Shown piece after piece: positions 1 to 64,000 of a DNA stretch of 64,000 nt (position 1 is the first letter of the stretch; each line of letters opens with the position of its first letter). Under the pieces are notes generated by a model that ran no database searches, was not told the DNA's origin, and worked only from the letters and a program-made list of their open reading frames with translations. A program made the position numbers and the translations under genes. The stretch is from Pelosinus sp. (lineage in GTDB: Bacteria; Bacillota; Negativicutes; DSM-13327): NCBI GenBank assembly GCA_029239675.1, contig JARBUM010000006.1:62001-126000 (forward strand), written 5' to 3'.

Positions 1-824
1 TATCCTAAGGCTGTAACCTGACCATAAACATCTTTTGCGTCAACAGTGATACCCAGCATCCAGCCGGTAGCAGGAATTTTGGTATAAATCATTAACTTTG
101 CTGTCCCATTTGCATCATAGGTTTGCATTCCTTTATCCTGCGTCAATATTTCTTTTGCAAATTTCTTTAACGTAGGATCATCATTAATATTCTTTGAAAC
201 TTGGGCAGCATCGGGATGAGCCAGAATAACACCCTGCTGATCAATTATAGTACCGTAACCTTTCCCATTCAAATTGATGTCTTTAATCTTTTCACTTAGC
301 AAATCTAGGGCTATATCAATGCCAATAACACCACGAAAATTGCCTTTTTCTCCTTTCAGCGGAACTCCTGCTGAAATAATATATTTTTTAGTAAGTGCAT
401 CAACATAAGCATCGGTGAAGACTAATTTATTTTTTTCCTTTGTCTGCTGATACCATCCGCGTTTACGAGGATCATATCCCGCAGGTAAAGTGGATCCTGA
501 ACCATCAATCATCTTACCATCTTCTAACCCGGCATATAGATCAAGTAGACTAGAATCTGCTTTAAAATTTTGTACAAAAGAAACGGGTATTTCCTTGTCA
601 CCTAACACGACTCGAATGTTCTCGCTTGTTGTCACTGCTGTTTGCGCCTTTGTCAATAACCAGCCATCTAATTGATTTGAATATGTATTGGCAACAGAGA
701 ACATCTCATTCTTAATATTTTCCTCCACCTGACTTTTGGCATAAAAATACCCCATGGCCGTAACTACCAATAAGACCAAACTAATAATAGACACCATCAT
801 TAGAAACTTTGCTTTTAATTTCAT
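1..824 (-). CDS. methyl-accepting chemotaxis protein, N-terminal part (dCACHE sensor)
   Basis: Open frame running off the left window edge; only about 274 N-terminal residues are visible. It starts MKLKAKFLMM, has one membrane segment at about residues 7-27, then a periplasmic/extracellular double-Cache region (WLLTKAQTAV, GWYQQTKEKNK, VIGIDIALDLLS, DQQGVILAHPD, GWMLGI) of the kind found in chemoreceptors. The HAMP and signalling domains would lie outside the window, so a Cache-containing cyclase or kinase is not excluded. The start is supported by AGGAGAGGGA six bases upstream. A class I c-di-GMP riboswitch lies in the leader, linking expression to c-di-GMP. Family assignment is inferred from motifs. 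Confidence 0.85.
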   Translation of the reverse strand, partial: MKLKAKFLMMVSIISLVLLVVTAMGYFYAKSQVEENIKNEMFSVANTYSNQLDGWLLTKAQTAVTTSENIRVVLGDKEIPVSFVQNFKADSSLLDLYAGLEDGKMIDGSGSTLPAGYDPRKRGWYQQTKEKNKLVFTDAYVDALTKKYIISAGVPLKGEKGNFRGVIGIDIALDLLSEKIKDINLNGKGYGTIIDQQGVILAHPDAAQVSKNINDDPTLKKFAKEILTQDKGMQTYDANGTAKLMIYTKIPATGWMLGITVDAKDVYGQVTALG

Positions 825-892
825 GTGTACTCCCTCTCCTATTTCTAAAATTCAACGAATAAACTACTGCATCAGCTGCGTTAATATAAATA

Positions 893-936
893 GATTGCCA
901 GATTACATCATATGCTAACGATGCAACCTGGCAATC
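893..936 (-). promoter_or_regulatory. 17-bp hairpin overlapping the 3' end of the c-di-GMP aptamer (expression platform)
   Basis: Arms 893-909 and 920-936 pair over 17 positions on the minus-strand RNA, with two G-U pairs. The 5' arm uses the GCCAGGTTGC that the aptamer needs, so hairpin and folded aptamer exclude each other. The run after the hairpin (TATTTATATT) is only a weak U-tract. The simplest reading is that ligand binding disrupts the hairpin and allows expression. Confidence 0.6.
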
Positions 937-1004
937 ATAGATGTAACATCCTTAGACCCATGGCTTTGCGTCCCCACCTTTAGGTCGGTTTGCCTGTATA
1001 TGGT
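915..1004 (-). promoter_or_regulatory. class I cyclic di-GMP riboswitch (GEMM-I) upstream of the chemoreceptor
   Basis: Reading the minus strand, the region carries the hallmark GEMM-I elements in order: CAGGCAAACC, a short hairpin closed by a TAAA loop, GGGACGCAAAGCC, GGGTCTAAGG and a 3' GCCAGGTTGC. These are the conserved aptamer core and tetraloop/receptor parts. The aptamer ends roughly 95 bases before the start codon of the chemoreceptor at 824. Binding of c-di-GMP is inferred from the family. Confidence 0.88.
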
Positions 1005-1050
1005 ATTTTTTTCTTTTTTCGACATTATTTTGTGTTTTCCTTTTCATCTC

Positions 1051-1078
1051 AAAGAAATTTTCAAAAGAAAATTTCTTT
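1051..1078. repeat. perfect 12-bp inverted repeat in the riboswitch leader region
   Basis: Arms 1051-1062 and 1067-1078 are exact inverted repeats with an AAAA loop. It lies upstream of the aptamer on the minus strand. It could be a terminator insulating the leader or a regulator site; no T-tract decides between these. Confidence 0.5.
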
Positions 1079-1167
1079 TCTTATGTTACTAGGATAGAAA
1101 TCAAATAGGTAAAGTCTCCCTAATGCTAAGTGATTGTCTATACTTTCAAAAGAACCATTAAAATACA

Positions 1168-1201
1168 AACTCCTGCAAAGCTATGCTACTCTGCAGGAGT
1201 T
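1168..1201 (-). terminator. hairpin terminator after the Dabb-domain gene
   Basis: Arms AACTCCTGCA (1168-1177) and TGCAGGAGTT (1192-1201). On the minus strand the hairpin is followed by a T-rich stretch. The arm plus its flank (AAATACAAACTCCTGCA) recurs near 7302 and, in part, near 26165. Confidence 0.65.
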
Positions 1202-1339
1202 CGTTATTATAGAGGCGACTAATGCATCATATTGTGATCATTCTCTGCCCGGCTGAAGCAGCGATAACCTGTGGTAGTTTTGTGAGCATGGTATTCTTCC
1301 CCTTAATGATTATCTTCCCCTAGGATACCTAGATTCTTC

Positions 1340-1627
1340 TTAATATTCATAGCATACGACTGCTCCAGTATCCAATACATCTACAATATATTTTGATACT
1401 TCAACATGTACAGGATGAACCAAATAGGCCTCCAAATCTTGCAATGAAGCAAATCTAGTAATTAATATGATGTCATAGGACGATTCCCCAGGACGTATAT
1501 TCACTTCTACTTGCAAATCACGGAGAGGCTCAATTTTCCCTTGCATGCTTAGCAAAACGTCTCTCGTCTTTGCAATATTTTCATTACTCCTGACCTTTAG
1601 TTTGATAAGCAGATTGTTTGTGATCAT
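1340..1627 (-). CDS. Dabb-family (stress-responsive A/B barrel) protein
   Basis: 95 residues with the layout of a ferredoxin-like dimeric alpha/beta barrel (Dabb family): N-terminal strand LLIKLKV, helix with NIAKTRDVLLSM, central strands LQVEVNIRPG and YDIILITRFAS, then LEAYLVHPVHVEVSKYIVDVLDT with the family's typical HPxH element. Such proteins are small cytoplasmic stress-related proteins or small-molecule enzymes of mostly unknown substrate. A terminator hairpin follows at 1201-1168. It appears monocistronic. Confidence 0.75.
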   Translation of the reverse strand: MITNNLLIKLKVRSNENIAKTRDVLLSMQGKIEPLRDLQVEVNIRPGESSYDIILITRFASLQDLEAYLVHPVHVEVSKYIVDVLDTGAVVCYEY

Positions 1628-1921
1628 TTCGTAGTCTCCTATTTCTTTCTATAATAATATTAGTTTTTGCGTCTGAAAAATATAAATCGAAAATCAGCAT
1701 TTTAAACAGTACTTTAATGAAGTACATTCAGTATCTTACCAATGCCAAAGCGTGCTTCAATCAAAACCTCCTCATGTTCTTTATAAGAATACATTAGATA
1801 ACACGACGACTATATGTCATATTAAAATTACGATTCAAAAAATAGTAAGCTTATTTCATGAATCGCCAAAATCATTATAAAGACGGTTTTGAAAAATACC
1901 AAAAATTATTTAATCATACCA

Positions 1922-2452
1922 CTAAAGCTTCTCGAAGCAATACCATAACTGAACAAGACCTGTTTCGAATTGGACTGTTTTTTTCAATATCACCTTTTGC
2001 TCAGAACGCCTATCTTGAAACAGTCTAATCCCACTACCTAATAAAATTGGAAGAATAGATATTATTAATTCGTCAATCATTTCAATTTTTAATAATTCAT
2101 TTACAATCTCTGCTCCACCATCAACAAAAATATTTTTCCCTTTCGTATTTTTTAAGTCCCTTATTAACATTTCTAGATCATCCGAATACTCTATATCCTC
2201 GTCAATCCCAGTTCTCATTTTGGAAATCACATAACATTTTCTCCCTCTATGTGGAAATTCCATATTAAACGAACGTACCTTATCATACGTTTTTCTTCCC
2301 ATTATTACAGTATCAATATTTTCAATAAATTGGGCATATCCATAATCTTCTGGTGGTTTTTCAACAATGGATAGCCAATCTATATCACCATTTAGTCGTG
2401 CTATGTAACCATCTATACTCATTGCTATATACAAAATCACTTTTCTTTCCAT
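1922..2452 (-). CDS. dihydrofolate reductase family protein (RibD C-terminal domain)
   Basis: 176 residues matching the RibD-C/DHFR-like fold: N-terminal strand and NADPH-loop IAMSIDGYIA (about residues 8-17), the VIMGRKTYDKV segment near residue 50, and the Gly-rich IFVDGGAEIVNELL near residue 110. Stand-alone members of this family (YyaP/YwjB type) are predicted NADPH-dependent reductases of unknown substrate and not true folate enzymes. No folate or riboflavin genes are nearby. Confidence 0.85.
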   Translation of the reverse strand: MERKVILYIAMSIDGYIARLNGDIDWLSIVEKPPEDYGYAQFIENIDTVIMGRKTYDKVRSFNMEFPHRGRKCYVISKMRTGIDEDIEYSDDLEMLIRDLKNTKGKNIFVDGGAEIVNELLKIEMIDELIISILPILLGSGIRLFQDRRSEQKVILKKTVQFETGLVQLWYCFEKL

Positions 2453-2519
2453 GATTTCAACCTTCTCTTAAACTTATTATTTTTCTGTTCTTATTATTAT
2501 CTTGTTTACCTCTGGATTC

Positions 2520-3146
2520 TTATATCATAATTTTTACAATATCCAATATTTCTTTAGGATGGTTTAATTTTATTGTTGCATTTAGATTTGAATCCTTTGT
2601 TCCCCATAAGGCAAGTGCAAAGTCAACTCCTGCACTTTGTGCGCATTGCATATCGTAACTAGTATCACCGATGTAAATTGTTTCAGTTGGGGATGACTTG
2701 CTAAGTTTTAAACACTTTAATATAGGTTCGGGGTCAGGTTTGTGTTGACTGGTATCGTCAGCGCAAACGATATAGTCAAAATAATCATATAATCCAAATG
2801 GATAAAAATCATCCGCCAGTTCTTGCTTTGTTTTTGAAGTTACTATACCTGTCTTGATTTTGCGATTGTGCAGCTGTTTTATGATTTCCTCTAAACCAGG
2901 AAACACTCGTATGTCGCTATAATATTCTTTTAAATATTCATTCCACTTTTGGCATGCTTTTTCAATATCTGTAATGTTGAACCTTTTTAAGGATACAGTC
3001 CCTGGAATACCTAATACAAAAGTCAATTCATCGGCTGAATAATCAACACCTGTCTCTAATTGCAATAATTTCTGCAACGAACTTATAACCGCTTTTTCAG
3101 TATCAATGATTGTGCCATCAATATCAAAAATTACACATTTGTACAC
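2520..3146 (-). CDS. HAD-superfamily phosphatase (PpaX/Gph-like)
   Basis: HAD hydrolase with a helical cap. Motif I is FDIDGT (D8 and D10), motif II is GIVTSKT, the motif III lysine lies in QHKPDPEP, and motif IV is YIGDTSYD. The family includes pyrophosphatases, phosphoglycolate phosphatases and beta-phosphoglucomutases; substrate unknown. I place the start at GTG 3146 because GGAGGG sits six bases upstream; an in-frame ATG at 3182 would add 12 residues but lacks a ribosome binding site. Length of about 208 residues is normal for the family. Confidence 0.85.
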   Translation of the reverse strand: MYKCVIFDIDGTIIDTEKAVISSLQKLLQLETGVDYSADELTFVLGIPGTVSLKRFNITDIEKACQKWNEYLKEYYSDIRVFPGLEEIIKQLHNRKIKTGIVTSKTKQELADDFYPFGLYDYFDYIVCADDTSQHKPDPEPILKCLKLSKSSPTETIYIGDTSYDMQCAQSAGVDFALALWGTKDSNLNATIKLNHPKEILDIVKIMI

Positions 3147-3253
3147 TATTTTCCCTCCATCCAATTCATAGGATTTCATCATATCTACTACACCCTATTT
3201 ACCATTATAATACAATTTCCTGCCAGCTTTTTTTAAAGCAATATTACTTTTGT

Positions 3254-3291
3254 GCAAAAAAAAATAACCTCAGTCAAATGTTTGACTAAGG
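3254..3291 (-). terminator. hairpin terminator after the 3D-domain gene
   Basis: Arms 3268-3278 and 3281-3291 pair, and on the minus strand they are followed by a run of nine T residues. It lies about 75 bases after the stop of the 3D-domain gene. Confidence 0.75.
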
Positions 3292-3364
3292 CTGCTATAT
3301 ACCGATTATTCTAATTCTACATGACAGTAGTGCATGCAGTCTAACTCAGATACACGTTACTCTA

Positions 3365-3913
3365 TTATGCTTGATTTTCATTATTCTGAGATGGAGTGCT
3401 TAATACATACACCTTAACTGGCTTAATACCAAATCGGTCTGCTTCTTTCACCGTCCATTTTGCCACATCAATACGGTGCCCCTTGATGGCACCACCTGTA
3501 TCTTCCGCTACTGCATACTCCTTCGTTCCATCAGGATACTTAATCATTACTTGCGAACCGAGAGGGATTATTTTAGGGTCTACCGCGATTACCCCAGGTC
3601 TAATCTGCGTTCCCATATGAGTCTTATTGCCCCACTGATCATTGTCATGCGGTCCTGGTGCATATGCAGTTGCGGTTATATTTAGAACTTGTTTTGCCCC
3701 CGCTTCTTCCGACGGTAGGTTTTGCGCGAGCTGATCAGCCCGTTGAGGCGGCACGTCTTGCTCAACAGGCGTTGCTGGCGGATTAGTGTCAGGAGATGCA
3801 ACAAATGTAGCAATGCCAGGAATAACAGAGGCCGCCAAAACAGCAGCACTACCAATCGCAGCTGCGATCTTCTTGTAATGCCTGATAGTTTTACAACGAT
3901 GTTTCTCTTCCAT
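3365..3913 (-). CDS. secreted 3D-domain protein
   Basis: 182 residues: basic N-terminus, a signal/anchor segment at about residues 17-38, a Pro-rich linker, then a C-terminal 3D domain with TAYAPGPHDN, GVIAVDPKIIPLGSQV and AEDTGGAIKGHRIDV. The three aspartates give the family its name; the fold is a double-psi beta barrel related to MltA and found in cell-wall proteins linked to spore formation, germination or resuscitation. It likely acts on peptidoglycan outside the cytoplasmic membrane. AGGAGG lies six bases before the ATG. Confidence 0.85.
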   Translation of the reverse strand: MEEKHRCKTIRHYKKIAAAIGSAAVLAASVIPGIATFVASPDTNPPATPVEQDVPPQRADQLAQNLPSEEAGAKQVLNITATAYAPGPHDNDQWGNKTHMGTQIRPGVIAVDPKIIPLGSQVMIKYPDGTKEYAVAEDTGGAIKGHRIDVAKWTVKEADRFGIKPVKVYVLSTPSQNNENQA

Positions 3914-4081
3914 AGGATCGCCTCCTATTGATTAGTATTTACCAAAGATGAACTTAAATATTATGCACTAAATAATAAAATATCGCTGAATGCTGTTTGT
4001 TTTGAGACATAGCCGATTACTGTAGATTCTCATATTCAATCTCTCCGACATTTCCACTAGTGCCATTTCAAATCATTACCA

Positions 4082-4705
4082 TCATTCCTTGGTTACATAT
4101 ACAAAGCCGCCCCCAAGTCTAGTGGTTTCCAGCCAAAGGCCCAAGTCAAATGTAATTAGAAGGCCTCCATCATAGCAGGTAGCCATATAACAGTTCTGGC
4201 TTACGTCATAAGACAAGGATACGAGCACAATCCAATGCCAACTTTCCAAGACTGTCACGCGGCCTTTGTGAAGGTTTAAGAATGCTATGGGGCAATCCGA
4301 GGCGATACCATCTTCTAAGAATTTTACCACTTGAGAAAGGGATGGCCGCTTGAACTTAAATACACTAAGACTCAGTTCACGACATTTCCAACGCAGTCCA
4401 TATTGCCCTAAAAGGACCTCCATACCCTTGCAGAATTTTCCCGTACTGTTAAGTCCCAATAACCACCCAGGAGTAACAAAGTTCCAAACATCTTCAAGTA
4501 CTTTCGTTATGGCAGAAATACTATGACTCTGGTACGGTAGAGATTCTGTTTCTCGCATATTCAGATATAAAAGAAGCATGGCAGCAGTTGTTGGACCGCA
4601 GCCCCTCGTTCGCTGAAAAGAAGTTTTATACCACCCTTGATTATAGCCATACAATGTCTGGTTATCTGATTCAATCTGCAGCCATTCAGGGTGCTTGATT
4701 TCCAT
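4082..4705 (-). CDS. C39-like papain-fold protein
   Basis: 207 residues, no signal peptide. The motif RGCGPTTAAMLL (C36) resembles the catalytic-Cys helix of C39-like and BtrH-like families, and SWHWIVLV (H157) would supply the histidine, followed by an Asp in ATCYDGG. That order (Q, C, H, D/N) fits a papain-like hydrolase or acyl/amide transferase acting in the cytoplasm. A bacteriocin-processing role is not suggested, since no ABC transporter is attached. Substrate unknown. Confidence 0.55.
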   Translation of the reverse strand: MEIKHPEWLQIESDNQTLYGYNQGWYKTSFQRTRGCGPTTAAMLLLYLNMRETESLPYQSHSISAITKVLEDVWNFVTPGWLLGLNSTGKFCKGMEVLLGQYGLRWKCRELSLSVFKFKRPSLSQVVKFLEDGIASDCPIAFLNLHKGRVTVLESWHWIVLVSLSYDVSQNCYMATCYDGGLLITFDLGLWLETTRLGGGFVYVTKE

Positions 4706-4810
4706 ATTTCATTCCCTCTCTCATCAGATTTCTCGACGTGCGAATAATACTAGTATAGTACAATTTAATTTCACTGTGCAAAATAAAAGTGCTACGCGTT
4801 CTTTTTCTCT

Positions 4811-4910
4811 CAGACGAAAAGGCGGGCTCATATTATTATAAGCGGAAATGCAAATGTCGTAGCGTTAATAACATGAACCTGGCGCGACCTTAAATCAACA
4901 AGATTCATCT
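4811..4910. repeat. dispersed intergenic structured repeat, family 1, copy 1
   Basis: About 100 bases sharing order and spacing with copies at 14704-14813 and 26923-27029: a CTCAGAC box, an arm GGCTCATATTATTATAAGCG, a variable centre, a GCGTTAATAACATGAACC arm, then a GGCGCGACC box and CAACAAGATTCA. The two arms are inverted repeats. It lies upstream of the C39-like gene. Confidence 0.7.
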
Positions 4911-4928
4911 AAAGCTTCTACATTCTAT

Positions 4929-4964
4929 AAAAAAATAGCCGCCTTACTCTCAAGATAAAGCGGC
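4929..4964 (-). terminator. hairpin terminator
   Basis: Arms 4938-4946 and 4956-4964 form a 9-bp stem with one G-U pair, followed on the minus strand by a T-tract. It lies between a second terminator at 5112-5070 and repeat copy 1, with no gene visible between the two terminators. Confidence 0.65.
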
Positions 4965-5069
4965 CTTTCAACTGGTTTTTCCTAGGCTTCTTTTTTCATT
5001 CCCATCATTAGCTAATGTGACGTCCTTAACGCCCTAATCACCTTAGTAACAAAATTTACATTAAAACAA

Positions 5070-5112
5070 TAAAAAAGCAGCAGACCAATCAATAATTAGC
5101 CTGCTGTTTTTT
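5070..5112. terminator. AT-flanked hairpin terminator after the LYHFT-motif gene
   Basis: CAGCAG/CTGCTG stem flanked by A-runs and T-runs on both sides, so it can work in both directions. On the minus strand it follows the gene at 5217-5561. Confidence 0.6.
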
Positions 5113-5216
5113 AGGAAGATGTCCTACCTCATCAAATTTAGCATAACATCACCCAGTAATTTGTAACACCTCGACTGTCATCTAGTATCTCACTAATAAT
5201 GTAGGTTATCAGTTAT

Positions 5217-5561
5217 TTACATTTTCCTATTCTTATAGCTTAGTCCCTTATGAATAGCCCAGTGGCCTTTCTTGAGGGATTCAACATCAACCCATAATTT
5301 CTGTGGTATTGGCTGCCCTGTTGTATACCAATCCATGGCACCTTCGACCAATTGTTGGGGCGGTGCATTCCTGCCAAAATGCGATATATTAAGAAGTGAA
5401 ACGCTTATTCTGACTGTAGCATTTTTCCCTCCAGACCATTCCTGCGCTTCAAGTTCTTTATTCTTAGTTAGCCATACAACCCCCCCACCTGATTGGTTTA
5501 GACAGCCGTTTTCCAATATCTGTTCCAGATTCTCCTCTGTAGTAAAATGATATAGTCTCAT
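5217..5561 (-). CDS. small unknown protein with LYHFT motif (possibly ADP-ribosyltransferase-like)
   Basis: 114 residues starting MRLYHFTTEENLEQILENG. An N-terminal L-Y-H-F-T followed by L..IL..G resembles the NAD-binding start of several ADP-ribosyltransferase-like families such as DarT and RES/phosphotransferase relatives, but the rest is too short to be sure and I see no clear catalytic glutamate. GGAGG precedes the ATG. The strong promoter and RNA unit at 5720-5883 lies upstream on the same strand; a terminator separates them. Function not assigned. Confidence 0.55.
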   Translation of the reverse strand: MRLYHFTTEENLEQILENGCLNQSGGGVVWLTKNKELEAQEWSGGKNATVRISVSLLNISHFGRNAPPQQLVEGAMDWYTTGQPIPQKLWVDVESLKKGHWAIHKGLSYKNRKM

Positions 5562-5719
5562 ATTTCCTCCGTGATCATTGCCAATATTTTAAATTAATTT
5601 GATCCTTCTTCCTTTTCTCAAGGGCTGTTGCATATGTTACGATCCTTATATCTTTAGTTTAGACGGTTTTTGAAGGCTGTGATCGTCTTCAACCTGGTCT
5701 TAAATCTATTTTTTCCATA

Positions 5720-5848
5720 AAAAAAAACCCCTACGTCCAGATATTCGGCGCGTGCCGGCGAGTGTGATATGTCACACCAATCTTCCATATCTCGTGGCGG
5801 TTAAATACTATAGTATTGTCATTACTCTTCGTCAGTTTTAACAATTTA
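5720..5848 (-). ncRNA. candidate small RNA or terminated leader RNA (orphan, Y-shaped)
   Basis: A near-consensus promoter (5855-5883) faces an ORF-free stretch of about 130 bases that ends in nine T residues (5720-5728 on the plus strand as A). On the minus strand the 3' part folds as a three-way structure: an AGATAT/ATATCT closing stem, a GTGTGA/TCACAC hairpin and a CGGC/GCCG hairpin. I do not recognise the RNA; it does not fit the consensus of the common riboswitches I know. It could be a stand-alone sRNA or a riboswitch-type leader for the gene starting at 5561. Confidence 0.6.
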
Positions 5849-5854
5849 TGATTC

Positions 5855-5883
5855 ATTATACAACAAATAATCGTTTTTGTCAA
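5855..5883 (-). promoter_or_regulatory. consensus sigma-A promoter of the orphan RNA
   Basis: TTGACA at 5883-5878 and TATAAT at 5860-5855 on the minus strand, separated by exactly 17 bases. Both hexamers match the consensus perfectly. Start of transcription expected near 5848. Confidence 0.85.
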
Positions 5884-6314
5884 ACAATTAGTCTTTCTAC
5901 AATAACTAATTGTATTTTTAAGTTAGACATCATAATGTAATAAGCCACCATAGATTTACTTGAACAAGTGAGTACTAATTATATTTCAAATATACGACTA
6001 GTTATATTAATTGTCTTTTTTACTATTGAATTTTTAAGCTTGAATTACTGAGAAAAATTTAAGCTTAACTAAATAGAATGAGATGATACTAATGAACAAG
6101 TACTATTAAATATTCCAAGCACTTCCTATGCCCTGTAGAACTAAGCTTGGGATATCAAAATTGCCCTTATCTTTTTTATCAGTTGTTATTAAATCAATCA
6201 TCCATTTTACATATATTTATCTAATAACATTTCTATCATTTCATTTAATTGAATGTCTTCAGACTATCCTTTACATATCTCATTTTTATATTATTTTAGT
6301 TACATTCAGTGAAT
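5884..6314. other. AT-rich stretch without a supported gene
   Basis: About 430 bases of very AT-rich DNA. A 62-codon plus-strand frame and a 31-codon minus-strand frame exist, but neither has a ribosome binding site or recognisable motif. I see nothing else here. Confidence 0.5.
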
Positions 6315-6363
6315 AAAAAATGTCAGCCAACAATTTTTAAATAATTGGTAGCTGACATTTTTC
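6315..6363. terminator. bidirectional hairpin terminator after the CDGSH gene
   Basis: ATGTCAGC (6320-6327) pairs with GCTGACAT (6351-6358), with inner ACAATT/AATTG pairing and A-runs and T-runs on both sides. It follows the minus-strand CDGSH gene directly. Confidence 0.75.
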
Positions 6364-6372
6364 TAGGATATA

Positions 6373-6612
6373 TCAGAGGCTATCATGTGTTCCATCACAG
6401 AATGGAGAGGTTTTAGTGTGCTTACAGGCACATAGATAAACTGTTTCATCTTTTTCAGCAGTAAATGCTAATGGTTCAAATGAGGTTCCTTCATGTGAAC
6501 CATCACAAAAGGGTTGACTAGAACTTTTTCCACATGCACACCAATAATAGGTTTCACCTTTCTTAACATCAACAGCAATCGGTGATTTTTGAGAAATTAC
6601 TGGTTTTTCCAT
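6373..6612 (-). CDS. CDGSH-type iron-sulfur protein with two binding motifs
   Basis: 79 residues with two tandem CDGSH [2Fe-2S] motifs: CACGKSSSQPFCDGSH and CACKHTKTSPFCDGTH. Each supplies three Cys and one His ligand, the mitoNEET-type pattern. Such small bacterial proteins are soluble redox or Fe-S-transfer proteins; partner unknown. The N-terminal PVISQKSPIAVDVKKGETYYW is typical of this short bacterial class. A terminator follows at once; the gene is monocistronic. Confidence 0.92.
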   Translation of the reverse strand: MEKPVISQKSPIAVDVKKGETYYWCACGKSSSQPFCDGSHEGTSFEPLAFTAEKDETVYLCACKHTKTSPFCDGTHDSL

Positions 6613-6818
6613 TATGTATCTCTCCCTTTAATTTTTTCTATTAATCAATTTTATTAATAGACATCATTAATTTTAACTATTACTTCAATTCACACTAATT
6701 GTATGATTTTTTCATAATTTATGAAGAGTATTTTGCAATTACTATTATACTACTTTATGATAAAACATCAGCCTTAATCTTACCCTTAGTATCCCTAATA
6801 CTCTATTAGTTTATTTTT

Positions 6819-7157
6819 TTAATCGCTCGATAGGGGTTTAGTGGCAGTCACCTCTTCTGAAGATTGCACCTTTACAGGAATGGCGATTCTTTCGTTTTGT
6901 AATGCGTCCATTTTCAAGTTGAGCTCTTTGATTTGCGTGTTAGCTTTTGATAATTGAAAACGCACACCTACATATTTAAATAAAGATACTGATAACGCAA
7001 TTAGAAACCCACATAGAGCAGAGCCGATAACAACGACGACTAAGGATGTTTGTATAGCCCAATAAAACAAATTAACTGTCACCGATATTGAATTTTGAAT
7101 TGAGAAAACTGCAACAACGAGGGAAAACATGAATGCAATCAATAAAAATATCATCAC
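6819..7157 (-). CDS. LapA-domain membrane protein (DUF1049)
   Basis: 112 residues: two membrane helices (about 1-22 and 38-62), with the LapA-like FSIQNSISVTVNLFYWAIQTSLVVVVIGSALCGFL between them, then a cytoplasmic coiled-coil KANTQIKELNLKMDALQNE. LapA proteins help coordinate lipopolysaccharide assembly in diderms. A start at GTG 7157 or ATG 7154 is possible; GGGGA lies upstream. It stands alone. Confidence 0.85.
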   Translation of the reverse strand: MMIFLLIAFMFSLVVAVFSIQNSISVTVNLFYWAIQTSLVVVVIGSALCGFLIALSVSLFKYVGVRFQLSKANTQIKELNLKMDALQNERIAIPVKVQSSEEVTATKPLSSD

Positions 7158-7492
7158 TATCCCCTTCCTTTTAAGTTCTCTTATACATCTCAGATTCCGT
7201 CAGTATGTGAGCTAGGTACTTTTATCCACTATAAACACTGCAATGATTAAATCTTCTTTGTAAAGAAAACTATTTATTACTTCAACTATTTGCCATAAAA
7301 ATACAAACTCCTGCATTTCCTTGGGCTTCTTATTTTTACATTATATTAATTCCAGTTTATTACTAAAGGATATGACACACCAAAATCCATAGAAAACATA
7401 GACTATTCTGGAATATATAAAGGACTTTCCTCAGTTTTTATTGAATGGAATTATATATATAAATGCTAAATAATAGAAGAAGGTGTCAGAAT
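7158..7492. other. intergenic divergent region with a half-copy of the CTCCTGCA terminator arm
   Basis: Contains AAATACAAACTCCTGCA near 7302, identical to the flank and left arm of the hairpin at 1168-1201, but the right arm is absent. It separates divergently transcribed genes and should hold both promoters; I see no other element. Confidence 0.4.
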
Positions 7493-8470
7493 ATGCATAT
7501 ACCGCAACAAACCAGACAACCTATGCAGACCATTTCTCCAAGCATTGGACACAAATGGAGTATTTGGTGGAAACTACTTCGTCCACACACCTTAACCGCA
7601 TCGTTTGTCCCTGTAGCTATCGGTACAGTTTTAGCATTGCCTTCCCAGCAATTTCGTCTGGATCTATTTATCATTATGCTTTTATCAAGTACTTTCATTC
7701 AAATTGCTACCAATATATTCAATGAATATTACGACTATAAACGAGGTTTGGACCATGAGCATTCTCTGGGGATTGGGGGAGCCATTGTTAGGTATGGTGT
7801 TGATCCCCAAACGATATTAGTAGTCGCACAGCTCATCACGGCCGCCGCTATCTTGCTGGGTCTATATCTTTGCCATGAAAGTAGTTGGTGGTTGCTACCA
7901 ATTGGCCTCTGTTGTGCCTCTGTAGGCTATCTCTATTCTGGCGGTCCTTTTCCCATTTCAGCAACACCCTTTGGCGAGTTGGTCTCAGGTATTTGTATGG
8001 GTCTTGTCATTATTGTTATTGCCTTTTTTATTCAAACCGGCATTGTTACCACCATAGCCATTATGGGTTCCATTTCTACCTCTGTGCTAATCGGTGCTAT
8101 TTTAATGTCTAACAACCTTCGTGATTTAGAAGACGATCAAAAACATGGTAGAAAAACTCTAGCTATTCTTTTAAAACGAACCAAAGCAACATACTGTCTA
8201 ATTGGAATGTTTATCTTTTCCTACATATGGATCATCTTTTTGGTGACAATCGATATATTACCCCTTTGGTCCCTTCTATCTTTTATCAGTATACCTAGAG
8301 CCATCCAAGCTTCACGATGGTTTCTAAAAAATACAACACCAGAGTCCTTAGCCCCCGCCATGGTGGCCACAGCACAAACAAATACTCTTTTTGGCTTCGC
8401 TTTGGTTCTCGGGCTACTCCTGCAATATTGTTTTTCTCAATATAATTTGCTCTTATATCTACTCCCCTAA
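7493..8470 (+). CDS. menA: 1,4-dihydroxy-2-naphthoate polyprenyltransferase (UbiA family)
   Basis: About 325 residues with eight to nine membrane helices and both UbiA-family Asp-rich motifs: NIFNEYYDYKRGLD (motif 1) and NNLRDLEDDQKHGRKTL (motif 2), which bind the Mg-prenyl diphosphate. RPHTLTASFVPV near the N-terminus and the SLGIGGAIVRYG loop fit MenA, which prenylates DHNA in menaquinone synthesis at the cytoplasmic membrane. I prefer ATG 7493, with AAGGTG upstream, over an ATG at 7463. No other men genes are adjacent. Confidence 0.85.
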   Translation: MHIPQQTRQPMQTISPSIGHKWSIWWKLLRPHTLTASFVPVAIGTVLALPSQQFRLDLFIIMLLSSTFIQIATNIFNEYYDYKRGLDHEHSLGIGGAIVRYGVDPQTILVVAQLITAAAILLGLYLCHESSWWLLPIGLCCASVGYLYSGGPFPISATPFGELVSGICMGLVIIVIAFFIQTGIVTTIAIMGSISTSVLIGAILMSNNLRDLEDDQKHGRKTLAILLKRTKATYCLIGMFIFSYIWIIFLVTIDILPLWSLLSFISIPRAIQASRWFLKNTTPESLAPAMVATAQTNTLFGFALVLGLLLQYCFSQYNLLLYLLP

Positions 8471-8535
8471 AGAGTTAGAAACCTACAGCATTTTTTCAAT
8501 GACCACGTCGTCCTTATAAAGATACTATAAGTAAA

Positions 8536-8600
8536 AATAAGAAAAGTGGCAATGAATCGCCCATCTAAAAGATGGGCGATTCATTGCCACTTTTCTTATT
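8536..8600. terminator. perfect 31-bp inverted repeat after menA
   Basis: Arms 8536-8566 and 8570-8600 match without error around an AAA loop; outer arms TCCTTATAA (8511-8519) and TTATAAGGA (8600-8608) extend the structure after an asymmetric loop. It can act as a terminator on both strands (TTTTCTTATT on the plus strand). It is longer than other terminators here. Confidence 0.7.
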
Positions 8601-8695
8601 ATAAGGACTAAGAGGCGTACAAACTCAAAATAGTTTCCCTCTAAATTATTGCAAAATATACCTGCAAAATAAAAAAGACAATAATCAAGCGACTA

Positions 8696-8725
8696 TTGCA
8701 TCGAACGTACGTTCCGTATTATAAT
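8696..8725 (+). promoter_or_regulatory. sigma-A promoter with embedded SOS (LexA/DinR) box
   Basis: TTGCAT (8696-8701) and TATAAT (8720-8725) are 18 bases apart. Between them CGAACGTACGTTCC (8702-8715) matches the Bacillus-type SOS box CGAAC-N4-GTTCG with one mismatch at the last base. Operator placement in the spacer would block the promoter. Confidence 0.8.
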
Positions 8726-8750
8726 ATGGATATGTAAGGAGGTGATTTAC

Positions 8751-10088
8751 GTGGATGTTTTTGATAAGCTGAAAATTTTGACCGACGCAGCAAAATATGA
8801 TGTAGCCTGCACTTCCAGCGGAGTGAATAAAAAAGCGGCCGCCGGAGGAATTGGCAGTGCAGCAGCTAGCGGCATCTGCCACAGCTTTTCAGCGGATGGA
8901 CGGTGCATTTCACTGCTAAAAGTGCTGATGACGAATGTTTGCGCCTATGACTGTAAATATTGCATTAACCGCCGCTCAAATGACACACCGCGAGCTTCCT
9001 TCACACCCCGGGAACTGGCAGAGCTGACGATCAATTTTTATCGTCGGAATTACATTGAAGGCCTTTTCTTGAGTTCCGGTGTAATGAAAAGTCCCGACTA
9101 TACCTGTGAACAAATGATTGAAGTACTGCGCATCCTGCGAGAGGAATACCGTTTTTCCGGATACATTCACGCAAAGGCCATCCCTGGAACAGACAGTACG
9201 CTTATTGCCCATCTTGGCATGCTGGCAGATCGCATGAGTGTGAATATCGAACTACCCTCCCAGGGCAGTCTACAGATGCTGGCACCAGACAAATCAAAAC
9301 ATTCTATCTTTGCACCTATGGGATACATTCAAAACCGCATACAAGAAAATTCCACAGATATAATAAAATATCGTCATGCACCAAAGTTTGTTCCTGCTGG
9401 ACAGAGTACGCAGATGATTATAGGCGCTACGCCTGACACTGACTTTCAAATTCTGAATCTAACGGAAGGTCTTTATAAGAAATACAAGCTAAAGCGCGTA
9501 TTCTTCTCTGCCTATATGCCCGTGACCGAAAATTCCCTGCTTCCCACAATAGACACAAAGCCGCCACTTCTGCGGGAACACCGACTTTACCAGGCAGACT
9601 GGCTACTTAGGTTTTATGGCTTCAAGGCAAGCGAGCTTCTTGATCAGCATCACCAAAGTTTTAATCCCTATATTGATCCTAAATGCAATTGGGCGCTCAA
9701 TCATATGGAGTTCTTTCCTATGAATGTAAACCGCGCGCCCTATAGCGACTTGCTGCGAGTGCCAGGTATCGGCGTAAATAGTGCAAAGCGGATTGTAATT
9801 GCCCGTCGCACAGCTACTCTCAATTTCGACGGCCTAAAAAAACTAGGGGTGGTACTTAAAAGAGCACAGTATTTTATCACCTGTGGAGGTAAAGCTATGG
9901 ATAGCTTGAAAATCACTCAGGATGCGGTACTGCGATCTTTAATGTCTGAAAAAATCCTGAGTATATATCACCGGGATTTTCCTCTGGGACCTAAGTCAAA
10001 GCAACTCTCTCTTTTCGAGCAACCATTGATGATACAGCCTAATTTAACCCAGGAGGGCATAGGAAAATGCTTAACCAGTCAAATCTGA
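8751..10088 (+). CDS. putative DNA modification/repair radical SAM protein (TIGR03916-like)
   Basis: About 445 residues. An N-terminal radical SAM core has CAYDCKYC, a CxxxCxxC cluster motif (C64, C68, C71), followed by GLFLSSGV and HAKAIPG. The C-terminal part holds a helix-hairpin-helix (LLRVPGIGVNSAKRIVIAR, about residues 335-353), pointing to DNA binding. The family occurs paired with the next gene. GTG 8751 is chosen because AAGGAGGTGA precedes it; a GTG at 8742 overlaps that site. Overlaps the next gene by 22 bases. The SOS box fits a repair role; the reaction is unknown. Confidence 0.85.
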   Translation: MDVFDKLKILTDAAKYDVACTSSGVNKKAAAGGIGSAAASGICHSFSADGRCISLLKVLMTNVCAYDCKYCINRRSNDTPRASFTPRELAELTINFYRRNYIEGLFLSSGVMKSPDYTCEQMIEVLRILREEYRFSGYIHAKAIPGTDSTLIAHLGMLADRMSVNIELPSQGSLQMLAPDKSKHSIFAPMGYIQNRIQENSTDIIKYRHAPKFVPAGQSTQMIIGATPDTDFQILNLTEGLYKKYKLKRVFFSAYMPVTENSLLPTIDTKPPLLREHRLYQADWLLRFYGFKASELLDQHHQSFNPYIDPKCNWALNHMEFFPMNVNRAPYSDLLRVPGIGVNSAKRIVIARRTATLNFDGLKKLGVVLKRAQYFITCGGKAMDSLKITQDAVLRSLMSEKILSIYHRDFPLGPKSKQLSLFEQPLMIQPNLTQEGIGKCLTSQI

Positions 10089-10879
10089 TTTATCGCTATG
10101 ATGGAAGCTTTGACGGATTGCTGTGCTGCGTGTTTGAAAGTTATGATAAAAAAGAAATTCCCATGGATATTCTCTTGACAGACACGCCTCAGACCATGCT
10201 TTTTCATACAAAAGAAATTATGACTGATTCCCTAAAATCGAACCGAGTGCTGAGTTCTATCCCGAGGAAGATGGGCATTGATGCCCTGGACTTTGTGCGC
10301 CACGCCTTTCTGACCTGCCTTACTCAAAAGGAATTGTACATTCTTTTATTTCTGCGCATGGGCTACCGTTATGGCCCATCTGTAATGAATATGCTAACCG
10401 ACAATGTTGTGAATATACTCTTTAAGGCCGTCAAGCATTTGGAAAAGGAGAGTCATCTGCTGAAAGGCTTTCTGCGCTTTTCCATCTTTAACAATATCCT
10501 CGTAGCCGAAATAGAGCCGAAAAATTATGTACTCCCTATGATGACGCAGCATTTCTGTGAACGCTATCCGGAAGAGCGCTTTTTAATCTATGATAAAACA
10601 CATAGTATGGCACTGGTATATCAGCCCTATCAGCCCACTGTTATCCCTATTGATGATCTTGAACTGCCTGAGCCAAATGAAGAGGAGCAATCTTACCAAG
10701 AACTGTGGCGACTTTTTTACGATACCATTGAGGTGCAAGGCCGCCACAACCCAGAATGCCGCATGAGTCAAATGCCAAAGCGTTATTGGAAATATATGAC
10801 TGAGTTCGGCTGCCCACAAAAAAAGCCCCTGCTAAAGCTAGAAAACTCCAGCGCTAATAGGACTGGGGAATACTATTAA
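10067..10879 (+). CDS. TIGR03915-like putative DNA repair protein (DUF4130)
   Basis: 270 residues, start preceded by AGGAGGG and overlapping the radical SAM gene. IYRYDGSFDGLLCCVFESYDKKEIP at the N-terminus and MSQMPKRYWKYMTEF near the C-terminus are characteristic of the SAM-7-link family that accompanies the radical SAM/HhH protein. Members resemble the region that in other bacteria is fused to uracil-DNA-glycosylase-like domains; here the glycosylase is absent. Expected to act with the preceding protein on DNA. No terminator is evident before the convergent antiporter gene. Confidence 0.82.
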   Translation: MLNQSNLIYRYDGSFDGLLCCVFESYDKKEIPMDILLTDTPQTMLFHTKEIMTDSLKSNRVLSSIPRKMGIDALDFVRHAFLTCLTQKELYILLFLRMGYRYGPSVMNMLTDNVVNILFKAVKHLEKESHLLKGFLRFSIFNNILVAEIEPKNYVLPMMTQHFCERYPEERFLIYDKTHSMALVYQPYQPTVIPIDDLELPEPNEEEQSYQELWRLFYDTIEVQGRHNPECRMSQMPKRYWKYMTEFGCPQKKPLLKLENSSANRTGEYY

Positions 10880-10932
10880 GTCATTTCCACGACATTACAT
10901 GTAAGTTGCAGATATATTTACTTGCATTTGCT

Positions 10933-12948
10933 TTAACCAATGTCTTCTTCTAGCATCGTCGCCTCCAGAAAATTAATTGATCTTCGTAAATTATTTGCAA
11001 TTTCACGACTGATCAATCCCTCTTCAAACATACTTTGTACTTCATTCCGCTCCATTTGAATGGCTTTAAATTGCAATTCTTTTTTTTGCCCATGAAACTG
11101 TTCTTTTTTTCCTGGATGAGTAAAATTTGTGCTTATTTTTTCAATTATTTTATGATAATTAGCAATAACCTTTAGTGATGCATTCCTATTTTCTTCGCTT
11201 ATTTGGCTACGAATTGCAGTAATTGCCGTTTTAGCTGTTTGAATCTTTACAGTTTTTACTTTTGCCATATCCAACTCAGGTCTTTTCGGGCAGTCAGAAA
11301 ACCACTTAGCAACATATCGTTTGATTACGAAAACAGGAAAAAATGACTTTAATACAAACTGATCCGATAAAGATGTTTCAATTACGTTAAATTGTTCTTG
11401 AAAACGATACGCTACATCCTGAGATATTTGTCTAGTGTCTAGTAAATGCTGAATTTCTTCTCGTTCAGCATTTATTCCTACCATGAGTATTTCACTTTCC
11501 ATCTTGCGAGATTTAAAGCCTATTTTATATTCATTTCCATCCAGATGCGTTGTTCTCATAATTTTTTGATAGTCAGAAATAAGGGATGAAACTGCTGCCT
11601 TGTTCTCAGAATTTCGCTCTTCTTTTAAATCTTGAATGACTGTTTTCATTATTTTTATCCGGATGGTTTGTTCTAATTCCTCCTGATCCTCACCATGAAC
11701 TAAGCTTTTCTTTGATAAGAGAGGTAACATGACGCTTGCTGTAATGAGGGAGAAAAGAATAACCCCTGCCGCCAAAAAAATAATTAGAGATCGCTCAGGA
11801 AATGGCAGACCATCCTGTAAGACAAAGGGAATCGAGAAAGCACCTGCGAGTGTAACAACGCCTCGAACACCAGAGAAAGAAACTAGAGCCACCGACCTCA
11901 ACGGTGGTTTATTTATATCTCCCTCCTTATTAAAAATCCATTTACCTTCCCAAAATAAATAATTCCAAGCAAAGCGGAGGAATAGCAAGCAAAGAAAAAT
12001 AGCTGTTATGTAGCCCATAACTTGCATGTTGCTAATCGTCTTATCACTAAAGATTACCCTTGTCACATCCGGTATTTGTAAGCCGAGAATTAAAAAGACA
12101 ATCCCATTTAAAATAAATACAATAACGGACCAAGTACTTCTTGAAACTACTTGCAGATTCGCCATGGATGGTTCTGCATGATCACGGTCAATCGCTTGAA
12201 CGATACCCCCGGCTACAACTGCTAATATACCAGAAACCCCCATTTCTTCAGCAATCAAGTAGATAATAAAGGGGGTTAAAATTTTAATTAGCATATGCAT
12301 CGTTACATCCTCCATTCCTAGGCGGCGAACAAATCCACCTAGACGTATGAAAAGAAAAGAAAGTACCACTCCACTTAAAAGTCCTCCTATAGCAATCATA
12401 AAAAAACTAATGGTTGCTTGCATTAGGGAGAAAACACCGGTAACCATCGCAGCAATTGCGAATTTGAAAGCGACCAAACCAGAAGCATCATTCATTAATG
12501 CCTCTCCTTCAAGGAGGCGCATTAGGTCTTTTGGAAGATCAATACGCCTGGCCATTGCCCCAACCGCTACAGCATCCGTGGGAGATAAAATAGCTGCTAA
12601 TGCAAAAGCTGCCGCTAGGGGAATACCTGGGATCATCCAATTAATAATATATCCCATAACCAAAACCGTTACAAAAACTAATCCTAACGCTAACAATAAA
12701 ATAGGTAGCCGTAACTTCCACAATTCATCTCGTGGTATCATCTTTCCATCATTAAATAGAAGGGGAGCAATAAATAAAACAAAGAACAATTCTGGATTCA
12801 AAAGAATATGTATACCTGGGAGAAAAGCTAGTACGATGCCCAATGAGATTTGAATTAAAGGAATAGGAACAAAAGGAATAAAACGATTTAAAATATTAGA
12901 AAACGCAATCAATATTAATAGAGATAATACGATAAAGAATGTTTCCAT
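10933..12948 (-). CDS. CPA1-family Na+/H+ antiporter
   Basis: 671 residues: about 12 membrane helices in the first 410, then a cytoplasmic tail of about 260 residues rich in charged helices. The transport core shows LSPTDAVAVGAM and LLEGEALMNDASGLVAFK, with the conserved Asp pair of CPA1 exchangers, and SFSGVRGVVTLAGAFSIP further on. It exchanges Na+ or K+ for protons across the cytoplasmic membrane. The long tail, containing two similar segments (ISEENRNASLKVIANYHKI and NSENKAAVSSLISDYQKI), may sense a signal. Confidence 0.9.
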   Translation of the reverse strand: METFFIVLSLLILIAFSNILNRFIPFVPIPLIQISLGIVLAFLPGIHILLNPELFFVLFIAPLLFNDGKMIPRDELWKLRLPILLLALGLVFVTVLVMGYIINWMIPGIPLAAAFALAAILSPTDAVAVGAMARRIDLPKDLMRLLEGEALMNDASGLVAFKFAIAAMVTGVFSLMQATISFFMIAIGGLLSGVVLSFLFIRLGGFVRRLGMEDVTMHMLIKILTPFIIYLIAEEMGVSGILAVVAGGIVQAIDRDHAEPSMANLQVVSRSTWSVIVFILNGIVFLILGLQIPDVTRVIFSDKTISNMQVMGYITAIFLCLLFLRFAWNYLFWEGKWIFNKEGDINKPPLRSVALVSFSGVRGVVTLAGAFSIPFVLQDGLPFPERSLIIFLAAGVILFSLITASVMLPLLSKKSLVHGEDQEELEQTIRIKIMKTVIQDLKEERNSENKAAVSSLISDYQKIMRTTHLDGNEYKIGFKSRKMESEILMVGINAEREEIQHLLDTRQISQDVAYRFQEQFNVIETSLSDQFVLKSFFPVFVIKRYVAKWFSDCPKRPELDMAKVKTVKIQTAKTAITAIRSQISEENRNASLKVIANYHKIIEKISTNFTHPGKKEQFHGQKKELQFKAIQMERNEVQSMFEEGLISREIANNLRRSINFLEATMLEEDIG

Positions 12949-13294
12949 CGATTCATTTCACGTCCTATAAAGTTTACTACACGTATACAAAACCCTGCAT
13001 ATTCGTACTTCCTAAATTTACAAGAAATAAACTGCCTAGAAAATACTTTCATCACACTATTGATGAAAGCAGTGTATCCATAAGGGATATAAAAAATATA
13101 TTACCAGCTATCTATTACTCTTTATTATCATTGCCTCTTTTTTATTGTCATATCCTTGGAGCATTGCTATCACCTCTAATCTATTTACAGGATATTCCCA
13201 TGAACTCTGATTCTAAGAAGGTCTATCATCATTTTATTATATGGGACGAAAGGCAAGTTGTTTTGTCCAGCTATATTTAAGTTATACATAAAAT
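12949..13294. other. intergenic region upstream of the antiporter
   Basis: A 113-codon plus-strand frame covers most of it but lacks a ribosome binding site and recognisable homology, and it overlaps the antiporter start. On the minus strand an 18-codon frame (13164-13108) has GAGGTGATAG upstream and could be a leader peptide. I do not call either as a gene. Confidence 0.4.
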
Positions 13295-13328
13295 AAAAAC
13301 GCTATCTGCCCAAAGACAGTAGCGTTTT
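13295..13328. terminator. bidirectional hairpin terminator
   Basis: AAAACGCTA pairs with TAGCGTTTT, with inner CTG/CAG. On the minus strand it is followed by TTTTATTTTA and lies about 90 bases after the stop of the gene at 13414-13926. Confidence 0.75.
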
Positions 13329-13413
13329 CCTATGAAAAATTTGTTTGCAAACTTTTCCCTGGCCACTTGCGTAATAATCTCAGAAACCGCAGAGATTAAA
13401 ACTAGCCTAATAT

Positions 13414-13926
13414 CTAATTTCTACAAAGGACGGACAACGCGATGATTTGGTCGATGCTGATCCAAACGATCTGTCCTGGGCTAAATGGAAAAGATGGGCA
13501 TGTTAAAGACAAAATCACAAATTCTTGTGTTGTCTTTACTTCACATTGATAATCATCTTTATGCCCATCATAATCCTTCTCGCAGTAGGGTTTATTTCCA
13601 TCATAATCCTTTTTACTGTAGGGTTTATTTCCCTCCCCATCATTTTGTTTATCGTCACATTTGTGTTCATGGCAACAACAATCTTCCCCCTCAGTTTTAG
13701 TAGCATCTTGGAATTCATTTAGGCCATCCACGGAAATCAATACATGCTTGGGGCTCCTTTTTAATCTGAGTTCAGACTCTTCGAGAACAACTCCGGTAAA
13801 TATACCTTGACCGTTTACTCTTTTACAATGTTTTGTGTCCGCAACTGCAGTGGTAAGGATAGTCACCGTCGAACCGAAATCAAGCTTAAATCCATTAGGA
13901 TGCTGCTTTATAGACAAAACTGTCAA
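13414..13926 (-). CDS. unknown protein with Cys/His/Asp-rich central insert, partner of the divergent gene
   Basis: 170 residues, not recognised. Two beta-rich halves flank a hydrophilic insert at about residues 78-130: a CCCHEHKC cluster and then tandem NKPYxxKDYDG-type repeats. The flanking halves (VLISVDGLNEF, EFVILSLTC, FPFSPGQIVWISIDQIIAL) resemble the product of the divergent gene at 14196 (EFILLELT, TTFPVGTCVAINICNILYA). No signal peptide. The design (two beta parts around a metal-ligand-rich insert) recalls spore-surface proteins, but this is a guess. Confidence 0.65.
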   Translation of the reverse strand: MTVLSIKQHPNGFKLDFGSTVTILTTAVADTKHCKRVNGQGIFTGVVLEESELRLKRSPKHVLISVDGLNEFQDATKTEGEDCCCHEHKCDDKQNDGEGNKPYSKKDYDGNKPYCEKDYDGHKDDYQCEVKTTQEFVILSLTCPSFPFSPGQIVWISIDQIIALSVLCRN

Positions 13927-14195
13927 CTCCTAATTATAATTTTTTTTGGTTTACTTTATTCTATTCACGAAAAACATTTACGTGATTATCAGGAACCTTT
14001 TCGCAAGAAAATCAATGAACCCTGCAGTATCGTGCAACATAGGGGAACGTCTGGCACAGAACATACTTTAGTTCGGACTTTTAAGGCAGCAGACAATTAT
14101 ATCACCGTAACTCAGATATTAAGTAACCATTACATAACCAATTGCGTATTATAAAGTAGGCAGTAAGCCAAAATGTAATAAGGAGAGATTTTAAT

Positions 14196-14666
14196 ATGGG
14201 ATTTCCGAAAGATTTTGATTTTGCTGGTTGCGTTAATGTAACTCTGGTCCTCCGTGATTTCCAAGTACTGACTGGACGGTTTAGAGGATTAATAGGCGAC
14301 CGTCAAGAGTGCGATGGCTTTAATAAAGATCACGAAGATGAGAAGTGTAAGAAAGACGATAAGTGCTGTAAGTCACCTAAATTGGAGATTGATGTGAAAG
14401 TAGAAGAGGACTGTGAATTTATTTTGTTGGAGTTGACAAGATCAGTCGCCACGGTAAATCTGAGCTCATTTACATGCAACCTAGTCGATGACACCATTAG
14501 AGAAATAGATTTCGTCGTGTCAGGGACAACATTCCCCGTAGGCACATGCGTTGCTATCAATATATGCAATATTCTTTATGCCGGCCCATGTGCGGTTTTC
14601 TGTGATATACCTTTCTCAATTGGTAGTGCCCCTAATAATGGTGGCTTAACTATATCACTGAAATAA
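14196..14666 (+). CDS. unknown protein with Cys/Asp/Lys-rich insert, divergent partner of the previous gene
   Basis: 156 residues, preceded by AAGGAGAG. N-terminal beta part VNVTLVLRDFQVLTGRFRGLIG, a charged insert with DGFNKDHEDEKCKKDDKCCK at about residues 47-66, then strands EIDVKVEEDCEFILLELT and a Cys-containing C-terminal part. Layout and several strands parallel the divergent neighbour, so the two look like diverged paralogues. No signal peptide. Spore coat or exosporium function is possible but unproved. Structured repeat copy 2 and a terminator follow. Confidence 0.65.
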   Translation: MGFPKDFDFAGCVNVTLVLRDFQVLTGRFRGLIGDRQECDGFNKDHEDEKCKKDDKCCKSPKLEIDVKVEEDCEFILLELTRSVATVNLSSFTCNLVDDTIREIDFVVSGTTFPVGTCVAINICNILYAGPCAVFCDIPFSIGSAPNNGGLTISLK

Positions 14667-14703
14667 TAGCTCGACTCTAAGCAAGAAAAATACTAGGTTT
14701 TCT

Positions 14704-14813
14704 TCTCAGCCTAAGCGACAGGTTCATGTTATTATAAGCGTAGATTAAATACTAATGGCAATGCGTTAATAATATTGACTTGGAGCGATGGCTTATGGCA
14801 ACAAAATTCACCT
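14704..14813. repeat. dispersed intergenic structured repeat, family 1, copy 2
   Basis: Same architecture as at 4811 and 26923. CTCAGCCTAAGCGA is followed by AGGTTCATGTTATTATAAGCG, a variable centre, GCGTTAATAATATTGACTT, then GGAGCGATGGCTTATGGCAA. Outer CCTAAGC/GCTTATGG and the long inner arms pair with several G-U pairs. Starts about 35 bases after the stop of the preceding gene. Confidence 0.75.
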
Positions 14814-14836
14814 TCAACTTACTATCTGACATCAAT

Positions 14837-14863
14837 AAAAACCTGCGAAACTCGCAGGTTTTT
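14837..14863. terminator. bidirectional hairpin terminator between convergent genes
   Basis: AAAAACCTGCGA and TCGCAGGTTTTT pair perfectly around an AAC loop; A-runs and T-runs on either side serve both strands. Confidence 0.85.
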
Positions 14864-14932
14864 AACTGTTCTGGATTTGCATGATAAGGACGATTAGCCT
14901 TCTTGCAAATTCATTTCATTATCACTTCACCT

Positions 14933-15748
14933 TTATCTGACACGGAAATTTTTACCTCGTTCTAGTAATGTATTTATTCTTTCAATTAACGCCGGAAGTT
15001 CTTTCATTGTCTGTATGGTAAAATCCGCACCATACCCTAGAAAAGCTTCTTCTGTCTTCTTAATGGCGCGAAGTTGTTCTGTCTTTGACAAATTATTAAA
15101 TTCCTCATGACTCATTCCCATCTGAGAACTGCCAACAACTACTCCAACAGACCAAGCTCCAGCATTGATTCCTTCTTTTATATCCGAAGCTGTATCTCCT
15201 ATTTTCACCACTTTCCAAGATGCAGTAAGTTTCAATGTTTCTATATTCCTAAATATCATATAAGGATAGGGTCTTCCATAGGAATTTGTGGAGTCTGGTG
15301 TAATCCAAAAATCTGGCTCATACCCCTTTTCTTTTGCGCCTTCTGTCACGATTTTCATCATATTGTCGGTATAACCTGTTGTTGAACCAATTTTTAATCC
15401 TTTTTCCCTTAGTACCTTCACTGTTTCTATAACTTCCGGAATTGGCTCCGTATAGTCTGTTAGGGAAGCAAGAAGTAAAGGCTCAAAACTAGTATATAAA
15501 TTCTCTATATCTTCGTCTGTAAAACAGCTACCATGTATTGCTTCCCACATGCTGTGAATTCTTGGCATTTGGAGCATGGTTCTAATATGGTCTTTTTTGA
15601 GCATACCCATAGGAGCTCTTGCTTCCTCCATGGTTACCTCTACACCTGCTGCTTTAAATATTTGAAGAAACGCATGTACAGGTGCGAAGCAACCAAAATC
15701 AATAGTGGTTCCTGCCCAGTCAAATATTACGCCATTTATTTTGTTCAT
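14933..15748 (-). CDS. phnX: phosphonoacetaldehyde hydrolase
   Basis: 271 residues, typical length. HAD nucleophile in FDWAGTT (D10, with the family-specific Ala at position 12) and the Schiff-base lysine in MGMLKKDHI (K51/K52) identify phosphonatase, which cleaves phosphonoacetaldehyde to acetaldehyde and phosphate. STTGYTDNMM, GRPYPYMIF and KIGDTASDIKEGINAG complete the HAD motifs. The usual partner, 2-aminoethylphosphonate transaminase (PhnW), is not in this window, so the substrate source is unclear. Monocistronic. Confidence 0.92.
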   Translation of the reverse strand: MNKINGVIFDWAGTTIDFGCFAPVHAFLQIFKAAGVEVTMEEARAPMGMLKKDHIRTMLQMPRIHSMWEAIHGSCFTDEDIENLYTSFEPLLLASLTDYTEPIPEVIETVKVLREKGLKIGSTTGYTDNMMKIVTEGAKEKGYEPDFWITPDSTNSYGRPYPYMIFRNIETLKLTASWKVVKIGDTASDIKEGINAGAWSVGVVVGSSQMGMSHEEFNNLSKTEQLRAIKKTEEAFLGYGADFTIQTMKELPALIERINTLLERGKNFRVR

Positions 15749-15843
15749 TTTGCATATTCCCCCTATGCTCTTTTACCATACCGCATCACTAAAGAATATT
15801 CCTTTCCTATCTTTCACCAAATAAAAACTAGATCATTCAGAGC

Positions 15844-15870
15844 AAACAGCACGCCTAAGGCGTGCTGTTT
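15844..15870. terminator. hairpin terminator after the SIMPL gene
   Basis: AAACAGCACGCC and GGCGTGCTGTTT pair perfectly around TAA. It lies 34 bases after the minus-strand SIMPL gene; the T-tract is short. Confidence 0.65.
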
Positions 15871-15903
15871 CAATATTTTGTCTTTGGTTTCCTCGTATAA
15901 GTA

Positions 15904-16608
15904 CTACTGTAGTTCTACCGTTACCTGAACAGTTGCGCCTACAGTTACTTTACCAGCGGGAATATTCGGTGCACCTCCGTCCATACTAGCGGCTTTTAAC
16001 ATCCTAGTTTCCATCATAACTGGGTGATAGAACACACCAGATTCATTTACGAGTGTTACGTTAGCAACTCTTTTATTCAGCGCAGTTGCAATCACTTCCG
16101 CTTTTTTCAAAGCATCTTCAACAGCATCTCTTACTGCTTCATTTTTGCTGTTCGTTTCATTTGCTGTTTCAAAACGGATGGAGTTTATCTCATTCGCACC
16201 CGCACTTGTAATTTCATCCACTAAAATCCCCACTTGTTCTATCGAGGTACTGATTTCAAGTCTATTCGTTACACGATATCCTTCCAACTTAGGTAATTTT
16301 TCTTTTTCATAGTTATAAATCGGATCAACCTGGTATGTACTTGTTTTGATTTGTTCCTCAGTTACTCCCTGCTCTTTCAAATTAGCAAACACACGATTTG
16401 CAATTTGGGTATTGTCATTCTTTGCTTTTTCTAGATTAGCGTTCACCGAGTTTATCGAGAAAGTAATTCGGGCCACGTCAGGGATAACTTCTTTTTGACT
16501 ATTGCCAGTTACCTGCACCACCGTTTTAGGAGCCTCATTTGCAAACACTGGGACGGCTAACAGTAGGCACATAGCCAATAGTAGCGTAATTTTTTTTAAC
16601 ATTTTCAT
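15904..16608 (-). CDS. secreted SIMPL-domain protein (DUF541)
   Basis: 234 residues. A signal peptide (about 1-23, LLLAMCLLLAVPVFA) is followed by a SIMPL domain: VVQVTGNSQKEVIPDVARITFSI, the KAKNDNTQIANRVFANLKEQG helix, and the C-terminal VTVGATVQVTVEL strand. These proteins (YggE-like) are exported, form oligomers and often belong to envelope-stress regulons; exact function unknown. An ECF-type motif GTTAC-N16-CGTT sits at 16668-16644, about 36 bases upstream, tying it to the sigma factor at 18772-19368. Confidence 0.88.
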   Translation of the reverse strand: MKMLKKITLLLAMCLLLAVPVFANEAPKTVVQVTGNSQKEVIPDVARITFSINSVNANLEKAKNDNTQIANRVFANLKEQGVTEEQIKTSTYQVDPIYNYEKEKLPKLEGYRVTNRLEISTSIEQVGILVDEITSAGANEINSIRFETANETNSKNEAVRDAVEDALKKAEVIATALNKRVANVTLVNESGVFYHPVMMETRMLKAASMDGGAPNIPAGKVTVGATVQVTVELQ

Positions 16609-16643
16609 ATACCTCCAATAATTTTGATCTTTCTATTATTTAA

Positions 16644-16668
16644 AACGTCTCATTTTCGAAAAAGTAAC
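16644..16668 (-). promoter_or_regulatory. candidate ECF promoter of the SIMPL gene
   Basis: On the minus strand GTTAC (16668-16664), 16 bases, CGTT (16647-16644). The same pair with the same spacing lies before the ECF sigma gene (19442-19418) and before the secreted gene at 17679. Confidence 0.7.
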
Positions 16669-16689
16669 GGCTATTTTAACGGTATAAGA

Positions 16690-17679
16690 TTATCTTTTAA
16701 TTTTCAGCTTATTTTTGCTTAATATCTTACCATTCTGGTCAACAAATGTGACTTTCATCGTACCTCGCTCTTCTATAAGACTGCGGTCGATTGTAACATA
16801 ATCATCCGGATAGATGATATTCATTGTAATAAACTGATCGGGATGTGGGCTTTTAGTATGAACATATACGGTCATATTCTTGCCACTCACTGTTACTCTT
16901 TCAATACCAATATTCGATTGGGCTGAAGATGTTCCCATACTTGCAAATAAGATCAGCTTATTATTAAACTCTGTTCCTTTAAATTTTTTTAGTATGTCCT
17001 TTGAAATACGATCATCCTGGGTCAACTGTCCATCATCATTGATGATGGTAGCAAAAAACATATCTTCGGGATATTGAGATTTATAATATTTCCACTCTTT
17101 ATATTTATTAGTTTTAAATAATACTTTTGTTAACTCTTTCTCCGAAGAAAATAGAGCTCCGTCGATTTTATAAGTTGTCCATATTGTGCCTCGCTTGGCA
17201 AATGGCTTAACCATGGTCATAGTATGCGTCTTTCCTTGATGAGTTACCTCAATATCAATTTGTCCATAGCGGGAAATTGAACTACTACTTAGCATCTTCA
17301 CTATAGAAAACCCATCTTTTTCTGTAAATCCATATTTCTTGCCTTCGACCCTCGCGACTTGCATAGGATCAAGCCGCCAAAGTTCTCTGCCTTCATCCAC
17401 ATTTTGCTGCCACTTGATCACTTTATCATAATCAAGACCTTTCACTCCTACTTTGGATTTGCTATATGTATGAAATTCTCTAGGACTGGCCAATTCTAGC
17501 TTACCGGAATATTCATTAGCTTGCACCTGCTGTATATCTGTTGAAACATATGTTTTCAAGTAAACCGGTTCTGCAGCATCAACATGTTTTGGTATAAGTA
17601 CTTGTATTCCAATCGAGGTTACTATAGCAGCACTTGCCGCAAAGGTTGTAATTTTTTTTAATTTCACATTCATCTTCAT
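16690..17679 (-). CDS. secreted protein of unknown function (PrcB-C-like C-terminus possible)
   Basis: 329 residues with a signal peptide (about 1-35, AASAAIVTSIGIQVLIPKHVDAA). The middle part (KSKVGVKGLDYDKVIKWQQ, DGFSIVKMLSSSSISRYGQIDIEV) is not recognised. The C-terminal LILFASMGTSSAQSNIGIERV ... YVHTKSPHPDQFITMN resembles PrcB-C domains of exported protease-associated proteins. A start of GTTAC-N16-CGTT type lies 38-62 bases upstream, and AGGAGGAAG precedes the ATG. It belongs, by promoter and position, to the ECF sigma cluster. Confidence 0.65.
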   Translation of the reverse strand: MKMNVKLKKITTFAASAAIVTSIGIQVLIPKHVDAAEPVYLKTYVSTDIQQVQANEYSGKLELASPREFHTYSKSKVGVKGLDYDKVIKWQQNVDEGRELWRLDPMQVARVEGKKYGFTEKDGFSIVKMLSSSSISRYGQIDIEVTHQGKTHTMTMVKPFAKRGTIWTTYKIDGALFSSEKELTKVLFKTNKYKEWKYYKSQYPEDMFFATIINDDGQLTQDDRISKDILKKFKGTEFNNKLILFASMGTSSAQSNIGIERVTVSGKNMTVYVHTKSPHPDQFITMNIIYPDDYVTIDRSLIEERGTMKVTFVDQNGKILSKNKLKIKR

Positions 17680-17716
17680 CTTCCTCCTCGTGACTAATTA
17701 GTCATCTATATCTATA

Positions 17717-17741
17717 AACGTAATACAATCCAAAAGGTAAC
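17717..17741 (-). promoter_or_regulatory. candidate ECF promoter of the secreted protein gene
   Basis: On the minus strand GTTAC (17741-17737), 16 bases, CGTT (17720-17717). It is identical in core and spacing to the motifs before the sigma gene and the SIMPL gene, and it is embedded in the hairpin at 17717-17756. Confidence 0.65.
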
Positions 17742-17756
17742 GGATTGCATTACGTT
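17717..17756 (-). terminator. terminator of the sigma/anti-sigma operon, overlapping an ECF promoter
   Basis: Arms 17717-17731 and 17742-17756 form a 15-bp stem with one mismatch, followed on the minus strand by only a short T-rich stretch and preceded by A-runs. It sits six bases after the anti-sigma stop codon. The loop and 3' arm contain the promoter motif of the next gene. Confidence 0.65.
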
Positions 17757-17762
17757 TTTTAA

Positions 17763-18794
17763 CTATTGCTCTACTTCTTTCACAATCAAAGCTTCTGCTA
17801 TCTTCTGCAGTTCCGTTGGGGTCTTATTTCCTTCGATGGTTATATCATACTGATCCATTTTCACAGTTATGATGTTAATACTACCTTTTGTATTTTTTGC
17901 GAATGGCTGTAATCCAACATCTTCAGCAAGGGCGTGTACTTCTTCTTTGTTAGCATCGTCCTTACTTCTTTCCCTATTCTCTTCTAGTGGTCTTTGAGTG
18001 ATTATAATCTCATCATGATTACCCAAATTATATACTTGTTGTATAATCCCGCTAGTATTATCTATTTTTATAGATTTTGCTTCCTGATTAGGCATTACCA
18101 TCATCATAGCAATTTTACGTTCAGGCTGAATACTTTTGTTAGCCCTTAAAGATTTCGTTCTCGTTTCCGCCATTTGTACACTTTTTTCTATAGTCATATC
18201 CTTAGGAGTTTCCTGTTGAAGTATTGCCACCTGGTTTGGTTTATTCTCTATTTCTGGTGATTCTACTCCATGTATTATTTCCGCAATTACCTGAGAAACG
18301 GAATCAGAAGATTTATCTTTAACAGGTACAGACATAGTTGTTCCTGTATTATTACCAGATTGATTCTGCTGTGGAATTCTTGTATTAGATTCTACAATGG
18401 TAGAATCACTAGATTGCTCAATAGCCGCTACCAGCTTTTGTTTTTCCGTACTATCATCAACTTGTTGAACCATATGACTATCGGGTGATGGCGGCAATAA
18501 GAAATGTCCGAATGCAGCCATTAGTACTGCTGCTGTTCCGACCAAACCACCAAATAGCCAATGGTTACGCCTTTTTTGCTTTTGCGTCTTAAGTTCAGCT
18601 GCCAATTCTTCAACCATTTCATCAATTAGTAATTTAGGTAAATCTTCTTGACTAAAAGATTGTTTAACTAAGACAGCCACTTCTATCAATTCATTTACTT
18701 CCCCATCCTGCACAACAGGACGTTTACTATCATTCAGACTGTCTAAATATCGCGAAAGTTCATCTGCCTGATTATATTCCAGATCCTTTAGCAT
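17763..18794 (-). CDS. membrane anti-sigma factor of the adjacent ECF sigma
   Basis: 343 residues: cytoplasmic helical N-terminus (1-78) with LSRYLDSLNDSKRP and LPKLLIDEMVEELAAELK, one membrane helix (about 79-101, HWLFGGLVGTAAVLMAAFGHFLLP), a long polar extracytoplasmic linker, and a C-terminal folded part (INIITVKMDQYDITIEGNKTPTELQKIAEALI) like DUF4367-type sensors of anti-sigma factors. It starts inside the sigma gene's 3' end (23-base overlap), the usual arrangement. No zinc-binding HxxxCxxC is visible. Confidence 0.78.
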   Translation of the reverse strand: MLKDLEYNQADELSRYLDSLNDSKRPVVQDGEVNELIEVAVLVKQSFSQEDLPKLLIDEMVEELAAELKTQKQKRRNHWLFGGLVGTAAVLMAAFGHFLLPPSPDSHMVQQVDDSTEKQKLVAAIEQSSDSTIVESNTRIPQQNQSGNNTGTTMSVPVKDKSSDSVSQVIAEIIHGVESPEIENKPNQVAILQQETPKDMTIEKSVQMAETRTKSLRANKSIQPERKIAMMMVMPNQEAKSIKIDNTSGIIQQVYNLGNHDEIIITQRPLEENRERSKDDANKEEVHALAEDVGLQPFAKNTKGSINIITVKMDQYDITIEGNKTPTELQKIAEALIVKEVEQ

Positions 18795-19368
18795 CTACTT
18801 CACCTCCTCCTCTCAGTATGCCTATCCCTAGGCACATCTTACGTAAATTTTGCAAAGCCCTCTGTTGAAGCATCTTAATTGCTGGCTCACTCTTATTCAT
18901 CTGAATGGCAACATCGCGAATTGATATACCTAATATAACTCTTAACTTTACTACTTCACGTTGCTCCTCAGGTAAACGACCAACCAAATTCGCCATCTCT
19001 TCTTGCCCTTCAAGCCGAAGGGTATATTCTTCTGGATTTTCTCCTATGTCAGGAATCGATCCCTGATATTCATTAATATTGACTACCTGAGGGGCACGCC
19101 CATTCTTACGCCAAAAATCAGTCACTACGTTTATCGCAATTTTCCCTAGATAGCTTTTAAATGGAACATCCAAAATCTTATAGCGCGGTAGTGAGCGAAA
19201 CGCCTTCATAAAGGTTTCCTGAGTTAGTTCCTTTGCGTCATCTTCATTACCAAGTTTACTATAAATAAATCTATAAATAGGTTGCCAATAGCATGAAATT
19301 AAAGTATTTAGTGCTTCGCGATCTCCGTCTTTCGCTTTTGTAATCAGTATATTTTCTTCATCAGTCAC
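18772..19368 (-). CDS. ECF-family RNA polymerase sigma factor
   Basis: About 199 residues. Region 2 (YWQPIYRFIYSKLGNEDDAKELTQETFMKAFRSL) and region 4 (LPEEQREVVKLRVILGISIRDVAIQMNKSEPAIKMLQQRALQNLRK) are clear. I choose GTG 19368 with AAGGTGGTGA upstream. A frame extension to a TTG at 19428 is unlikely because the candidate promoter at 19442-19418 would start transcription near 19411, inside it. The overlapping downstream gene is its likely anti-sigma factor. Confidence 0.88.
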   Translation of the reverse strand: MTDEENILITKAKDGDREALNTLISCYWQPIYRFIYSKLGNEDDAKELTQETFMKAFRSLPRYKILDVPFKSYLGKIAINVVTDFWRKNGRAPQVVNINEYQGSIPDIGENPEEYTLRLEGQEEMANLVGRLPEEQREVVKLRVILGISIRDVAIQMNKSEPAIKMLQQRALQNLRKMCLGIGILRGGGEVDAKGSGI

Positions 19369-19417
19369 TGCCGCGATCACCACCTTCTCGTCAGAAAAAC
19401 ATCTGACATCTATTAAT

Positions 19418-19442
19418 AACGATACCAATTCAAAAAAGTAAC
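19418..19442 (-). promoter_or_regulatory. candidate autoregulatory ECF promoter
   Basis: On the minus strand GTTAC (19442-19438), 16 bases, CGTT (19421-19418). It matches the motifs before the SIMPL gene and the secreted protein gene exactly in core and spacing. Confidence 0.7.
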
Positions 19443-19591
19443 GCAGACATTTTTATTGATAGTAAATTGTCCCTAATATCTGCTTTATGAAAAAACGTGA
19501 CTCGTCTTTTTTAACCGCAGAGACATAAAGAACACAGAGAACAATTTTTTTCCTTGCTTTCTTTCACTAAATCATATACTTTCTAGCATAA

Positions 19592-19613
19592 TAAAAAGAA
19601 ACCTACCAAGGTT
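19592..19613 (-). terminator. hairpin terminator after the CoA-disulfide reductase gene
   Basis: AACCT/AGGTT stem with a four-base loop, followed on the minus strand by TTTCTTTTTAT. It lies about 37 bases after the stop codon. Confidence 0.6.
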
Positions 19614-19649
19614 CCTATTTAATATTGTTAGTCTTGGCAAACTCTATTC

Positions 19650-21287
19650 TCATTTAGTCTCTTGTTTATACTCTTTATAACCACCGGAAAGATTATATAC
19701 ATTCGTAAAGCCAAGATTAATTAATAGATTTTGTGCTGCATTACCCGTTACACCCTTATTGCAATGTACTACTATGGATTCTTTCTTAGAAAATTCCATC
19801 GCCTTCTCTTTAAGATTCCCAAGAGGTATATTGATAGCACCCTCAATATGTCCTTTTTCAAAATCCTTGTTACTTCTAACATCAATCACTGTAAAGCTCG
19901 TCCTATTTTTGATAAGATCCTGAATGGTAATGATTTTTCTACCTCGATTCAAAGCATTTTCCAAAATCATTCCCGTGTACATAACTGGATCTTTTGTTGT
20001 GGAATATGGCGGAGCATAGGCAAGATCAAGATGAGCTAAATCACCTACTTTTGCGCCAAAAGTTATGGCAGTGGCAAATACATCGATCCTTTTATCAACG
20101 CCTTTTTTTCCGATAATTTGAACGCCTAATAGTCGCTCTGACTTTCTATCAGCAACGGCTTTAATCACCATTTCGGAACTTCCTTCAAAATACTCGGTTT
20201 GATTTGGCTTGATATTATGAATGATTTCTACATCATATCCTGCCTTTTTCGCTTCTGTTTCTGTATATCCTGTCTGCCCGCAGGTTAGATCAAATACTTT
20301 TACAATCCCTGTACCCAGTATCCCCCTAAAACTTAAATCCCCTCCTGTAATAATATCCCCGACTATTCTACCTGTCTTATTTGCTGTTGAGCCCATTGGG
20401 CGATAGCAAGGTGTCCCATCTATGAGAAAATAGCTTTCAGCACAATCCCCTACTGCATAAATCCCATTAATAGAAGTTTCCATTTTTCGATTGACTTTGA
20501 TGGCTCCAGTAGAGCCAATTTCTATGCCGGCTTGTACGGCAAGACGGACTTCTGGTTTAACTCCTGCAGAAAGGATTACCATGTCTGCAGCTACCGCTCT
20601 ACCTACATCCGTCAGTATGGTTCCTGCTTGTTTATCGATCTTCACTACTTTTTCCTCTGTAAGGACTTGTACCTTATGTTCAATAAGTTCCTTTTTTATA
20701 TAGGAAGACATTTCATAATCATAAGAAGGCATAACCTGCCCAACAGCTTCTATCACTGATACTTGGATTCCTTTTTTTACCAGGTTCTCTGCAAGCTCCA
20801 TTCCAATAAACCCACTACCAATGATAACAGCCGATACTGGTTTATACTTTTTTATGTATTTCTTAATTTTATCCGCACTAATGATATTTCTTAAAATAAA
20901 TATATTCTCACTTTCTATACCTTCAATCTTTGCCCTTACAGGAACTGCGCCTGTCGCTAAGACAAGGATATCATAGGAATCACAAAAAATTTCTCCGGTT
21001 TGCAAATTTTTGATTTCTAGTTCTTTTTTTTCAGAATCAATTTTTATCACTTCATGTCCTGTTTTAATATCAATGTCAAAGCGTTTTTTAAACCATTCGG
21101 AATTTCTCGGATTCAAATTTTCCCTAGTGATATACTCTTCGCCTATATAATAAGGAAGACCACAAACTGAATAAGAAATATCCGTATCTCTTTCATAGAT
21201 GACAATTTCATTTTCTATATTGTTTCTTCTTGCTTTAGCTGCTACCGAAGTTCCCGCAGCTACCGATCCAATAATGATAATTCTCAT
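19650..21287 (-). CDS. FAD-dependent CoA-disulfide reductase-rhodanese fusion
   Basis: About 545 residues. An N-terminal pyridine-nucleotide disulfide oxidoreductase starts IIIIGSVAAGTSVAAKARR, with the single active Cys in SYSVCGLPYYIG (C42), then a second NAD-binding GSGFIGMELAENL and FAD-binding GIYAVGDCAES. A C-terminal rhodanese domain has VIDVRSNKDFEKGHIEGAINIP and the active HCNKGVTGNAA. Such CoADR-Rhd proteins reduce CoA disulfide/persulfides or polysulfides. ATG 21287 follows GGGAGAG. It lies behind arsA but a terminator separates them, and it has a TATAAT box of its own. Confidence 0.88.
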   Translation of the reverse strand: MRIIIIGSVAAGTSVAAKARRNNIENEIVIYERDTDISYSVCGLPYYIGEEYITRENLNPRNSEWFKKRFDIDIKTGHEVIKIDSEKKELEIKNLQTGEIFCDSYDILVLATGAVPVRAKIEGIESENIFILRNIISADKIKKYIKKYKPVSAVIIGSGFIGMELAENLVKKGIQVSVIEAVGQVMPSYDYEMSSYIKKELIEHKVQVLTEEKVVKIDKQAGTILTDVGRAVAADMVILSAGVKPEVRLAVQAGIEIGSTGAIKVNRKMETSINGIYAVGDCAESYFLIDGTPCYRPMGSTANKTGRIVGDIITGGDLSFRGILGTGIVKVFDLTCGQTGYTETEAKKAGYDVEIIHNIKPNQTEYFEGSSEMVIKAVADRKSERLLGVQIIGKKGVDKRIDVFATAITFGAKVGDLAHLDLAYAPPYSTTKDPVMYTGMILENALNRGRKIITIQDLIKNRTSFTVIDVRSNKDFEKGHIEGAINIPLGNLKEKAMEFSKKESIVVHCNKGVTGNAAQNLLINLGFTNVYNLSGGYKEYKQETK

Positions 21288-21364
21288 GTTTACTCTCTCC
21301 CTATATGCATACTTATTTATTATGATCTTATTATAACAAGAAAAATCATTTACGTCCTTTTGAT

Positions 21365-21402
21365 AAAAAGAGAGATGACCAAAAATCCTTTTGATCATCT
21401 CT
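21365..21402 (-). terminator. terminator after arsA
   Basis: AGAGATGACC (21371-21380) pairs with GATCATCTCT (21393-21402); on the minus strand CTTTTTATC follows. It separates arsA from the reductase gene. Confidence 0.75.
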
Positions 21403-21435
21403 TTAACCTAATTCAGTTTATCAAATATTTGCCTA

Positions 21436-23187
21436 TCATTTAATTAATTCTACTAACTCTTTACCTTTTATCTCTTCACTCTTCCATGGTATTACTGCAA
21501 AATTACCTTGGGCAATTTCATCTACTTTATTAATCCATGGAATTTCGTTCAGTGCTTTTGTTTTTAATAATGGACTTTGGGTATTGGTCATTAGTATGCT
21601 TGAATTAATAACCCACCATTTGTTATTAATTCCTGCTCTTTTTAAATCCTCTTGCAATCTCATTGCTTCATATACAGGAGTTGCTTCGGGAAGGGTTACA
21701 ATAACAACCTCTGTTTCTTTTTCATCCCGTAATCTAGGCAATAGTTTTTTTACTGATTCTGGTATATCACCGTGAGACTTTTGTATTTCTTTATGATAAC
21801 TTTGTGTAGCATCTAATAGCAATAAAGTATGACCTGTAGGTGCAGTATCAATGACCACAACCTCATCATCAGCCTTATCTACAATCTCAGCAAAGGCGCG
21901 GAATACGGCAATTTCCTGTGTGCAGGGTGAGCGAAGGTCTTCTTCTACATAGGCAATGTCTTCTTCCTTCATTGTCTCCCTTGCCTTTGCCAAAACGGCC
22001 TCTGTATAATTCTGCAGTTCTTCTTTCTCATCAATCTTACTTACGGTAATTCCATGACCTTCTTCTACTATAAACTTTAGATGATCGGCTGGATCAGTAG
22101 TTGTTAAATGGACTTTTACACCTTTCGCTGCAAGTCCAATGGCAATAGCCGCTGCTAGGGTAGTTTTTCCAACTCCACCTTTCCCCATAGCGAAAATTAC
22201 TCTTTTCTGCGATACGTAAAGATCTTCAATTAAATCTTTAACTTTTGGCAACTTTTCTTTGTTTAGTTTATAGTTTTGTGTTTCTAGATAATTTTCTTTT
22301 AATAGCATTCTTATATTTTTTATTCCTGTGATATTATATGCACGCAGGGGAATCCGATAGGTTTCAATATCTTTTAAATACTCAGGGATATTCTGTAATG
22401 CTCCTTGTTGTTTAGCATATAGTTTATCTGCCACTTCATCATTTTCAATATCTAGCTCCAATACACCATTGATGACTAATAGTTGATTGTTAACCCCTAG
22501 CTCCTTTAGTTCTTTTGAAGCTCTCTCTGCTTCTTTCAGTGGAGAATATTCAGCTCTAGCGAGTAAGACGAGTGTTGTCATTTTCCCGTCAGCTAGGGTA
22601 TTCACTGCATTCTTGTATACTTCTTTTTTACTTTCAAGGCCTGCCAATTGACCTAGACAAGATGCGCCGTGGGTATTTTCACTAATAAAATTACTCCATG
22701 CAGATGGTAATTGTAACATTCGTAAGGTATGACCCGTTGGTGCTGTATCAAATAGTATATGATCATATTCTGTTTGGGTTTTTTCATCTGTTATAAAGTT
22801 AGAAAACTCATTAAAAGCAGCAATTTCTACAGTACATGAACCCGAAAGTTGTTCCTCCATATTCTGTATAACACTTGGCGGGAGCTTCCCTTTGTAAGGT
22901 GCAATAACGGACTCCTTATAAGCCTTGGCAGCTTCTTCCGGATTCAGGTTAGCTACCACAAGATTCGGCACCTCTTGGATAGGAGTACCTTTACTATCAA
23001 GATCAATTCCAAAAACATCCTGCAAATTGGATGCCGGATCTGTACTGACCAATAATACTTTTTTCCCTTGGTCGGCTAAAGTAATTGCAGTCGCACAAGC
23101 CGTTGAAGTTTTTCCAACTCCCCCTTTGCCTGTGAAAAATAAATACTTTGTCAAATTTATATTATCTGGATTAAATACTTTATACAT
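21436..23187 (-). CDS. arsA: arsenite-transporting-type ATPase ArsA (two-domain)
   Basis: 583 residues, the usual length of a duplicated ArsA. Each half has a deviant Walker A (GKGGVGKTS at about 20-28 and GKGGVGKTT near 335) and the signature DTAPTGHTLRMLQLP or DTAPTGHTLLLLD. Metalloid-binding cysteines are seen in SGSCTVEIAAFNEF, ASCLGQLAG and RSPCTQEIAVFRAF. ArsA normally energises the ArsB or Acr3 arsenite pump after receiving As(III) from ArsD. No pump gene lies in this cluster. An ArsR-type operator lies 40-70 bases upstream. Confidence 0.93.
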   Translation of the reverse strand: MYKVFNPDNINLTKYLFFTGKGGVGKTSTACATAITLADQGKKVLLVSTDPASNLQDVFGIDLDSKGTPIQEVPNLVVANLNPEEAAKAYKESVIAPYKGKLPPSVIQNMEEQLSGSCTVEIAAFNEFSNFITDEKTQTEYDHILFDTAPTGHTLRMLQLPSAWSNFISENTHGASCLGQLAGLESKKEVYKNAVNTLADGKMTTLVLLARAEYSPLKEAERASKELKELGVNNQLLVINGVLELDIENDEVADKLYAKQQGALQNIPEYLKDIETYRIPLRAYNITGIKNIRMLLKENYLETQNYKLNKEKLPKVKDLIEDLYVSQKRVIFAMGKGGVGKTTLAAAIAIGLAAKGVKVHLTTTDPADHLKFIVEEGHGITVSKIDEKEELQNYTEAVLAKARETMKEEDIAYVEEDLRSPCTQEIAVFRAFAEIVDKADDEVVVIDTAPTGHTLLLLDATQSYHKEIQKSHGDIPESVKKLLPRLRDEKETEVVIVTLPEATPVYEAMRLQEDLKRAGINNKWWVINSSILMTNTQSPLLKTKALNEIPWINKVDEIAQGNFAVIPWKSEEIKGKELVELIK

Positions 23188-23226
23188 GTAACACCCTCCT
23201 ATTTTTAACTTAGCCAGTCTTACATT

Positions 23227-23254
23227 ATATTACTATATTCAATTATAATCATAT
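23227..23254 (-). promoter_or_regulatory. ArsR-type operator before arsA
   Basis: On the plus strand ATATTA, 13 bases, TAATCATAT, with the shared inner pattern CTATATTCA. It matches the sites at 23817-23844 and 24398-24425 in core and spacing. Confidence 0.65.
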
Positions 23255-23313
23255 GGTATTCTTATTATTTTGTCAATAGCATCCAAATCCCTATAAGAGT
23301 TTATTTTCTAGTG

Positions 23314-23354
23314 CAAAAAATAGCAAGAATATCGGGCCAAGCCCTCACTCTTGC
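23314..23354 (-). terminator. terminator between arsD and arsA
   Basis: GCAAGA/TCTTGC stem with an inner GGGC/GCCC pairing; on the minus strand TATTTTTTGC follows. It should reduce read-through from arsD into arsA. Confidence 0.65.
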
Positions 23355-23408
23355 CATTTCTATTTGAAAGTTATAGTGTTTGTTGATTTTGTAACAAAAT
23401 CCTACGTA

Positions 23409-23780
23409 TTAACAACATCCACCATCACAGCAACATCCACTATTTTCATCTGGAGCAATAGTTGTAAATTCTTCTTTAGGTAGCCCTGACCATTGGGCAA
23501 ATTCATCATCTGTTGGATATGCCTTCGTCTTAACTACTTCCCCATCCACAATTGTAATAGGCAATACTTCTACTTCTTCTTTCATCAAATACTCATTAAC
23601 TTTCTTATTATCGATAAATGCTTGTGGCTCATTAGAAAGACCATAGCGAGCTATGGAAATACCCTTCTTAGTCAGATTATTAATGATAGTAGCCACTCTT
23701 AGCAGTTCTGGATCAATACCAGGTCCACAAATTCCTGTTGCACAACACATCGCTGGATCATAAATTTCAATTTTACTCAT
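23409..23780 (-). CDS. arsD: arsenite metallochaperone ArsD
   Basis: 123 residues with the ArsD fingerprint: C12-C13 and C18 in MCCATGICGPGIDPEL, a thioredoxin-like core (SIARYGLSNEPQAFIDN, VEVLPITIVDGEVVKTKAYP), and the C-terminal CCCDGGCC cluster (C116-C118, C122-C123). It binds As(III) or Sb(III) and hands it to ArsA. The extra C-terminal Cys pairs are also found in the E. coli plasmid protein. Own operator-containing promoter region upstream. Confidence 0.93.
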   Translation of the reverse strand: MSKIEIYDPAMCCATGICGPGIDPELLRVATIINNLTKKGISIARYGLSNEPQAFIDNKKVNEYLMKEEVEVLPITIVDGEVVKTKAYPTDDEFAQWSGLPKEEFTTIAPDENSGCCCDGGCC

Positions 23781-23806
23781 TTATATCTCCCCTTTTATTA
23801 ATTATC

Positions 23807-23854
23807 TTTCAATAGAATATGATTATAGTTCAATGTAATCATATTCTATTGAAA
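23807..23854 (-). promoter_or_regulatory. ArsR-type operator: 19-bp perfect inverted repeat before arsD
   Basis: Arms 23807-23825 and 23836-23854 are exact inverted repeats around ten bases. The core at 23817-23844 is ATATGA, 13 bases, TAATCATAT. Being transcribed downstream of arsR, it could also fold as a terminator between arsR and arsD. Confidence 0.7.
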
Positions 23855-23859
23855 AGGTG

Positions 23860-24219
23860 CTAAGCACCTGTGTTCTCTATAGGCCCACATTCATAGTTTT
23901 GTTCCCTGTACATTCTTAACTTCTCTACATCTTGCTGATATTGAGGATGCTTTACAAGATCTTCATCTAATAGTGTCTTTATAAAAGAATGCTCTGTTAA
24001 TATATCGGTATTAATACCATAGTAGACCCACTGAGATCTTTTTTCACTATAAATAATCCCTGCATCACGAAGTTTCGCTAAATGCCTAGACACGTTAGAC
24101 TGGCTACTTTGGAGTATAGCTTCAATTTCGCATACACATAGATTTTCAACTCGTAATAAATTGACAATACTAAGTCTAGTTCCATCCCCTAATGCTTTTA
24201 GTACTCGTGTTAAATTCAA
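23860..24219 (-). CDS. arsR: ArsR-family metalloregulatory repressor
   Basis: 119 residues with a winged helix: LKALGDGTRLSIVNLLR, then the metalloid site ENLCVCEIEAIL (C28 and C30 of the ELCVCDL motif), and the recognition helix SSQSNVSRHLAKLRDAGII. Binding of As(III) or Sb(III) to these cysteines releases the repressor from DNA. A third Cys near residue 113 may complete the site. First gene of the ars cluster; its operator at 24398-24425 lies about 180 bases upstream of the start. Confidence 0.92.
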   Translation of the reverse strand: MNLTRVLKALGDGTRLSIVNLLRVENLCVCEIEAILQSSQSNVSRHLAKLRDAGIIYSEKRSQWVYYGINTDILTEHSFIKTLLDEDLVKHPQYQQDVEKLRMYREQNYECGPIENTGA

Positions 24220-24255
24220 TTTGACCTACCTCCTTGCCATCTAATCTAACTTATA

Positions 24256-24345
24256 AGAAAAGACTTGGTTTCGACAAGTCCTCAGACGAAGGTCGAAGCC
24301 TTAGTCGTTCTTATTTGGAATCGAGAAAGTGATATACTTTCTGAT
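24256..24345. repeat. dispersed structured repeat, family 2, copy A (in the arsR leader)
   Basis: Shares a block with 50331-50405: GACTTGG, a pairing CAAG, CCTCAGACG, AGGT, GAA, CTTAGTCGTTCTTATTT. Copy A forms three consecutive hairpins (GACTTG/CAAGTC; GACGAAGG/CCTTAGTC; GGAATCGAGAAAGT/ACTTTCTGATTCC). Lies between the arsR operator and arsR. Confidence 0.7.
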
Positions 24346-24397
24346 TCCGTAAAATATACGGACAAGTCTACAGTATTTCTACCTACTTTTCTATATT

Positions 24398-24425
24398 ATA
24401 TGACTATATTCATTTTTAATCATAT
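24398..24425 (-). promoter_or_regulatory. ArsR-type operator before arsR
   Basis: On the plus strand ATATGA, 13 bases, TAATCATAT, identical in core and spacing to the site before arsD. Confidence 0.7.
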
Positions 24426-24529
24426 GATATAGATTCTACTTTGTCAAGTTGTGATCTAGGATATTTCTTGTATACTTTTAAGTATTGAACTACTACATTT
24501 TTCTTGCGACAATAACACAAATTAGACGT

Positions 24530-25618
24530 TTAGGGACAGACTACAATATTCCTTGCCCATAAACAATCTCCGCAGGACGGTTGATTTCCCCAACAATCTG
24601 CTTCGTTAGTCTGCGCCATAACACAACCATCTCCCTGGCGACAATCGATACATGACGGATATTGCACATTTCTAACCATCCATCGAAAAACTGCATATTT
24701 AGGATCTTGCCAAATTTCGCTCAATGTCTGATTTAATACATTTCCAAAGTTATGGGCCAGCATGGTTTTCTCACGCCCCAAAATATAACAATTATAACTG
24801 TGCATAAACGCATAGCACGGGCTAACATTCCCTTGATGAGTAATCACCAATGCCTTATCTTGAACAAACTTGCACGTACGTTGTGTCCTAAGCTGAAAAT
24901 CGGGGGAAGACTTAACAGAAAGCAAGGGCGATTCCCAACCAAACCCTTCAAGGTTAGTATTAGCATTATATATTATTTCATTTTTCATACTATCATGATA
25001 TGGTAAAACATTTGTTATGATGAAACGATTCGCACCTAATTCATCAACTATAGATCGCATCGTCGGTAATCTACTAAAATTAGTTTTAGTTGCTACAAAC
25101 TCGACACCTAACTGTGGAGTTCCTTTGTTCATCTTCTCTTTTAAAGCTTGTAACATACGAATGTTACGTGTTACATCCTCAAAACTGCCCCCTGGCCTAA
25201 TCTGACTAAAAGAGTCTTCATCCGGTCCATCTAAGGAGATATAAATCCAATCAAGCCCAATATCGATCAATTGAGCTGCAACTTTAGATGTCAACAAAGA
25301 TCCGTTTGTAATCATTTCTGTAACATAGCCCAGACTTTTGCAGTTAGCTAGCATATCTATCATTCTTGGATGAGACAAGGGTTCTCCAAACCCGCCAAAA
25401 TGAACTGTCTTAAGATTAGGTAAGTCGGCCATATCCTTTAGCAGCTTCTCAAATACCGACCAGGTCATATGACCAATATCATCACTCCATGAGTGCCGGA
25501 TACATGTAATACAGGAGTAGTTACAGCTCGTAGTAGGCTCGATATAAATTTTTTTCACATCAAGCTTAAGTGGCAATTCAATCGTCTCTTCTCCTGTATT
25601 AAATCGATACACCCCCAT
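24530..25618 (-). CDS. radical SAM/SPASM protein, like the tungsten-oxidoreductase maturase family
   Basis: About 362 residues. The radical SAM motif is EPTTSCNYSCITCIRHSW (C32, C36, C39), followed by HFGGFGEPLSHP and ISLDGPDEDSFSQIRPG. A Cys-rich C-terminal SPASM-type region (CKFVQDK, GNVSPCYAFMH, PSCIDCRQGDGC, DCWGNQPSCGDCLWA) would bind auxiliary clusters. The CIRHSW and C-terminal pattern fit the TIGR04317 family that accompanies tungsten aldehyde oxidoreductases; no such oxidoreductase is in the window. ATG 25618 is chosen for GGGGTGAC upstream. Other SPASM maturases remain possible. Confidence 0.7.
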   Translation of the reverse strand: MGVYRFNTGEETIELPLKLDVKKIYIEPTTSCNYSCITCIRHSWSDDIGHMTWSVFEKLLKDMADLPNLKTVHFGGFGEPLSHPRMIDMLANCKSLGYVTEMITNGSLLTSKVAAQLIDIGLDWIYISLDGPDEDSFSQIRPGGSFEDVTRNIRMLQALKEKMNKGTPQLGVEFVATKTNFSRLPTMRSIVDELGANRFIITNVLPYHDSMKNEIIYNANTNLEGFGWESPLLSVKSSPDFQLRTQRTCKFVQDKALVITHQGNVSPCYAFMHSYNCYILGREKTMLAHNFGNVLNQTLSEIWQDPKYAVFRWMVRNVQYPSCIDCRQGDGCVMAQTNEADCWGNQPSCGDCLWARNIVVCP

Positions 25619-25706
25619 TATGTCACCCCGCCTCATAATGTTGCTATTCTCCTATTCATTTAATCATCTACTGAGCTCCAATATCCAGCCTTAGCTCATA
25701 ATTCTA

Positions 25707-26054
25707 CTATCGCTTAGGAGGTTTATGCCCATATTTAATGACTTCAATATCATCAATTGTTACCATTCCTTCTTCTAACATCTCATCCAAAAAGGGTAAT
25801 AGTTTATTAATGTATTCTTCACTGTCAATGATCTCGACAAGTATTGGTAAGTCGCTAGAAAGATCCAATATTTTCGCCGAATGAATGCGGCTGTTAGCCC
25901 CGTAGCCCATAAGCCCACGAAATACCGTTGCTCCCGCCATATCCAATTCCTTCGCTTTCTCAACTATCCCTTGATATAAGGAGTGTCGCTTCCAGTGGTC
26001 GGACTCTCCGATATAAACTCGCAACCGTTTTGCTTTACTCGCAATTTTAGGCAC
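25707..26054 (-). CDS. DUF190-family protein
   Basis: 115 residues with the DUF190 pattern: RLRVYIGESDHWKRHSLYQGIVEKAKELDMAGATVFRGLMGYGA, then LPILVEIIDSEEYINKLLPFLDEML. The fold resembles PII-like nucleotide-binding trimers. Members often neighbour fluoride channels (CrcB), but none is seen here. Lies 88 bases upstream of the radical SAM gene on the same strand, so the two may be co-transcribed. Confidence 0.88.
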   Translation of the reverse strand: MPKIASKAKRLRVYIGESDHWKRHSLYQGIVEKAKELDMAGATVFRGLMGYGANSRIHSAKILDLSSDLPILVEIIDSEEYINKLLPFLDEMLEEGMVTIDDIEVIKYGHKPPKR

Positions 26055-26168
26055 AATCTTTTCCTCCTTTATTATTGGAATTTTCCGTATTATTCTTTAA
26101 TTTTCTATAAGCTACTCTCTCCCAAAAAAATTTTCTATTTATATTCTTTTTCCTATTAAAAGGCAAAC

Positions 26169-26196
26169 TCCTGCAAAGTTAGGCCTCCTTGCAGGA
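26169..26196. terminator. bidirectional hairpin terminator
   Basis: TCCTGCAA (26169-26176) pairs with TTGCAGGA (26189-26196). ATTTGTATTTTTT follows on the plus strand and TTTGCCTTTT on the minus. Related in sequence to the hairpin at 1168-1201. Confidence 0.7.
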
Positions 26197-26207
26197 ATTT
26201 GTATTTT

Positions 26208-26468
26208 TTATCGATTAGATTTTGTTAAACTTACTACTTTTACTACTTCTTTATCTAATATATTTTGAAAAGAGGTTACAGATTTCTTTTTTGGTGAATA
26301 TTCATTTAGATTATGCTGCTTTTTAAAATCAATGTGGTTAATATGCAGTACTGGAATAATCATCTCAATCAATCTCCATTTTCCATTTTTTAACATATAT
26401 TCGTTATTTGGGAATAAATCCCTCTTCGCAGTTTCATACAAATAGCAACAAGAAAATCGCATTAACAC
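26208..26468 (-). CDS. small hypothetical protein
   Basis: Up to 86 residues; not recognised. An internal start (MIIPVLHINHIDFKKQHN, residue 36) with GGAG about 11 bases upstream may be the true one, giving 51 residues. A terminator follows 12 bases after the stop, which argues for a real transcription unit. No domain, signal peptide or membrane helix is evident. Confidence 0.4.
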   Translation of the reverse strand: MLMRFSCCYLYETAKRDLFPNNEYMLKNGKWRLIEMIIPVLHINHIDFKKQHNLNEYSPKKKSVTSFQNILDKEVVKVVSLTKSNR

Positions 26469-26549
26469 AATCCATTATTTCCGCATATGTTATCTAACTA
26501 TAGTCAGTATGATCAAGTAAAAATGCTAACAATCAAGGGAAGTGTTATC

Positions 26550-26909
26550 ATGGCTTTAAAATCTGATTTTCAGAATACCTTGGAATTTTTTATATTCTCA
26601 AATCTTCCCATACTTATGAATTCAGCGAATGCTATGAATGTAGTGGTTTCTAATGAGATTATTCCTACTACTCCCACGGCTCCTCTTACTCCTATATCCA
26701 CTACTCCAACTTCTGCTACAGCACCTGTACTCGTTATCACGCCAGAGACTTTAAAGGCACTGCAATCTTACACGATAAATAATTTTCCTAATATCGGATT
26801 ACCTTCAGATATTGCCCAAATAGCAAAGGATTTTATTGCAAATCTTCCTCCACTTATTCCAATTACTCCTACTACTGCTGCGCCTATTACCACCGTTACT
26901 CTTACATAA
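26550..26909 (+). CDS. Pro/Thr-rich protein of unknown function
   Basis: About 119 residues from ATG 26550, chosen because AAGGGAAG lies eight bases upstream. N-terminal MALKSDFQNTLEFFIFSNLP, then a low-complexity Pro/Thr/Ala stretch (IIPTTPTAPLTPISTTPTS), a short helical part (ETLKALQSYTINNFPNIGLPSDIAQIAKDFI) and a second Pro/Thr-rich tail. It resembles small surface or spore-coat proteins in composition only. No signal peptide. Like the gene at 14196, it is followed directly by a family 1 structured repeat. Confidence 0.55.
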   Translation: MALKSDFQNTLEFFIFSNLPILMNSANAMNVVVSNEIIPTTPTAPLTPISTTPTSATAPVLVITPETLKALQSYTINNFPNIGLPSDIAQIAKDFIANLPPLIPITPTTAAPITTVTLT

Positions 26910-26922
26910 AAACATCCCTTTG

Positions 26923-27029
26923 CACTCAGACTAAGCGACGGTTCATGTTATGATAAGCGTAGGTTAAGTGATAATGGGGGCGTGTTAATAGCATGAGCCT
27001 GGCGCGATCCTTATAGCAACAAGATTCAC
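26923..27029. repeat. dispersed intergenic structured repeat, family 1, copy 3
   Basis: CTCAGACTAAGCGACGG, TTCATGTTATGATAAGCG, a variable centre, GTTAATAGCATGAGCC, then GGCGCGATCCTTATAGCAACAAGATTCAC. The arms GGTTCATGTTAT and ATAGCATGAGCC pair with two G-U pairs on the plus strand. Starts about 14 bases after the stop of the preceding gene. Confidence 0.75.
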
Positions 27030-27093
27030 TTGAAATTTTTAGTATAACAAGTAAAGGGTTAGCTTAAAATGTTATACTTTCTTTCTGTTATAG

Positions 27094-27140
27094 CAGAAAG
27101 GCTACGCCCCTTGCATTGCGCAAGAGTTGTAGCCTTTCTG
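27094..27140. terminator. bidirectional hairpin terminator between convergent genes
   Basis: CAGAAAGGCTAC (27094-27105) and GTAGCCTTTCTG (27129-27140) pair perfectly with further inner pairing. It lies directly after the RND transporter gene. Confidence 0.7.
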
Positions 27141-27151
27141 TGCTATTACAT

Positions 27152-30100
27152 TTAATTATTTTTCAGGTCAACTTCTTGACTTGTTGCTTTATCCAGAGAT
27201 GGCATTTCAATGTCGATCTTTATTCTTTTTTTCATGAAATCATCAAGTAGGGTATACACAACAGGTACAACCACTAAGGTCAAAATGGTTGAAGTAATCA
27301 AACCACCGATAATCGCATGAGCCATAGGAGCACGTGCTTCGGCCCCTGGTCCAATTCCTAAGGCTAATGGAAGCATCCCAAAGATCATTGCTGTTGTTGT
27401 CATCAGAATTGGACGCATCCTGACAACAGCCGCTTCCACTAATGCCTGATTTCGTTCTACACCTTCTCCTATACGCTGCTTAGCAAAGTCAATCAGCAAA
27501 ATCGCATTCTTGGTTACTAGGCCCATCAGCATAATAATCCCAATAAGAGACATCATACTGAGCATACTATTAGCAATTAAGAGGCCTAATATCGCACCTA
27601 TAATTGCTAATGGCAATGCCAACATAATAGCAAAAGGTTCAATATAGCTTTCAAATTGAGCAGCCAATACGAAGAAGATAAACAGCACCGCTGCAGCCAA
27701 GGCCATTACAATGCCCTTAAAAGCATCTGCCATTTGTTGTGATTGACCGGTAGTTACAAATTTATATCCTTCTGGTAATTTGACCTCTGCCAACTTTTTG
27801 TTTAGCGCTGTATTAAAATCACCAAGAGAGACACCGGTTAAATTTGCTGAAATGGTAATTTGTCCCTGGCGGTCATACCGCTTGATTTGCGTCGGACTTG
27901 TTGCATATACCATCTTGGTTACCTGTGATAAAGGAACCATGACAGCTTGCCCATTTTTATCTCGATTAGAACTTGCTGCATAAATATTGTTTACATCTGC
28001 TAAACTCTTCCGATCACCAGGTGCTAAGATGAGTCTTACATCATAAGAATCATCTTCATCCCTATACTGAGTTACTACTGTTCCGTTAAACATAGTTTGA
28101 AGGGTTGTCGCAATGTTGGAAGTCGACACACCAAGATCGGCAGCCTTATCACGATCTATCACAATTTGGGCGTCAGGTTTCCCAGCTTCATAGCTGGAAG
28201 AAACATCAATCGCACCTGGAGTGCTAGCCATAATTTGCTCTACTTGTTCCGCAATCTCAGCTAATGTATCTAAAGATGTTCCCTGAATAACAAGAGAGAT
28301 TGGTTTACCGCCAGACATACCTGATTTCTTTGAAACACTGACTTGCACTCCTGCAATGCCATTTAATTTTTCACGAAGATCTGCAACAATCTGGTTGTCA
28401 CTCATTTTACGGTCGCTCTTTGGTGTTAATTTTGTAAAAATATTAATATTGTTAATATCCGCAGAACTATAGGTTAGTGTTACTTCTGGTACGGTGCGGA
28501 TAATTTGGGACATGCTGTCTGCAATCTCACCAACAACTTGTGGGCTCTGACCAGCATCGACAGTTGCAGACACGGTAATTTCACCAGCATCGGAATCTGG
28601 AACAAAAGTTGAACCAAGGAAAGGTACCAGCATTAAGCTGCCCACAAATAATGCACCAGCAATGGCCATTATTTTTTTCCGATGTCCTAATGCAAATTTT
28701 AGAAATTCTCCATAGCGTCCTGTCCAGTACTCAAACTTTTCATTCCATTTACTCCACAGTCTCCCTAATTTACTTGTAGATTCCTTATGACCGCCTGATA
28801 AATATTTGGCCGACAACATGGGAGTCAGTGTAAAAGCAACAAATAAGGAGACCAGAACACTAACTGCTACCGTAATACCAAATTGTTTAAAGAATTGTCC
28901 TATTATGCCAGTCATCATGCCTACTGGCAAGAATACAGCAACTAAAGTAAGGGTTGTTGCCGTAACTGCTAGACCAATCTCCGCCGTCCCCTCGGCAGCA
29001 GCCTTAAATTTGTCCTTACCCATTTCAAGATGGCGGACTATATTCTCGATGACAACAATCGCATCATCGATCAACAAACCTACTGCTAAGGACAAGGCTA
29101 ACAAGGACATGGTATTTAGCGTAAAATCTAGCATTTTCATGGCTAAGAACGAGGTAATAATGGAGGTCGGGATGGCTATGGCCGCGATCATGGTGCTACG
29201 CCAATTACCTAAGAAGAGGAATACGATGGCAACAGCCAATAGGCCCCCAACAACCAAATTAAACAAAACGTCATGAATCGATTCGTTAATATTTTTAGAA
29301 TTATCTCTTACCAATACCAATTCAACACCAGCTGGTAAATCCTTTTTTATATTTTCCAACTCTTTCTTTGCTGCTTCCACAACTTGCACAGTATTGCTAC
29401 CGGACTGTTTCATAATATCCAAACCAATAGAGGATTTATCATTCAGCTTTGTTACGGTTGCTGCATCTTTTGTTGAGTCCTGTATCGTTGCAATATTTTT
29501 CACATACAGTTGTACTCCATTTCTTTGAGTAATGGGAATATTTAACAACTGATTAGGAGAAGTCAGATTACCCACTGATCGCAAACTAGTTTCCCGCTTG
29601 CCATCAGTCACCTTACCTCCAGGAGTGTCCATATTTTCACTGCGTATACTATTCATTATTTCTGAAACGGTCAGATTGTAAGCAGCGATTTTATTACTAT
29701 CCATATTAATTTTAATTTCCCGATCTATACCGCCCTGCACATTTACAGCTGCGACTCCATTGATTGCTTCTAATCTTTTTACAATGGTATCATCGGCAAT
29801 AATGGTTAATTCCCTTGGACTGAGGTTGCCTGTAATTGCAATGGAAGCAACAGCTGTATCAGATGGATCGAATCTTGTTACAATAGGATCATCTGCTTCA
29901 TCAGGTAACACACCTTGCATTCTGCCGACTTTATCGCGAACATCTTGGGCAGCAGTTGCTGCTGAAGTTTCAATGGTAAATTGGATAACCGTTGTGGATA
30001 CCCCTTCTTTTATTGTAGACGTTACATGTTCTATCCCTGGCACAACACTGACAGTTTCTTCAACCTTTTGTGTGATTTTTGATTCAACCTGTTCTGGTGA

Positions 30101-30262
30101 TGCACCAGGATAGGTGACGGTAACGGCTACAACGGGAATTTCAACATTTGGATATTCATCCACATTTAAAGAAATGTAGCTAAATAATCCTAAAACGACA
30201 AGTGCCAGAATTGTCACTGTTGCAAAAACTGGCCGTTTTAAGCTTATATCAGTCAATATCAT
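27152..30262 (-). CDS. RND-family efflux transporter (HAE1/AcrB type)
   Basis: 1036 residues with 12 membrane helices, two large porter-domain loops and the RND signatures GLLIDDAIVVIENIVRHLE and MLMGLVTKNAILLIDFA. In TM4 the proton-relay Asp pair DDAIVV is present. N-terminal LKRPVFATVTILALVVLG is typical. It exports hydrophobic compounds from the inner membrane/periplasm to an outer-membrane channel. The adaptor gene lies 11 bases upstream. No outer-membrane TolC-like gene follows, so the pump must use one encoded elsewhere. This is strong evidence of a diderm cell. Confidence 0.95.
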   Translation of the reverse strand: MILTDISLKRPVFATVTILALVVLGLFSYISLNVDEYPNVEIPVVAVTVTYPGASPEQVESKITQKVEETVSVVPGIEHVTSTIKEGVSTTVIQFTIETSAATAAQDVRDKVGRMQGVLPDEADDPIVTRFDPSDTAVASIAITGNLSPRELTIIADDTIVKRLEAINGVAAVNVQGGIDREIKINMDSNKIAAYNLTVSEIMNSIRSENMDTPGGKVTDGKRETSLRSVGNLTSPNQLLNIPITQRNGVQLYVKNIATIQDSTKDAATVTKLNDKSSIGLDIMKQSGSNTVQVVEAAKKELENIKKDLPAGVELVLVRDNSKNINESIHDVLFNLVVGGLLAVAIVFLFLGNWRSTMIAAIAIPTSIITSFLAMKMLDFTLNTMSLLALSLAVGLLIDDAIVVIENIVRHLEMGKDKFKAAAEGTAEIGLAVTATTLTLVAVFLPVGMMTGIIGQFFKQFGITVAVSVLVSLFVAFTLTPMLSAKYLSGGHKESTSKLGRLWSKWNEKFEYWTGRYGEFLKFALGHRKKIMAIAGALFVGSLMLVPFLGSTFVPDSDAGEITVSATVDAGQSPQVVGEIADSMSQIIRTVPEVTLTYSSADINNINIFTKLTPKSDRKMSDNQIVADLREKLNGIAGVQVSVSKKSGMSGGKPISLVIQGTSLDTLAEIAEQVEQIMASTPGAIDVSSSYEAGKPDAQIVIDRDKAADLGVSTSNIATTLQTMFNGTVVTQYRDEDDSYDVRLILAPGDRKSLADVNNIYAASSNRDKNGQAVMVPLSQVTKMVYATSPTQIKRYDRQGQITISANLTGVSLGDFNTALNKKLAEVKLPEGYKFVTTGQSQQMADAFKGIVMALAAAVLFIFFVLAAQFESYIEPFAIMLALPLAIIGAILGLLIANSMLSMMSLIGIIMLMGLVTKNAILLIDFAKQRIGEGVERNQALVEAAVVRMRPILMTTTAMIFGMLPLALGIGPGAEARAPMAHAIIGGLITSTILTLVVVPVVYTLLDDFMKKRIKIDIEMPSLDKATSQEVDLKNN

Positions 30263-30273
30263 GGCTTTCTCCT

Positions 30274-31374
30274 CTACTCTACTATTTTAACTACATCACC
30301 GTCTTTAAGTTGGCTCACATTACTTACAGCTAACTTATCACCAGGTTGCAGTCCAGATTTAATCTCAATACTGTCACCAGTCGCAGTGCCAACTTCAACT
30401 TGTTGACGAGTAGCTTTATCGTTTGCTACGGTATAGACATAATAAATTCCTTGTTTCTGAATAATTGCTGCCTGAGGCACAGTCAAAATCTGTACTGCTT
30501 CACCTGTGGCTAGCTGGATTTTGCTAAACATACCGCCTTTTAAGGCACCATCTGTATTATCTAGCTTCACTTTTGTACGGAACATCCGGTTGGTTGAACC
30601 AGCTTCTGGATTGATTATATCCACAGTACCGGCAAACACTTTGTCAGCATAAGTATCAACTGTAACTTCTGCTGGCTGACCCTGTTTTACCATACCTAAA
30701 TCCTTTTGTTCAATATTAACAACTGCGTATACTTCGCTAATATCCTGAACCGTCATGAGCGCTGCACCGGGAGAAACAACTTGACCGACAGTCGCTGTTA
30801 CGTTAGCAACCACACCATCTACCGGAGCTGTAATAACACCATAGCCATACTGTTGTTCAGCGTTACTTTGACCATTCGCTGCGCTAGACAGGTCTGCCTG
30901 GGCAATTTTCTTTTTAGCCTCAGCAGCATCTAAGGTTTGCTGAGACACAGCTCCTTGCCCATATAATGTTTGATAACGGTTGTAGTCTGTCATTGCCAGA
31001 TCATAGTTAATTTGGGCTTTCGTCACGGCGTCCTGTGCGGTGCGCACAGAGTTTGCCAATTCAACACTTTCTAATCTAGCTAAGGCATCACCAGCATTAA
31101 CGTGCTGACCTTCTTGCACCATAACTTGCTCGATGCGTCCTGCGAGTTTAGCACTAATCGCTGCCGATGTTTTGCCTTCAATTGAGCCATTTAACATTAA
31201 TTTGGGTACTGTATTTATATATTGTGCTTCTGCAATCTTTACATTTACGCCTGTAGCGTTGGTTTGCAATTGGGTCTTTCCACTAGAAAGTGCGCCGCTG
31301 CGAAATACTACAACTAATCCAATAAATATTACGATTGGAATAATCCAAAATTTAAATTTGAAGCCCTTCATCAA
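30274..31374 (-). CDS. RND efflux membrane-fusion (periplasmic adaptor) protein
   Basis: 366 residues. An N-terminal membrane anchor (about 7-27) leads into a biotinyl-lipoyl-like half (LAGRIEQVMVQEGQHVNAGDALARLES), a helical hairpin (QDAVTKAQINYDLAMTDYNRYQTLY ... LDAAEAKKKIAQADL), the second lipoyl half (YGVITAPVDGVVANVTATVGQVVSPGAALMTV) and beta-barrel and membrane-proximal domains. First gene after the TetR operator and 11 bases upstream of the transporter. No lipobox is evident. Confidence 0.93.
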   Translation of the reverse strand: MMKGFKFKFWIIPIVIFIGLVVVFRSGALSSGKTQLQTNATGVNVKIAEAQYINTVPKLMLNGSIEGKTSAAISAKLAGRIEQVMVQEGQHVNAGDALARLESVELANSVRTAQDAVTKAQINYDLAMTDYNRYQTLYGQGAVSQQTLDAAEAKKKIAQADLSSAANGQSNAEQQYGYGVITAPVDGVVANVTATVGQVVSPGAALMTVQDISEVYAVVNIEQKDLGMVKQGQPAEVTVDTYADKVFAGTVDIINPEAGSTNRMFRTKVKLDNTDGALKGGMFSKIQLATGEAVQILTVPQAAIIQKQGIYYVYTVANDKATRQQVEVGTATGDSIEIKSGLQPGDKLAVSNVSQLKDGDVVKIVE

Positions 31375-31425
31375 GTATGCCCTCCTAAGTTCATATACAT
31401 ATTTGTTCTAAGTAACTACTCACGC

Positions 31426-31457
31426 GCATTACATACCGACTAGTCGGTATGTAATGC
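31426..31457. promoter_or_regulatory. TetR operator: perfect 32-bp palindrome before the RND operon
   Basis: The sequence GCATTACATACCGACT reads into its exact reverse complement at the centre 31441/31442. Its inner CATACCGACTAGTCGGTATG is a typical TetR-family operator. It lies between the end of the tetR gene (31472) and the adaptor start (31374). Confidence 0.85.
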
Positions 31458-31471
31458 ATGAAGGAATTGAT

Positions 31472-32068
31472 TCATTCCTTTTTATCATTTACCCTAATAA
31501 GCTGCCAAAGACTATTCATCACTTGCTGGTGCATAGCTGGGGTATTTAGATTTTTGCCTAAAACATTCAGCCCACTGGAAATAGAAAGTACAATGGTCGC
31601 CACGACCTCGGCATCTACATCTCTTCTGATTTCCCCTGTTTCTTGAGCCACCTGTAACTTTTCTGTTATTAGATTTCGTAATTCCAACTGCCCCTGATCA
31701 ATCCGCTCTTGAATCTCAGGAAAATTATGCATCACCTCTAATGCAAGACTTGCATTATTAGCGCGATAATCCCCTTGCTTAATATTGAGTAGACGTTCAA
31801 TGTAAACTTCTTGCTCCCCGCTTAACAGAAGGTTCAAAGTCCCGCGAAAAGTTTTTTCTTTGTTTAAGAATTCCGTATATTTTTTTCCAAAATAATCAAA
31901 CAAAAAGCAAATACCTGCATGAAATAACTCTTCCTTACTTCCAAAGTAATGATATATTCCACCTTTGGTAATACCAACTTCATTTGCTACATCCATGAGA
32001 GACACATTCCTGTATCCACGCAATAAAAATAGTCTTAAAGCGGCTAAGATTATATTATCTTTCGTCAA
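31472..32068 (-). CDS. TetR-family repressor of the RND pump
   Basis: 198 residues: an N-terminal TetR helix-turn-helix (KDNIILAALRLFLLRGYRNVSLMDVANEVGITKGGIYHYFGSKEELFHAGI) and a ligand-binding helical C-terminal domain. The GIYHYF motif is typical. It lies immediately upstream of the pump genes, and matching operators precede both the pump operon and its own gene, so autoregulation plus drug-responsive control of the pump is the natural inference. Confidence 0.92.
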   Translation of the reverse strand: MTKDNIILAALRLFLLRGYRNVSLMDVANEVGITKGGIYHYFGSKEELFHAGICFLFDYFGKKYTEFLNKEKTFRGTLNLLLSGEQEVYIERLLNIKQGDYRANNASLALEVMHNFPEIQERIDQGQLELRNLITEKLQVAQETGEIRRDVDAEVVATIVLSISSGLNVLGKNLNTPAMHQQVMNSLWQLIRVNDKKE

Positions 32069-32086
32069 AATTTCTCCCCCTTAAAA

Positions 32087-32106
32087 CGTACCTACCAGTC
32101 GGTATG
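32087..32106. promoter_or_regulatory. imperfect TetR operator before tetR
   Basis: CGTACCTACC followed by AGTCGGTATG; the right half is identical to the half-site in the 32-bp palindrome at 31426-31457. It lies about 20 bases upstream of the tetR start. Confidence 0.75.
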
Positions 32107-32198
32107 TTTTTATTATCCATCAATCCTGCCTTGCTGTCAATACAATTTTAAATCCCTGTGATTCACTTGCGTTGTAATCACAGGGATTCTTCAGAAAT

Positions 32199-32912
32199 CT
32201 AAATTATGCTATGCCCTCCATCCATATGCAGAACAGTCCCAGTTACAAAACCGTTCGTTACTAAATATAGTACTCCTTTGGCTACATCTTCTGCTTGACC
32301 AATTCTTTGTACAGGTAATTTATTAGCTACTCCATTGTAAAAACTATCACGCATGTCTGCTGGCATTTTACTACGTGCAGGCGTATCAATAATACCAGGC
32401 GAAACAACATTGACACGGATAGGCGCAAGTTCTAGAGCTAAGGTTTTCCCAAGATTGGCAACCGCCGCATTTATTGCTCCAAGGATTGCTGAGCCAACCA
32501 TGGCTTTGAAAGCTACAACTCCTGAAAACAGGGTAATTGATCCCTTAGGTAAAATTTTTAGTGCTCCATACTTGGCTACATAGTACTGACCCCAGAATTT
32601 ATTTTCAAACATTTGGCGATCTTGAGCTGTATCTGTTGTTAGAAAAGCTCCTCCTGATGTTTCCGCCGCAGTAACGATTAAATGATCCAATGGCCCTACA
32701 GTCTCAAAAAAATCCTTTACCTCTGTTTCTTGAGTACTGTCCAATATATAAGAAGTTACATTCCCATCTAATTTTGCTTTTGCTTTCCTGAGCTTTTCTT
32801 CTGAGCGGCTGGCTATCGTAACCCTCGCACCTTGTAACAAAGCAAGTCTTGCTGTCTCTATACCAATTCCAGAACTTCCACCAATGATTATAATATGTTT
32901 ATCCTTTAGCAT
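32199..32912 (-). CDS. short-chain dehydrogenase/reductase
   Basis: 237 residues. The Rossmann start IIIIGGSSGIGIETARLALLQGARVTIASRS gives the TGxxxGIG-type motif. The catalytic region is atypical: LFSGVVAFKAMVGSAILGAINAAVANLGKTLA lacks the standard YxxxK tyrosine, although the spacing and the following lysine are kept. The C-terminal VLYLVTNGFVTGTVLHMDGGHSII is classical. It may therefore be a non-canonical SDR. The HxlR regulator at 33108 lies just upstream on the same strand. Confidence 0.85.
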   Translation of the reverse strand: MLKDKHIIIIGGSSGIGIETARLALLQGARVTIASRSEEKLRKAKAKLDGNVTSYILDSTQETEVKDFFETVGPLDHLIVTAAETSGGAFLTTDTAQDRQMFENKFWGQYYVAKYGALKILPKGSITLFSGVVAFKAMVGSAILGAINAAVANLGKTLALELAPIRVNVVSPGIIDTPARSKMPADMRDSFYNGVANKLPVQRIGQAEDVAKGVLYLVTNGFVTGTVLHMDGGHSII

Positions 32913-33107
32913 TTTTTATTACCTCCTATTTATCAATTATGCTGATGAGGCAATTGTAGCAACATTACTTTTCTTTGTGAAGTAGTGTAAATTAATACAC
33001 ATAGTTACCTAATAGGAAGTTTTTTGTTTTATAAGCAGTTTCTGCAAATAATATTTTGATAAAAGAAAAAAAGAACCCTAAGGTCCTCTTCTTTGTATTT
33101 CCGATTT

Positions 33108-33446
33108 CTATAAAGTTAAGCCAAATCGCTTTAGCTCTTTAAAAATACCTTCTAACTTCTTCCCCTTTTCTGTTAGGGAATACTCTACACGCGGAGGAAC
33201 TTCTGGATATACTTTTCTTGTTAAGATCCCCTGTTCTTCCAGTTCGCGCAGTCTTAAGGAAAGTGTCTTCGGACTGATTCCATTCATAGATCTTTGTAAA
33301 TTACTGAACCGCATCGTACCTTCAATAAGTAAGTCTCGAATAATTAAAAAGGTCCATTTTGTTCCAATAACATCCAGCGTCTTAGCAATTGGACAAGGTG
33401 TTCCTGGCGTTCCTTTGGTTAGCATAATAGGCTCTAGCATATCCAT
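33108..33446 (-). CDS. HxlR-family transcriptional regulator
   Basis: About 112 residues. CPIAKTLDVIGTKWTFLIIRDLLIEGTMRFSNLQRSMNGISPKTLSLRLRELEEQGILTRKVYPEVPPRVEYSLTEKG is a textbook HxlR winged helix with its N-terminal Cys, often a redox or electrophile sensor. ATG 33446 is preferred because GGGGAG precedes it; an upstream ATG at 33485 has no such site. It probably controls the downstream SDR gene and itself. An imperfect terminator-like hairpin lies between the two genes near 33066-33096. Confidence 0.88.
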   Translation of the reverse strand: MDMLEPIMLTKGTPGTPCPIAKTLDVIGTKWTFLIIRDLLIEGTMRFSNLQRSMNGISPKTLSLRLRELEEQGILTRKVYPEVPPRVEYSLTEKGKKLEGIFKELKRFGLTL

Positions 33447-33569
33447 AGAAATCTCCCCTGAAAAAGTATTCTCTTCTTTTTGCATTATATCATATAACTA
33501 TCTTCTCAGGAGATGTAATCGCCATTCCCACTGATTCATAAGGCTTAATTGAAAAAACTACAGTTACCT

Positions 33570-35069
<1,500 letters not shown>

Positions 35070-35362
35070 TCACTCCTTGTCATATTAACTTATCTTTAGC
35101 CTCTGAGAACGTCCCATATACTTGTTCATCACACAATTTTATATTATATGCTTTTCTAGCCTAAAAATAAAATACTTACAAAGGGCTTCTAAAGGCATGC
35201 ACTTGGAGTATGGCCTGTAAAATTAGAATTTGTCGAATTAATGTAGTATTTCAATTATATTGTTACTATCATAGCTCAAATAGAAATGATGCCACGATCT
35301 TCCCATTATTCTATTTCTTTCATACTATGATATACTATTAATACATGAAAGGAGCTGATCTT

Positions 35363-35419
35363 ATGTTTAGAACAAATAACGCTGAGTCTGTATTGTGTGG
35401 GGAGGTGCTAATAAAATAG
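35363..35419 (+). CDS. possible 18-residue leader peptide upstream of rsgA
   Basis: ATG at 35363 with AAAGGAG eight bases upstream encodes MFRTNNAESVLCGEVLIK and a TAG. The last codons overlap GGGGAGG, which pairs with CCTCCCC at about 35429-35436, followed by AATCTTTT. This makes a leader-ORF plus attenuator-like hairpin before rsgA. It may be chance. Confidence 0.35.
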   Translation: MFRTNNAESVLCGEVLIK

Positions 35420-35473
35420 CTTATCTGCCCTCCCCCAATCTTTTAACAAGAAACGTTGGGAGGATACATTAAA

Positions 35474-36553
35474 TTGAAAAAAGTAAATTTATATAAAGTC
35501 GGACTAACCGACAGCTTAGCCCAGGAAGCAAGTTTATACCAAGGATTATACCTTGCAAGGGTTTCAGTACAATATAAGGATTTATACAAGGTTATTACAG
35601 AACATGGAGAAATACATGCCGAGATTTCAGGGAAAATTGGTTTTATGGCCAAGAATCATTCAGACTATCCCGTTGTCGGGGACTGGGTCATGGTTGACCG
35701 TTACGATGCTAATGGAGGCAATGCCATCATTAGCCATATCCTTCGCCGCAGAAGTGCATTTGAACGCAAGGCAGCAGGAACGTCCAACCAAAACCAGATC
35801 GTAGCCACGAATATTGATACTGTATTTATCTGCATGTCGTTAAACAACAACTTTAATCTACGCCGCTTGGAAAGATATCTCTCTATTGCTTGGGACAGTA
35901 TGGCAACCCCTGTTGTTGTTCTGACAAAGTCTGATCTATGTGACGACATATCAACTAAACTTTCCCTGGTATATTCTGTCGCTATTGGTGCAGATGTACT
36001 TGTGACTTCCAGCATGGATCATAACGGGAATATTGGCCTAAACAAATATATCTATACAGGGAAAACAGTTGCATTCATCGGCTCTTCTGGAGTCGGCAAA
36101 TCCACATTGATCAATCGCATTATGGGTGAGGAAATGCTTGCCACTAAGGAAGTTGGTGCTGCTGATAAGGGACGGCATACCACAACCCACAGACAACTAA
36201 TGATTCTACCAACAGGTGGCGTGGTCATAGACACGCCGGGAATGCGTGAACTACAAATAGAAAGCGCTGATCTCTCTAAGTCCTTTGCTGATATAGAGGA
36301 ATTGGCAGCTAATTGCCGTTTTTCTAACTGCAGGCATCAGAGGGAACCAGGCTGCGCCGTTCAGGAGGCCATTAGCAATAAGATCCTATCCGCTGATCGT
36401 CTTAGCAACTATCAGAAGCTACAAAATGAGATGAAATATCAAGGGATGACCTCTAGGCAAATGGAGCATGAAAAAATAAATCGATTGTTTGGCGACATGG
36501 GCGGCATGAAGCAAGCAAGAACATTTGTTAAGGAAAAGAACAAACGGAGATAA
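35474..36553 (+). CDS. rsgA: ribosome small subunit-dependent GTPase A
   Basis: About 359 residues with the circularly permuted GTPase order: G4 (VLTKSDL), G5, then G1 GSSGVGKSTLINRI and G3 DTPGMREL. N-terminal OB-fold (GKIGFMAKNHSDYPVVGDWVMV) and a C-terminal zinc site CRFSNCRHQREPGC complete RsgA, which acts in late 30S assembly. GRHTTTHRQL is the switch I region. I choose TTG 35474 because GGGAGGA lies nine bases before it; the frame extends upstream into that site. Usually near PrkC/PrpC in Firmicutes, but not here. Confidence 0.92.
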   Translation: MKKVNLYKVGLTDSLAQEASLYQGLYLARVSVQYKDLYKVITEHGEIHAEISGKIGFMAKNHSDYPVVGDWVMVDRYDANGGNAIISHILRRRSAFERKAAGTSNQNQIVATNIDTVFICMSLNNNFNLRRLERYLSIAWDSMATPVVVLTKSDLCDDISTKLSLVYSVAIGADVLVTSSMDHNGNIGLNKYIYTGKTVAFIGSSGVGKSTLINRIMGEEMLATKEVGAADKGRHTTTHRQLMILPTGGVVIDTPGMRELQIESADLSKSFADIEELAANCRFSNCRHQREPGCAVQEAISNKILSADRLSNYQKLQNEMKYQGMTSRQMEHEKINRLFGDMGGMKQARTFVKEKNKRR

Positions 36554-36600
36554 TACAAAAGATCCTAAATCCGACTTAACTCTGATCTTTCTATCAAATA

Positions 36601-36643
36601 AAAAATTTCGGCAAGGTTCTTTGCAACCTTGCCGAAATTTTTT
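36601..36643. terminator. bidirectional hairpin terminator between convergent genes
   Basis: AAAAATTTCGGCAAGGTT and AACCTTGCCGAAATTTTT pair perfectly around a six-base loop. Confidence 0.85.
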
Positions 36644-36644
36644 A

Positions 36645-37286
36645 TTATTTAATTACCCCAATTTTGATTTCATGGCCAACTAAGTGATCATTAGGAAATT
36701 CCCAGTCAGTAAGAAATTTATACTTCTTAGCGTAAGGCTTAAATAACTCTAACACTTTTTCTTTATTGCCATCCTTATGGTTATATATATCAGGTAAAAT
36801 AGTGAGGTAAATTGACTTATCGCGTTCTTTTAAAAGTAAGGTCTGGTAAGTCAGCGTTACAGGTGTCCCAATATCTACCAATTGATATAACTCCTCAACA
36901 TCCGCATTATGCATGCGGATACAACCACCAGAGACAGGATACTCAATATCCCAATCTTTATTAGTACCATGAATTCCATAAGCAGGACTAAATTCCATCC
37001 ATCGACTGCCTAGAGGATTATCCGCTCCTGGGGGAACAGGTGTCTTATCCGAAAAACCCGAGCCAGGAATCCATGTAGGATCTTTTTCTTTGTAGAATAT
37101 CTTATAATTACCCACAGGGGTTCTTTCATAAGCAGTTCCAAGAGCAACTGGGTATTGTTTTAGCAGCTCATCATTATCATACAGCCTTAATACTAGCTCA
37201 GGTATATTAAGGCGAATTTCAGGCGTGGCCCAAGCAGCGGATTGAAAGCAACTAAGTAACAGCGTGACTATAATTAAGATTTTCAT
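36645..37286 (-). CDS. secreted L,D-transpeptidase (YkuD domain)
   Basis: 213 residues with a signal peptide (about 1-20). The YkuD domain starts RLNIPELVLRLYDNDELLKQYPVALG, and the catalytic motif is HGTNKDWDIEYPVSGGCIRM with H106 and C122. It forms 3-3 peptidoglycan cross-links or attaches proteins to the wall. About 60 residues follow the catalytic motif and are not recognised. A second L,D-transpeptidase lies at 38510-39130, with a YD-repeat secreted protein between. Confidence 0.9.
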   Translation of the reverse strand: MKILIIVTLLLSCFQSAAWATPEIRLNIPELVLRLYDNDELLKQYPVALGTAYERTPVGNYKIFYKEKDPTWIPGSGFSDKTPVPPGADNPLGSRWMEFSPAYGIHGTNKDWDIEYPVSGGCIRMHNADVEELYQLVDIGTPVTLTYQTLLLKERDKSIYLTILPDIYNHKDGNKEKVLELFKPYAKKYKFLTDWEFPNDHLVGHEIKIGVIK

Positions 37287-37372
37287 TTAAATCCTCCTTT
37301 CAGGTAGCAGGATAACAAGTAAGCTAAAGCGAATATTGTGGTAATACATTCCTACAACAGGTGGTGACTTTA

Positions 37373-38386
37373 ATGTCCATAAGATATTGTAAACTTTGGT
37401 TTACTACTATATTAGTAGTACTTTTTCTGTCAAGTACTTCTGTTCTAGCAGCACAAGCTGAGCAACCAAGTACCGAAGGTCTCTTAGGTTCAGTGCAATC
37501 GGTTCTTGAAGAAAGACTTACCATATCCCCTGACGAGCAAATACATTCTGTTGAAGCTATCAGTAAAACACAATATGATGAGGCTGGCTTTATTACTCAC
37601 ATCATTTGGTACAAGAATCAAATGATCTATCGTGAAAAAAGCAACCTTTATGATGCCGCTCACCGCTTTATCGGCACAGCAAGCTATCAGCAAGACGGCT
37701 CTTTCCTACAGGACAGCGCCTACGATTATGACAAGCTAGGCCTATTGCGGCAAGTACGTTTTCTCAAACCTGACGGTTCTAATTTTCTAAAAAAAGTATT
37801 CCACTATACTCCGAAAGGGCTAGTGAGCCAACAGCTTCGTTTTGATTCCTCTGATACATTACAAGGACAAGATACCTTTGATTATACCACAAAAGGTAAA
37901 CTTAGCGCCACTTACCATTATGATGCTAAAGGCGCACTCATTTCAAAAGAAACCTACGAATATGATAAGTCAGGCAATATCAACCAAGAATGTGTCTATG
38001 AGGGAGCAACTAACAAGTCTCCGCTAAAAACGATTCTCTACGATACTGAAGGCAGGAAAGTTTCCGAGACCAATTATGCACCAAGTGGTGTTAAAACCCG
38101 TGAATTCCTCTGTGAGTACAATGCAGTTGGAAACAAAATTAAGCAAATCCACTATCGTGGTGATGGCACAAAGTATGCTGAAACACGATACAACGAGCGA
38201 GGCCTACCAAAAACATACCTAAACTATACGGCTGATGGCTTAGAGGAATGCAGTGAAGAATATCAATATGAATATGACGCAGTAGGCAACTGGATAAAGC
38301 AAACTGTTACTACCTGCCCTAATGAAAACAATCCACAACATGTTCGCCCCCTTGAAATTATCCAGCGCACCATTCATTATTATTAG
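37373..38386 (+). CDS. secreted YD-repeat-like protein
   Basis: About 337 residues: signal peptide (about 8-28, FTTILVVLFLSSTSVLAA), then about ten short YD/RHS-like repeats of the form YD..G....... in QYDEAGFITHI, YDAAHRFIG, YDYDKLGLLRQVRF, YHYDAKGALISKETYEYDKSGNI, YDTEGRKVSETNY, EYNAVGNKIKQIHY, RYNERGLPKTYLNY and YEYDAVGNWIKQ. It lacks the toxin cap of large Rhs proteins. Such repeats form carbohydrate- or protein-binding beta sheets. ATG 37373 follows GGTGGTGA. Monocistronic; probably acts in the envelope. Confidence 0.75.
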   Translation: MSIRYCKLWFTTILVVLFLSSTSVLAAQAEQPSTEGLLGSVQSVLEERLTISPDEQIHSVEAISKTQYDEAGFITHIIWYKNQMIYREKSNLYDAAHRFIGTASYQQDGSFLQDSAYDYDKLGLLRQVRFLKPDGSNFLKKVFHYTPKGLVSQQLRFDSSDTLQGQDTFDYTTKGKLSATYHYDAKGALISKETYEYDKSGNINQECVYEGATNKSPLKTILYDTEGRKVSETNYAPSGVKTREFLCEYNAVGNKIKQIHYRGDGTKYAETRYNERGLPKTYLNYTADGLEECSEEYQYEYDAVGNWIKQTVTTCPNENNPQHVRPLEIIQRTIHYY

Positions 38387-38401
38387 TGTATGATCAAAGT
38401 G

Positions 38402-38446
38402 CCAAAAGGCTTCTGTCAAACATTGAGTTTGACAGAAGCCTTTTGG
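38402..38446. terminator. bidirectional hairpin terminator, 20-bp perfect stem
   Basis: Arms 38402-38421 and 38427-38446 pair perfectly around ATTGA. It separates the convergent YD-repeat and L,D-transpeptidase genes. Confidence 0.85.
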
Positions 38447-38509
38447 GTTTCTCATTACGAACATTAACAAACATTGATTATTTGCTGCCCTAGTACTATA
38501 TAGTATCTT

Positions 38510-39130
38510 TTAGGCCACAATAATGACCGGAGTTCCATATTGAACCATCTTGTATAATTCCTCTAAATCTTTGTCCTGTAAAGCAAGACAGCCTTCAGTC
38601 CAATTTATCTTTTCTTTGGTTAAATCTTCCCGTCCTCCATGTATTCCAATCCACCCTCCAAGCGCAGTATTCTGAGGAGGCTGTACTTTCTGATCATTTG
38701 CCGAGACAATCTCTTGATACTGGTTTAAACTAATAAGATTATTATCTATGCCTTTTTGAGCATGAGCTGGATCAGGATAACTCAGCCCCATCCATTTCTG
38801 ACCTAAGTAAGGATGATTATTTAACAGTTCTTTATCAGTAATAAAAAACTGTCCTTCTGGTGTACGATTATCTCCTTGCCGTTGCTTATCACCTTGGGCG
38901 TTTACACCTGATACACATAAAAAACTTTTCAACGGTTTACCTTGATAAAATACTGTCATTTTATTAACAGATTTCTCCACTAGTACAACCGTCTCTTGTT
39001 GTGCTGTAAGTTCTTGTAGTTCCTGTCCGTAGGCTGCTTCTACTACCGGAGCACTCAGCGAGAAACCACAAAATAGCATAATTGTACTAAAGACAATTAG
39101 CAAATTCCTATTCACTAATAAATACACCAA
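38510..39130 (-). CDS. secreted L,D-transpeptidase family protein (YafK-like)
   Basis: 206 residues, signal peptide about 8-33. The domain begins VVLVEKSVNKMTVFYQGKPLKSFLCVSG, includes NRTPEGQFFITDKEL, and ends with the catalytic HGGREDLTKEKINWTEGCLAL (H164, C181). The H-G-G and W-T-E-G-C variant is typical of the YafK/ErfK-like branch. Likely substrate is envelope peptidoglycan. Single gene. Confidence 0.85.
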   Translation of the reverse strand: MVYLLVNRNLLIVFSTIMLFCGFSLSAPVVEAAYGQELQELTAQQETVVLVEKSVNKMTVFYQGKPLKSFLCVSGVNAQGDKQRQGDNRTPEGQFFITDKELLNNHPYLGQKWMGLSYPDPAHAQKGIDNNLISLNQYQEIVSANDQKVQPPQNTALGGWIGIHGGREDLTKEKINWTEGCLALQDKDLEELYKMVQYGTPVIIVA

Positions 39131-39368
39131 CTTTTTTGTAAAGTATGACTTGATTCACGGGACTTAGTACCCACTAGCTCCTATCATCACTAAGACAACT
39201 GAGATTTAAAAGTCCTAGGTCAGTGAATAAAATCAAGATTCTTATTCGCCAAATAATGTTATCTTCCTGCATCTTTCCCATTATATTTTTTATCCATCAA
39301 TTTCTTTTAATACTCTTTCTTTGAAATTTTACAATATATCATTTTTAGTATCGGGGTAAAGCTCAATT

Positions 39369-39824
39369 TCAGGCATTAACAACGCTACTAAACTTCAATT
39401 TTTTCTTAAATCCCTTATGAGTATCAGGACTATATCCTGCAGACTCATAAAACTTGCAAGCATCGATTCTAGAACTTTCTGTAACTAAGAGGATCTGACT
39501 ACAATTGTTATGTACAGCGATTTTTTCCAGTTCAGCTATTAATGCCTTCCCCACGCCTTGGTTCCTGTATTGATTATGAACAATCATATTTTCTAATACC
39601 ATAAAAGGCTGACAAGTGCCGTATAACTCACCGCAGATCACCCCCATAACAGAGCCGATCAGTTCCTCATTCTGAACAGCACTCAATACTACATGTGTAT
39701 TTGTTTTGTCTAATTTATCAAACTGCTGATGCATTGCTTCAATACAAGAATCCTCATCCCAAAATTGCTTATATAGCTTTGCTAATGCAGGAATGTCATC
39801 TACTATCATATCACGTATGATCAT
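39369..39824 (-). CDS. GNAT-family N-acetyltransferase
   Basis: About 151 residues. The acetyl-CoA motif is MIVHNQYRNQGVGKALIAELEKIA (R/Q-x-x-G-x-G/A), followed by CSQILLVTESSRIDACKFYESAGY. Substrate unknown. ATG 39824 with GGAGG upstream is preferred to a TTG at 39839. It lies 37 bases after another GNAT gene; the two are probably co-transcribed. Confidence 0.88.
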   Translation of the reverse strand: MIIRDMIVDDIPALAKLYKQFWDEDSCIEAMHQQFDKLDKTNTHVVLSAVQNEELIGSVMGVICGELYGTCQPFMVLENMIVHNQYRNQGVGKALIAELEKIAVHNNCSQILLVTESSRIDACKFYESAGYSPDTHKGFKKKLKFSSVVNA

Positions 39825-39861
39825 GTTTTCTGCCTCCAACTGGTCTTTACTAACAGGCTCA

Positions 39862-40356
39862 TTAAACTCCTCTTATATGTAACTCATAAAAGGATACCGT
39901 TCTGCCTTCAATATTGGAAGGTGATTCCTCTAAGTAACAGGCTCCTATTTTGTCATAAAAACCTTTTGCATTAGGGTCAGATAAAATATATATTTTATCA
40001 ATATACATTTCTCTGCATTTTTCTTTAAGGCTCGCAATTAATCTTGAGCCAATTCCTTTGCCTATATATTCAGGCAAGATAAAGATGTGTTCTAAACAAA
40101 ATCCATTACTAATAATGATGTTACCTGCACTAATATCATTGTTTAATTCCACCAATGAAATATACCCAATTACAAATCCCTTCACTTCTGCTACATAAAC
40201 TACATTGTTTTTTATATATGCTGGACTAATTGTGAGCTCATCCTTCCATATCTCAAAATACTCATTGGGATAATTCCAATATTGTTTTGATGCAAAGGAT
40301 ATATCTGTTAGAATTTTGCCTTCACTTGGTGAAGCTTCTCTAACCGACAAACTCAT
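39862..40356 (-). CDS. GNAT-family N-acetyltransferase
   Basis: 164 residues. EHIFILPEYIGKGIGSRLIASLKEKCREMYIDKIYILSDPNAKGFYDKIGACYLEESPS is the GNAT core with a typical acetyl-CoA loop. Substrate unknown. AGGAGGGATAAAA precedes the ATG. First gene of a two-gene GNAT unit. Confidence 0.88.
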   Translation of the reverse strand: MSLSVREASPSEGKILTDISFASKQYWNYPNEYFEIWKDELTISPAYIKNNVVYVAEVKGFVIGYISLVELNNDISAGNIIISNGFCLEHIFILPEYIGKGIGSRLIASLKEKCREMYIDKIYILSDPNAKGFYDKIGACYLEESPSNIEGRTVSFYELHIRGV

Positions 40357-40529
40357 TTTTATCCCTCCTATATTTGTTAGAGAATTACTATCTCTAACAA
40401 TTCTGTATTAGTTCGACTATTTCCACCTTTATCCTTTAATCATATCAGCATTACACCAACTCACTATCTGATGCTCTAAGACCTCTCATATGCCCTAGTA
40501 AAAATTAAAACTAAGTTACTGGCTTATAC

Positions 40530-40560
40530 ATAAGTCCTGCACATCATGTGCAGGACTTAT
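40530..40560 (-). terminator. hairpin terminator after comB
   Basis: ATAAGTCCTGCACA and TGTGCAGGACTTAT pair perfectly around TCA, 15 bases after the comB stop. The T-tract is weak. Confidence 0.6.
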
Positions 40561-40574
40561 ATGTTGAGGTATTC

Positions 40575-41291
40575 TTATTGATTATCTAGTACAATCTTTC
40601 CCTCTATGTATTGAGGTACTATATTGAACTGGTCGGCATGCAAACAATACTCTACATCGTTCATGCGGTCTATATCGTATAATCGCTTGCCATTACGACT
40701 CTTAACAGCCATCGCAACTAGATTCTCCTTCGCAGCAGTATACATTAACATAGCGCCTTGGGCTGAGTCGGTCATAATTAGATCGTTTTCTGCTGTTAAT
40801 AGCTGAACTAATAATCCTGCACAAAGAGTATCTTCTAGAGAAAAAAGCCCATCAGTTCCAGCACATACAATTACAATATCTTTCCCATATTGTTTTGCCT
40901 GCCTGCAAACTGCCTTAGCATTCACAAATGAGCCAATTAGAGTACGATATGCTCCTTCTGTCGCCTTTATAGCAATCGTACCATTCGTAGTTGTCATGAC
41001 AATACTTCTATCCTTTACTGTGTCCTGACAAAATTCAAAAGGTGAATTCCCAAGATCGTAACCCTCAATTTTTATTGACTGTCTTTCACCTGCCAATAAC
41101 ACCGGTCCCATTTGGCTAGCTAGAGTACGTGCATCCTCAATAGATAAAGCGGGAGCAATCGCTTTGCACCCATTTGCAAGGCCAGTAACAATTGAAGTCG
41201 TTGCTCGGAATATATCTAAAACTATACAAACAGTATCAGAAAGATCCATAGCAGTAGTCTCTTTTGGTAAAAGTATAATATCAATCTTCAT
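40575..41291 (-). CDS. comB: 2-phosphosulfolactate phosphatase family protein (ComB)
   Basis: 238 residues with the ComB pattern: CIVLDIFRATTSIVTGLANGC, PVLLAGERQSIKIEGYDLGNSP, RSIVMTTTNGTIAI, and VCAGTDGLFSLEDTLCAG. ComB dephosphorylates (R)-2-phospho-3-sulfolactate in coenzyme M synthesis, but homologues are common in Firmicutes lacking that pathway, where sulfolactate is a spore component or the substrate differs. No sulfolactate synthase (ComA) lies nearby. A small gene sits 23 bases upstream. Confidence 0.85.
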   Translation of the reverse strand: MKIDIILLPKETTAMDLSDTVCIVLDIFRATTSIVTGLANGCKAIAPALSIEDARTLASQMGPVLLAGERQSIKIEGYDLGNSPFEFCQDTVKDRSIVMTTTNGTIAIKATEGAYRTLIGSFVNAKAVCRQAKQYGKDIVIVCAGTDGLFSLEDTLCAGLLVQLLTAENDLIMTDSAQGAMLMYTAAKENLVAMAVKSRNGKRLYDIDRMNDVEYCLHADQFNIVPQYIEGKIVLDNQ

Positions 41292-41314
41292 TAATAAGTG
41301 TTCTCTCCTTTAGC

Positions 41315-41497
41315 TTAAGATGGTACAGACATGTCCCAAAACCATTGTTCTCTTGTTAGATCACTAAGTATTAGTTTATCCTTTGCATCTCTTTTTAGCA
41401 ACTCATCTTGTTTCGTATTATTAATAATTTGAGTGTTATTTTGCAATTTTTGTTTTACTGAAGTTCCTCTTTCACAATTGGGGGCTGATAGCTTCAT
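41315..41497 (-). CDS. small hypothetical protein before comB
   Basis: 60 residues from ATG 41497 with AAAGGAG ten bases upstream; a TTG at 41506 is an alternative. Contains NNTQIINNTKQDELLKRDAKDKLILSDLTREQWFWDMSVPS, mainly hydrophilic and probably helical, with one Cys near the N-terminus. Not recognised. Its position 23 bases before comB suggests co-transcription. Confidence 0.5.
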   Translation of the reverse strand: MKLSAPNCERGTSVKQKLQNNTQIINNTKQDELLKRDAKDKLILSDLTREQWFWDMSVPS

Positions 41498-41643
41498 TAA
41501 ACTCAAACTCCTTTCCTTTAATTAGACTCTAATCCCAAAGAAATATGGTGTACTCATTTAAAACCTGCTTTTGTCTTAATTGTAATCAATCTCTTTTTAT
41601 TAGTGAAATACGTATTATGCATCTAGTGTATTTAGATATTAAA

Positions 41644-41671
41644 TAAAGCAAGCTTTAAATAGCTTGCTTTA
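41644..41671. terminator. hairpin terminator after the LysR gene
   Basis: TAAAGCAAGCT and AGCTTGCTTTA pair perfectly around a six-base loop, 16 bases after the LysR-family gene. Confidence 0.65.
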
Positions 41672-41686
41672 CAGATGTTGTCTTGT

Positions 41687-42574
41687 TTATTCCTCTAGGC
41701 CATAATGGACTTTTGCAAATGTGATGAATTCACGGGCAGCATAAGATAAATATCTTCCCTTTTTCCAAACTAAAGCCAATCGCAGCCATAATTGAGGGTC
41801 TGAAAATGGCCGGGAGGCAATGACCTTCATATCAAGACTTCTACATATCTTGCTTGGCAACAAAGCGATACCTAAATTGTCTACTACCATTTGTGTCATC
41901 CATTCCCTTTGAGAGGTTTCCAGAATAATTTTAGGTGTAAAGCCAACTTGTTTACAGCCCTCTATGATCGTATCGTGTAAGTTGTAATCGGTACTATATA
42001 AAATAAATTGTTCGTTAACCAGCTTGCTATAATCGATAACATCATATTGGGTTAGCTTATTTTCCGGATGCATAATGACTTCGAGCCGATCTTGCTCAAA
42101 CCAAATTTTTTCATAAAGATCATTTTCAGATGGTGTAAAGATACCAATGTCTAAAAGACCATCTTGAATAGAGGCTTCTACTTTCTTCGGCCCAAACTCA
42201 TATAAATGAATATGAATATTGGGATATTCTTTCTTAAAGGAACTAAGTAAATGAGAAAAAGTAGTAATCGCAGTAATCTGGGGCAAACCAATGTATATTT
42301 TTCCTGATTGCATTTTCTTTAGTCCTCCGAGCTGGGAGGTAATATTTTGAAAAGACGATACAATTTGTTGTGCTTGCTGTAAAATTAATTCTCCTGCATC
42401 CGTTAATTCTACAGATTTCGTATCACGATAGAACAAAATGACTCCAAATTGGCTTTCCAATTCTTTAATTGCCCTACTAATAGATGGTTGGGAAATATAC
42501 ATCATTTCAGCAGCCTTACTAAAGTTTTTATGACGAGCCACTTCTATAAAACATTCAAGATTTCTTATGTCCAT
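41687..42574 (-). CDS. LysR-family transcriptional regulator
   Basis: 295 residues. N-terminal winged helix MDIRNLECFIEVARHKNFSKAAEMMYISQPSISRAIKELESQFGVILFYR, then the periplasmic-binding-like effector domain (IYIGLPQITAITTFSHLLSSFKKEYPNIHIHLYEFG). Resembles CynR/CysL-type activators. The usual divergent target is absent: the next plus-strand gene is a histidine kinase 230 bases away. Target not assignable. Confidence 0.9.
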   Translation of the reverse strand: MDIRNLECFIEVARHKNFSKAAEMMYISQPSISRAIKELESQFGVILFYRDTKSVELTDAGELILQQAQQIVSSFQNITSQLGGLKKMQSGKIYIGLPQITAITTFSHLLSSFKKEYPNIHIHLYEFGPKKVEASIQDGLLDIGIFTPSENDLYEKIWFEQDRLEVIMHPENKLTQYDVIDYSKLVNEQFILYSTDYNLHDTIIEGCKQVGFTPKIILETSQREWMTQMVVDNLGIALLPSKICRSLDMKVIASRPFSDPQLWLRLALVWKKGRYLSYAAREFITFAKVHYGLEE

Positions 42575-42806
42575 AATTCTTCCTCCTGTTGTTTCTACTT
42601 TATAATTCTTATTTCCCCATTGTTTTCACCGAAAACAGTCTTCATTCACCCTTTAGCTCTATAATATCAAATTTTTCAATTGTTTTTATTACATTATTAG
42701 TATGTATTGCTTTTTATTGGGAAAAATGTTAATTTAGGGAAGTGAGTTTGTATCTTATGAAGAACAAATAAGTTATATGTGCTACATAGCCATCATAGGA
42801 GTAATT

Positions 42807-44474
42807 ATGGATATTGTACGGTTATCATTAATTGGTTCACTAATTGGGACGGTTACGATAGTTTTAATCTACATATATTTATATATTATATACCGTGAAC
42901 GTTACATGGGTATATGGGCAATCAGTTGGCTTACCCTTCTATCACGGTATGTCCTTTTTGATTCAGGACTACTTCCGTGGAAGCAATCCTTCTTCGGTTT
43001 GACCATATATCAATTAATAACTATTGTCAGTACTCTAATGTTTGTCTGGGGTACTCATCTCTTTATAAACAAGCCCTTTAATAAATGGTGGCTATATGGC
43101 ATTGCCTGCCTATCCATTGTAAGTACTACCTTAAATGTACTATGTTCATCCTTGATTTATAAATTACTGCTCCCCATCTTCACCTGTTGCTTCATTGGTA
43201 TTTGGATCGGTTTAACTTTTATCCGCCACTTGAAACTGCAGGGAGTTGGCCGACTAATTACTGGCTATGCTTTTATTTTATGGAGTCTTCTCAGCTTAAG
43301 CATGCCTTTTGTATTCAATGACTCATGGTTCCCGCCTTGGGGTTATTCGCTTGGTGGAATATTACGCTTAGCGATTGCTATTGGTACTTTAATGGTATAT
43401 TTTGAGACAACTAGAGCAAATTTAGTAGATAAAGAAACTCAATATCGCCTGTTAGCTGAAAATGCCATTGATGTAATCTATTCATATCAAATACTTCCTG
43501 AAAAAAAAATCAAATATATAAGTCCCTCAATTTTTACAATTACTGGTTATTTATCTGAGGAATATTACGCTAATAATCAGCTAGTCTTAGATTTGATACA
43601 TCCTGATGATAACTCTTTACTTAACGATTTTATTATTAATCTCCCCTACTCTATTAAATTGCCATTGACATTGCGCCTGATTCGAAAAGATAAAACGCCC
43701 CTATGGGTTGAACAAAAATGTGTTCCTATCTATGATGAAGAAGGTCATCTCATAGCATTGCAAGGTATTATTCGCGATATCACTTTGCGAATAAAGTTGG
43801 AACAAATGTCTTCCGTATTTGATCGGATGACTATGGTAGGCAGTATGGCTGCCACTGTTGCTCATGAAATCAGAAATCCCATGACTACGGTGCGTGGTTA
43901 CTTACAAGTGATAGGTAGAAAGCAAGAATATCTAAAAGATAAAGAAAAATTCAAATTAATGATTGAAGAAATCGATCGAGCCAATTCCATAATCCGGGAA
44001 TATCTTTCCTTATCCCGGGAAAAATTAGTTATTTTAAAACAATGCTCTTTAAATACTATTATCGAAGCATTATTTCCCCTAATTCAAGCAGATGCCAATT
44101 CTTATAAAGTCTATGTGAATCTTTCTCTTACCTCGATACCCGAATTGTTATTAGATGAAAATGAATTTCGTCAATTACTGCTAAACCTTGTACGTAATAG
44201 TATCGAAGCCATGCCAAATGGCGGAGACTTGAATATTCGCACCTTCATGGAAGCTAACCAAGTTGTCTTGTCCATCACTGACCAAGGAGGAGGAATCCCC
44301 TCTCACGTGCTTAATAAATTAGGTACACCCTTTGTTACTACGAAAGATACGGGCACAGGTTTAGGCCTTCCTATCTGTTACCAAATAGCCCACAGGCACA
44401 ATGCTACTATTAAAATCAATACAAGCCATGAAGGAACTACTTTTTTTGTGTACTTCAGTCAAAAATTATCATAA
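42807..44474 (+). CDS. membrane sensor histidine kinase with PAS domain (sporulation-kinase-like)
   Basis: About 555 residues: six or more membrane helices in the first 205 residues (7TM/MASE-like sensor), a PAS domain (YRLLAENAIDVIYSYQILPEKKIKYISPSIFTITGY), PAC (GIIRDITLRIKLEQ), phospho-acceptor helix AATVAHEIRNPMTTVRGYLQ with its His, and the ATPase boxes NLVRNSIEAMPNGG (N), DQGGGIP (G1) and GTGLGLPI (G2). The acceptor region resembles Bacillus KinB/KinE-type phosphorelay kinases. No response regulator gene is adjacent. ATG 42807 follows AGGAGTAAT. Confidence 0.88.
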   Translation: MDIVRLSLIGSLIGTVTIVLIYIYLYIIYRERYMGIWAISWLTLLSRYVLFDSGLLPWKQSFFGLTIYQLITIVSTLMFVWGTHLFINKPFNKWWLYGIACLSIVSTTLNVLCSSLIYKLLLPIFTCCFIGIWIGLTFIRHLKLQGVGRLITGYAFILWSLLSLSMPFVFNDSWFPPWGYSLGGILRLAIAIGTLMVYFETTRANLVDKETQYRLLAENAIDVIYSYQILPEKKIKYISPSIFTITGYLSEEYYANNQLVLDLIHPDDNSLLNDFIINLPYSIKLPLTLRLIRKDKTPLWVEQKCVPIYDEEGHLIALQGIIRDITLRIKLEQMSSVFDRMTMVGSMAATVAHEIRNPMTTVRGYLQVIGRKQEYLKDKEKFKLMIEEIDRANSIIREYLSLSREKLVILKQCSLNTIIEALFPLIQADANSYKVYVNLSLTSIPELLLDENEFRQLLLNLVRNSIEAMPNGGDLNIRTFMEANQVVLSITDQGGGIPSHVLNKLGTPFVTTKDTGTGLGLPICYQIAHRHNATIKINTSHEGTTFFVYFSQKLS

Positions 44475-44487
44475 CCAATAAATTTTT

Positions 44488-44534
44488 CCCTTTTTCGGCG
44501 AGGAAACTACCTTCGCGAAAAAGGGCTTTTTTTA
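44488..44534 (+). terminator. hairpin terminator after the histidine kinase gene
   Basis: CCCTTTTTCG and CGAAAAAGGG stem followed by CTTTTTTT on the plus strand, 14 bases after the stop. Confidence 0.85.
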
Positions 44535-44638
44535 TGCCACAATTATAGATATTTCTACCTTTAATTCTATTTTTTTACATTTTTTACAAGGAATATAAAT
44601 TTTCTCTCCGTATCCCTTAGGTAAGGGAGGTGATAGTT

Positions 44639-44650
44639 ATGAGAACCTAG
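44639..44650 (+). other. three-codon minigene-like start-stop (Met-Arg-Thr) with strong ribosome site
   Basis: AAGGGAGGTGATAG followed by ATG AGA ACC TAG, about 55 bases before the acyltransferase/cNMP gene. The ribosome site is the best in its neighbourhood, yet the frame stops after three codons. It may be a translational control point or a chance relic. Confidence 0.3.
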
Positions 44651-44704
44651 TCTTTTACTGAAGGGCTCTTGTATTAACTAACTATTATTGAAGGAGAGAT
44701 AAGT

Positions 44705-45862
44705 ATGATAAACAGCAATCAAGAAACAATTTCCTGCACAACAGAAACCTCAGAAAATGCAATAAAAATTGGTATAGCCATTACTACTGAAGAAAAAAGA
44801 GAAATCTACCATTTTCGTTTCCAAGCTTATGTAGAAGAAATGTCTAAGCATATTGAGGAGGCAGACTATGTTAATAAGCTACTAAAGGATGATCTTGATG
44901 AATGGGGTTTTCTTCTATATGCAAAAATTGGATCAGAGTTAATTGCCTCAGCACGCATCAATATCGGCACTCTATCAGATTTTCCAGAAAAAGTAGTAAA
45001 ATTTCTTTCTCTAGATAGATTTAAAATGTATTTTGATGAGACTGGCGATCACAGATTTTCTTATTGTGCGAAATTATTTGTAATTCCCTCTTACCGAAGC
45101 TCACCAGTCCTATATCTACTTATGGCGAAATGCTATGAACTTTCTCTTCATAATCAAGTGCAATTTGTTTACTGCGCTTGCAATTTCCATTTGCTACGTC
45201 TCTATGAGCAAATGGGATTCCACCGTTATAGCAAGAACTTTGTTTATCCTGGCTACGGCTTACTAACCTCTGTTGTCTTTGTTCTAGATGATATTCACCA
45301 TTTACGTACCGTACGTTCTCCTCTTTTTCGCATAGCACGTAAAAGAGGAATAGTAAACATGCATGCAGTCGAATGGTTTCATGAGAACTTTACAAGAAAT
45401 GCTCTAATGATAAACAGTCAATTAATAACAGAGGAAGAACTATGGTCTCTCTTATGCAACGCCTTGAATTGCGCACCAACTGAAGCCATAGCCCTACTGC
45501 ACGAATTAACAGAAAATGAAGCTAAAAGTTTCCTCCATTCCTGCGCCAGTCTTGTCCAGTGTTATGCTGGGGATGTAATTACAAACCAAGGTGATCTTAG
45601 TTATTCCTATAATATATTGATTTCTGGAAAGCTAAAATCATTAACTTTTCATTATCCCATTAAAGAATATACCGCCCCTGGTCAACACTTCGGCGCAAAC
45701 GGATTAACAGAACACAATATACATACGGAAGACATTGCTGCCGTTACGTCCACCCAATTATTAGTACTGTCTGGCGCGGCTTTCCCACGATTCTTTCACT
45801 CCCACCCAGATATCGCTCATAAAATCGTGCGAACTCTTTCTAGCTCGCTAAGAATAAAATAA
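44705..45862 (+). CDS. fusion of acyltransferase (GNAT/autoinducer-synthase-like) and cyclic-nucleotide-binding domain
   Basis: 385 residues. The N-terminal 215 look like a GNAT-fold acyltransferase of the FeeM/LuxI-like kind: EEKREIYHFRFQAYVEEMSKHIE, then ELIASARINIG, and YCAKLFVIPSYRSSPVLYLLMAKCYELSLHNQVQFVYCACNFHLLRLYEQMGFHRY. The C-terminal 100 (LVQCYAGDVITNQGDLSYSYNILISGKLKSLTFHYPIKEYTAPGQHFGANGL) resemble a cNMP-binding beta roll. The phosphate-binding cassette is degenerate, so ligand binding is uncertain. Strong ribosome site at 44691. Function not known. Confidence 0.65.
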   Translation: MINSNQETISCTTETSENAIKIGIAITTEEKREIYHFRFQAYVEEMSKHIEEADYVNKLLKDDLDEWGFLLYAKIGSELIASARINIGTLSDFPEKVVKFLSLDRFKMYFDETGDHRFSYCAKLFVIPSYRSSPVLYLLMAKCYELSLHNQVQFVYCACNFHLLRLYEQMGFHRYSKNFVYPGYGLLTSVVFVLDDIHHLRTVRSPLFRIARKRGIVNMHAVEWFHENFTRNALMINSQLITEEELWSLLCNALNCAPTEAIALLHELTENEAKSFLHSCASLVQCYAGDVITNQGDLSYSYNILISGKLKSLTFHYPIKEYTAPGQHFGANGLTEHNIHTEDIAAVTSTQLLVLSGAAFPRFFHSHPDIAHKIVRTLSSSLRIK

Positions 45863-45911
45863 GCAGTATTAATAAATCTACATCTAACCATTTTTCTTAA
45901 TCGTTAACAAA

Positions 45912-45956
45912 AAAGCAACTGTCGCTAGAATTGTCAGTTCGCACGGCAGTTGCTTT
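45912..45956. terminator. hairpin terminator after the fusion gene
   Basis: AAAGCAACTG (45912-45921) pairs with CAGTTGCTTT (45947-45956), A-run upstream, with T-rich flank on both sides. Confidence 0.7.
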
Positions 45957-46059
45957 GAAAATTTGAACTATAATAAACAATCAATTAAATATAATAGCAT
46001 ATTCAATATAAATAATAGTAAATTGCCATTTTTGCGTAATTTTAGCTAAAAAAAAGTAT

Positions 46060-46088
46060 TTGATTTCAAATACTAATCAAGGTATTAT
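46060..46088 (+). promoter_or_regulatory. sigma-A promoter of htpG
   Basis: TTGATT (46060-46065), 17 bases, TATTAT (46083-46088). Start of transcription expected near 46095, a few bases before the CIRCE element. Confidence 0.65.
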
Positions 46089-46100
46089 AGAGAAAGATAA

Positions 46101-46127
46101 TTAGCACTCACACGCAGAGAGTGCTAA
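46101..46127. promoter_or_regulatory. CIRCE element (HrcA operator)
   Basis: TTAGCACTC, nine bases, GAGTGCTAA: a perfect match to the CIRCE consensus, located between the promoter and the htpG start codon. HrcA is known to bind CIRCE; control of htpG by HrcA here is inferred. Confidence 0.95.
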
Positions 46128-46175
46128 TAAGCCCACACTTACATAACAAATTATTATAAAAAGGAGAATTCTTAT

Positions 46176-48137
46176 ATGAACCAAGAACCAATCAATAAGG
46201 AAACTAGAGAATTTCAAGCAGAAACCAAGCAATTATTAGACTTGATGATTCACTCCATCTATACTAATCGGGAGATTTTTTTACGGGAACTTATCTCCAA
46301 TGCTTCAGATGCAATTGATAAGATCCGCTTCGAATCCTTAACAAATCAGGATTTACTAGAAGGAGACTCCGACTATGAAATTCTGATTAATCCAGACGAG
46401 GCTACCAATACCCTTACCATCTCTGATAACGGTATAGGTATGACCTATGATGAGGTTATCGAAAACATTGGTACCATTGCAAAATCAGGAACGAAATCCT
46501 TTCTTGAAAAACTAAAGGAAAAAGAAACCTCAACTGATAAAGAATTAATCGGTCAGTTTGGTGTTGGTTTTTATTCTGCCTTCATGGTTTCAGAAAAAGT
46601 AACCATCATTACCCGCGCCCCAGGACAAGCCAAAGGTGTTAAATGGCAATCCGGCGGAGATGGAACCTATACCATTGAAGAGATTGATAAAGAAAAACGT
46701 GGTACTACGATTATTATAACCCTCAACGAAGAGTTTCGTTCCGCTGAACGGTCCAGCGAGAATTTCTTAAACCGTCATACCATCGAGGACTTAATTAAAA
46801 AATACTCAGATTATATCCGTTACCCAATTAAAATGAGTTTCATTAAAGAAGAAAAACAAAGAGATGACGAAGGCAAGATCATCGAAGATTCTCCTGTAAC
46901 ACAAACTGTAGAAGTGCGCACCTTAAATTCCATGACTCCCTTATGGACTAGAAGTAAGAACGAAATCACTGCAGAAGAATACAATCTGTTCTACAAAAAT
47001 CTTTTTCATGACTGGGAAGAGCCATTAGAGCTTATTCATTCTAAAGCAGAAGGCACTGTAGAATACACCAGTCTATTGTTTATCCCTTCCCGTGCACCTT
47101 ATGATTTCTATAGTCAAAAATCCACTTCTGGTATTCGTCTATATTCCAAGCAGATTTTCATCATGGACAATTGCCAAGATCTTCTGCCAGAATACTTGCG
47201 TTTTGTCCGTGGACTGGTAGATTCTCCAGACTTTTCTCTTAACATCTCTCGCGAGCTTCTCCAGCATAGCAAGCAATTGAAGCTAATTGGTAAGAATCTT
47301 GAGAAAAGCGTGTTGAAAACCTTAGAGAATATCTTGAAAAAAGACCGAGCCAAATATGAAAAATTTTGGAAAGAGTTCGGCAGAGCCATTAAGATTGGCG
47401 CTTATACAGATTTCCAAAGCCGTGATAAACTCAAGGATTTGTTACTATTCTCTTCTTCCCATGCAACGGAAGGGTTAACGACCTTAGAGGATTACACAAC
47501 ACGTATGCCAGAAAATCAAAAAGTAATCTATTATGCTACAGGAAAAGACCGTGCTTCAGTAGAACGCTTACCTCAAATGGAATTACTGCAAGAAAAAGGC
47601 ATCGAAGTGTTATACCTCTTTGACCAAGTTGATGAATTTACCATTGATGCTCTCCAGGAATATAAAGAAAAGAACTTCCAATCCATCAGTCGTGGAGATT
47701 TGAATTTAGATGATATTGACTCTCCTGAGGCTAAAAAGAATACCGAAGCAATCTTGAAAGAAAATGAAACCTTAATTACTGCGATAAAAGAACAGTTAAA
47801 AGGAAAAATCGCTGATGTAAAGATTAGTAACCGTTTAAAATCTAGTGCGGTTTGCCTCGTAAGCGATGATAATGGTATTAGCCTTTCTATGGAGCAAATC
47901 CTCTCGGAAATGAACAACACTATGTATAAAGCGAATCGAATTTTAGAAATTAACCCGAATCATGATGTTTTTACTGCTTTGAAAAATTTACATGAAACCC
48001 AACCAGCTTCAGAATCTTTCAAAGATTATTGTGATTTATTATATGTCCAAGCTTTATTAATTGAAGGGCTTCTGCCAGAAGACCCGATCAGCTTCGCTAA
48101 CAAAGTCGCCAGCTTAATGGCAAGTAAGGGTAAGTAA
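46176..48137 (+). CDS. htpG: molecular chaperone HtpG (Hsp90)
   Basis: 653 residues. The GHKL ATPase is clear: ETKQLLDLMIHSIYTNREIFLRELISNASDAIDKIRF, DNGIGMTYDEVIENIGTIAKSGTKSF, and GQFGVGFYSAFMVSEKV. Middle domain SLLFIPSRAPYDF and FIMDNCQDLLPEYLRFVRGLVDSPDFSLNISRELLQ are conserved. Acts as an ATP-dependent chaperone in the cytoplasm. AAGGAG precedes the ATG. A CIRCE element upstream indicates HrcA control. Confidence 0.97.
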   Translation: MNQEPINKETREFQAETKQLLDLMIHSIYTNREIFLRELISNASDAIDKIRFESLTNQDLLEGDSDYEILINPDEATNTLTISDNGIGMTYDEVIENIGTIAKSGTKSFLEKLKEKETSTDKELIGQFGVGFYSAFMVSEKVTIITRAPGQAKGVKWQSGGDGTYTIEEIDKEKRGTTIIITLNEEFRSAERSSENFLNRHTIEDLIKKYSDYIRYPIKMSFIKEEKQRDDEGKIIEDSPVTQTVEVRTLNSMTPLWTRSKNEITAEEYNLFYKNLFHDWEEPLELIHSKAEGTVEYTSLLFIPSRAPYDFYSQKSTSGIRLYSKQIFIMDNCQDLLPEYLRFVRGLVDSPDFSLNISRELLQHSKQLKLIGKNLEKSVLKTLENILKKDRAKYEKFWKEFGRAIKIGAYTDFQSRDKLKDLLLFSSSHATEGLTTLEDYTTRMPENQKVIYYATGKDRASVERLPQMELLQEKGIEVLYLFDQVDEFTIDALQEYKEKNFQSISRGDLNLDDIDSPEAKKNTEAILKENETLITAIKEQLKGKIADVKISNRLKSSAVCLVSDDNGISLSMEQILSEMNNTMYKANRILEINPNHDVFTALKNLHETQPASESFKDYCDLLYVQALLIEGLLPEDPISFANKVASLMASKGK

Positions 48138-48139
48138 GT

Positions 48140-48179
48140 AAAAAAGCTTGAACCATCTCACGATGGTTCAAGCTTTTTT
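48140..48179. terminator. bidirectional hairpin terminator
   Basis: AAAAAAGCTTGAACCATC and GATGGTTCAAGCTTTTTT pair perfectly around TCAC, between the convergent htpG and oxidoreductase genes. Confidence 0.9.
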
Positions 48180-49165
48180 TATCCTTCATTTTTATAATAT
48201 GTTAAGCCCCATTGCTTCCTCATGGCATCCATTGTCTGCATAATGGATAGAGATTCCTGCAAAGGCATAATATCACTCTCTAGCTTTCCTTGCCGCAGAC
48301 ATCTCATTGCTTCTGCTGCCTCATAACCATAACCCGTTGCATCAAAGGGCAATTGAAATTTCTCTATAGGCTTATCCTTTACAGAAAGAATCACAGATGT
48401 GGCGTGCCAAAAATCAGGAATCTGAAGGATTCCTTCTGTACCTATAACCCAGGCATCATGGGGAGTATCTGTTCTCACAGCGCCGGACAAAGAAGCTAAT
48501 TTCCCATTGTCATAGCCAAATAAAGCCATAAATTGTTCATCTACCCCTGTCGCACCTAAATGAGCCATACTCTTTATTTGAGAAGGTTGCGCGCCAAATA
48601 CCATAGAAGCAAAAGATATAGGATATACGCCAACATCCAGTAAAGCCCCGCCACCCATATTCAAATTTAACAAACGTCCTTCCGGATTCCAATCAGCACA
48701 AAAACCAAAGTCTGCTTTTACTTGCCTAACCTCACCAATTACTTCTGCTTTCAGCAACTCTCTAACCTTTCCAATTGCAGGTAAAAATCGCGTCCACATT
48801 GCCTCCATAAGAAATAACTTTGCCCCCTTGGCATAGTTAATAATCTCTTCCGCTTCTTTTGTGTTCATGGTAAAAGGTTTTTCGCACAAAACTGCTTTAC
48901 CAGCTTTAAGGCACATAAGGGTGCAATCTTTGTGCAGAAAATGTGGTGTCGCTACATATACAATGTCAATCGTTGGATCGTTAACCAATTCCTCGTAACT
49001 ACCATACACATTAGGAATATCATATCGACAAGCAAAGGTGGTAGCCTTCTCTATGTTCCTTGCCCCCACAGCAACAACAGTTGCATCTTCCAAGGTTTGA
49101 ATTCCTTTGATAAAACTATGGGCAATCGCCCCAGGACCTAGTATCCCCCATTTCACCTTATCCAT
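48179..49165 (-). CDS. Gfo/Idh/MocA-family oxidoreductase
   Basis: About 328 residues. Rossmann start KWGILGPGAIAHSFIKGIQ, then VYVATPHFLHKDCTLMCLKAGKAVLCEKPF with the EKP motif, and the C-terminal alpha/beta domain with NLNMGGGALLDVGVYPISFASMVFG. NAD(P)-dependent; dihydrodiol-dehydrogenase-like substrate possible. ATG 49165 is chosen for GAGGTGTTCT upstream. Not in an obvious operon. Confidence 0.92.
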   Translation of the reverse strand: MDKVKWGILGPGAIAHSFIKGIQTLEDATVVAVGARNIEKATTFACRYDIPNVYGSYEELVNDPTIDIVYVATPHFLHKDCTLMCLKAGKAVLCEKPFTMNTKEAEEIINYAKGAKLFLMEAMWTRFLPAIGKVRELLKAEVIGEVRQVKADFGFCADWNPEGRLLNLNMGGGALLDVGVYPISFASMVFGAQPSQIKSMAHLGATGVDEQFMALFGYDNGKLASLSGAVRTDTPHDAWVIGTEGILQIPDFWHATSVILSVKDKPIEKFQLPFDATGYGYEAAEAMRCLRQGKLESDIMPLQESLSIMQTMDAMRKQWGLTYYKNEG

Positions 49166-49256
49166 AGAACACCTCAGCTCTTTTACTATCATCCATCCTT
49201 AGATGATGCATTGCAATTCTAATAGACAATAATTACTTATTATCCATTCTTTCATT

Positions 49257-50219
49257 TCAATGAACCAAACTATTCATGGTAATCCAAAAAAATAATATCG
49301 GATAAACCAGCACTAGAAAGACTGCTGTCGTTACTACGAAAGCTGCACCAGACACATGTAGATTTAGCCCATAAAGCCTGGCCGTCACAATAGCATTGAT
49401 TCCTGTCGGTACGCTGGCTAATATTAAAATAGTGCCCAGCAATACTTGATCGTTAAAGAACTCTCGGGCTACAAGATATCCTAACATAGGTGTAATAACG
49501 AATTTTATAGGTAGCAGGTCAAGGGTAGTACCATAATATTCTTTCATTCCCGAAAAATTAATACAATACCCTGCTGGAATCAAAGCGGTCCAAGCAGCAA
49601 TATGAACCAAAGGATCAAACACTACACCCAAGAAAACAGGCCGTGGCACACCACTTATACAAAGTATGATGCCAACTACCAGTCCTACTACGGGTAATTG
49701 ATTCCGATTCAAAAACATAGTTGAAAAAGTAAGCTTTTGTTTATCTTCCGAGCTATCGCTTTTCTGTCTATAATATTGCGCCATAGGAAAACAAAACAAA
49801 AACAGTACTAGATTTTGAAACAAACTAACGATTTGCGTATAGGCAAAAGCTGCTTCGCCAAATAAAAGATAAGCGCAAAGCCCGCCCAATGTCCCAATGT
49901 TGGAAAGAATCGCCGATGCTAAATAACTTCCCTTTTCTAGGCTACTATCATATTTGTTCTTTGATATCAAATAAGCAGTAGCGCCAGGAATAAAACTTAG
50001 CAAGATCCCAAAGAAGGGTAACCAAATTAATTCCCATCGTAAAGGCAGTACCCAGAAACTGAGAATAGATAAAGCCGTGGAAATAACCAATATGTTAAAA
50101 GTAATCATTCTATCGCAATTTTTTTCGCTCAAATATTTTCTACGACAAAAAAAGTATCCCAGCATAAGGGGAAGCAGAAGATCCATAAAAATATACAACA
50201 GTTTTAATTTCACATCCAT
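49257..50219 (-). CDS. AEC-family (auxin efflux carrier-like) transporter
   Basis: About 320 residues with ten membrane helices in two inverted halves, as in AEC/BASS-like carriers: VKLKLLYIFMDLLLPLMLGYFF, GSYLASAILSNIGTLGGLCAYLLFG, LPVVGLVVGIILCISGVPRP and SVPTGINAIVTARLYGL. Substrate in bacteria often malate, malonate or other organic anions; not assigned here. ATG 50219 with GGAAGAGG upstream. Stands alone, 91 bases upstream of the oxidoreductase gene on the same strand. Confidence 0.85.
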   Translation of the reverse strand: MDVKLKLLYIFMDLLLPLMLGYFFCRRKYLSEKNCDRMITFNILVISTALSILSFWVLPLRWELIWLPFFGILLSFIPGATAYLISKNKYDSSLEKGSYLASAILSNIGTLGGLCAYLLFGEAAFAYTQIVSLFQNLVLFLFCFPMAQYYRQKSDSSEDKQKLTFSTMFLNRNQLPVVGLVVGIILCISGVPRPVFLGVVFDPLVHIAAWTALIPAGYCINFSGMKEYYGTTLDLLPIKFVITPMLGYLVAREFFNDQVLLGTILILASVPTGINAIVTARLYGLNLHVSGAAFVVTTAVFLVLVYPILFFWITMNSLVH

Positions 50220-50330
50220 GAACAAACCTCTTCCATACAAATTAGTAACCATACACTCTTACTTTCTATTCAACTATCAATTGCATATACCTTCCACTGA
50301 TTTTTCTGAAATTAGCCTTCTTTATAGAAA

Positions 50331-50405
50331 AAGACTTGGCTTGTGCCAAGCCCTCAGACGCAGGTAGAAATCTTAGTCGTTCTTATTTAGTATCATTCTT
50401 TCTGA
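50331..50405. repeat. dispersed structured repeat, family 2, copy B
   Basis: Shares a long block with 24256-24345: GACTTGGC, pairing GCCAAG, CCTCAGACG, AGGTAGAAATCTTAGTCGTTCTTATTT. Two hairpins are kept with changed but still pairing bases; the third hairpin of copy A is incomplete here. Confidence 0.7.
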
Positions 50406-50417
50406 TTCGAAATTGCT

Positions 50418-50520
50418 TAACAATGCCCAGTTGCTAGGCGTGACGAGTATTTGAGCGAAGGAGTACACGGGGTACGTCGGCGAGAACGCGCAGGAACAAC
50501 AACGCGGATGGGCGTTGTTA
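50418..50520. repeat. 103-bp structured inverted-repeat element
   Basis: Outer arms TAACAATGCCCA (50418-50429) and TGGGCGTTGTTA (50509-50520) pair over 12 positions with one G-T. The GC-rich inside contains a GTAC/GTAC hairpin (GAGTACACGGGGTAC). Its composition (about half GC) differs sharply from the AT-rich flanks. It directly adjoins repeat copy B. Confidence 0.7.
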
Positions 50521-50536
50521 GGCAGACTAATTCCAC

Positions 50537-50570
50537 AAAAAAAATGAATGTGCTTTGCTCACACTCATTT
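50537..50570 (-). terminator. hairpin terminator after the AraC-family gene
   Basis: ATGAATGTG (50544-50552) pairs with CACACTCAT (50560-50568), T-tract on the minus strand. It lies about 12 bases after the stop. Confidence 0.75.
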
Positions 50571-50581
50571 TCAAAGACATT

Positions 50582-51487
50582 CTATTCAAGAGTAAGACTA
50601 CTCCTCGCATGATCCATAATCGGCTGGTATATGTCCAGTTCACAATAATTATCTTTTGATAACGAGGTATCAATATACTCAAATCGAAAAGTATCGGCAA
50701 ATTTAAAACCTGACTTAAAAATCCATTTAGAATACATGTGAACCAGCAATCGCCCTACTTGCCTGCCATTAATCTCATTGGGACGAAAAAAACCAATAAA
50801 CCGAAAAACTACATATTTATGCGCTGGTATTGAAATTCCCTTCATACCTTCAGGTATATGAGATAAGTCCTGTACTTGAAGAGAGGGAATATAGTAAGTA
50901 TATCCCTCATCATCACCACTCCAGTCTGTATAGCCAAAATAAACTTGTGGATTGATTGCATTCTTAATCTTACCTGAATGATTATAATAAAAAGCGTTAC
51001 CGTAAATATTAGCAGTCTTATCTCCTGATTTGCTTACTATTTTATGCTGATTACCAACTAAATACATCTTCGGTTTATAGACAAAGAAAGGTTTATATAT
51101 AATTGAATTATTAACTGACAAAATATCATGTATATTTAATTTTTCTTTAATAATTAATGAGATATTCTCTAAGCGTACTTTTAGAGGGGTATGGCCGAAC
51201 TTTTTTCGAAAGGCTCTGATATAAGACTGTTCATATTCAAAACCATAATCTAGAGCGATATCGATGATTCGCATATTCGTATTAAGTAATTCATTAATAC
51301 TTGCTGAAAGCTTTCGTGACTGAACATATTCCATCAAAGATTCACCTGTTAAGGCTTTAAACATTCTATGCAAGTGATATTTTGATATTCCTGCTTTTAG
51401 AACGATATCATCTAAGGTAATTTTATTATAGATATTGCTTTCAATGTAATTCACACATGCTGCAACAATCTCTTTCATATCTACCAT
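50582..51487 (-). CDS. AraC-family regulator with GyrI-like effector-binding domain
   Basis: 301 residues. The AraC DNA-binding domain is N-terminal: ITLDDIVLKAGISKYHLHRMFKALTGESLMEYVQSRKLSASINELLNT, RIIDIALDYGFEYEQSYIRAFRKKFGHTPLKVR. The C-terminal half (PAHKYVVFRFIGFFRP, YSKWIFKSGFKFADTFRFEYID, ELDIYQPI) resembles Rob/SoxS-associated GyrI-like ligand domains. ATG 51487 or 51478 (AGAGG upstream) is possible. Downstream of the fabF gene by 21 bases on the same strand, so co-transcription is likely. Confidence 0.88.
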   Translation of the reverse strand: MVDMKEIVAACVNYIESNIYNKITLDDIVLKAGISKYHLHRMFKALTGESLMEYVQSRKLSASINELLNTNMRIIDIALDYGFEYEQSYIRAFRKKFGHTPLKVRLENISLIIKEKLNIHDILSVNNSIIYKPFFVYKPKMYLVGNQHKIVSKSGDKTANIYGNAFYYNHSGKIKNAINPQVYFGYTDWSGDDEGYTYYIPSLQVQDLSHIPEGMKGISIPAHKYVVFRFIGFFRPNEINGRQVGRLLVHMYSKWIFKSGFKFADTFRFEYIDTSLSKDNYCELDIYQPIMDHARSSLTLE

Positions 51488-51508
51488 AACCTCTAACGAC
51501 CCCCAAAC

Positions 51509-52740
51509 TTAAAACGCTTTTAAAACCAATGTTGCATTATGCCCTCCAAAACCAAATGAATTTGTTAATGCATAAGAAGGCCTTGCTGCTATCCCTATAT
51601 TAGGAATATAGTATAAATCACATTCTGGATCTGGAGTTTTATAATTGATCGTTGGTGGTAAAAAACCGTCTTTAAGAGCAGAAGCAGTTATAATCGCTTC
51701 AATGGCTCCTGCTGCTCCTAATAAATGACCTGTCATGGATTTCGTCGAACTAATAGGAATATCATAAGCATACTTCGCAAATATTGCTTTGATTGCATCT
51801 GTTTCATTTTTATCATTTAATGCTGTTGATGTACCATGAGCATTTATATATCCAACGTTACAAGGATTAATACCTGCATCTTCTATTGCCAGCTTCATGC
51901 ACTGAGCAGCACCTTCGCCCCCTTGGGCAGGAGCCGTAACATGATATGCATCATTCGTAGAACCATAGCCTACAATTTCTGCAATAATGTTTGCTCCTCG
52001 CTTCAAGGCATGATCCAGTTCTTCTACTATGAGAACACCTGCTCCCTCTCCTAGTACGAATCCCTCACGTTCTAAATCAAAAGGTCTAGAGGCAGATGCG
52101 GCATCTTGATTAGTCGTCATCGCTTTCATTGCACAAAAACCTGCTAATGCTAATCTTGTAATCGATGCTTCCGTTCCACTGGCAATCATCATATCAGCAG
52201 CATTCCTTTGAATGATTTTATAAGCATCACCAATCGCATTGGTAGATGAGGCACAGGCTGTAACAATACATTCTGTAAACCCCTTAACTCCATATTTAAT
52301 CGCAATCAATCCCGCAGCCATATTTGGTAACATCATGGTTACCAAAAAGGGGCTAACTCGATTTGTCCCTTTTTCTAACAGCAGACTATGCTGCTGTTCA
52401 ATCGTTTCTATACCGCCAATACCTGTCCCCATAATCACACCTATACGTGCTTTGTCCATTTTATCAAAATCAATCTTTGCCTCTTCCACGGCCATGTGAG
52501 TAGCTGCCATAGCATATTGTGAGAAGCGATCCATCCTTTTGATTTCTTTTTTTCTAGAAACTGATTAGGATCAAAATCCTTGATTTCAGCTCCTACTTGT
52601 GTAGGTAAGTCAGCTACATTAATTCTCTCAATTCTGCTAATTCCAGATTTCCCCTGCTTAATTGACTGCCATAGATTATCTGCACCGCATCCTAAAGAAG
52701 ATACAGCTCCCATCCCTGTAATCACTACACGTCTCTTCAT
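51509..52740 (-). pseudogene. fabF: beta-ketoacyl-ACP synthase II, split by a -1 shift at a slippery A7 run
   Basis: The 5' part (52740-52441 frame, start ATG 52740 after GGGAGGATTT) encodes KRRVVITGMGAVSSLGCG through DPNQFLEKK. The remainder is in the -1 frame: EIKRMDRFSQYAMAA onward, with the catalytic Cys (VTACASSTNA), His (YINAHGTSTALND) and His (GHLLGAAGAIEA) all intact. A single -1 shift at A AAA AAG (52553-52546 on the minus strand) joins them into a complete FabF. It could be a deleted A in a homopolymer, a true pseudogene, or programmed/transcriptional slippage. FabF elongates fatty acids. It stands away from a fab operon. Confidence 0.8.
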
Positions 52741-52955
52741 CTTAAATCCTCCCAGATTCATTTTTTCAGTATATATTGACTCGTACAAAGCAGCTTTTTA
52801 TAAATGATTTATTCATACTTTACTACTGTAACATACCTATTTTTTAAAAATGAACAAGTCTTGCTTTTGTGTAGTGAAATACAGTGAATCATTTTCCACC
52901 ATGAAAATTACCGTTTTCAGACCAGAAGCTTTTGTATTAGGAGTATATGTCTATA

Positions 52956-53354
52956 TTATTCTCTATATCGTTCTAAGCGCTCTTTAAGAGTGCCTGTATG
53001 CAACTCAAAGAGGTGGTTATCAAAGTCATAAAAATATAAGGATCTCCCCTCCCCTGCTACCCTTGGCCTAGGCGGTTTATAGTCTACACCTAGAACTTTC
53101 ACCCTTTCTTCATATTTAACAAAATCTTCTTCTTTGATCTTAAATGCTATATGATTATTAGTTCGTTCCTTCAACGGTTCCCCTTCCATAATAGCAATCC
53201 ACTGATTACCGATCAGAAAAAATTTCTCCTTCGCTATTGAAAACATCTTATCTCCACTGGAATAGACTTCTTCGGCATCAAATATACTTTTAAAAAACGC
53301 AGATGCTTTCTCCAAGTCTTTCACAATAAATGTAATATGGCTTATGCCCTCCAT
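52956..53354 (-). CDS. fosX: FosX-type fosfomycin resistance hydrolase
   Basis: About 133 residues, a single-domain vicinal-oxygen-chelate protein. GISHITFIVKDLEKA, AEEVYSSGDKMFSIAKEKFFLIG, WIAIMEGEPL, NNHIAFKI and PRVAGEGRSLYFYDFDNHLFELHTGTLKERLERY follow the Listeria FosX closely. Metal ligands are H6, the His of NNHIAF and the Glu of FELH; the GEGRSLYFYDFD segment binds fosfomycin. FosX opens the epoxide with water and needs Mn(II). ATG 53354 is chosen because GGAGG lies nine bases upstream. Resistance itself is inferred. Confidence 0.9.
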   Translation of the reverse strand: MEGISHITFIVKDLEKASAFFKSIFDAEEVYSSGDKMFSIAKEKFFLIGNQWIAIMEGEPLKERTNNHIAFKIKEEDFVKYEERVKVLGVDYKPPRPRVAGEGRSLYFYDFDNHLFELHTGTLKERLERYRE

Positions 53355-53454
53355 TTTAGAGTCCTCCATCTAAATATTTTTGACTAACTAGTCCAAAATA
53401 TTTCTTTTTGTCATAATTCTGTCACATTTACATGTTACTCTTAACACATCAACT

Positions 53455-53523
53455 GATCGGCACAGCATCGGTTCATTTTGAAATAATACATAGCTTCTCC
53501 AATAATCCGATGCAAAGCCGATC
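53455..53523. repeat. nested inverted repeat upstream of the outer-membrane protein gene
   Basis: GATCGGC, four bases, CATCGG, 35 bases, CCGATG, four bases, GCCGATC. Both inner and outer arms are perfect. It lies between divergent fosX and the barrel gene. Confidence 0.65.
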
Positions 53524-53530
53524 ATTCATA

Positions 53531-53577
53531 TATATCAAATAATTTCTCTGTCTTTTTATTTGATATAAGAGAAAATA
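53531..53577. repeat. 12-bp AT-rich inverted repeat before the outer-membrane protein gene
   Basis: TATATCAAATAA (53531-53542) and TTATTTGATATA (53566-53577), loop of 23 bases, ending 26 bases before the start codon. A regulator site or 5' UTR hairpin are both possible. Confidence 0.5.
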
Positions 53578-53603
53578 CTTACGAATTTTTAGGGGGAATA
53601 CTC

Positions 53604-54143
53604 ATGAAAAAGAAAATATTAACTCTTATGGCAGGCACCATGTTAGCTACCAGCATTGGCTATGCAGCACCAATTACTGACCTTGCTCCAGGAGAAACTA
53701 CAATTGGATATAACCATTATAACTTAGACCAATATGGACATAGCGTAGATAATGATAGCGTTTATCTAGAACATGCTCTTTCAGATAAATTTAATGTCGG
53801 TATTGAAAGAAATGGTTATTCATCACAATACAGTGGTTGGGATACCACAGACGTCTATGCCCACTACAAATTAGACAACAATGTTCGTTTGATTGTTGGC
53901 GATCGCAACTATAGTGATAGCTCTGATAAATTCTTCTATGGTGTTGGCGGCAATATGAACTTAGCTCCAAAATTAGATGGATATGCCTCCGTAACTACGA
54001 GTAATGTAGAAACAAGCTGGCAAACAGGCGTCAACTATAAAATGGATGGCCAAACCGCTCTACATCTTGGATATAAATCAGATAAATATGATGATTCCTC
54101 AGCTCGAGATGGCTTTGGATTTGGTATCAACCATAATTTCTAA
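53604..54143 (+). CDS. outer-membrane beta-barrel protein
   Basis: 179 residues with a signal peptide (about 1-21, LTLMAGTMLATSIGYA). The rest alternates polar and hydrophobic residues in about ten predicted strands with frequent Tyr/Gly, for example TTIGYNHYNLDQYGH, FNVGIERNGYSS, DVYAHYKLDNNVRLIVGDRNY and TALHLGYKSDKY, and ends in a terminal Phe (GFGFGINHNF), the hallmark recognised by the outer-membrane assembly machinery. It supports a diderm cell envelope. Specific function unknown. GGGGGAA precedes the ATG. Confidence 0.82.
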   Translation: MKKKILTLMAGTMLATSIGYAAPITDLAPGETTIGYNHYNLDQYGHSVDNDSVYLEHALSDKFNVGIERNGYSSQYSGWDTTDVYAHYKLDNNVRLIVGDRNYSDSSDKFFYGVGGNMNLAPKLDGYASVTTSNVETSWQTGVNYKMDGQTALHLGYKSDKYDDSSARDGFGFGINHNF

Positions 54144-54153
54144 AATATCATAG

Positions 54154-54193
54154 AAACAGACTGACAACAATCATTGTTGCCAGTCTGTTTTTT
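54154..54193. terminator. hairpin terminator after the outer-membrane protein gene
   Basis: AAACAGACTG and CAGTCTGTTT arms with an inner CAACAAT/ATTGTTG, followed by a T-tract on the plus strand. Confidence 0.85.
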
Positions 54194-54719
54194 ATTTAAC
54201 CAATAAAACCTCTAGAAACGCTTTCATATATTGGGGTAAGTCTGGAGGACGACGGCTGGAGATTAAATTGCCGTCTACAACTACAGGTTCATCTAACCAG
54301 ATCCCACCTGCATTCTCCATATCATCCCGAATACCAGGAGTGCTAGTTACTTTTTTCCCCTTTAGAATCTTAGCAGAAATAAGTACCCAGCCAGCATGAC
54401 AAATTTGTCCAATGGGCTTTTCCTTAGCATCAAAAGCCTGAACTAATTGCAGCACCTCGGGAAAACGTCTTAATTTGTCTGGAGCCCATCCTCCTGGCAC
54501 CAGTAAAGCATCATATTCATTTGCACTTACCTGGGTAAAACTATAATCAGATTCAATGGGAACACCATATTTTCCGATATACTTTTCTTTTGCTTTTTCA
54601 CCAACAATATCCACTTTTACTCCCGCTTCTCGTAAACGCAATACAGGATACCACATTTCTAAATCTTCAAAATCATGATCTACTAATTGAAGAGCTTTTA
54701 AGATCTTTTTTGTCATCAC
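54192..54719 (-). CDS. DJ-1/PfpI-family protein
   Basis: 175 residues. The nucleophile elbow QICHAGW (C107, H108), the LLVPGGWAPDKLRRFPEVLQLV segment and VTSTPGIRDDMENAGG fit the PfpI/YhbO branch, whose members act as peptidases or glyoxalase/deglycase-type enzymes in stress defence. Length and ending are complete. Convergent with the barrel gene; it stands alone. Confidence 0.9.
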   Translation of the reverse strand: MMTKKILKALQLVDHDFEDLEMWYPVLRLREAGVKVDIVGEKAKEKYIGKYGVPIESDYSFTQVSANEYDALLVPGGWAPDKLRRFPEVLQLVQAFDAKEKPIGQICHAGWVLISAKILKGKKVTSTPGIRDDMENAGGIWLDEPVVVDGNLISSRRPPDLPQYMKAFLEVLLVK

Positions 54720-54821
54720 CAGTCCTCCTCTATTTCATTTACCACATAGTTTCTGCTACTTCATACTAATTCCTGCTTGCTGCAATAAGATTTCATGATT
54801 TGGTCCTCAAGCTTTTCAGTA

Positions 54822-55646
54822 TTAAAATAAGAAGGAAGACACTTCGATCCTTTTTATTTTCCATTGGCCATCTTCATATTTCCAACGAGAATAAATATTA
54901 CCAATACCATCAGCACCATAGGCACCAATAATCCGTTGTATACCCTTGAGCTCATATACACCATCATAATCAATATCAATCGGTTCCAATATAGTAAAGG
55001 GATACGAGATCGGCTTCACTTCTTTCAAAAGCTTGCCATTTTCATCATAAATAGCAGACTGTACATAAAAATCTTTTTTATTCTCTAAGTCCAAGAAAAT
55101 CCTACGTTTAGTATTCTCATTAACAAGTTGGGCCTTATAATCATCCACAAATTTTCCTGTAAATTTAGCACCATCATTATTTTTGTGATCAAAAATAACC
55201 CTTGGCTCAGGAAGATTATAATTCACAATCATATGTCCTACTATACCGCCACTTCCACCAGTAGGAGCACTAATCATGACATCACTTATTTTATCACCCG
55301 TGAAATCTCCAACAAATATTTTACCTTGATAACCTGAAAAGTTATTTAAATCCATAGTCTTCACATGATTGGTTGCACCATCACGAACCATAATACCCAT
55401 ATTATCGGAAAATCTATCACTCTTCTTGTTCTTATGTCCAATTAGATAAAGAGTATCTATGACTTCATCTCCTGTAATATCTGCCGCTGATGCATCAATC
55501 ATATAATAGTTAGCAGGCAATTGAAGTTCTTCGAATGCTGAAGTAGTCATTTGTTCTACATCTTTATCTTCAGCAAAAACCGCACCTACTCCAGTAAAAA
55601 AAACACTGAAGATTAAAGTAGCAATCATTGTCCCTGTAAAATTCAT
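54822..55646 (-). CDS. secreted protein with FG-GAP/VCBS-like calcium-binding motifs
   Basis: About 274 residues, signal peptide about 1-26. D-x-T/D-G-D-type loops occur three times: ADITGDEVIDTLYLIG, VGDFTGDKISDVMISA and IDIDYDGVYELKGIQ, as in FG-GAP/VCBS beta-propeller blades. The C-terminus (SRWKYEDGQWKIKRIEV) is a short beta domain. ATG 55646 with GAGAGGGAAG upstream; an ATG at 55685 would extend the N-terminus without a ribosome site. Extracellular or periplasmic; substrate unknown. Confidence 0.7.
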   Translation of the reverse strand: MNFTGTMIATLIFSVFFTGVGAVFAEDKDVEQMTTSAFEELQLPANYYMIDASAADITGDEVIDTLYLIGHKNKKSDRFSDNMGIMVRDGATNHVKTMDLNNFSGYQGKIFVGDFTGDKISDVMISAPTGGSGGIVGHMIVNYNLPEPRVIFDHKNNDGAKFTGKFVDDYKAQLVNENTKRRIFLDLENKKDFYVQSAIYDENGKLLKEVKPISYPFTILEPIDIDYDGVYELKGIQRIIGAYGADGIGNIYSRWKYEDGQWKIKRIEVSSFLF

Positions 55647-55735
55647 TATCTTCCCTCTCTTTCCTCTTTTTTTGTAAAAATACAATATCTATTATAGCAT
55701 TATATCTTTATTGCATTGTATAACTATAGCTTATC

Positions 55736-55764
55736 TTGACGATAATAAAAAAAAGCACTATACT
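55736..55764 (+). promoter_or_regulatory. promoter of the Mn-riboswitch/antiporter unit
   Basis: TTGACG (55736-55741), 17 bases, TATACT (55759-55764). Transcription should start near 55771, just before the riboswitch. Confidence 0.75.
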
Positions 55765-55773
55765 TAGTTTATC

Positions 55774-55863
55774 AAAGGGGAGTAATTAATATAGGTGCTG
55801 TCAACATAATGGTGTAACAACCTGGTAGTACCCGCTATTGTGCGTAATGAGACCTTTGGTGCT
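55774..55863 (+). promoter_or_regulatory. yybP-ykoY (Mn2+) riboswitch
   Basis: AAAGGGGAGTAA at the 5' side and CCCGCTATTG, then AATGAGACCTTTG at the 3' side are the conserved blocks of the yybP-ykoY aptamer. It stands between the promoter and an intrinsic terminator and precedes a CaCA-type antiporter gene. Manganese sensing is established for the family; here it is inferred. Confidence 0.85.
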
Positions 55864-55896
55864 TTTTAAGAGCACCAAAGGTCTCTTTGTTTTTTC
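55849..55896 (+). terminator. riboswitch-controlled terminator
   Basis: GAGACCTTTGGTGCT (55849-55863) pairs with AGCACCAAAGGTCTC (55871-55885), then TTTGTTTTTT. The 5' arm is part of the aptamer's conserved 3' block, so ligand-bound aptamer and terminator exclude each other. Confidence 0.85.
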
Positions 55897-55928
55897 CCTT
55901 CTATACTATATCAATTGGAGGTATTTGA

Positions 55929-56918
55929 ATGCTTAGTCTTTATGCAACACTAGTAGTAGCTATCATTGTAATCTATTATAGCTGTGAGCTCTTTGTCAAT
56001 GCTATTGAATGGGTTGGTAAAAAGTTCAATGTTGCTCAATGTGCAGTAGGAACCATTCTAGCAGCCTTTGGCACAGCTTTACCTGAAAGCGTTGTAACCT
56101 TTATGGCAGTAGCTTTTAATTCCAGTCCTGAGCAAAAAGATATTGGTATTGGAGCCGCTTTAGGTGGTCCTCTTGTACTTGGAACACTATCCTATGCCGT
56201 AGTAGGACTCTGTATTATCTTTTACCGTAAGAAACGGGAATTAGGAACAGAAATTGATATTGATAATAACAAGTTAAGCCGAGATCAGCTTTGGTTTGTA
56301 TCTATTTTTATCTTTAAAGTATTAATGGGACTTGTTATCTTTAGTATTAAGCCCCTTGCAGGTTTTTTATTTTTGGCAGCCTATGGATTTTATTTTTACA
56401 AAGAAATGGGCGCTGAATGTATTATCTCTGAAGACGCCATGGAACCCCTAACATTCCAGCCAAAGGAGAAAGATCCTACTGTATTCTGGGTATTATCCCA
56501 AACCTTTATTTCTCTGTTACTTATCTTTATCAGTTCACATTTATTCGTTAAAAATTTAGAGTTACTAAGTATCTCTTGGAATATGTCTCCCTTAATTGTC
56601 TCCTTACTAATAAGCCCAATTGCTACTGAATTGCCTGAAATTCTAAATGCAGTGATCTGGGTTAGACAAGGTAAAGAGACTCTTGCTCTTGGCAATATTA
56701 GTGGATCGATGATGATACAAGCTACGATTCCAACTGCCTTCGGGCTATTCTTTACGCCTTGGTTATTTGATTTTCATCTTATATGGGCGGGAGCCATGAC
56801 CCTTATTTCGGTCATTTACTTATTAATCACCCTAAAGCGGGACAAACTATCTCCCAGTCGTCTAGTCTATGCAGGAGCTTTTTATTTCCTTTTTTCCTGT
56901 ATATTTCTTATAAAGTAA
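55929..56918 (+). CDS. CaCA-family (Na+/Ca2+ exchanger-like) cation antiporter, Mn-riboswitch controlled
   Basis: 329 residues with about ten membrane helices. Both alpha repeats are present: GTILAAFGTALPESVVTFMA and LLISPIATELPEILNAVIW, with the Glu residues that bind the cation. The second half begins after a cytoplasmic loop with DPTVFWVLSQTF. Family members exchange Ca2+ or other divalents for Na+ or H+. The upstream yybP-ykoY riboswitch suggests that Mn2+ is the substrate or signal, as for MntP and TerC-type genes under the same control. Confidence 0.85.
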   Translation: MLSLYATLVVAIIVIYYSCELFVNAIEWVGKKFNVAQCAVGTILAAFGTALPESVVTFMAVAFNSSPEQKDIGIGAALGGPLVLGTLSYAVVGLCIIFYRKKRELGTEIDIDNNKLSRDQLWFVSIFIFKVLMGLVIFSIKPLAGFLFLAAYGFYFYKEMGAECIISEDAMEPLTFQPKEKDPTVFWVLSQTFISLLLIFISSHLFVKNLELLSISWNMSPLIVSLLISPIATELPEILNAVIWVRQGKETLALGNISGSMMIQATIPTAFGLFFTPWLFDFHLIWAGAMTLISVIYLLITLKRDKLSPSRLVYAGAFYFLFSCIFLIK

Positions 56919-56995
56919 AGGATTACATAGCATTTTAAACTAAATTGACTTATACTCTAAGTAAACTAAACAATAATAGCAAAGGGGTAATGACA

Positions 56996-57487
56996 ATGCA
57001 AACTAAAACGATTCGCGACTCCGCTGTAGACATCTCCATGGTCATGCTGCCACATCAAGCCAATGTTGCTGGAAATGTTCATGGTGGTGAAATAATGAAA
57101 CTAATGGATAATGCCGCTTATGTAGTTGCACATAGACATGCTCGTTCCAATGTTGTAACTGCAAGAGTAGATGAATTGACGTTTCATCAGCCTATCTACG
57201 TGGGAAACTTAGTAATTTGTCATGCTCATTTAACCTTTGTAGGAAAGTCTTCTATGGAGGTTTCCGTTATTGTTGAGGTAGAAGATCTATTTAAAGATGC
57301 TCCTAGCAAATGTGCATTAACTGCCCTCTTTACTATGGTAGCTTTAAATGCAGGCGGTCATACCTGCGCCGTTCCAACTCTCGAACTCATCTCCGATGCA
57401 GAGCGTACTAGGTTTGAAGAAGGCAAGCTACGCTATGAGGCAAATCGAGGAAAGGCCAAAACTTGTTCGATACCAGAACGCCTTTAA
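56996..57487 (+). CDS. acyl-CoA thioesterase, hotdog fold (YciA/BFIT-like)
   Basis: About 163 residues from ATG 56996, with AAAGGGG eight bases upstream. The hotdog domain starts VDISMVMLPHQANVAGNVHGGEIMKLMDNAAYVVAHRHA, where the N/HGG and the downstream Asp form the active site, followed by RVDELTFHQPIYVGNLVICHAHLTFVGKSSMEVSVIVE. It cleaves acyl-CoA, probably medium chain. It lies 77 bases after the antiporter gene and may be co-transcribed. Confidence 0.88.
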   Translation: MQTKTIRDSAVDISMVMLPHQANVAGNVHGGEIMKLMDNAAYVVAHRHARSNVVTARVDELTFHQPIYVGNLVICHAHLTFVGKSSMEVSVIVEVEDLFKDAPSKCALTALFTMVALNAGGHTCAVPTLELISDAERTRFEEGKLRYEANRGKAKTCSIPERL

Positions 57488-57587
57488 CAACAATTCTATC
57501 TCTGAAGGTAAGGACGGTTTTAAGAAAATAGCATTTTCAAGATTATAATACCGTTACGCTTCCGTTTACTCGCAAAGTATAATAGAT

Positions 57588-57636
57588 GTAAACAAATAAA
57601 AGTTGCCTTGCTATAAGGCAGCTTTTATTTGTTTAC
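57588..57636. terminator. bidirectional hairpin terminator
   Basis: GTAAACAAATAAAAG and CTTTTATTTGTTTAC arms, inner TGCCTT/AAGGCA, between convergent genes. Confidence 0.85.
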
Positions 57637-57645
57637 CAACTCAGC

Positions 57646-58416
57646 TTACCCAAGCCATTGTATAATCTTTTGCTGTAATTCCTTCTCCCATAAAGGTGAA
57701 TTATAAGTATGATCTGCCCCTTCTATAATCTGCAACTCACAGTTGCTCTCTAGTCTTTTGTTCAAGATACCTTGATACTGATATGCATTTTCCAAAGGTG
57801 TCTCTATGTCCTCACTTCCATGCACCAATAGTACCTTTCCATGGAACTTATGAATTTCAGCCAGAGGCCGCAGTTCAGATAAAGACAAAAACAGCCCTCT
57901 CCCTAATTCAAAGCCTTCATAATTTACTGCGCCTTCTTGTAAGCATTTTTGATAACGCTCTTGCCCTACAATCTTTACAATATCATTATAGGCATCCGCC
58001 ACAGGAGATAACAAAATCAATTGGTGGATCCTTCTATCTGATGCTGCCACACTAGCGGCAATGGCTCCCCCTAAACTATGACCGATTAATGTAATGTTAG
58101 TAAGATCAATATCCGAGTATTTTTCCAGTACATCAATGGCTTTAATGGTTTCCTCTATTTGCTGGATAATTGTAATATCCCGATACTCTCCTGAACTTTC
58201 CCCGCAACCGCTAAAGTCAAATCGTAAAACTGCATAACCAGCAAGGCAAAGTTTACGAGCCAATGTAACAAAAAGCCTATGCTGCCCAACTTTGCTGCTA
58301 ACAAAACCATGGCAGATGACTATAGCAGGTTTTTTCTTACTTTCATTATAATGGGGTATATGCAACACACCACTTAATTGCTGGGAATGGGTATGAATAA
58401 TAATTTGCTGTTCCAT
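57646..58416 (-). CDS. alpha/beta-hydrolase (esterase/peptidase-like)
   Basis: 256 residues. Oxyanion-hole region VICHGFVSSKVGQ, the nucleophile elbow GHSLGGAIA (S114), the acid in VHGSEDIETPL and the His in GADHTYNSP complete the catalytic triad. Resembles cinnamoyl-ester-hydrolase-like and other S9/S33-related cytoplasmic esterases. Substrate unknown. Stands alone. Confidence 0.9.
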   Translation of the reverse strand: MEQQIIIHTHSQQLSGVLHIPHYNESKKKPAIVICHGFVSSKVGQHRLFVTLARKLCLAGYAVLRFDFSGCGESSGEYRDITIIQQIEETIKAIDVLEKYSDIDLTNITLIGHSLGGAIAASVAASDRRIHQLILLSPVADAYNDIVKIVGQERYQKCLQEGAVNYEGFELGRGLFLSLSELRPLAEIHKFHGKVLLVHGSEDIETPLENAYQYQGILNKRLESNCELQIIEGADHTYNSPLWEKELQQKIIQWLG

Positions 58417-58527
58417 AATATCTCTTCTCCTTACAGAATCATCCCCTCAAAATTTCCTAGTGGGTATTTTTCATAGTAAACTAAGCATGTACAATAAGTA
58501 TATCTCCTTTTGCCTAAAAAGGAAAAG

Positions 58528-58561
58528 GGCTAAGACCATATCTTAACAATATGTCTTAGCC
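58528..58561 (-). terminator. terminator of the sulfate-assimilation operon
   Basis: GGCTAAGAC and GTCTTAGCC arms; CCTTTTCCTTTTT follows on the minus strand, 30 bases after the cysN stop. Confidence 0.75.
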
Positions 58562-58593
58562 TTTGGTGTTCCAATCAGCAACTAACTCTAAAC

Positions 58594-60321
58594 TTAAATT
58601 TGATATTCAATTTCTAAGGACTTAGTTTCATTCAAATATCGTATTTGTCTAAACTTCATAAAATCAAACCATTCATTAGCAAAGGCTGCTATTTTACTAT
58701 TTTCTGACTGTTGCAGTTTTGCAAGATCTATTGCAAATTTGGTAAAATCCTCTGCAGAATGAATCTTAATAAAGGCACCTTGTGGATCAATTGAAGGGAT
58801 TGATTCATAGCTACATTCATCAAATGAAGTTATATCCTGTAATTTCGATTTTCTTATTTTTGCCACAAGACGTTTTTTTATATCTACTACATTAAAATCT
58901 GCTGGATATTCATATGTTACACCCGTGGAAGGTATAACATCACCTATATTGAAGGAATGAGGCACTCCTTCGACTTTTTTAATCCCACCCTCAGAAAGCA
59001 CATAGTAATATTCATCAAAACACTTAACTACTATTTCATCATCCTGTTTTGAAAATTTGCTGACAGACTGTCTTTCTTGTGCTAAGCCAGTAACAATACC
59101 GCCGCCGCAAACATCATAACCATCTACAATGACGAATCTTCCAGTATTTTGATTGTTTTTAAATTCATCAAAGCAGATTTCCCGTTTCGTTTTAATGGTT
59201 ACTTCCGCCACATCATTGGTCTTCGCCTGACTGGCATTCTCTAAATTTTCTAAGGTAGTTGCATCAATGACTTTATTAATCGCATAAATTTCGCACTCCA
59301 CTTCCTGTGTGGCTAATTTAAGCTTATATTCCTTATTTTTCACTAGGTCATTTTTCCCCATCCAAAAGAGAGAAGCCTTAAAGGTATCCGCTGTTATTGG
59401 CGCGTCATAAGTATGAGAAATAAATTCACCTCGTTGATTAAAAAACTCATCTTCTACAGTAATCCCCACGGACATCCCCGCAGAAATGCTTTCAGTTTTA
59501 TCTTTTTCCACCCAATATTCTATGCTTTTTACTTTGGTTACCTTATTGCTAGGAGAAATCAAAATTTCATCCCCTGTTTTTAAAGTGCCTGCTTCGATTC
59601 TTCCTGCAATAATTCTTCGGTTGTCAAATTTATACACATCTTGAATAGGGAAACGCAAAGGTTTTCCTTCTAAGCCTTTATCCTTTTCGAATAAATCGAT
59701 GGCCTCTAGAACGGGCTCTCCCTTGTACCAAGGCATTTTATCTGATAGAGCTGTTATATTTTCTCCATGAAAAGCAGAAACGGGTATATATTTTAAAGGA
59801 TATACATGTAAGCTATGCAAAAATTCATTCATTTCCTGCTTTATGTTATTAAATTTCTCTTCCGAGTACTGTATTAGGTCCATCTTATTGACTAAGACAT
59901 ATGCCTTTTGTATCCCAAGAAGAGATAGTATATATCCATGTCTTTTGGATTGTTCCTGAATCCCCTCATTAGCGTCAATAATCAGCAAGGCAGCCTCGGC
60001 ACTGGCAGCCCCGGATATCATATTCTTCAAAAATTCCTTATGACCTGGAGCATCAATGATCACATAGTCTCTTTTATCCGTACGAAATTGGAGCTGTGTG
60101 GTATCAATAGTTATACCTTGTTTTTGCTCTTCTTCAAAAGCATCCAATAGATATGCGTATTCAAAAGGTTTTCCTTTTTCTTTCGCAATTTTCTTTACAC
60201 GATCTATAGCACCCTCTGGTAAGGATTTTGTATCATATAACAACCTACCGATTACGGTAGACTTTCCATGATCTACATGTCCTACAACAACAATATTCAA
60301 TACTTCTCTAGCAATATCCAT
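58594..60321 (-). CDS. cysN: sulfate adenylyltransferase, GTPase subunit
   Basis: 575 residues. A translation-factor-like GTPase: GHVDHGKST (P-loop, about 14-22), DAPGHKEF (G3) and NKMDL (G4). Two beta-barrel domains follow, then an additional C-terminal part. With CysD it makes adenosine 5'-phosphosulfate from sulfate and ATP, driven by GTP. The C-terminus contains no APS-kinase P-loop, so the protein is not a CysNC fusion. Last gene of the operon, 42 bases after cysD. Confidence 0.93.
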
Positions 60322-60363
60322 GGTTTACCTCCTACAACTATCTGGTTCCAATCATAAACAGCC

Positions 60364-61164
60364 TTACATATATCCATCCTTGCGGAGTTTTTGCATAGCA
60401 TATGAATCCTCTTGGTCTTGAGCCCTTCCAGCTCGCTCGCCCACTTTGGTATTTTTCAATTCCTCAATAATCTGGGCAACGGTAACAGCGTTAGAATCAA
60501 TTTGCCCTGTACATGGAGCGCATCCTAGGCTTCTGTAACGTTTACCATTTTTAGCAAAGTATAAATCTACTAATTCAATCTTTTCTCTCTCAATATAAGC
60601 CCAAATATCCATCTCATTCCAATGCAGTATGGGATGTACCCTAATATGATTTCCTTTAGGGAAATCCGTCTTAAATTGATCCCATAATTCTGGAGCCTGA
60701 TTTGTATAATCCCATTCTGAATCTTTGTTTCTTTCACTAAAAACTCGTTCTTTAGAGCGTGATCCTTCTTCATCTCGGCGAATTCCTAAAATCAAACCTT
60801 CAAACTCGTACTTCGTAACTACCTGCTGCAAACCATCCGTTTTTAAAGCTTTACAGCACACTAATCTGCCTTTATCCGGTCCCATTCCTGCATCTAAAGC
60901 TTCTTGATTCTTGTGAACAATCAGTTCAATATTATACTCTTTGGCCATTCTATCGCGAAATGCTATCATTTCGGGAATCTTATGAGTCGTATCCACATGA
61001 ATAAAAGGAAACGGACAATGACCAAAGAAGGCCTTCTTAGCCAGCCATAGCATAACTGTAGAGTCTTTACCTATTGACCACAACATTCCCAACTTACCAA
61101 ATTTCTTATAGGCTTCTCGTAATATAAAAATACTCTGGGCCTCAAGTCTATCTAAATGATCCAT
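60364..61164 (-). CDS. cysD: sulfate adenylyltransferase, catalytic subunit
   Basis: 266 residues, PAPS-reductase/ATP-sulfurylase fold: the PP-loop SIGKDSTVML, HVDTTHKIPEM, GLILGIRRDEEGSRSKERVFS, and the C-terminal YRSLGCAPCTG. It adenylates sulfate together with CysN. AGGAGG precedes the ATG. It lies about 160 bases downstream of aprB with a folded RNA stretch between. Confidence 0.95.
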   Translation of the reverse strand: MDHLDRLEAQSIFILREAYKKFGKLGMLWSIGKDSTVMLWLAKKAFFGHCPFPFIHVDTTHKIPEMIAFRDRMAKEYNIELIVHKNQEALDAGMGPDKGRLVCCKALKTDGLQQVVTKYEFEGLILGIRRDEEGSRSKERVFSERNKDSEWDYTNQAPELWDQFKTDFPKGNHIRVHPILHWNEMDIWAYIEREKIELVDLYFAKNGKRYRSLGCAPCTGQIDSNAVTVAQIIEELKNTKVGERAGRAQDQEDSYAMQKLRKDGYM

Positions 61165-61212
61165 ATTTTTTCCTCCTTAGTAGAGCCGTGGGCTCTCGAA
61201 AACAAACATATC

Positions 61213-61322
61213 GCCGTTAACAGGCAAGGTATGAGAAACCGTAAGTTAAGTAAAAGGCTGAAGCGTTAGTTATACTCATACCTTGCCGCCCTCAATGAGA
61301 ATTTCTCGAGACTACAAACGGC
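61213..61322 (-). promoter_or_regulatory. long structured inter-cistronic region between aprB and cysD
   Basis: GGCAAGGTATGAG (61223-61235) pairs with CTCATACCTTGCC (61275-61287), 13 bp perfect, inside outer arms GCCGTT (61213-61218) and AACGGC (61317-61322). A further AGAGCC/GGCTCT hairpin lies before the cysD ribosome site. I do not recognise the RNA; a processing or attenuation site, or an inserted repeat, is possible. Confidence 0.5.
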
Positions 61323-61326
61323 ATTT

Positions 61327-61641
61327 CTAATATGCATTGGCCTGTTTCTTATCAATAGTAAGTGTTTGTTCAGTACCATCTGGTGCAACGATAGTCCAAT
61401 GTAAAAATTGACCTTCTTGCTTGGTATATAGATAACTTCCCTTACCACCCATATCTGCCCCTAGATAATATTGAATGGCATTAAAATTACATTCCTTTAC
61501 GCAGGAAGTACAGCCCCAACATTCTTTAGGATATTTGATCTGGGTTTTTCCAGCACTATCTTCTGCTAACAAGCTGCCAGGGCAAACCTCACGACATTTT
61601 CCACAACCAGTGCATTTTTGACTATTAATCTTTATGCTCAT
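61327..61641 (-). CDS. aprB: APS-reductase beta-type ferredoxin
   Basis: About 104 residues. Two 4Fe-4S motifs, CTGCGKCREVCPG and CWGCTSCVKECN, precede a C-terminal tail of about 45 residues (GSYLYTKQEGQFLHWTIVAPDGTEQTLTIDKK) that in AprB wraps around AprA. It passes electrons to the flavoprotein AprA for reduction of APS to sulfite. It starts inside the aprA end; ATG 61641 with AAGGATG upstream is preferred to the ATG at 61650. Confidence 0.88.
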   Translation of the reverse strand: MSIKINSQKCTGCGKCREVCPGSLLAEDSAGKTQIKYPKECWGCTSCVKECNFNAIQYYLGADMGGKGSYLYTKQEGQFLHWTIVAPDGTEQTLTIDKKQANAY

Positions 61642-63313
61642 AGATGTCATCCTTCTTAACCAAATCTCGCAGTATTATTTTGACTTCTCCGTCAGAATAG
61701 CGTGAATTCACAAATCGCAGCCAGTTTTCATCATCCCGAGTTGGATAATCCGCATTTTCTTGAAAAGAATGCCAGCGGGTTTCTTTCCTTGCGCTCAAAT
61801 GCTGGATTAATGTTTCACAAACATATAATCGATCAATAACTTCGTAGATCAGCATCAATTCATGCAAGTCATGGGCTTTAAGCTGGTAGCTAATCTTTAA
61901 TAAGTCTTTAATACGTCTTTTGGCCACTTGAAGTTTATTAAGATTAAAAACATAGCCTGAGGAAATCCCTCCTGCATATTCATCCATAACTTTCTGCATG
62001 GCCTCTTCGATTTCTTCCACCGTATAAAAACCTTCTTCATTTTCTAATAATGCATTGACTACTGCCGTTCTTTGCGCAACTTCTTGGGGTTCAGGTATAC
62101 TATTTTCTTGACTCTCGATATAGCGTAAAGCAGCAAGAGCAGCAATTTCGCCTTCAACAAAACACCCTGTCACATATTTCTGAGGACTTCCCCCAGCAAC
62201 ATCCCCCGCAGCATATAGTCCTGGAATGGTAGTAGCTCTCTGGGTGTCTACCCAGTAGCCACTTGCCGTATGACCACCAACAATGTACGGCTCTGTACCT
62301 TCTATTTCAACATTTTCTGTGGCAGGTCCCTTGCGATTTTCCAACCATGACAATGTTTGCGCTGGAGACATATTCAAATAGGCTTTATATAAGTCCTGTT
62401 CTTGCTCCTGTTTAATTCCTTGGGTTTTCAAATAACAGGGGCCCTTTCCTTTTTTGTTTTCCATTACAGTAGAATACATACGAGTAGAAGTTTTGGGAAA
62501 GCCATAGCTCTTTTCGTATTCTTCTCCCCTACTATTGACCTGCTGTGCCCCAATTCCTTGAGCAATAGTACCAGTAGGAGCAATGGTATCTTTGCAGCGA
62601 AGTGCAATAAATCGCATTTCAAAAGTTGTCATTTCAGCACCTGCTCTAATTCCCATAGCATAGCCAGCTCCTGTATTAAAGGGAGAATACCACATCTTAT
62701 GTTTAGAAAAACCAGGATTGTTAGGTTTATAAAGCCCAGCAGCTCCTCCCGTAGTACAGATAACAGCCTTTGCTGAAATTACATATAAAACAGCGGTATC
62801 AAGAGAAAAGCCATATGCTCCCACAACTTTTCCATCCTGCACAATATAATCAATGATATTCATACGATTGATCACCGTAACATTTGGGCTTTTATCTACT
62901 GCCTCAGCCAAGATTGGTTTTATATTTTCACCATTTATTTTTATATTGCGATTGCCCCGAGAAACATATTCTCCAGCTTCATCCTTCAAAATAACAAGGC
63001 CTAAATCCTCAGCCTTTTTCGTAACTTGATTCAGTCTCTGAGCAATGGTATAGACAAGATCTTCTCTTACTACGCCTTCTGCATCATTTTTCGCATAGGC
63101 AAGATAGGTTTCAGGAGTTTGGCCTTTTACAATATAAGCATTCAGTGCATTGACTCCTGCGGCTAGACAGCCACTGCGTTTTATATTTGCTTTTTCTGCG
63201 ATGATTACTTTAGCACTTGAATTCTCAGCAATGGTTATCCCAGCATAACAGCCTGCTGTCCCGCCCCCAATGATCAGAATATCTGTCTTAAGATTCTTGG
63301 TTATCAGCTTCAT
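61625..63313 (-). CDS. aprA: adenylylsulfate reductase alpha-type flavoprotein
   Basis: 562 residues. FAD-binding start ILIIGGGTAGCYAGITIAE; YVTGCFVEGEIAA and GLYAAGDVAGGSP near the C-terminal half; HTASGYWVDTQRATTIPGLYAAGDVAGG is the fumarate-reductase-family signature. It belongs to the succinate dehydrogenase/fumarate reductase/AprA flavoprotein family. Operon membership with aprB, cysD and cysN and a sulfonate/sulfate-type ABC permease identifies it as the APS reductase of an assimilation pathway. It is shorter than dissimilatory AprA. Confidence 0.88.
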   Translation of the reverse strand: MKLITKNLKTDILIIGGGTAGCYAGITIAENSSAKVIIAEKANIKRSGCLAAGVNALNAYIVKGQTPETYLAYAKNDAEGVVREDLVYTIAQRLNQVTKKAEDLGLVILKDEAGEYVSRGNRNIKINGENIKPILAEAVDKSPNVTVINRMNIIDYIVQDGKVVGAYGFSLDTAVLYVISAKAVICTTGGAAGLYKPNNPGFSKHKMWYSPFNTGAGYAMGIRAGAEMTTFEMRFIALRCKDTIAPTGTIAQGIGAQQVNSRGEEYEKSYGFPKTSTRMYSTVMENKKGKGPCYLKTQGIKQEQEQDLYKAYLNMSPAQTLSWLENRKGPATENVEIEGTEPYIVGGHTASGYWVDTQRATTIPGLYAAGDVAGGSPQKYVTGCFVEGEIAALAALRYIESQENSIPEPQEVAQRTAVVNALLENEEGFYTVEEIEEAMQKVMDEYAGGISSGYVFNLNKLQVAKRRIKDLLKISYQLKAHDLHELMLIYEVIDRLYVCETLIQHLSARKETRWHSFQENADYPTRDDENWLRFVNSRYSDGEVKIILRDLVKKDDIYEHKD

Positions 63314-63358
63314 CGATAAGATACCTACTTTCTCTTTAACAGTACTACTATTTTCTGA

Positions 63359-64000
63359 TTACGCTTTATCTAAGCCCCATTTTTGTCTAATATTAATTTC
63401 TACTTTACCAAAAATCAGTTTATCTACTGCAACTCCCAGAACGACAATCACAATCATAATCGCCATGACTTGACTAATATCAGCCAAGTCTCTTCCCACC
63501 ATAAGAACCTGCCCTAACCCTTTCGTCGCAGAGATCATTTCGCCCGCCATAAGAGCTCTCCAGGCAAAGGACCAGCCTTGCTTTAAGCCTGATATAATAC
63601 TGGGAAGACTTGCAGGAATAATTACATTCCAATAGAGACTAAACCCCTTTGCACCCATTGTTTTTGCTGCTCTCACAAACAGAGGATTGATATTTTTCAT
63701 ACCTGATTCTATGGCAATGGAAACAGCAAAGGTTGAACCAATGGTAATGACAAAAATAATAGCACTTTCATTTAATCCAAACCAAAGAATGGAAAAAGGC
63801 AACCAGCAAATGCTGGGCAAGGTTTGTAATCCTAAAATTAAGGGGCTTACATTTTCATCCAAATACTTAAAACGAACAATTGCCAGACCAACAACAATCC
63901 CTATAATAATGGACAATATATAACCAAGAAAAATTCGTTTGGCACTTGCTAATACGGCAATGCTCATCGTACCATCTAGGATTAAGCTCCATAAGGTGGT
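63359..64000 (-). CDS. ABC transporter permease (SsuC/TauC-like), 5' end beyond the window
   Basis: Frame stays open to the right edge of the window (codons before ATG 63967 read TLWSLILDGT), so the gene is longer than the part shown. Multiple membrane helices, with the EAA loop VRAAKTMGAKGFSLYWNVIIPASLPSIISGLK and FAWRALMAGEMI typical of SsuC/TauC-like permeases. Expected to import sulfate, sulfonate or a related anion for the downstream apr/cys enzymes. ATP-binding and substrate-binding genes are not visible. Confidence 0.88.
   Translation of the reverse strand, partial: TTLWSLILDGTMSIAVLASAKRIFLGYILSIIIGIVVGLAIVRFKYLDENVSPLILGLQTLPSICWLPFSILWFGLNESAIIFVITIGSTFAVSIAIESGMKNINPLFVRAAKTMGAKGFSLYWNVIIPASLPSIISGLKQGWSFAWRALMAGEMISATKGLGQVLMVGRDLADISQVMAIMIVIVVLGVAVDKLIFGKVEINIRQKWGLDKA

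Follow-up and report, generated by a model that had tools for sequence, protein, structure and literature searches.

A putative ECF sigma factor module with a GTTAC-type promoter in Pelosinus and other Negativicutes

For the ECF sigma factor Tt-RpoE1 of Thermoanaerobacter tengcongensis, the promoter tGTTAC-N16-CGTC was defined experimentally in vitro, and measurements showed that the sigma factor is autoregulated and that Tt-TolB, the membrane anti-sigma factor encoded downstream, inhibits it (PMC3397946). The Asp of its DXXR motif reads the G at position -12 (PMC3397946). The AAC of the -35 box, classically a hallmark of ECF sigma factors, has since been relaxed (PMC8103513). The ECF sigma autoregulon is already known as a kind, and the promoter type described below has a measured precedent in Tt-RpoE1. 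Literature searches that paired sigma factors with Negativicutes, with Pelosinus or with SIMPL/DUF541 found nothing on the present system, and the literature searched contained no described counterpart of the proteobacterial sigma-E response for two-membraned Firmicutes.

Here we analyse a 64-kb stretch of a Pelosinus genome (the window; 64,000 nucleotides), in which four minus-strand genes encode, in the order of transcription, an ECF sigma factor, an anti-sigma candidate, a 329-residue exported protein and a SIMPL-domain protein. The locus shares with Tt-RpoE1/Tt-TolB the -35 box GTTAC, a spacer of exactly 16 nucleotides and a -10 box beginning with CGT. In addition, a single-pass membrane anti-sigma factor, putative in Pelosinus, is encoded directly downstream of the sigma gene, and region 2.4 of the sigma factor carries DFWR, which fits the DXXR motif of PMC3397946 with its Asp present. 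Autoregulation would be a further common trait, as the promoter before the Pelosinus sigma gene suggests positive control of the gene by its own product. Our preferred reading, held at a probability of roughly 0.87, is that the sigma and anti-sigma factors form an ECF system under positive autoregulation, with very few genes in its regulon.

Three promoter sites and the genes they precede

The sequence GTTAC-N16-CGTT has exactly three exact matches in the window, all on the minus strand (16668-16644, 17741-17717 and 19442-19418). In shuffled sequence the average is 0.18, with three matches in none of 100 shuffles. These counts and coordinates confirm what had been read from the sequence alone, namely that such sites lie before the sigma, exported-protein and SIMPL genes. 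With the preceding C included, promoter 1 (C-GTTAC-TTTTTTGAATTGGTAT-CGTT, 19418-19443) serves the predicted sigma/anti-sigma operon, promoter 2 (C-GTTAC-CTTTTGGATTGTATTA-CGTT, 17717-17742) precedes the 329-residue protein gene and is conserved in the genus, and promoter 3 (C-GTTAC-TTTTTCGAAAATGAGA-CGTT, 16644-16669) precedes the SIMPL gene. The distance from CGTT to the start codon is 49 nt for the sigma gene (GTG 19368), 37 nt for the 329-residue protein (ATG 17679) and 35 nt for SIMPL (ATG 16608). A T-run follows GTTAC in all three sites, as had been noticed earlier (GTTACTTTTT, GTTACCTTTT and GTTACTTTTT, in ascending order of position). All three -10 boxes have CGTT and thus the CGT hallmark of ECF promoters. 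The -35 box has TAC in place of the classical AAC, a departure that was also measured for Tt-RpoE1 (PMC3397946). This does not exclude ECF membership, since AAC no longer belongs to the definition.

The sigma gene (18772-19368, minus strand) encodes a protein with Sigma70_r2 (PF04542, 2.8e-14) and Sigma70_r4_2 (PF08281, 4.6e-10), both above cut-off, separated by a short linker and accompanied by no further domain. It also scores above the cut-off of TIGR02937, which is a general ECF match only. The best-scoring NCBIfam model is TIGR02952, the BldN family, at 120.5 bits; this is far under the cut-off of 206.45 bits, so that membership is ruled out by that test. The closest named relatives are from Pelosinus, at 77-80% identity. 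The longest open reading frame begins at TTG 19428, a few bases from the -10 box, and is too long. Relatives keep GTG-AC(T/C)GATGAA and, ahead of it, a Shine-Dalgarno sequence, which in P. propionicus reads AGGAGGTGGTGAT. The protein is conserved from GTG 19368 onwards; we therefore place the start at this internal GTG, in line with the earlier argument that it had to be internal.

The putative membrane-bound anti-sigma factor (343 residues; 17763-18794, minus strand) is assigned from its position and from a 23-bp overlap of its gene with the 3' end of the sigma gene. Its N-terminus is cytoplasmic and is followed by a single hydrophobic segment (about residues 79-100), a long linker and a conserved C-terminal domain, and a relative adjoins the sigma gene in 28 of 60 genomes. 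No anti-sigma domain model scored above cut-off, and there was no TolB or propeller match. Orthologs match DUF4367, DUF3379 and MucB_RseB_C weakly (best E 0.004), which would fit a sensor outside the inner membrane without amounting to proof. The AlphaFold model is poor (mean pLDDT 40).

The gene behind promoter 2 (16690-17679, minus strand) encodes an exported protein of unknown family with a predicted signal peptide, its hydrophobic N-terminus ending in ...VDAA. Orthologs are present within the genus and also in a few further families of the class; no Pfam family scored above cut-off and the AlphaFold model is poor (mean pLDDT 31). PDB profile searches with this protein and with the anti-sigma candidate returned nothing significant. 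Paralogs of the protein are found in many genomes of the class; one lies elsewhere in the genome (G000:C140:51677-52138), has 33% identity and lacks the motif. As a control, none of 18 paralogs elsewhere in the genomes has the motif. The gene behind promoter 3 (15904-16608, minus strand) encodes a 234-residue exported SIMPL-domain (DUF541) protein (PF04402, 3.9e-46); a DUF541 protein is listed among the envelope-fraction proteins of Veillonella parvula, another Negativicute (PMC5491611). Elsewhere in the window, two Pfam-less proteins (13414-13926, minus strand, and 14196-14666, plus strand) are rich in Cys, His, Lys and Asp, contain repetitive stretches and are perhaps spore-surface proteins. 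Rfam and PADLOC searches gave nothing.

Conservation and specificity of the motif

A set of 60 relatives includes 30 class genomes with a sigma ortholog, and in 25 of these the motif precedes that gene at the position of promoter 1. It precedes SIMPL in all 24 sigma-containing genomes examined and in none of the six that lack the sigma factor. In several genomes (G008, G009, G022 and G037) SIMPL lies on a different contig from the sigma gene, and the motif is still there. The 48 distinct sites have the consensus C-GTTAC-[TC]TTTT-N11/12-CGTT, with A/T-rich bases after it (CGTTWW) and freely diverging spacers; CGTT occurs at all 48, the search having required CGT and left the last T free. Of the 60 regions upstream of sigma or SIMPL genes, 49 contain the motif, against 0.027 expected from first-order resampling.

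A wider comparison covered 200 genomes of the class. CGTTAC-YTTTT-N11/12-CGTT is present in 32 of 37 genomes with the sigma factor and in 11 of 163 without it (Fisher p 1.5e-22, a value that overstates independence because genomes share ancestry, although the signal spans many families). The two groups hold 61 and 14 matches, respectively, against 7 and 30 for a reversed control, which does not track the presence of the sigma gene. Five sigma-containing genomes have no exact extended match, and the two inspected (G028 and G094) both carry near variants before the sigma gene. As judged by hand from N-terminal hydrophobicity, with no trained predictor, 60 of the 61 sites in sigma-containing genomes precede the sigma gene itself or a protein with a signal-like segment (the exception being G050:C3:155185), whereas two of the 14 in sigma-lacking genomes precede such a gene, both in G062.

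In other genomes the targets include VWA/YfbK-like and FG-GAP-like proteins, lipoproteins, a serpin, a copper-amine-oxidase-domain protein and a DUF2330 protein. In three genomes, the sigma operon and a divergent gene for a VWA/YfbK-like exported protein have back-to-back promoters of this type (G015:C23:167550-167633, G030:C49:130688-130757 and G040:C206:6147-6219). Across the Negativicutes, the sigma operon and SIMPL make up the conserved core of the proposed regulon, and individual lineages add other exported proteins.

Within its own genome the motif is specific in its extended form only. In the 3.88-Mb assembly, CGTTAC-YTTTT-N11-CGTT has three matches, all at this locus (control, one). 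The bare GTTAC-N16-CGTT has 23 matches against 55 for its reversed control, most of the others inside coding frames, and was rejected as an unspecific genome-wide marker. The sequence-only reading had held that occurrence at chance frequency across the genome would count against the regulon; the bare motif does occur at such a frequency and the extended one does not. A scan of the same genome with one mismatch allowed yielded 11 matches (control, 12) and no convincing further member, in an assembly that is 89% complete, such that a few regulon members may be missing from it. Elsewhere in the window, an FG-GAP-like segment (55284-55526, minus strand) resembles a motif-controlled secreted protein of other Pelosinus genomes and has no motif match nearby.

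A hairpin overlapping the second promoter

Promoter 2 coincides with a hairpin with a 17-bp stem (17716-17757, minus strand; -26.2 kcal/mol, z -6.8 against shuffles), the loop of which holds the -35 box, with the -10 box at the end of the 3' arm. By the same fold test, no strong inverted repeats were found at promoters 1 and 3. It had been proposed earlier that this promoter is buried in a terminator hairpin: the fold confirms the hairpin itself, whereas a role as terminator is tentative.

As an addition to the main explanation, the hairpin might be the intrinsic terminator of the sigma operon, in which case read-through and initiation at promoter 2 would compete for shared sequence; we regard this as conceivable and hold it tentatively, at less than even odds. 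In its favour, only 5 nt separate the hairpin from the anti-sigma stop codon, the fold is strong, and the other Pelosinus genomes examined have the hairpin too, shortened in one of them. Against it, the sense-strand tail, UUUAUAG, makes a weak U-tail for intrinsic termination, and the hairpin was not called by a terminator scan. Base changes within the genus are one-sided (A-U to G-U) or, in one case, break a pair, with no compensatory change, and conservation of the 3' arm is already explained by the promoter at the DNA level. Outside the genus, a promoter with a different spacer precedes a member of the same family as the 329-residue protein (G086), which implies that promoter 2 can do without this particular hairpin sequence.

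Two further observations concern this region. In P. fermentans UBA6563 (L191:5621-5900), promoter 2 and the hairpin are retained while most of the exported-protein gene between the anti-sigma and SIMPL genes is gone, and the T-run of the promoter has a T-to-A change, as if decaying. In the window, a perfect 14-bp palindrome (TGACTAATTAGTCA, 17691-17704) lies between promoter 2 and the Shine-Dalgarno sequence; its arms TGAC/GTCA are largely retained in relatives and its centre varies.

Proposed mechanism, alternatives and known systems

In the resting state, the membrane anti-sigma factor would hold the sigma factor. Release, through loss of the anti-sigma factor, would follow a signal arising outside the inner membrane; given the exported targets, envelope stress is the likeliest. 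The freed sigma factor would then bind the CGTTAC-YTTTT-N11/12-CGTT promoters and guide RNA polymerase to them. In this genome, the predicted targets are its own operon, the adjacent 329-residue exported protein and the exported SIMPL protein. The earlier proposal that sigma factor, anti-sigma factor and two exported proteins form one module with a single promoter type is supported by phylogenetic footprinting, by the co-occurrence of motif and sigma factor in 200 genomes and by the conservation of SIMPL sites irrespective of linkage.

Could another ECF sigma factor of the same genomes read the motif, with this one merely among its targets? Class genomes do hold several ECF sigma factors, G062 has the motif before SIMPL with a sigma factor that is only 31% identical, and in one family (G018, G035, G044 and G051) SIMPL has such a promoter while the sigma gene does not. 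The last two points, like the five sigma-containing genomes with no exact extended match and the lack of a recognised anti-sigma domain, also weigh against the preferred reading. The motif nevertheless tracks this sigma factor over the 200 genomes and lies directly before its gene in most sigma-containing genomes, so we consider that explanation improbable. Still less probable is that the shared sequence is a repressor or activator binding site and no promoter at all. The location of one site within a long palindrome is consistent with such a role, whereas the other two lie outside strong inverted repeats, and the arrangement as two boxes at a fixed spacing of 16-17 nt, with free spacers and 35-50 nt before the starts in this locus, argues for a promoter, as do the ECF-type CGT box and the fact that the promoter measured for Tt-RpoE1 is almost identical (PMC3397946). 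Finally, three similar AT-rich strings could have arisen by chance or shared ancestry and have no function, in keeping with the lack of enrichment of the bare motif in the genome. We give this hardly any credence: only 0.18 matches are expected in the window, and the motif is conserved over many families with diverged spacers, also at unlinked loci.

Taking the autoregulated sigma/anti-sigma system as the preferred reading, one may ask whether the diderm Firmicutes (Negativicutes) rely on it as their main envelope-stress response, a functional counterpart of sigma-E/RseA built on another ECF lineage, with SIMPL as core effector and, as sensor, the C-terminal domain of the anti-sigma factor with its weak likeness to MucB/RseB and DUF4367. 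We think this doubtful. The literature searched has no precedent for a class-wide regulon of this kind, for SIMPL at its core, for the extension of the promoter by T-run and C or for the unclassified anti-sigma candidate. With a motif this sharp, target genes can be listed at once for dozens of genomes. The finding also ties the SIMPL proteins, which are widespread but poorly understood, to an ECF sigma factor, and it widens the GTTAC class of ECF promoters, so far little noticed and described from one thermophile, to an entire bacterial class.

The likeness to the Tt-RpoE1 system is one of promoter and operon layout, and SIMPL is absent from the described Tt-RpoE1 cluster. The -10 box is CGTC there and CGTT in Pelosinus, and the published pattern has neither the T-run nor the preceding C, GTTAC being preceded by t. 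Likewise, Tt-TolB is a TolB-type anti-sigma factor of 645 residues, whereas the Pelosinus candidate has 343 and a different C-terminal domain. With RpoE/RseA of E. coli and SigW/RsiW of B. subtilis, the locus shares the combination of an ECF sigma factor, a membrane anti-sigma factor (putative in Pelosinus) and envelope-related targets, as well as a -35 box in which AC is followed by T's (GGAACTT and ATTGAAACCTTT, quoted in PMC8103513). However, the central A-tract of those -35 boxes is replaced by TTA in Pelosinus, and the anti-sigma candidate is not recognisably homologous to RseA or RsiW.
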